A model generated the notes under the pieces. It was not told the origin of the DNA. It saw nothing but the letters and a program-made list of their open reading frames with translations, and made no database searches. Shown in pieces: positions 1 to 7,021 of a stretch of 7,021 nt of DNA (position 1 is its first letter; every line of letters begins with the position of its first letter). Made by a program: the position numbers and the translations under genes. The stretch is from NCBI GenBank assembly GCA_020061125.1, contig JAGUYV010000504.1, forward strand, positions 1 to 7,021, in the 5' to 3' direction. Source of the stretch: a bacterium. GTDB lineage: Bacteria > UBP15 > UBA6099 > DSWB01.

Positions 1-183
1 CCGCAGCGCATCATGCCCGGCCCGGCGCGTGCGCACGAGGAGGCTCCCTGGTCTCCGGACTACAACCTCGCGCCCGCGCCCGAAGAATTCATGGTACACA
101 TGTTCAACTATTTTTCGCGCGGGCCGCGATTGCGCCTTTACCGGCTCGAACCCGCGGCCGCACCGGAGAATGACAAACCGTGA
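1..183 (+). CDS. C-terminal fragment of an unidentified protein; possibly the tail of a second GT-C glycosyltransferase
   Basis: An open frame enters from the left edge and ends at TGA 181-183, giving 60 residues with no visible start. The fragment is rich in Pro, Ala and Arg and ends in a segment containing FNYFSRGPRLRLYRLEP. It shows no transmembrane segment and no catalytic motif. Its stop overlaps the GTG start of the next gene by four bases (GTGA), which is typical of translationally coupled genes in one operon. The tail pattern (a PGP-x-R stretch, then a hydrophobic/aromatic patch, then L-x-LY) loosely resembles the end of the downstream glycosyltransferase, which has PGPLR and then ELILYEW. 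It may therefore be the end of a paralogue; that is inference from a short, weak similarity. The reading frame is credible because of the coupling, but the function is unknown. Confidence 0.6.
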   Translation, partial: PQRIMPGPARAHEEAPWSPDYNLAPAPEEFMVHMFNYFSRGPRLRLYRLEPAAAPENDKP

Positions 184-1877
184 CCACTGACAGCGCGCCA
201 CAACACGGCAAACCGCTCATGGCGAAACATGCTGCGCTGGCCCTGGCCGTGCTTGCGGCCGCCGCGCATTTCGCGCTGCTCATGCAGTATTTTGAACCGG
301 CCGCGGCGGCTCGGGACGCGCAGGCGTACTTCGGGCAGGCGCGCCTTCTGGCGCACACGGGCAGGCTCTGCATGAACGCCGAATCCCCGATTCAGTATGT
401 GGGCTATCACTGGACGCAGACCGGACCGGACACATATTGCGGCAAGTACCCGCCCGGGCTGCCCGTGATTCTGGCCGGGGTGCGGCGCGTGGCGGGCGCG
501 AACGCCATGCTGACCGTGAACCCGGTTCTGGCGAGCGCGTCGCTCGTGCTCGTGTTTCTGATCTGCAATGCGTGGTCCGGCCCGGGCTGGGGTTTTCTGG
601 CGATGCTGCTCCTTGCCGCGAATCCCCTGGCCAACAAGCACGCCCTGTACGGAGACTCTCACACGGCCAGCGCGTTTTTTCTGCTGCTTGCGATCTGGCT
701 CGCAGTTTCCTGGACCCGTTCGCGCAGGCTGCCTCTGGTGTTCGCGGCGGGCCTGGCCGCAGGGTTCATTCCTGCGATCCGCTACTCCGAAGTCCTGTTC
801 CTGCCCGCGCTTGCGGCGTTCGTGCTGCTGGAAGGCCGCACGCGAGGGGATGCGATCCGGAATGTTCTCGCATTCGCGGCCGGGGCCGCGGTTCCCCTGG
901 CGGTTCTGTGCCTGCACAATCATGCGGCGTACGGAGCATTCTGGAAAACGGGCTATGCGTCCGAGGCCGGGGCGTTCGGCTGGGTTTATTTCAGGCAGGC
1001 GTTCGTCACCTGGCCGCAGCGCATGCTGGCCGAGGGCGACGCGTACGCGTTCGCCCTGGGCGCGTTCGGAATAGCCGCCATGTGCGCGCGCCGCGAGACC
1101 TGGAAGCAGGGCGCGCTCCTGGCCGCGCTCGTGATCCCTTCGTCCTTGATGTACATGAGCTTTCACGCGGCGCCGTTCGCGCCGTTGAGATACCTGATCC
1201 CGGCGTTGCCGCTGTTTGCAATCGGCGCGGCCTCGTTTGTAAAAATGATCTCCGGCGGGCGCGCAGCCGAAGGCGCGGTTGCGGCCGCTGTCATTGCACT
1301 GCTGAATTTGTACTGGGGAGCGCCCCAGTCCGAGCAAGCGCTCGGCGCGCTGCGGGTGCGGCACAGGGGCCTCGCCATGGCCACGGCCATGCTGCACGAG
1401 CACGCGCCCGAGGGCAGCATCGTGATTGCGGACGAGATTATTCTGCAGCAGCTCGACAGCGCCGGAAACTGGCGTCTGGCCGACGAAGCGATCCTGCTGC
1501 GCCGCGGCCGCCCGCAAAACGCCCCGGCCGGAGTTCACGAATCGCAACAGGCGCTCACGCGCAGAGACCGCGATCTGATTCAACGCTACGCCGCCCCCGC
1601 GCCGCAGCAGCTTTTGGGCGTGTTCGAGGAGGATGTGCGCGCCTGGGCGCGCACGCGGCGCGTGTTCTGGCTCACAACCCGGGAGCGCATGAATGCATTC
1701 TCGGACGGAGAACCGCAAAGCCGCGGACTGGCCGCCCGCCGGGTTTTGCGCATCCCTCCGGGGCCGCTCCGAACCCCGTCTCCGTATCCTGCGCGCATGC
1801 CCGAGGGCGCGGCCGACCCCCGATTCCACTTGATCAGGCCCGGTTCGGAGTTGATCCTCTACGAATGGAATTTGTGA
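180..1877 (+). CDS. GT-C fold membrane glycosyltransferase (PMT/ArnT-like, GT39/GT83 superfamily)
   Basis: A 565-residue polytopic membrane protein. Enzymes of this superfamily transfer a sugar from a polyprenyl-phosphate donor to protein, lipid A or a cell-surface glycan on the periplasmic face of the inner membrane. Visible hallmarks are a first membrane segment (about 18-37), then a periplasmic loop with an acidic residue at D46 (RDAQAYFGQA), where GT-C enzymes carry their catalytic Asp. KYPPGLPVILA (89-99) follows, a typical signature of the group, as are the RYS (201-203) and APLRYLIPALPLF (334-346) regions. I count about ten hydrophobic segments up to residue 380, then a soluble C-terminal part of about 185 residues. 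C64 and C87 in the first loop could form a disulfide. The GTG start at 180 is chosen because GGAG (165-168) lies 11 nt upstream and the start overlaps the preceding stop; ATG 219 has no Shine-Dalgarno. Donor and acceptor cannot be told from sequence. Confidence 0.82.
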   Translation: MTTDSAPQHGKPLMAKHAALALAVLAAAAHFALLMQYFEPAAAARDAQAYFGQARLLAHTGRLCMNAESPIQYVGYHWTQTGPDTYCGKYPPGLPVILAGVRRVAGANAMLTVNPVLASASLVLVFLICNAWSGPGWGFLAMLLLAANPLANKHALYGDSHTASAFFLLLAIWLAVSWTRSRRLPLVFAAGLAAGFIPAIRYSEVLFLPALAAFVLLEGRTRGDAIRNVLAFAAGAAVPLAVLCLHNHAAYGAFWKTGYASEAGAFGWVYFRQAFVTWPQRMLAEGDAYAFALGAFGIAAMCARRETWKQGALLAALVIPSSLMYMSFHAAPFAPLRYLIPALPLFAIGAASFVKMISGGRAAEGAVAAAVIALLNLYWGAPQSEQALGALRVRHRGLAMATAMLHEHAPEGSIVIADEIILQQLDSAGNWRLADEAILLRRGRPQNAPAGVHESQQALTRRDRDLIQRYAAPAPQQLLGVFEEDVRAWARTRRVFWLTTRERMNAFSDGEPQSRGLAARRVLRIPPGPLRTPSPYPARMPEGAADPRFHLIRPGSELILYEWNL

Positions 1878-1900
1878 CGGCTCACGCAGCGCAAAAAGCA

Positions 1901-1916
1901 TGGATATTGATTTGCG
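1901..1916 (+). promoter_or_regulatory. Possible sigma-54 (-24/-12) element overlapping the sigma-70 promoter
   Basis: TGG at 1901-1903 and TTGC at 1912-1915 place the invariant GG and GC dinucleotides exactly 10 bases apart, as in sigma-54 promoters (TGGCAC-N5-TTGC). The CAC after the GG is not conserved (ATA here), so the -24 half is weak. The location upstream of an operon encoding a GAFTGA-type activator makes autoregulation conceivable. A chance match remains quite possible. Confidence 0.28.
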
Positions 1917-1935
1917 GGCTGTAATAAAATACAAT
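1907..1935 (+). promoter_or_regulatory. Candidate sigma-70 promoter for the receiver-kinase-regulator operon
   Basis: TTGATT at 1907-1912 (4 of 6 matches to the -35 consensus) is separated by exactly 17 bases from TACAAT at 1930-1935 (5 of 6 matches to the -10 consensus). Transcription would start near 1942 and give a leader of about 60 nt before the ATG at 2003. The spacing is ideal, the position is intergenic and the sequence is AT-rich against a GC-rich background. The -10 box overlaps the upstream in-frame ATG at 1934, so a transcript from here could not use that codon. Confidence 0.55.
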
Positions 1936-1947
1936 GTTACAGACATT
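1933..1947. repeat. Short inverted repeat at the predicted transcription start (operator candidate)
   Basis: AATGT (1933-1937) and ACATT (1943-1947) form a perfect 5-bp inverted repeat with a 5-base spacer. It covers the end of the -10 box and the predicted start near 1942, a place where a repressor would block initiation. The arms are short and the match does not extend outward, so this is only a weak candidate. Confidence 0.22.
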
Positions 1948-2002
1948 AATTATCCGCCGCACACCACTATCCGAACCGGCGAAAACAAGGACAGAGCCCA
2001 AA

Positions 2003-2389
2003 ATGGCGAAAGGCGGCGCGAAAAAGAGAATTCTCGTCATAGACGATGAGGAGCACCTGCTCCGCATTCTCGGCGATCGCCTCCAGTTCGCCGGCTATGA
2101 TGTTTACACCGCGCACAACGGAACCGAAGGCCTCAAGAAGGCGGACCTCGCGCACCCGCATCTGGTCCTGCTGGACATCATGATGCCGGATCTTGATGGC
2201 TATTCCGTGCTGCTGCAGCTCAAAAAGAACCGCAAAACCCGTTCCGCCGCCGTTCTCATGCTCACATCCAACACCGAAAACGAGGCCATTGACAGGGCCA
2301 TGAACATGGGCGCCGTGGATTACATCGTCAAGCCTTTTGCGGTCAATGTTCTGCTGGACAAAATCGATCGGGCCATCAGCAGAAAGTGA
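2003..2389 (+). CDS. Stand-alone receiver-domain response regulator (CheY/DivK-like)
   Basis: A 128-residue protein made of a single receiver domain with no output domain. The acidic pair is D14/D15 (LVIDDEE), the phospho-acceptor is D58 (LLDIMMPDLDG), the switch Thr is T88 (LMLTSN) and the conserved Lys is K110 in VDYIVKPF. All residues needed for Mg2+ binding and phosphorylation are present, so it should accept phosphate. Proteins of this type signal by binding a partner or act as a phosphate sink or phosphorelay shuttle. The frame is open from an ATG at 1934, but 2003 is preferred. It has AAGGA (1987-1991) upstream, the added 23 residues do not look like a receiver domain, and 1934 lies inside the candidate -10 box. 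The stop is only 6 bases before the kinase gene, indicating one operon. The kinase encoded next is the natural phosphodonor, by inference. Confidence 0.92.
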   Translation: MAKGGAKKRILVIDDEEHLLRILGDRLQFAGYDVYTAHNGTEGLKKADLAHPHLVLLDIMMPDLDGYSVLLQLKKNRKTRSAAVLMLTSNTENEAIDRAMNMGAVDYIVKPFAVNVLLDKIDRAISRK

Positions 2390-2395
2390 GCGGTC

Positions 2396-3970
2396 GTGAG
2401 GAACCCGCGTCAAAGCGACAGTCCCGCGCCGCCCCCCGGCGCGCCGGACCCCGGCAAGGCAGCGCGCAGCAAAGTCAGATTCAGGCTCGTGCTCGCTTTC
2501 CCCGTGCTCACCACCCTGCTGGTTCTGGGTCTGGGCGCGGTGATCATTGACATGCAGCAGCGCAATCTGGCCAACCCCCAGATTGTGCGGCTCACCAGCC
2601 CCGAAATCTACGCGCGCATCACCCAGACCACCGACGCCATGACCCTGGTCATCATCGGCACCGCGGCCATCGCCTTCGTCTCGGGCATCGTGCTCGCTCT
2701 CACCGTCACCAACCCCATCCGCAGGCTCGCCCGGGACACCGCCAGCATCGCGCGCGGCGACCTCACACGCAGCATCCGCCTCAACGCCGACGGGGAACTC
2801 GCCATCCTCGGCTCCGCACTCAATGAGATGGTCGCTTCCATCAATAAATACATGCTTCATTCCATGTCCGGCGGCATGCTGATCATTGATGAAAGCGGCG
2901 TGATTGTATCCTTGAGCGGCGACGCCGAATTCATCCTGGGCGTGAGCGCCGACCAGTGCGCGGGCGCGCACATCACACAGGTGTTCCCGGACATCCCGGA
3001 AAACCGCAGATTTCTCTCCATCGTCAACGAAACCCTCTCGCACCATAAAACATTCCCCACGCAGCAGCTTGCGGTGTCCACCGAAGAGCGCCGGGAGATC
3101 CCCATCACCCTGGCCACCTCCCTGCTCAAGGACAGGGACAACACCCTGGTGGGCCTGTCCCTGTCATTCGAGGACGCCAAACAGTTGCGCCGCATCGAGG
3201 AGCAGATGCGCCGCGTGGACCGGCTCACCACCCTGGGCGGCCTGGCCGCGAGCGTGGCCCACCAGGTGCGCAATCCCCTGTGCTCCATCAAGGGCCTGGC
3301 CCAGCTCCTCAAGGAAAACCGCGCGGACGACAAGGCGCTGTGCGACTACGCCGGGGTCATCATCAAAGACGCCGAGCGCATTGACATGGTGGTCAACCGC
3401 CTCATGCGCATGCTCCAGCCCACGCAGACCGACTGGACCCTCGAAAACATCAACGACATCCTGGGCGAAACCGTGACCCTGGCGCGGCACGAAATTCGCG
3501 ACAAAAGCATCGAAATCCTGGAGCTGTTCGACGCGGACCTGCCCCCCCTGGTGGCGCAGCGCGAAAACCTCATGCACGCGTTCCTGAACTTCGCGATCAA
3601 CGCGATTCAGGCCATAGAGCACAAGGGAACCATCACCGTGCGCACCCTGCCCGCGCGCGCCCCCATGCAATCCGGCCGCGGCCCCGGCGGTCAATTATCG
3701 GGCATTATCGTGGACATTGAAGATAACGGGCCGGGAATGACCGAAGACGAGATGCGCAGCATTTTCAATCCCGGATACACCTCCAAGGAGCAAGGCTCGG
3801 GCTTCGGCCTCGCCATTTCCCAGCAGACCATCCAGGCCCACGGCGGGGAAATCCGCGTCCGGAGCGAACCCGGAGTCAAAACCGTGTTCCGTATCTGGCT
3901 GCCCCTGCGCGAACCGCGCGCGGATCCCGCCGCACACCAGGGAGACGCTCTTGACACAGCAGGCGCCTGA
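2396..3970 (+). CDS. Membrane-bound PAS-domain sensor histidine kinase (NtrB/ZraS/AtoS type)
   Basis: A 524-residue inner-membrane sensor kinase. Order of parts: a Pro-rich cytoplasmic N-terminus (about 1-28), TM1 (about 31-51), a periplasmic loop of only about 30 residues, TM2 (about 82-104), HAMP (about 104-155), PAS (about 155-260), a HisKA dimerisation helix pair (about 271-340) and HATPase_c. The H-box is ASVAHQVRNPL with phospho-acceptor H289. The N-box is NFAINAIQAI (398-407), G1 is DNGPGM (443-448), F457 marks the F-box, and G2 is GSGFGLAIS (467-475). The residue after the His is Gln instead of the usual Glu or Asp. The small periplasmic loop suggests that the PAS domain or the membrane provides the signal. 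The GTG start lies 6 bases after the receiver stop with GTGAG just upstream; the next Met (M53) would remove TM1. The 3' end overlaps the regulator gene by 20 bases, so the two are very probably cognate partners. Confidence 0.93.
   Translation: MRNPRQSDSPAPPPGAPDPGKAARSKVRFRLVLAFPVLTTLLVLGLGAVIIDMQQRNLANPQIVRLTSPEIYARITQTTDAMTLVIIGTAAIAFVSGIVLALTVTNPIRRLARDTASIARGDLTRSIRLNADGELAILGSALNEMVASINKYMLHSMSGGMLIIDESGVIVSLSGDAEFILGVSADQCAGAHITQVFPDIPENRRFLSIVNETLSHHKTFPTQQLAVSTEERREIPITLATSLLKDRDNTLVGLSLSFEDAKQLRRIEEQMRRVDRLTTLGGLAASVAHQVRNPLCSIKGLAQLLKENRADDKALCDYAGVIIKDAERIDMVVNRLMRMLQPTQTDWTLENINDILGETVTLARHEIRDKSIEILELFDADLPPLVAQRENLMHAFLNFAINAIQAIEHKGTITVRTLPARAPMQSGRGPGGQLSGIIVDIEDNGPGMTEDEMRSIFNPGYTSKEQGSGFGLAISQQTIQAHGGEIRVRSEPGVKTVFRIWLPLREPRADPAAHQGDALDTAGA
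3939..3953 (+). promoter_or_regulatory. Ribosome binding site that fixes the TTG start of the NtrC-like regulator
   Basis: AGGGAG (3939-3944) lies 6 nt before TTG 3951-3953, inside the 3' end of the kinase gene. This supports a TTG start overlapping the kinase by 20 bases. The first downstream ATG in frame (residue 18) would remove the acidic pair of the receiver domain. Confidence 0.75.
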
Positions 3971-5372
3971 CAACATCCTCGTGGTGGACGACGAGGAAAA
4001 CATGCGGTTCCTCATCCGCGAGACTCTGGCCGCGCAAAATTACGAGATCGAAACGGCCGGCGGCGGCGCGCAGGCCATGGAGCTGATTCGCAACAAAGAT
4101 TACGGATGCGTGATCATGGATGTCCGCATGGCCGGCATGGACGGCCTGCAGACCCTGGCCGAAATCAAAAAGCTGCGCCCGGACCTGCCCGTGATCATGA
4201 TGACCGCATTCGGTTCGCGCAAAATCGCGCTCCAGGCCATCCAGGAAGGTGCCTACGATTACTTCACCAAACCCTTCGACATCAACGAAATGCGCGTGGT
4301 GGTCAAGCGCGCCATGGAAAAGAAAACCCTGGAGCGGGAGAACGAAAAACTGCGGCGGCAGCTCGCGGTCGCGGGCGGAGACACGCGCCTGGTGGGCCGC
4401 AGCCAGGCCATGGCCGAAGTGCTCCTGTTCATTGACCGCGTGGCAGGAAACGACCTCACCGTTCTCATCCAGGGACCGAGCGGCACGGGCAAGGAACTGG
4501 CCGCAACAGTAATCCACGAAAAAAGCCTGCGCGCGCACATGCCGCTCATCAAAATGAACTGCGCGGCCATTCCGGAAACCCTGCTCGAAAGCGAACTGTT
4601 CGGCCACGAAAAGGGCGCATTCACCGGCGCGGGCGCGCGCAAAATCGGCAAATTCGAGGCCGCCCACGGAGGCACCCTGTTCCTGGACGAAATCGGCGAC
4701 ATGAGCCTGGTCACCCAGGCCAAACTCCTGCGCGTGCTTGAAGAACACGCCTTCGAGCGCGTGGGCGGCACCGAAACCATCAGGGTGGACATCCGCATCA
4801 TCGCGGCCACCAACCAGGACCTGGCGCGCGCCGTGGCCGAAAAACGGTTCCGTGAGGATCTGTTCTTCCGCCTCAATGTGCTGCCCGTATCCATGCCCCC
4901 GCTGTATGATCGCGTCGAAGACATCCCGCTTCTGGTGGAGCACTTTCTCGTCGAAGCGCGCGAGCGGTACGGCGCGGGCGTGCGCCGCATGTCCAGCGAA
5001 TCCATGCGCCTGCTCATGGACTACCGCTGGCCCGGCAATGTGCGCGAGCTGGCCAATGTGCTCCAGCGCGCCGCGGTCATCGCCCAGGGCGAACTCATCA
5101 CCCCCGACTGCCTGCCCGCGCAAATCCGCGGCGCGGTCCCCCAGCAGGAACAAGACGGCAAACCGCACGCGCCTTTCGACGGCTCTCTCCAGGAAGTCAT
5201 TGACAACATGGTGCAGACCACGGAGAAAAAACTCATTCAGGAAGCCCTGGACAGCACGGACTGGAGCCGCACGAAAACCGCCAGGATGTTGAAAATATGC
5301 AGAAAAAGCCTGCATAATAAGATGAAAAAATACGGTTTGCTGGAACAGGATGCGGAACCCGAATCCGACTGA
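3951..5372 (+). CDS. Sigma-54-dependent response regulator, NtrC family (receiver, AAA+, Fis-type HTH)
   Basis: A 473-residue transcriptional activator of standard length for the family. The receiver domain (about 7-122) has acidic pair D13/D14, phospho-acceptor D57 (IMDVRMAGMDG), T85 and K107 (YFTKPFD). A helical linker (about 123-140) leads to the AAA+ domain (about 145-380). That domain has Walker A GPSGTGKE (175-182), GAFTGA (222-227, the loop that contacts sigma-54), Walker B TLFLDEIGD (242-250), arginine-finger region FREDLFFRLN (300-309) and the sensor II motif WPGNVREL (360-367). The C-terminal Fis-type helix-turn-helix is about 425-463 (TKTARMLKICRKSLHNKMKK). All motifs needed to remodel sigma-54 RNA polymerase are intact. 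The start is TTG, backed by AGGGAG 6 nt upstream. It is probably phosphorylated by the overlapping kinase gene's product. Its target promoters are not identifiable here, although pilus or secretion genes are suggested by the next gene. Confidence 0.95.
   Translation: MTQQAPDNILVVDDEENMRFLIRETLAAQNYEIETAGGGAQAMELIRNKDYGCVIMDVRMAGMDGLQTLAEIKKLRPDLPVIMMTAFGSRKIALQAIQEGAYDYFTKPFDINEMRVVVKRAMEKKTLERENEKLRRQLAVAGGDTRLVGRSQAMAEVLLFIDRVAGNDLTVLIQGPSGTGKELAATVIHEKSLRAHMPLIKMNCAAIPETLLESELFGHEKGAFTGAGARKIGKFEAAHGGTLFLDEIGDMSLVTQAKLLRVLEEHAFERVGGTETIRVDIRIIAATNQDLARAVAEKRFREDLFFRLNVLPVSMPPLYDRVEDIPLLVEHFLVEARERYGAGVRRMSSESMRLLMDYRWPGNVRELANVLQRAAVIAQGELITPDCLPAQIRGAVPQQEQDGKPHAPFDGSLQEVIDNMVQTTEKKLIQEALDSTDWSRTKTARMLKICRKSLHNKMKKYGLLEQDAEPESD
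5289..5318 (+). promoter_or_regulatory. Candidate internal promoter for the PilB/GspE-like gene, with an inverted repeat in its spacer
   Basis: TTGAAA (5289-5294, 5 of 6 matches to the -35 consensus) and CATAAT (5313-5318, 5 of 6 matches to the -10 consensus) are 18 bases apart. They lie in an AT-rich patch at the end of the regulator gene. The spacer holds the perfect inverted repeat TATGCAG-N7-CTGCATA. A start near 5325 would give the ATPase gene a leader of about 80 nt. The patch also encodes Lys, Asn and Ile in the helix-turn-helix, which partly explains its composition, so this is a candidate only. Confidence 0.4.
5296..5316. repeat. Perfect 7-bp inverted repeat inside the candidate promoter
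   Basis: TATGCAG (5296-5302) and CTGCATA (5310-5316) are exact reverse complements around a 7-base centre. The repeat lies between the -35 and -10 hexamers and overlaps the first four bases of the -10. It could be an operator for a dimeric regulator or a small RNA hairpin. It sits within codons of the regulator's DNA-binding domain, so a chance origin is possible. Confidence 0.5.
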
Positions 5373-5405
5373 AGGAGCCGGGGCGCAGCGCGCCCCGGGC
5401 ACGGC
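5372..5405 (+). promoter_or_regulatory. Split ribosome binding site: Shine-Dalgarno, 9-bp hairpin, then start codon
   Basis: AAGGAG (5372-5377) is the only strong Shine-Dalgarno before the ATPase gene, but it ends 28 nt before the ATG at 5406. The gap holds a perfect hairpin: CCGGGGCGC (5378-5386), loop AGC, GCGCCCCGG (5390-5398), followed by 7 unpaired bases. Folding of the hairpin would bring the Shine-Dalgarno to an effective 7-nt spacing. No ATG, GTG or TTG lies in frame between the preceding TGA (5370-5372) and 5406, so no closer start can explain the Shine-Dalgarno. No T-run follows the hairpin, so it is not a rho-independent terminator. Confidence 0.6.
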
Positions 5406-7021
5406 ATGAAACTCTCACCCCTTGGCTCCATGCTCGTGACGCGCAACATGCTCACCGCCGAGCAGCTCGAAGCCGCGCAGCGCAACGCCGCGGACAGGGG
5501 CGAACGCGCCCTCACCCGTGAAATCGTGAACCTCGGCTACCTGTCCCCGGAAGCCCTGGCCCGCGCCATGAGCGAACATCTCGGCCTGCCCTTCGTGGAC
5601 CTCAAGGATTTTCCCATTGACGCCCAGGCGCCCATGCTCATGCCCGAGGAATTTCTGCGCCGCCACAGCGCCATCCCCATCCGCATCGAAAACGGCGAGC
5701 TGTTCCTGGCCGTGTTCCCGCCCGTGGACCTGGCCGTGCTCGATGAAGTCGAACTCACCACAGGCTATCGCGCCAAACCCGTAATCGCCACGGAAAACGA
5801 CATCCACCTGGCCCTCAACCAGCACTTCAGCGCGCAGTCCCGCACCCGCCAGACCATCGTGGACATGCGCCTCGAGGACATCGAACCCGAGGACAGCGGC
5901 GAACTGATCCTCGATGAAATCGTGGACACGGTGGAAAGCCCGCCCATCGTGCGCCTGGTGGTGGACATCATAGACGGCGCCATCAACGAGCGCGCCAGCG
6001 ACATCCACCTCGAACCCCAGGACGACGACATGCGCGTGCGTTACCGCATTGACGGCGTGCTCCACGACATCATGCGCATCCCCCGCAATGTCGAAGCCTC
6101 GGTCATCTCCCGCATCAAAATCCTCGCGAACATGGACATCACCGAGCGCCGCGCCCCCCAGGACGGGCACATGAACATCCGAAAGGCCGGCGCCGAATAC
6201 GACCTGCGCATTTCCACTTTCCTCACCGTGAACGGCGAAAAGCTCGTCATGCGCCTCTTGAGCAAGGAAACCATGCTCCTTCGCATGGAGGAACTCGGCC
6301 TGTTCCCCGAGGAACTCGAACGCCTCAAGCGCATCACATCCAGCCCCTATGGCATGGTGCTCATCACCGGTCCCACGGGCTGCGGCAAAACCACGACCCT
6401 GTACTCGATTCTCAACCGCATCAACAACACCGCGGAAAATATCGTGACCATCGAAGACCCCGTGGAATACAAACTGCCGGGCATCAACCAGTCGCAGGTC
6501 AACCGCAACGCGGGCGTGACCTTCGCCACGGGGCTGCGCTCCCTGCTGCGCCAGGACCCCAATGTCATCATGGTGGGCGAGATCCGCGACCTGGAAACCG
6601 CGGAGATCGCCATCCAGGCGGCCCTCACCGGCCACCTCGTGTTCTCCACCCTGCACACCGCGGACGCGCCCAGCGCCGTGACCCGCCTCATTGACATGGG
6701 CATCAAGCGCTACCTCATCAGCGCGTCCATCGTGGGCATCGTGGCCCAGCGCCTGGTGCGCACCATCTGCCCGGCGTGCAAGGAAGAATATAAAACCGAT
6801 GTGTCCGAACTGCTGCAGGAATTCGGAATCCGTTCGGGCAAGCAGGGCGCCACGAAGCTCCACCGCGGCCGGGGCTGCAAATTCTGCGGCCAGCACGGGT
6901 ACCGCGGCCGCACGGGCGTGTACGAGCTGCTCACCGTGACCGACGAATTCCGTGACGCCGTGCTGCGCAACCGGCCCGCGCACGAACTGGCGCGCATCGC
7001 CGTCCGGGACGGCATGACGCC
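5406..7021 (+). CDS. PilB/GspE-family type IV pilus or type II secretion assembly ATPase (3' end beyond window)
   Basis: The frame is open from ATG 5406 to the window edge, giving 538 residues; probably only a few tens of residues are missing. This cytoplasmic hexameric ATPase powers pilin or pseudopilin polymerisation at the inner membrane. An N-terminal MshEN/T2SSE_N domain (about 1-145) is followed by an acidic linker. SDIHLEP begins at 198, then Walker A GPTGCGKTT (322-330; Cys at 326 where Ser is common). The Asp box is IVTIEDPVEY (346-355), Walker B is RQDPNVIMVGEIRD (382-395) and the His box is STLHTAD (414-420). The zinc tetracysteine is C455/C458 and C491/C494 (CPAC and CKFC). The long N-terminus favours PilB over the shorter classical GspE, but the two cannot be separated firmly without the neighbouring pilus or secretin genes. 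The gene lies 33 bases after the regulator, in the same frame, with an unusual split ribosome binding site. Confidence 0.94.
   Translation, partial: MKLSPLGSMLVTRNMLTAEQLEAAQRNAADRGERALTREIVNLGYLSPEALARAMSEHLGLPFVDLKDFPIDAQAPMLMPEEFLRRHSAIPIRIENGELFLAVFPPVDLAVLDEVELTTGYRAKPVIATENDIHLALNQHFSAQSRTRQTIVDMRLEDIEPEDSGELILDEIVDTVESPPIVRLVVDIIDGAINERASDIHLEPQDDDMRVRYRIDGVLHDIMRIPRNVEASVISRIKILANMDITERRAPQDGHMNIRKAGAEYDLRISTFLTVNGEKLVMRLLSKETMLLRMEELGLFPEELERLKRITSSPYGMVLITGPTGCGKTTTLYSILNRINNTAENIVTIEDPVEYKLPGINQSQVNRNAGVTFATGLRSLLRQDPNVIMVGEIRDLETAEIAIQAALTGHLVFSTLHTADAPSAVTRLIDMGIKRYLISASIVGIVAQRLVRTICPACKEEYKTDVSELLQEFGIRSGKQGATKLHRGRGCKFCGQHGYRGRTGVYELLTVTDEFRDAVLRNRPAHELARIAVRDGMT

Follow-up and report, generated by a model that had tools for sequence, protein, structure and literature searches.

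The boundary between an NtrC-type regulator gene and a pilB/gspE-like ATPase gene in a member of an uncultured bacterial phylum raises the question of how a ribosome might initiate at a start codon whose Shine-Dalgarno (SD) sequence lies 28 nt upstream, with a hairpin in between. The stretch of DNA analyzed here (the window) is an entire contig of 7,021 bases from a metagenome-assembled genome (G000; 4.1 Mb, 79% complete). It encodes a PMT_2 membrane glycosyltransferase-like protein, a receiver-only response regulator, a HAMP-PAS histidine kinase, the NtrC-type regulator, and the PilB/GspE-type ATPase. Genome-scale background scans covered about 732 kb of G000 and 400 kb of a relative, G002, with 500 and 238 gene starts, respectively, taken from a simple codon-usage caller, and the phylum comparison set consisted of seven genomes. 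Within this one order, G+C content ranges from 60% in the G000 sample to 46% in the G002 sample, with 57% in the pilB region of G002. The features of the junction are collected in Table 1.

Table 1. Features of the regulator-pilB junction, in window coordinates.
Feature	Position	Strand	Remarks
NtrC-type sigma-54-dependent response regulator gene (receiver, AAA+, Fis HTH), upstream cistron	3951..5372	+	58% identical orthologues in G001, G002, G003, and G005
Regulator stop codon TGA, one base (A5372) in common with the SD	5370..5372	+	
SD AAGGAG, fully complementary to the 16S 3′ end of G000	5372..5377	+	predicted duplex -8.7 kcal/mol
Candidate bridging hairpin, 5′ arm CCGGGGCGC	5378..5386	+	
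Hairpin loop AGC	5387..5389	+	
Candidate bridging hairpin, 3′ arm GCGCCCCGG	5390..5398	+	
7-nt linker GCACGGC, stem to start	5399..5405	+	a folded hairpin would place it in the usual SD spacing range
Predicted competing helix between the linker and AUG (5400-5408) and two segments of the pilB frame (5429-5433, 5435-5438)	5400..5438	+	-10.5 kcal/mol alone
pilB/gspE-like ATPase gene (MshEN and T2SSE), ATG 5406, runs off the window	5406..7021	+	gapless orthologue alignment, profile matches

The junction reads GAC TGA AGGAG, CCGGGGCGC AGC GCGCCCCGG, GCACGGC, and ATG, with the hairpin adjoining the SD directly, and the coordinates first proposed for the TGA overlap, AAGGAG, stem, loop, linker, and ATG were all exact on re-reading. 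The 3′ end of the G000 16S rRNA is CCTCCTTTCT, and the sequence terminates ...GGATCACCTCCTTTCT. Pairing with this anti-SD is predicted at -8.7 kcal/mol for AAGGAG vs. -2.3 kcal/mol for the linker, and no usable linear SD is present near the start. In G000 (500 genes, 732 kb), SD words of at least 5 nt cluster at spacings of about 4-10 nt, so the 28-nt gap falls far outside the normal range, while the 7 nt to which it collapses with the hairpin folded falls inside it; the original prediction was therefore right that AAGGAG is too distant for linear use. A clear near SD was found in 260 of the 500 G000 genes. With about half of the genes lacking one, an SD-less pilB start would not be unique, and pilB could do without an SD.

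Sequence comparison supports ATG 5406 well as the right start of pilB. The pilB frame is open back to the TGA, with no in-frame start between the SD and ATG 5406, as had been claimed. Five orthologues from four genera, among them those of the relatives G001, G002, G003, and G005, each beginning with Met or Val, align without gaps from residue 1, and the best PilB profile model begins its match at residue 6, which corresponds to profile position 2. Later starts at Met9, Met15, and the GTG at codon 11 are ruled out by this alignment, in which Met9 is placed opposite Leu or Ile; an N-terminus at Met9 or Met15, named beforehand as an outcome that would refute the idea, was thus not found. The PilB N-terminus itself (residues 5-57; window 5406-5580) matches the MshE-type cyclic di-GMP motif model at 30.1 bits, below the cut-off of 38, hinting that the motor may be under cyclic di-GMP control.

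The spacer between SD and start is predicted to be strongly structured. RNAfold formed the all-GC 9-bp stem with its 3-nt loop in every context tried, in agreement with the original description, and gave -20.7 kcal/mol for the 28-nt spacer (z -2.7); for the whole stop-to-start segment, the folding z was -2.2. In contexts of 100-310 nt, pair probabilities were at least 0.98 for the inner seven pairs and 0.57-0.98 for the two outer ones, and the stem was predicted with the SD and the AUG both outside it. When the spacer was dinucleotide-shuffled, 0.4% of the resulting sequences contained a perfect Watson-Crick stem of at least 9 bp and 1.1% folded equally well. Shuffling of the 75-nt upstream region of the window gave the full geometry, defined as an SD, an abutting hairpin of -20 kcal/mol or lower, 4-11 nt, and a start, in 1.3% of cases. 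At 0.4-1.3% of shuffles, the stem is more than would be expected by chance from its composition.

Downstream of the stem, a competing helix, not taken into account in the original proposal, is predicted to pair the start codon with codons 9-11 and would hide the AUG; it is partly replaced and weaker in 180- and 310-nt contexts. By a rough energy estimate, exposing the SD, the linker, and the AUG plus 12 nt while keeping the hairpin would cost 8.4 kcal/mol, part of which stems from the competing helix, vs. 29.4 kcal/mol for a fully linear 30S footprint. A 30S subunit using AUG 5406 without the help of a translating ribosome would therefore almost have to keep the hairpin folded.

Initiation across a folded hairpin has been demonstrated experimentally in phage T4 genes 25 and 38, and the arrangement is otherwise documented mainly there. 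In genes 38 and 25, SD-AUG distances of 22 and 27 nt are shortened to 5 and 11 nt by intervening structure (PMC3014915), and destabilizing these structures lowers initiation (reviewed in PMC3014915). The gene 25 structure is present in close T-even phages and absent from distant relatives (PMC3014915). As positive controls, genes 25 and 38 were both recovered by our scan, with linkers of 8 and 4-5 nt. At the T4 gene 37-38 junction (L250 4615-4655), TAAGGAG contains both the stop codon of gene 37 and the SD of gene 38, overlapping as the stop and SD do in the window; AAGGAG over the upstream stop, a perfect abutting hairpin, and a short linker to the AUG are therefore common to both. However, gene 38 is an AT-rich, experimentally tested phage case with an 8-bp stem closed by UUCG, some G-U and A-U pairs, and a collapse from 22 to 5 nt, whereas the window is from a bacterial chromosome, with an all-G/C 9-bp stem, an AGC loop, and a predicted collapse from 28 to 7 nt. 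Gene 25 (the 26-25 junction) resembles the window in that a stem between two cistrons reduces a long gap, in this case from 27 to 11 nt, but its SD lies inside the upstream coding sequence, stop overlaps start, and the stem is A-U-rich and has been probed and mutated.

Cellular genes offer a looser parallel. The E. coli polyamine modulon mRNAs (rmf, oppA, rpoN, and others) have an unusually distant SD with structure between it and the start, and some of the genes with a distant SD and bulged structure respond to polyamines (PMC7177335). In contrast to the window, these structures are bulged and remodelled by spermidine, the rmf gap is shorter (11 nt), and an abutting perfect GC stem is absent. 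No annotated bacterial case of the geometry described here was found in the literature searched, outside of which most subscription papers fall.

The same junction can be followed in relatives, with G004 and G006 outside the comparison owing to a contig break at the junction or a gene that was not found. G002 and G003 belong to one genus, in a family other than that of the window; their pilB is 61% identical to the window's, and both have the regulator-pilB junction. Its order is TTTTGAAGGGG, a CCTCCGCTCCGACGCTCCGGAAGGAGCGAGGAACGGGGG hairpin, 8 nt, and ATG, with 47 nt between the SD (GAAGGGG) and the ATG, and the hairpin abuts GAAGGGG at 0 nt (-27.5 and -26.6 kcal/mol; z -2.5 and -2.7). No alignment with the window sequence is possible, yet the same three elements occur, with the same contacts. 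In an automatic scan, pilB was by far the strongest bridged site among 238 G002 gene starts, and the full geometry (-20 kcal/mol or lower) was found at nine of 9,932 ATGs scanned there. Against the T4 spacings of 5 and 11 nt, the collapsed spacing is 7 nt in the window and 8 nt in G002 and G003. A usable linear SD, which T4-type sites lack, is likewise lacking in the window; in G002 and G003, the 3′ half of the hairpin contains two possible linear SDs, AAGGAG and GGGGGG, the latter 7 nt upstream of the AUG and inside the stem.

Between G002 and G003 (two closely related species, 97% identical), three differences fall between the regulator end and the ATG, and the sole change within the stem, U-A to U-G, keeps the pair. 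The G003 regulator terminates at a TAA that lies 9 nt earlier, and an SD overlapping the stop is therefore dispensable in that genome. In the window, the regulator stop (5370) and the pilB start (5406) are in one frame, 36 nt apart, and UGA read-through would fuse both proteins. Read-through, including by way of a selenocysteine SECIS element, which a hairpin behind an in-frame UGA brings to mind, is ruled out, since the G002 pilB frame differs from that of the regulator (52-nt gap) and the G003 regulator stop is TAA.

Other relatives lack the hairpin. In G005, from the family of G002 and G003, regulator and pilB are still neighbours, 28 nt apart, but no hairpin forms between them (z +0.25), and AAGGGAG stands 7 nt before the GTG start. 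In G001, pilB is not linked to the regulator and has a near SD without the bridged arrangement. A stem thus accompanies a far SD, and absence of a stem accompanies a near SD, as the bridging model predicts. The original prediction had named a stemless homologue retaining the long gap as its refutation; G005 is not such a homologue, as its SD stands 7 nt from the GTG. The sample of relatives is small, and G002 and G003 count as one independent observation; the comparative data favour a real architecture. In a survey of PilB homologues extended beyond the phylum, five of 93 with a placed start gave any hit in the scan at a loose threshold; two of these were G002 and G003, and the rest were weak. 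A search for further orthologues in a named genome collection gave a best identity of 46%.

Judging from sequence and modelled structure, we put at roughly 55% the probability that pilB in this bacterial operon is served by a functional split ribosome binding site, which accommodates a hairpin in the manner of T4 gene 38. The anti-SD of a 30S subunit would pair with AAGGAG at the stop codon of the regulator, while the very stable hairpin (5378-5398) would remain folded and looped out, leaving the 7-nt linker as the effective spacing. AUG 5406 would thereby reach the P site, as in T4 genes 25 and 38. When a ribosome terminates at UGA 5370, it would cover the SD and open the 5′ arm, so that the site could be used only after its departure, and pilB initiation would consequently be tied to regulator termination; an influence of regulator translation on ATPase initiation had also been suggested originally as a possibility. 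Folding of the hairpin on the 30S subunit and its enhancement of initiation are inferred; so, more weakly, is the tie to termination. The split-SD reading, as originally put forward, fits all of the sequence evidence, and its geometry recurs in a second family; arm covariation is limited to the one-sided, pair-keeping change between G002 and G003. Counting against it are the single independent comparison and the missing arrangement in G005, the GGGGGG run within the stem of G002 and G003, the predicted pairing of the start codon, the absence of enrichment of bridged sites in both genome samples, and the many G000 genes with no clear near SD. Split sites are a kind already known from T4, to which the window adds a putative bacterial instance rather than a new kind.

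The main rival, somewhat unlikely in our estimation, is that the structured junction works through translational coupling. Ribosomes that had translated the regulator would open both the hairpin and the start helix and reinitiate 33 nt downstream at AUG 5406, with AAGGAG serving at most as a tether and the hairpin suppressing independent initiation. The stop and start are indeed 33 nt apart in a single operon, and the start codon is predicted to be paired in isolation. Coupling also finds support in G002 and G003, whose hairpin hides AAGGAG and GGGGGG opposite CCUCC-like sequence; it could be a lid over linear SDs that coupling opens. Energetics in these genomes (11.1 kcal/mol for bridging vs. 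16.0 kcal/mol for exposure of GGGGGG) do not decide between bridging and lid. In two stretches (L084 and L085), the 5′ arm, at about 60 nt upstream of the pilB ATG, contains CCTCCGCTCC, an anti-SD-like sequence, opposite purine runs of the 3′ arm, and these runs are a possible second, sequestered SD. In the window, however, neither arm contains an SD, so the hairpin there hides none; a stem placed directly against the SD, with 7 nt remaining, is what bridging predicts, and G005 has a normal SD at 7 nt and no hairpin.

Less probable again is chance, with a GC-rich inverted repeat falling by accident between a purine-rich stop context and an SD-less start. Upstream stems of at least 9 bp occur near expectation in the G000 sample with 60% GC (16 genes vs. 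12.8 in shuffles), SD-like words far from starts are common in that genome, and shuffles lead one to expect about one strong bridged site per 500 genes. The full geometry is found at 50 of 27,796 ATGs (0.18%) on both strands of 732 kb of G000. Bridged sites are not enriched over shuffles in either sample of gene starts (two vs. 7.6 among 500 in G000; five vs. 3.4 among 238 in G002), which rules out a genome-wide class. A weaker bridged candidate is present on the reverse strand of L156, upstream of the called start 5826 (C158, G000), with GGAGGAA, a CGGGGC/GCCCCG hairpin (-13 kcal/mol), 7 nt, and a start; an upstream TAA falls within its hairpin loop. Against chance at pilB stand the stem, a 0.4% event for its composition, and the orthologous gene in another family, where like geometry in unrelated sequence would be expected by chance at about 0.1-3%.

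An mRNA-processing, stability, or transcription-pause element unrelated to initiation is very improbable: although a strong GC-rich stem at a cistron boundary would suit one, the stem is followed by GCACGGC rather than by a U tract, it matched no Rfam family at gathering score, and it has one exact copy in the 4.1-Mb genome (others with at least two mismatches), observations that also rule out an intrinsic terminator and a dispersed repeat.

Should the split-site reading hold, a chromosomal case in an uncultured phylum, its geometry rebuilt from different sequence in another family, would suggest that real initiation sites are being missed by gene finders and expression models in which only linear SD spacing is scored. 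The junction would also provide a compact, strong all-G/C example for structural study of how a hairpin separating the SD from the P site fits on the 30S subunit. A further-reaching possibility, which we regard as decidedly unlikely, is that the regulator-pilB junction is a conserved ribosome-operated switch in which structure, not sequence, has been selected across two families. The ribosome finishing the NtrC-type regulator would cover the SD and open the hairpin, and upon its exit the refolded hairpin would deliver a 30S subunit to the pilB start. If this were true, the output of the pilus motor would follow completed rounds of regulator synthesis.
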